Source: Deltaproteobacteria bacterium
Lineage (GTDB): Bacteria > Desulfobacterota > DSM-4660 > Desulfatiglandales > HGW-15
Assembly (NCBI GenBank): GCA_020342025.1
Contig: CP070840.1
Location: 184,780 to 190,362, forward strand
DNA: 5,583 nt
Direction of reading: 5' to 3'
The position numbers were made by a program, and so were the translations under genes. Positions 1 to 5,583 of the stretch are shown piece by piece; position 1 is the first letter of the stretch, and every line of letters starts with the position of its first letter. The notes under the pieces are model-generated. The model ran no database searches, was not told the origin of the DNA, and was given only the letters and a program-made list of their open reading frames with translations.

Positions 1-1
1 T

Positions 2-226
2 AAAGGGGGTATTGCGTGCTTGAAATGCCAACAGGAGACAGCGATTAGTCCTGGCCTAGATCCCCAAACCGTTGAGATGATCAGACTTATTCAGACGCAT
101 CCACTAGGTTTATTAATGAAGTTGCAACTAAAAGAGGACATTGCAGGAGAATTAAAGCCGGTCCTCAAGCTCCACAGGGAATACCATTTGGGGCGAAGAC
201 CCAAAACCGCCAACTACGTGGAATAG
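2..226 (+). CDS. recO: DNA repair protein RecO, C-terminal fragment (5' end outside window)
   Basis: RecO helps RecR load RecA onto SSB-coated single-stranded DNA in the RecFOR recombinational repair pathway. Only the last 74 or so residues are in the window; the frame is open to the left edge, so the TTG at 20 is not the real start. The fragment opens with GGIACLKC, which matches the second CxxC half of the RecO zinc-binding region, followed by the 'ISPG' turn seen after it in the family. It ends in an amphipathic helix with EYHLGRRPKTANYVE, resembling the usual RecO C-terminus (HLGR-x-x-K-S/T-x-x-F). The stop is TAG at 224-226, and a likely intrinsic terminator follows directly. This housekeeping gene appears unrelated to the mutase genes downstream. 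The assignment rests on motif recognition of a short fragment. Confidence 0.82.
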   Translation, partial: KGGIACLKCQQETAISPGLDPQTVEMIRLIQTHPLGLLMKLQLKEDIAGELKPVLKLHREYHLGRRPKTANYVE

Positions 227-253
227 GGGTCGAGTTTCGAGCCCATATTTTTT
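227..253 (+). terminator. Probable rho-independent terminator of recO
   Basis: GGGTCGA (227-233) pairs with TCGAGCCC (237-244) around a GTT loop with one bulged G, and a run of six T follows at 248-253. It begins directly after the recO stop codon, so it should end recO transcription and insulate the regulator gene. It was identified by eye, with no folding energy computed. Confidence 0.62.
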
Positions 254-406
254 CTCTAACCGAACATTCGTTCATTTTTAGCCAATCCCTTTTGCCATAG
301 CAAAGATAAAAGAGAATACCATTCCATCATACTGCTTTTCTCGAATATATCCAATTGAAAAGTGGCCTATTTTCGGCCAAAACTTGTATAACAATAGAAA
401 TATCAC

Positions 407-434
407 TTGACATCTGAGATATAGATGGTTTAGT
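407..434 (+). promoter_or_regulatory. Candidate sigma-70 promoter for the TetR-type regulator
   Basis: A perfect -35 box TTGACA (407-412) is followed after 16 bp by TTTAGT (429-434), a 4-of-6 match to TATAAT. It points toward the regulator gene and would leave an untranslated leader of roughly 130 nt. The first copy of the 19-bp direct repeat overlaps the -10 end, an arrangement typical of autorepressing TetR-family genes. The -10 box is weak, so the exact position is uncertain. Confidence 0.4.
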
Positions 435-487
435 GAATAGTTATTCGATTTCTTGTAATAGTATCAGAAGTGAACGGTTATTCGCTT
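432..487. promoter_or_regulatory. 19-bp direct repeat, candidate operator of the TetR-type regulator
   Basis: Two copies, 432-450 and 469-487, match at 16 of 19 positions (consensus AGTGAAYRGTTATTCGMTT) and start 37 bp apart. The first copy contains a near-palindrome, GAATA-GT-TATTC (435-446), as expected for a dimeric helix-turn-helix protein. The first copy overlaps the candidate -10 box and the second lies just downstream. That this is the binding site of the adjacent regulator is inferred from position and symmetry. Confidence 0.4.
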
Positions 488-569
488 CACGTGAGCCTTT
501 GAAATTGAACACTTGCCAGGGTAAATAAGAGGATAGAGATTCGCGGTAGAGAGCGGGGGGGAGGATTTG

Positions 570-1226
570 ATGGCCAAACCGAGCGTGGCCCAGAAACAAC
601 CGCCGGGCGAGAAAAAGATCAAGAACAAGCGACTGGTGGAGAGACGCCAGCAGCAGATATCTGAGGCCGCCCTGAAACTGTTTGCCCAGAAGGGGTATCA
701 TAATACCACGGTGAGAGACATTGCGGGGCTCTCAAACATCAGCACGGGATCCGTCTATGACTACATACGGAACAAGGAGGATATCCTGTTCCTGGTCTCT
801 CAGAACTTCTTTGACAATCTGAAGAAAGAGGTGGAAAGGGCCCTGCAGGGCTTGAAGGATCCTTTGATGAAGCTCAAGGCCACCATAGAAGCGACCCTTA
901 CAGTCATTGATAATTTCCAGGAATATGTGCTGATCACCTACCGGGAATCAAAATACTTCAAGAAGCAGGATCTCATGGGGATCTTTCACCAGGAGGCCTT
1001 CTTCACGAATATCTTCTTAGAGATTATCGAAGAGGGAAATCGATTGGGGGTCTTCCATGTTCGCGAGCCTTTTGTGGTTGCCAATCTCCTCACACTCATG
1101 ACCCACTGTTGGGCTCTGAAGCGTTACAACTTAAAGGAATACAGTCTCTTTAACTTCAAAGAGACGCTCATCGGGCTTGTTCTGGATGGGATGATTAAAG
1201 AGGGGGAAGTTCCTAGGAAAGCCTAG
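570..1226 (+). CDS. TetR/AcrR-family transcriptional regulator
   Basis: This is a dimeric DNA-binding repressor, usually released from DNA by a small ligand; in acyl-CoA gene clusters the ligand is often an acyl-CoA. Counting 218 residues from ATG 570, the N-terminus is a basic, Lys/Arg-rich tail. A TetR_N domain spans about residues 25-75, with the signature ISEAALKLFAQKGYHNTTVRDI and a recognition-helix region ISTGSVYDYIRNKEDIL. The all-helical C-terminal domain (about 80-218), which would bind ligand and dimerise, is not distinctive enough to name the ligand. ATG 570 is preferred over the in-frame TTG at 567 because the GGAGGA ribosome-binding site (560-565) would almost touch the TTG. The gene lies on the same strand as the mutase large subunit, 187 nt upstream, making it the likely local regulator. 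It resembles FadR-type TetR proteins of fatty-acid and acyl-CoA metabolism, but that subgroup is an inference. Confidence 0.88.
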   Translation: MAKPSVAQKQPPGEKKIKNKRLVERRQQQISEAALKLFAQKGYHNTTVRDIAGLSNISTGSVYDYIRNKEDILFLVSQNFFDNLKKEVERALQGLKDPLMKLKATIEATLTVIDNFQEYVLITYRESKYFKKQDLMGIFHQEAFFTNIFLEIIEEGNRLGVFHVREPFVVANLLTLMTHCWALKRYNLKEYSLFNFKETLIGLVLDGMIKEGEVPRKA

Positions 1227-1233
1227 GGAGCCC

Positions 1234-1313
1234 TTGGAGTAATGGATTAGAAGATATAAATGAATGAGATTTCCCGTATTGATTTCCAATACTCCAGCAC
1301 TCCATTACTCCAG
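1234..1313. repeat. Octamer-repeat hairpin, copy A
   Basis: The left arm GGAGTAATGGA (1236-1246) is perfectly complementary to TCCATTACTCC (1301-1311). The right arm, read on the minus strand, consists of three tandem octamers of the form GGAGTNNT (1286-1312). The left arm is short, just over one octamer, so this copy looks truncated compared with copies B and C. It starts 8 nt after the regulator stop codon and lies between the regulator and the first mutase gene. Confidence 0.8.
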
Positions 1314-1400
1314 ACGGACATGGAATATGAATTCAGTTTGTAATGAGCAATCAGATCCACAAAATGTAAGTCCTGTAGCTTTTTGAACTCTTGGGAAGAA

Positions 1401-1405
1401 AGGAG
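1401..1405 (+). promoter_or_regulatory. Ribosome-binding site of the first mutase large subunit
   Basis: AGGAG, in a GAAAGGAGT context, lies 8 nt before ATG 1414. It fixes this start and supports the 560-residue protein. Confidence 0.75.
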
Positions 1406-1413
1406 TCATCGTC

Positions 1414-3096
1414 ATGGGAAATGACACAATTGATTATGATCGAAACTATGGTGCGTTAATCCGGGACAAAACCCAGAGCAACATCCCTGTCAAGCCCGTT
1501 TACGGGCCTGAGGATCTCCAGGGCCTAGATTATGGGAGGGACCTGGGAAATCCAGGAGAAGCGCCATTCACACGAGGGACTTATCCTCAGATGTATCGAA
1601 AGGCGCTCTGGTTAAAATCATTTATTGTCTGCTACGCAACACCAGAAGAGACCAACAAGGCTTTCAAGAGATATATTGCGGCCGGCCAGACAGGACTTCG
1701 GGTTCTGACGGATACTGCCACGCTTTCCGGCGTGGATCCCGATCATCCCCTGGCAAGATACGATATCATGTGTAACGGGAATCCCACATTTTCATTAACT
1801 GAATACGAAACGATGCTCGATGGGATATCTCTCGAGAATATCGATTATGAGTCAGCAAATTCCACGCCTTCTGGCAGCTTCTTCACTTACATATATCTTG
1901 TCTCTCTCATGGAGAAGCGAGGATCCGATATCTCAAGGCTGAGGGGAACGAATATCAATGACCCCATCCACGCCTTCATTGTTTATGGAACACCAGAGTT
2001 TCCTCCAGACCTGGCCAGAAAGGTTAATCAGGATCTCATAGAATTCGGAATCAAAAACACGCCCAATTACCATCCCTGCACACCCTGCGGATACGACATG
2101 CGAGATGCAGGAATCACTTCGGTTCAGGAAATGGCCTTTATTATGGGCAATGCCCTGCAGTACTACGGCGATGCCATCCGAGAGCGGGGCGTGAAATTTG
2201 ATGATTTCAAACCCATGGTCTTTTCCATGAGCTCGGAATCGGATTTCTTCGAGACTATCGCCAAGTTCCGTGCCACGAGACGGCTCTGGGCCAAATTAGC
2301 AAAAGAAAGGCTCGGCGCGACTAAGCCCCGTAACATGGCATGTCGAATAGGTATTCGCACGGCAGGCAATTCAATCTATCCCCAAAAGCCGATTAATAAC
2401 ACGGCCAGAATTACGATGCAGATTTTGGCTGCTGTTTTGGGTGGAGTCCAAGCGATTGATCCCTCTGGAATTGATGAGACCTTTGGCCTCCCCTCTCAGG
2501 AGTCGCGGATCTTCGAACTGGATTTGCAGCACATTATTGCCCATGAAGCCAATGTGCCACTCACCGCGGATCCGCTGGGAGGGTCTTATTATGTGGAATG
2601 GCTCACCAACAAGCTAGAGGACGAGACCGTTAAACTATTGGAAGAGATAGATGAGCAGGGCGGCATGTGGGAATGTCTCAAATCAGGTTGGCTTCAAAGA
2701 CAGTTCGACATGACAACCACGGAAATCCAGAATGAAATAAATACGTGCAAGAGGCTTATTGTGGGCGCCAATGCCTTTAAGGGCGATGACGGAGAAATCA
2801 GTAAAGCCATTGTGGATGGCGCTTACAAAGTACCACCGGATGAGAAAAGGTTTGGTGCTATCACCCGCGTTAAGGAACTGCGCAAGTCACGCGATCAGGA
2901 AAAGGTGAAACAGGCCTTGAAAACCCTGATTCAGGCGGTTCGGGAGGATCAGAACATTGTAAGACCCACCATGGAGGCTGCTAAAGTCTATGCGACTTTG
3001 GGAGAAATGGTGGGGACGATCCGGATGGCAAAAAGACTTCCGTATGATCCTTACGAGCGGATCCCGACGCCAGAATTTCTAAAGGACATTTTTTAA
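1414..3096 (+). CDS. Divergent B12-dependent acyl-CoA mutase-like large subunit (methylmalonyl-CoA mutase family; substrate unknown)
   Basis: Members of this family use adenosylcobalamin to rearrange carbon skeletons of acyl-CoA esters. The 560-residue length and lack of a C-terminal cobalamin domain fit a two-subunit enzyme; its partner is probably the gene at 3374. Family marks are TYPQMY (56-61), GTNINDP (178-184), CGYDMRDAG (225-233), FRATRRLWAKL (285-295), DETFGLPSQ (354-362) and DPLGGSYYVEW (386-396). The substrate site is heavily altered. Against P. shermanii MutB, Tyr89 is Ile71, Gln197 is Ile181, Arg207 is Tyr191, His244 is Asp228, His328 is Gly313 and Gln330 is Arg315; Arg82, Thr85 and Arg87 are Ala64, Leu67 and Ser69, and Arg283 is probably Met268. 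Gln361 and Glu370 are kept (Gln346, Glu355), and the latter lies near the deoxyadenosyl group. The frame is intact, with no sign of decay. It is therefore unlikely to be a true methylmalonyl-CoA mutase and may use another ester, or a non-CoA substrate. Family confidence is high; function is open. Confidence 0.9.
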   Translation: MGNDTIDYDRNYGALIRDKTQSNIPVKPVYGPEDLQGLDYGRDLGNPGEAPFTRGTYPQMYRKALWLKSFIVCYATPEETNKAFKRYIAAGQTGLRVLTDTATLSGVDPDHPLARYDIMCNGNPTFSLTEYETMLDGISLENIDYESANSTPSGSFFTYIYLVSLMEKRGSDISRLRGTNINDPIHAFIVYGTPEFPPDLARKVNQDLIEFGIKNTPNYHPCTPCGYDMRDAGITSVQEMAFIMGNALQYYGDAIRERGVKFDDFKPMVFSMSSESDFFETIAKFRATRRLWAKLAKERLGATKPRNMACRIGIRTAGNSIYPQKPINNTARITMQILAAVLGGVQAIDPSGIDETFGLPSQESRIFELDLQHIIAHEANVPLTADPLGGSYYVEWLTNKLEDETVKLLEEIDEQGGMWECLKSGWLQRQFDMTTTEIQNEINTCKRLIVGANAFKGDDGEISKAIVDGAYKVPPDEKRFGAITRVKELRKSRDQEKVKQALKTLIQAVREDQNIVRPTMEAAKVYATLGEMVGTIRMAKRLPYDPYERIPTPEFLKDIF

Positions 3097-3164
3097 TTCA
3101 ACTGGGAAATCCGCGTCGTTTAGGCATGGTTAGAAGTAGTTGGCTATGCTTGAAATTTATACTA

Positions 3165-3276
3165 GGGAGTGTTGGAGTATTGGAGTCATGGAGTACTGCC
3201 GTGAATCGAAGAAGAACAATATGTTTCTTGTTTTGAATTTTCAATACTCCATTACTCCATCACTCCATTAATCCAG
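3165..3276. repeat. Octamer-repeat hairpin, copy B (most complete)
   Basis: The left arm (3166-3198) is four tandem GGAGTNNT octamers: GGAGTGTT, GGAGTATT, GGAGTCAT, GGAGTACT. The right arm (3242-3276), read on the minus strand, is four more. The arms match at 26 of 33 positions across a 43-nt AT-rich loop, so the transcript should form a long imperfect hairpin. It lies between the first mutase large subunit and its cobalamin-binding partner, where it could affect transcript stability or relative expression. Confidence 0.85.
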
Positions 3277-3283
3277 AACACCG

Positions 3284-3319
3284 TTAAGCTGTGTTAAGGT
3301 GCTTTAAGTCTCCTTTAAG
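3284..3319. promoter_or_regulatory. Four phased TTAAG boxes upstream of the first cobalamin-binding subunit
   Basis: TTAAG occurs at 3284, 3294, 3304 and 3315, giving start-to-start spacings of 10, 10 and 11 bp, close to one helical turn, so all four face the same side of the DNA. The array ends 54 nt before the start codon at 3374. It could be a binding site for a cooperative regulator or a bent region affecting a local promoter. No recognised regulator motif was identified, and chance duplication is possible. Confidence 0.35.
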
Positions 3320-3373
3320 TTCAAATCAAAATTGGGGCCCCTAGGGCTGGATTCTTTATAAGAGGGTGAAGTT

Positions 3374-3811
3374 ATGGCGGCAGAAGAGAGAAAAATCAGG
3401 GTATTGATCGGCAAGGTAGGATTCGATCCACATGATAGGGGCATTCTAATCCTTTCTCACGGATTACGAAATGCGGGCATGGAAGTGATCTTCCTCGGGA
3501 AGTTCCAAACGGCAGAAGAAGTGGTTGCTTCTGCCATAGAGGAGAACGCGGACGTCATAGCACTGAGTGACCATTGCGGTGTTATGCGACTCATCGCCAA
3601 GGATGTGACGGATCTTCTACAAGAGAACAAGGCAACGGACATCTGTGTCGTTGCCGGTGGCATTATTCCGGAGGAGGATATTCCCCTGCTAGAGCAGATG
3701 GGCGTGACAGGGAATTACGGTATGGGGACGCCCATGGAGGAGATCGTTAATCACATTGTGGCGAGGGTCAATGATAGAGACGAGAAATTCAGGCTAAAAG
3801 CCGCTTCTTAA
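3374..3811 (+). CDS. Cobalamin-binding small subunit of the first mutase (atypical)
   Basis: This 145-residue protein is a stand-alone B12-binding Rossmann-like domain of the mutase family, which holds adenosylcobalamin with a histidine as lower axial ligand. The DxHxxG signature is DPHDRG (18-23), making His20 the predicted cobalt ligand, with the conserved Lys14 just before it. VVAGGIIP (92-99) and GMGTP (116-120) match the glycine-rich loops that hold the nucleotide tail. The SxL motif on the second strand is changed: S65-D66-H67 replaces Ser-x-Leu. A short charged tail follows the domain after residue 130. ATG 3374 is preceded by AGAGGG (3361-3366) at 7-nt spacing. The gene follows the divergent large subunit by 277 nt and is the natural partner for it; the gap contains a hairpin repeat and the TTAAG array. 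A free corrinoid protein of a methyltransferase is less likely because the closest motif match is the mutase type. Confidence 0.88.
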   Translation: MAAEERKIRVLIGKVGFDPHDRGILILSHGLRNAGMEVIFLGKFQTAEEVVASAIEENADVIALSDHCGVMRLIAKDVTDLLQENKATDICVVAGGIIPEEDIPLLEQMGVTGNYGMGTPMEEIVNHIVARVNDRDEKFRLKAAS

Positions 3812-3899
3812 AAACTATAGAGTCTGTGTGACAACCATGTTTTGATCTGGTCATCGCAAAGGGGGTCACATCTTAGAAATTAAGGATTTGGGCTAAACT

Positions 3900-4295
3900 T
3901 CATATTTGGGGTGTGATCCCAGATACGAATTGGATGATCTCTTTCAAGGGGGTTCCAGGCCCAAAGACCTCCTTGATGCCCGCCTTTTTGAGCTTCGGAA
4001 TATCGTCGGGGGGTATGGCGCCTCCGAGAACCACCATCTTCTCTTCTACCCCTTTTTTTCTGAGGGCGGTAACAACCTCTGGGGCCAATATCATGTGGTT
4101 TCCGGAAAGTGTGCTCAGCCCTATAAGGTCGGCATCCTCTTGTATGGCCGTTTCAACAATATTCTGGGGCATTTGATTCCCTATATAAATCACTTCCATC
4201 CCTGCATCGCGCAGGGCGCGCGCCACCACAATACTTCCCCTCCAGTGGGCATCCATACCAAGACGAGCAATTAAGATCCTAAGACGTTTTTTCAT
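3900..4295 (-). CDS. Cobalamin-binding small subunit of the second mutase
   Basis: This 131-residue B12-binding domain is closer to the canonical mutase type than its neighbour at 3374. It has DAHWRG (15-20, predicted cobalt ligand His17), an intact STLSGNH segment (61-67) carrying the SxL motif, VVLGGAIPP (88-96), and FGPGTP (111-116). The lysine normally found four residues before the DxHxxG aspartate is Arg11. ATG at 4295 (MKKRLRILIARLG) is chosen over the in-frame start at 4373 for two reasons: the extra 26 residues are encoded partly by repeat C and do not resemble the family, and an AAGG sits 9 nt before ATG 4295. The gene lies downstream of the second large subunit on the same strand, 212 nt away, and is convergent with the first small subunit across an 88-nt gap. 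It probably forms a two-subunit mutase with the 4508-5581 protein. Confidence 0.88.
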   Translation of the reverse strand: MKKRLRILIARLGMDAHWRGSIVVARALRDAGMEVIYIGNQMPQNIVETAIQEDADLIGLSTLSGNHMILAPEVVTALRKKGVEEKMVVLGGAIPPDDIPKLKKAGIKEVFGPGTPLKEIIQFVSGITPQI

Positions 4296-4350
4296 AGTGA
4301 CTTGCCTTATTCTGTAATTCGAAAAACAGGGTAAAAATTCCACCTTAATT

Positions 4351-4440
4351 GGAGTACTGGAGTGTTGGAGCACTGGAATGCTTAATTCAAATCAAAAGGA
4401 AAAACCATTACTCCAGTACACCAACACTCCATTACTCCAT
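4351..4440. repeat. Octamer-repeat hairpin, copy C
   Basis: The left arm (4351-4377) is GGAGTACT, GGAGTGTT, GGAGCACT plus GGA. The right arm (4405-4440), read on the minus strand, is GGAGTAAT, GGAGTGTT, GGTGTACT, GGAGTAAT. The arms are largely complementary around a 27-nt A-rich loop. It lies between the second mutase large subunit and its cobalamin-binding partner, the same relative position as copy B in the opposite operon. Confidence 0.85.
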
Positions 4441-4489
4441 GCGCCGAGTTTATTATCGCTGAAAGCCTGTCTTACCATGAGAGTTTAAC

Positions 4490-4503
4490 AAGCCTCTCGG
4501 CTT
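4490..4503 (-). other. Short stem-loop with GNRA tetraloop after the second large-subunit gene
   Basis: On the minus strand AAGCC-GAGA-GGCTT forms a 5-bp stem closed by a GAGA (GNRA-type) loop, starting 4 nt after the TGA stop of the mutase gene. No T-run follows, so it is not a clear terminator; it may be a processing or stability element, or incidental. Confidence 0.35.
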
Positions 4504-4507
4504 TGGT

Positions 4508-5581
4508 TCAAAACAACGGTGGATTCCATGTCCCGTAGTTTTTTTTCAAAGTCTGGGATATCTCTCCCTCTGTTAAATGGGCCTTTACCGATTCAACGAT
4601 GACTTCCATTAGGTTTCCATCCTCATCACAACACCGGGCAATCGCCTCAAGAGCATGCTCTGCCTCCAAAGGGCTTCTCTCTTTCTTGATCCTTTCTAAC
4701 TTTTTTTGCTGGACCTGAAGCGTCTCTGGAACCTCGAAGAGTTCTATGGGAAGTTTCTCATCCTCTATCTGATAGCAGTTTACTCCCACTATCGGCATTT
4801 CTCCAGAGTCAATGGCCTTTTGGTATTCGTATGCGGAATCTGAAATCTCTCGGTGTATCCAGCCCGTTTCTACGGCCTTTACAATGCCTCCCATTTGATC
4901 AATTCTTTCCAACAGGGCCCCGATCTTCTCCTCCAGTTGGTTGGTCAAAGACTCCACAAAATAGGATCCCCCAAGGGGATCTACCGTGTGGGTCACTCGG
5001 GTCTCAAGTTGTAAGATCTGCTGTGTCCTAAGGGCGGTAAGTGAAGAGAGCTCAGTGGGCGTACAGAGCGCTTCATCGTAGGCATCCACGTGGACGGATT
5101 GTGCGCCTCCCAGTACGGCCGAAAGAGCCTGATAGCCAGCTCTTGCAATGTTGTTCAGGGGCTGCTGTGCCGTCAGGGAAACACCGGACGTCTGGACATG
5201 GAATCTCAGGGAGCGCGCGCGGGGGTTTTTGGCCTTGAATCGTTTTTTCATCAATCTGGCCCACAGTCTTCTGGCTGCCCTATACTTGGCGATCTCTTCA
5301 AAAAAGTCGCTGTGAGCAGAGAAAAAAAAGCTGAGCCTTGGGGCGAAGCTGTCCACATCGAGACCGCGCCTAATAAGTTCCTCTGAACACCCCACAGCAT
5401 TGGCGATCACAAAGGCCACTTCTTGAATAGCAGTGCACCCCGCTTCTCGGTAATTGTAACCGGCGAAACTTATGGGGTTCCACCTAGGAGCGTGCTTTGC
5501 ACAGTATTCAATAGCGTCGCACCTTAGCTTAAAGGAGAATTTTGGGGGTAAGACCTCCGGGGCAATGCAAATGGTTGTCTC
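4508..5581 (-). CDS. Second B12-dependent acyl-CoA mutase large subunit, 5' end outside window
   Basis: The last 357 codons of a methylmalonyl-CoA-mutase-family large subunit are present, open to the right edge; the GTG at 5419 is internal. The protein ends soon after the catalytic barrel with no cobalamin domain, so it needs a separate small subunit, probably the one encoded at 3900-4295. Visible family features are WNPISFAGYNYREAG (34-48), FAPRLSFFF (79-87), RRLWARL (104-110), SLRFHVQTSG (124-133), a DE pair (169-170), a DPLGGSYFVE motif and IVGVN. CoA-contact residues of P. shermanii MutB are kept: Arg283 (Arg82 here), Arg326, His328 and Gln330 (Arg126, His128, Gln130), Gln361 (Gln161) and Glu370 (Glu170). 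However, His244 is Asn43, and Arg207, which binds the methylmalonyl carboxylate, aligns with Ile6. Residues matching Tyr89 and Gln197 lie outside the window. It is most likely an acyl-CoA mutase for a substrate other than methylmalonyl-CoA. Confidence 0.9.
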   Translation of the reverse strand, partial: ETTICIAPEVLPPKFSFKLRCDAIEYCAKHAPRWNPISFAGYNYREAGCTAIQEVAFVIANAVGCSEELIRRGLDVDSFAPRLSFFFSAHSDFFEEIAKYRAARRLWARLMKKRFKAKNPRARSLRFHVQTSGVSLTAQQPLNNIARAGYQALSAVLGGAQSVHVDAYDEALCTPTELSSLTALRTQQILQLETRVTHTVDPLGGSYFVESLTNQLEEKIGALLERIDQMGGIVKAVETGWIHREISDSAYEYQKAIDSGEMPIVGVNCYQIEDEKLPIELFEVPETLQVQQKKLERIKKERSPLEAEHALEAIARCCDEDGNLMEVIVESVKAHLTEGEISQTLKKNYGTWNPPLF

Positions 5582-5583
5582 CA

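What the first reader, a model, noticed from the sequence alone, without database searches (positions are those of the whole stretch)
1414..3096. Mutase large subunit with an almost wholly rebuilt substrate and CoA site
The TIM-barrel signatures and the adenosyl-side Glu are kept. Aligned by eye to P. shermanii MutB, the catalytic His244 is Asp228, Arg207 is Tyr191, Gln197 is Ile181, Tyr89 is Ile71, His328 is Gly313 and Gln330 is Arg315; Arg82, Thr85 and Arg87 are Ala, Leu and Ser. Known relatives change only one or two of these: isobutyryl-CoA mutase has Phe and Gln at positions 89 and 207, and 2-hydroxyisobutyryl-CoA mutase has Ile and Gln. Ile71 matches the hydroxyisobutyryl type at that one position. 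The frame is undamaged and a cobalamin subunit is nearby, so this looks like a functional B12 mutase with a new substrate, perhaps one not held as a standard CoA thioester.
Basis: partly seen in the sequence, partly recalled or inferred. Interest (0 to 1): 0.72.

Follow-up and report, generated by a model that had tools for sequence, protein, structure and literature searches.

The report
B12 mutase with rebuilt active site
This gene belongs to a conserved, apparently undescribed branch of the vitamin-B12 mutase family in which most of the residues that normally hold the coenzyme-A substrate are replaced by a fixed set of charged residues, so it is probably a working B12 enzyme with an unknown, possibly non-CoA, substrate.

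Summary
In detail: every named substitution in the 560-residue large subunit (1414-3096) is confirmed against P. shermanii MutB. It is not decay. Over 235 full-length homologs (47% or more identical to the window), MutB S114 is Arg in 235, S164 Glu in 235, H244 Asp in 233, Q330 Arg in 232, H364 Asp in 232, while adenosyl-side E370 stays in 233. R82A alone is not clade-wide. The sampled clade is monophyletic (100/100) and separate from the MCM and HCM rows; dN/dS is 0.04-0.13 in 7 of 8 pairs. It has its own cobalamin subunit and, in six relatives, an adenosyltransferase and a MeaB-like gene beside it. So it is very probably a functional AdoCbl enzyme with a new specificity. Of 13 positions recalled as CoA/acyl contacts only 2-4 survive; homologs of the window's second mutase, also odd at H244, keep 7-9. 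Arg and Glu stand where MCM has Ser114 and Ser164, which suggests that CoA no longer threads the barrel. Against that, several loci carry acyl-CoA enzymes. The substrate is not identified. Nine paper searches listed no description.

The parts
567..1226 (+). TetR-type regulator, possible regulator of the mutase
   Evidence: TetR_N and TetR_C_24; 71% identical TetR just upstream of the orthologous mutase in L003, other TetR genes nearby in L004 and L053
1414..3096 (+). large subunit of the two-part AdoCbl mutase (called D clade here)
1603..1626 (+). residues 64-71 ALWLKSFI, in place of MutB R82-P-W-T85-I-R87-Q-Y89
1699..1701 (+). R96, in place of MutB S114 (Arg in 235 of 235 homologs)
1843..1851 (+). 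D144-Y-E146, in place of MutB S162-x-S164 (Glu146 in 235 of 235; Asp144 in 114 of the first 115 rows, not among the residues seen in the second 120)
1954..1956 (+). I181, in place of MutB Q197
1984..1986 (+). Y191, in place of MutB R207
2095..2097 (+). D228, in place of MutB H244 (Asp in 233 of 235)
2236..2238 (+). E275, in place of MutB G291 (Glu in 231 of 235)
2350..2358 (+). G313-I-R315, in place of MutB H328-S-Q330
2458..2478 (+). D349-P-S351-G-I-D-E355: MutB H364 and N366 replaced, adenosyl-side E370 kept
3374..3811 (+). cobalamin-binding small subunit of the D-clade mutase; DxHxxG kept, SxL motif changed to SDH
   Evidence: PF02310; 'LSDH(C/T)G' in 10 of 10 D-linked subunits printed, this one included
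3900..4373 (-). second cobalamin subunit (a likelier start is the ATG near 4295), probable partner of the second mutase
   Evidence: PF02310; 76% to the subunit beside the orthologous mutase in L056
4508..5583 (-). second mutase large subunit, cut by the window edge ('YN type': H244N, R207I, CoA set kept)
   Evidence: PF01642 439 bits; residues; 112 of 120 listed homologs tabulated

Best explanation
The gene encodes the substrate-binding TIM-barrel subunit of a two-part AdoCbl-dependent radical enzyme. It keeps E370 on the adenosyl side and has a partner subunit with the DxHxxG cobalt-ligand loop, so it should make the adenosyl radical and abstract a hydrogen as MCM does. The substrate pocket is rebuilt: an invariant Arg96 and Glu146 stand where MCM has Ser114 and Ser164, and D228, E275, R315 and D349 replace H244, G291, Q330 and H364. 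The most likely reading is that the pantetheine channel is closed and that the enzyme rearranges a small polar substrate not threaded as CoA, held by these charged residues. Shown: the residues, their conservation, the clade, the neighbouring B12 subunit, the predicted fold. Inferred: catalysis, the pairing of the charged residues, the closed channel, the substrate class.
For: All seven core residues (R114, E164, D244, E291, R330, D364, E370 in MutB numbers) are kept in 228 of 235 homologs. In three of the seven exceptions (P0070; P0100 and P0113, which are 74% alike) positions 291, 330 and 364 differ together, as an interacting set would; since P0070 and P0100 are also the two deepest branches of the D clade in the tree, these may instead be older states. 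Arg114 and Glu164 are present even there. dN/dS 0.04-0.13 in 7 of 8 pairs. D clade monophyletic 100/100 in 25 sampled rows, stem about 0.98 changes per column. Six of six loci from the order of G309 keep mutase, B12 subunit, CobA-type adenosyltransferase and MeaB-like gene in a row. Of 13 recalled CoA/acyl positions the D clade keeps 2-4 (median 3), YN homologs 7-9, two HCM-type genes 10. [quoted passage not shown] 23 positions that I took as barrel-lining average 0.82 conservation against 0.70 over the protein in 49 representatives, reached by 48 of 10,000 random draws; I chose them after seeing the columns, so this test is partly circular.
Against: Acyl-CoA enzymes stand near several members: acyl-CoA dehydrogenase and enoyl-CoA hydratase in L004, enoyl-CoA hydratase in L002, thiolase in L052, carboxyltransferase and two acyl-CoA dehydrogenases in L069. 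MeaB serves acyl-CoA mutases in the cases I know (recall). Some CoA-region residues stay: Y75, M78, mostly a basic residue at 234, and R or K at 82 in most homologs. Other recalled corrin-side contacts are changed (F117, A139).
Confidence: 0.5

Rival explanations
1. It is still an acyl-CoA mutase: CoA binds by a changed set of contacts, and the new charged residues handle an unusual acyl group (for example one with an amino, hydroxyl or second carboxyl group).
For: Acyl-CoA dehydrogenase, enoyl-CoA hydratase, thiolase and carboxyltransferase neighbours in L004, L002, L052, L069; nearness to mutases that keep the CoA set in the window, L004 and L002; MeaB-like gene; R or K at 82 and Y75, M78 kept in most homologs.
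Against: Thr85, Arg87, Ser114, Gln197 and His244 are absent from all 235 homologs, and the R283-S285 stretch is shortened, while the equally odd YN type keeps T85, R87, Q197, R283 and S285 in 112 of 112.
Confidence: 0.33
2. It carries out an elimination (dehydratase or ammonia-lyase type) on a polyol or amino alcohol rather than a skeletal rearrangement; the acidic residues hold a metal ion or an ammonium group.
For: Four clade-wide new acidic positions (146, 228, 275, 349) beside two new Arg (96, 315); FAD_binding_4 flavoproteins and a CCG iron-sulfur protein upstream in L060.
Against: Only one locus seen has those flavoproteins; the closest structural matches are mutases; resemblance to diol dehydratase or ethanolamine ammonia-lyase pockets is recalled only.
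Confidence: 0.07
3. It is a non-catalytic barrel like the MutA subunit of MCM, paired with another mutase.
For: H244 and R207 are lost; in the window, L004, L053, L002 and L055 another PF01642 gene lies near.
Against: It has a B12 subunit beside it; the new site is kept, not relaxed; it scores 125 bits against the 617-bit cut-off of the small-subunit model; in G901 it is the only PF01642 gene found (completeness of that genome not told).
Confidence: 0.06

Closest known systems
2-hydroxyisobutyryl-CoA mutase (PDB 4r3u)
   Different: HCM-type genes keep H244, Gln207 and 10 of 13 recalled CoA/acyl positions; the window keeps 3; separate groups on the tree
Methylmalonyl-CoA mutase (MutB, ScpA, human MMUT)
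   Different: R207, H244, Y89, Q197, H328, Q330, S114, S164 all replaced; 27-31% identical
Isobutyryl-CoA mutase IcmF
   Same: PF01642 barrel
   Different: 126 bits against a 1500-bit cut-off; 22-23% identical; no fused GTPase
Glutamate mutase (PDB 1cb7)
   Different: 14% identical; profile match too weak to equate residues (hhalign probability 17%); so an analogy only
The window's second mutase (YN type)
   Same: Not identified with any characterised mutase here; also altered at positions 89, 114, 207, 244
   Different: Keeps T85, R87, Q197, R283, S285, H328, Q330 in 112 of 112 homologs, so probably CoA-type

Membership tests
MM_CoA_mutase superfamily (PF01642 / TIGR00641) | profile score over curated cut-off | tested here: met
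   468 bits against 22.1; 417 against 304
MM_CoA_mutase superfamily (PF01642 / TIGR00641) | TIM barrel plus cobalamin subunit with DxHxxG | tested here: met
   predicted fold, PF02310 and motif
Acyl-CoA mutases as an enzyme class | CoA/acyl-contact residues (13 positions recalled from UniProt P11653/P22033, no call) | tested here: not met
   2-4 of 13 kept in 235 homologs; window 3
Acyl-CoA mutases as an enzyme class | binds and turns over an acyl-CoA | not testable with these tools
   needs protein
Methylmalonyl-CoA mutase | R207, H244, Y89 | tested here: not met
   Y191, D228, I71; 332 bits against 876 for NF006944
2-hydroxyisobutyryl-CoA mutase | Ile89 with Gln207 and H244; same clade as HCM | tested here: not met
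   Ile yes, but Tyr and Asp; outside the group of two HCM-type genes and L013
Isobutyryl-CoA mutase (fused IcmF) | NF045497 model; Phe89/Gln207 (recalled) | tested here: not met
   126 bits against 1500; Ile/Tyr. IcmA was not in the tree
ECM, PCM, IaaG, McmL | clustering with the characterised sequence | not tested
   no such sequence was fetched
Inactive MutA-type subunit | TIGR00642 small-subunit model | tested here: not met
   125 bits against 617
Glutamate mutase | GlmE profile; arginine claw | tested here: inconclusive

The most novel reading that the evidence does not exclude
The D clade is the first branch of the methylmalonyl-CoA mutase fold that has given up coenzyme A: its barrel, once a channel for pantetheine, is closed by an invariant Arg-Glu pair, and an ionic pocket formed independently of glutamate mutase holds a free small-molecule substrate for a B12 radical reaction not yet described.
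Probability: 0.4. Interest if true: 0.82.

Novelty: new variant of a known kind. Interest (0 to 1): 0.64.

Why it matters
AdoCbl carbon-skeleton mutases are few and each defines a metabolic route. A conserved clade, seen in metagenome-assembled genomes titled Dehalococcoides, Rokubacteria and Desulfobacterales, with a different but fixed active site implies a reaction that may never have been assayed. The source names seen for it are 'methylmalonyl-CoA mutase (family protein)' or 'acyl-CoA mutase large subunit family protein', so metabolic models may assign it the wrong reaction. If CoA is not used, it would show how a channel barrel can turn into a closed pocket while keeping the radical chemistry.

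Tried and rejected
Sequence decay: rejected. Misalignment of H244 or R207: HMMER and MAFFT agree for the window; the blocks around 84-89, 158-170, 240-250, 328-334 and 361-376 are gap-free, and only the place of the deletion in 283-285 varies. In the YN type there is a one-residue insertion before 207; one search put Cys or Thr there in some rows, searches put Ile or Val for the window copy and its close homologs, and I use the latter.

Fe-S site from C73, C120, C222, C225: in the window's subclade these are Cys in 33, 32, 32 and 32 of 33 rows, but in the other 202 rows only C120 is common (194); not clade-wide, left open. Residue correspondence to glutamate mutase through hhalign: too weak; the two GlmE-like proteins used came from G001 and are 36% alike. 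Obligatory partnership with another mutase: not supported, since G901 has one PF01642 match and no second mutase shows among the genes called in L054, L060 and L068-L071 (these stretches are 11-20 kb). Plasmids: 426 records match, the top row at 38% identity; phage set: two records at 32% and 25%. RNA families: none in the window at gathering score. Promoter-like sites: 7 found, 7.1 expected; terminator-like 10 found, 5.7 expected. Literature: nine searches; I saw their listings and abstract openings, and passages of PMC11599936, PMC9545868, PMC10356863 and PMC10481361; none of what I saw describes this clade. The library lacks most subscription journals.

Limits: genome counts scored at most the three best first-look candidates per genome and may be low. 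Genes in relatives were called with my own codon-usage script, not a standard caller. The tree held a misframed L001 row and was replaced (L001 refitted, P0001, L020 and L033 left out). The class and order names of the G genomes are not told by the tool.

Full report
WHAT IS THERE. The window (5583 bases) holds the end of a RecO-like gene (2-226), a TetR regulator (567-1226), the mutase of the finding (1414-3096, 560 aa), a cobalamin subunit (3374-3811), and, on the minus strand, a second cobalamin subunit (3900-4373) and a second mutase cut by the window's end (4508-5583). The mutase is a clear PF01642/TIGR00641 member but far under the cut-offs of the three specific models it matches: 332 of 876 bits for MCM, 126 of 1500 for IcmF, 125 of 617 for the MCM small subunit.

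THE OBSERVATION. There are more: S114R, S162D, S164E, T166A, G291E, H364D, N366S, F378E, and a one-residue deletion in the R283-L284-S285 stretch (R283 in MAFFT, S285 in HMMER). The partner's cobalamin motif DxHxxG is intact, but its SxL motif reads SDH(C/T)G in 10 of 10 D-linked subunits printed, against a normal STL in the window's second subunit.

IT IS A CONSERVED CLADE. One search listed 120 homologs (52-100% identity; the first, P0001, is nearly identical to the window's own protein); 115 passed my filter of 530-600 aa. One search, started from a 49%-identical member (L060), listed 120 more, none shared with the first list, all used. Identity to the window is 47% or more in every row. 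Over these 235 rows: R114 235, E164 235, D244 233 (N in 2), E291 231, R330 232, D364 232, E370 233, and no residue at 283 in 235 by MAFFT. Two changes are not clade-wide: R82 is Arg in 51 of 115 and 115 of 120, Ala in 11 and 1; S162 is Asp in 114 of 115 but Val, Ile or His in the second 120. All seven core residues are kept in 228 of 235. Of the seven exceptions, P0070, P0100 and P0113 differ at 291, 330 and 364 together. P0100 and P0113 are 74% alike, P0070 and P0100 48%; P0070 and P0100 are the two deepest D rows in the tree. So either these three positions form one ionic set, or they were fixed after the deepest splits; Arg114 and Glu164 are present in all.

CONSERVATION TEST AND SELECTION. 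At 80% clustering there are 49 representatives (lowest pairwise identity 40.5%). 23 positions that I judged to line the barrel average 0.82 conservation against 0.70 overall, reached by 48 of 10,000 random draws; with all 235 rows 0.88 against 0.75, 6 of 10,000. The positions were picked after I had seen, so the test is partly circular. dN/dS is 0.04-0.13 in seven of eight pairs; the window/L003 pair is saturated.

PHYLOGENY. In a 57-row tree (IQ-TREE, LG+C20+F+G4) the 25 D-clade rows (a sample) form one side of a branch with 100/100 support and a stem of about 0.98 changes per column; the MCM rows (MutB, ScpA, L005), the HCM-type rows (Methylibium PM1, Xanthobacter Py2, L013), the YN type (8) and the RN type (2) are separate groups.

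AN INTERNAL CONTROL. The window's second mutase is also odd. Of 120 listed homologs, 112 were full length (8 dropped). They have Y89L, S114N and H244N in 112 of 112 and Val or Ile at 207 in 112 of 112, yet keep T85, R87, Q197, R283, S285, H328 and Q330 in 112 of 112. The window copy has Ile at 207. So a mutase with a changed acyl site keeps the CoA set; the D clade does not. Of 13 positions recalled as CoA/acyl contacts (UniProt, not from a call), the D clade keeps 2-4, YN homologs 7-9, two HCM-type genes 10, and the AH-type mutase of L004 12. Not all other mutases keep it: L030 keeps 1 and L029 keeps 4.

CONTEXT. In the order of G309, 6 of 84 genomes carry the clade, and all six loci (L054, L055, L068-L071) show mutase, B12 subunit, CobA-type adenosyltransferase and a MeaB-like gene in a row. 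Pfam was run on the L054 adenosyltransferase and on MeaB genes of L060 and L055 13906-14904; the rest were assigned by BLAST similarity to these. In L060 flavoproteins of the FAD_binding_4 type and a CCG iron-sulfur protein lie upstream, a B12 subunit and MeaB downstream. In the Rokubacteria locus L004 one run of genes holds TetR, acyl-CoA dehydrogenase, a mutase with R243/N244, the D-clade mutase, B12 subunits (assigned by similarity), a YN-type mutase, enoyl-CoA hydratase and a mutase with A243/H244. L053 has the D pair facing another unusual mutase and B12 subunit, the same layout as the window. L001 has a 2-hydroxyacyl-CoA dehydratase-like gene upstream and a corrinoid protein with a URO-D-type gene downstream. 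No single pathway emerges; acyl-CoA enzymes recur, which is the chief evidence against a non-CoA substrate. G901 has no other PF01642 match.

DISTRIBUTION. It is rare: 3 of 393 (class of G001), 4 of 95 (phylum of G004), 2 of 389 (class of G003), 6 of 84 (order of G309), 2 of 194 (order of G576), 1 of 395 (phylum of G576), 1 of 400 (phylum of G001). The sets overlap; 13 different genomes in all. Titles of the four loci from named contigs: Dehalococcoides sp. JdFR-54, two Candidatus Rokubacteria, Desulfobacterales bin60, all MAGs.

HOW IT PROBABLY WORKS. Shown: residues, clade, predicted fold, neighbouring B12 subunit, purifying selection. Inferred: adenosyl radical formation as in MCM; a pocket made of R96/E146 and D228, E275, R315, D349; a substrate that is not threaded CoA (about even odds), against an acyl-CoA bound in a changed way (about one in three). 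The substrate itself cannot be named from this evidence.

VERDICT. A real, well-conserved branch of the AdoCbl mutase family with a rebuilt active site; new variant of a known kind. Nine paper searches listed no description; they cover open-licence PMC papers only.

Noticed in passing
window 3900-5583 (-): Second B12 subunit and second mutase with H244N: a conserved, probably CoA-type mutase subfamily (112 of 112 full-length homologs Asn244, Leu89, Asn114), not identified with any characterised one.
   Followed up: partly
window 1279-1320, 3166-3291, 4350-4455: Tandem octamers (TCCA type in three intergenic spots, the complementary GGAGT type in two). One cluster lies in the 277-base gap between mutase and B12 subunit, genes that lie at most 15 bases apart in L003, L052, L053 and L055 (L002 has a gap of about 250).
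   Followed up: partly
L004 3835-14401: A run with four different PF01642 mutases, B12 subunits, acyl-CoA dehydrogenase and enoyl-CoA hydratase in one Rokubacteria locus.
   Followed up: partly
G485 (genome of L052): 19 PF01642 matches in one 5.4 Mb genome; one of them is a 182-codon piece at a contig end.
   Followed up: no
L004 5631-7292 and L029: A further mutase type with Arg243/Asn244 and a gap over the R207 region.
   Followed up: no
L030, L053 9697-11778: A separate pair of PF01642 proteins on a long branch; L030 has Tyr244, Ile197, Asp114 and Thr328 and keeps 1 of 13 recalled CoA positions.
   Followed up: no
L075, L077 (genome G001): Two neighbouring GlmE-like (PF06368) proteins only 36% alike, perhaps also of unusual specificity.
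   Followed up: no
window 3374-3811: The usual cobalamin SxL motif is SDH in 10 of 10 D-linked B12 subunits printed, perhaps for a different lower ligand.
   Followed up: no
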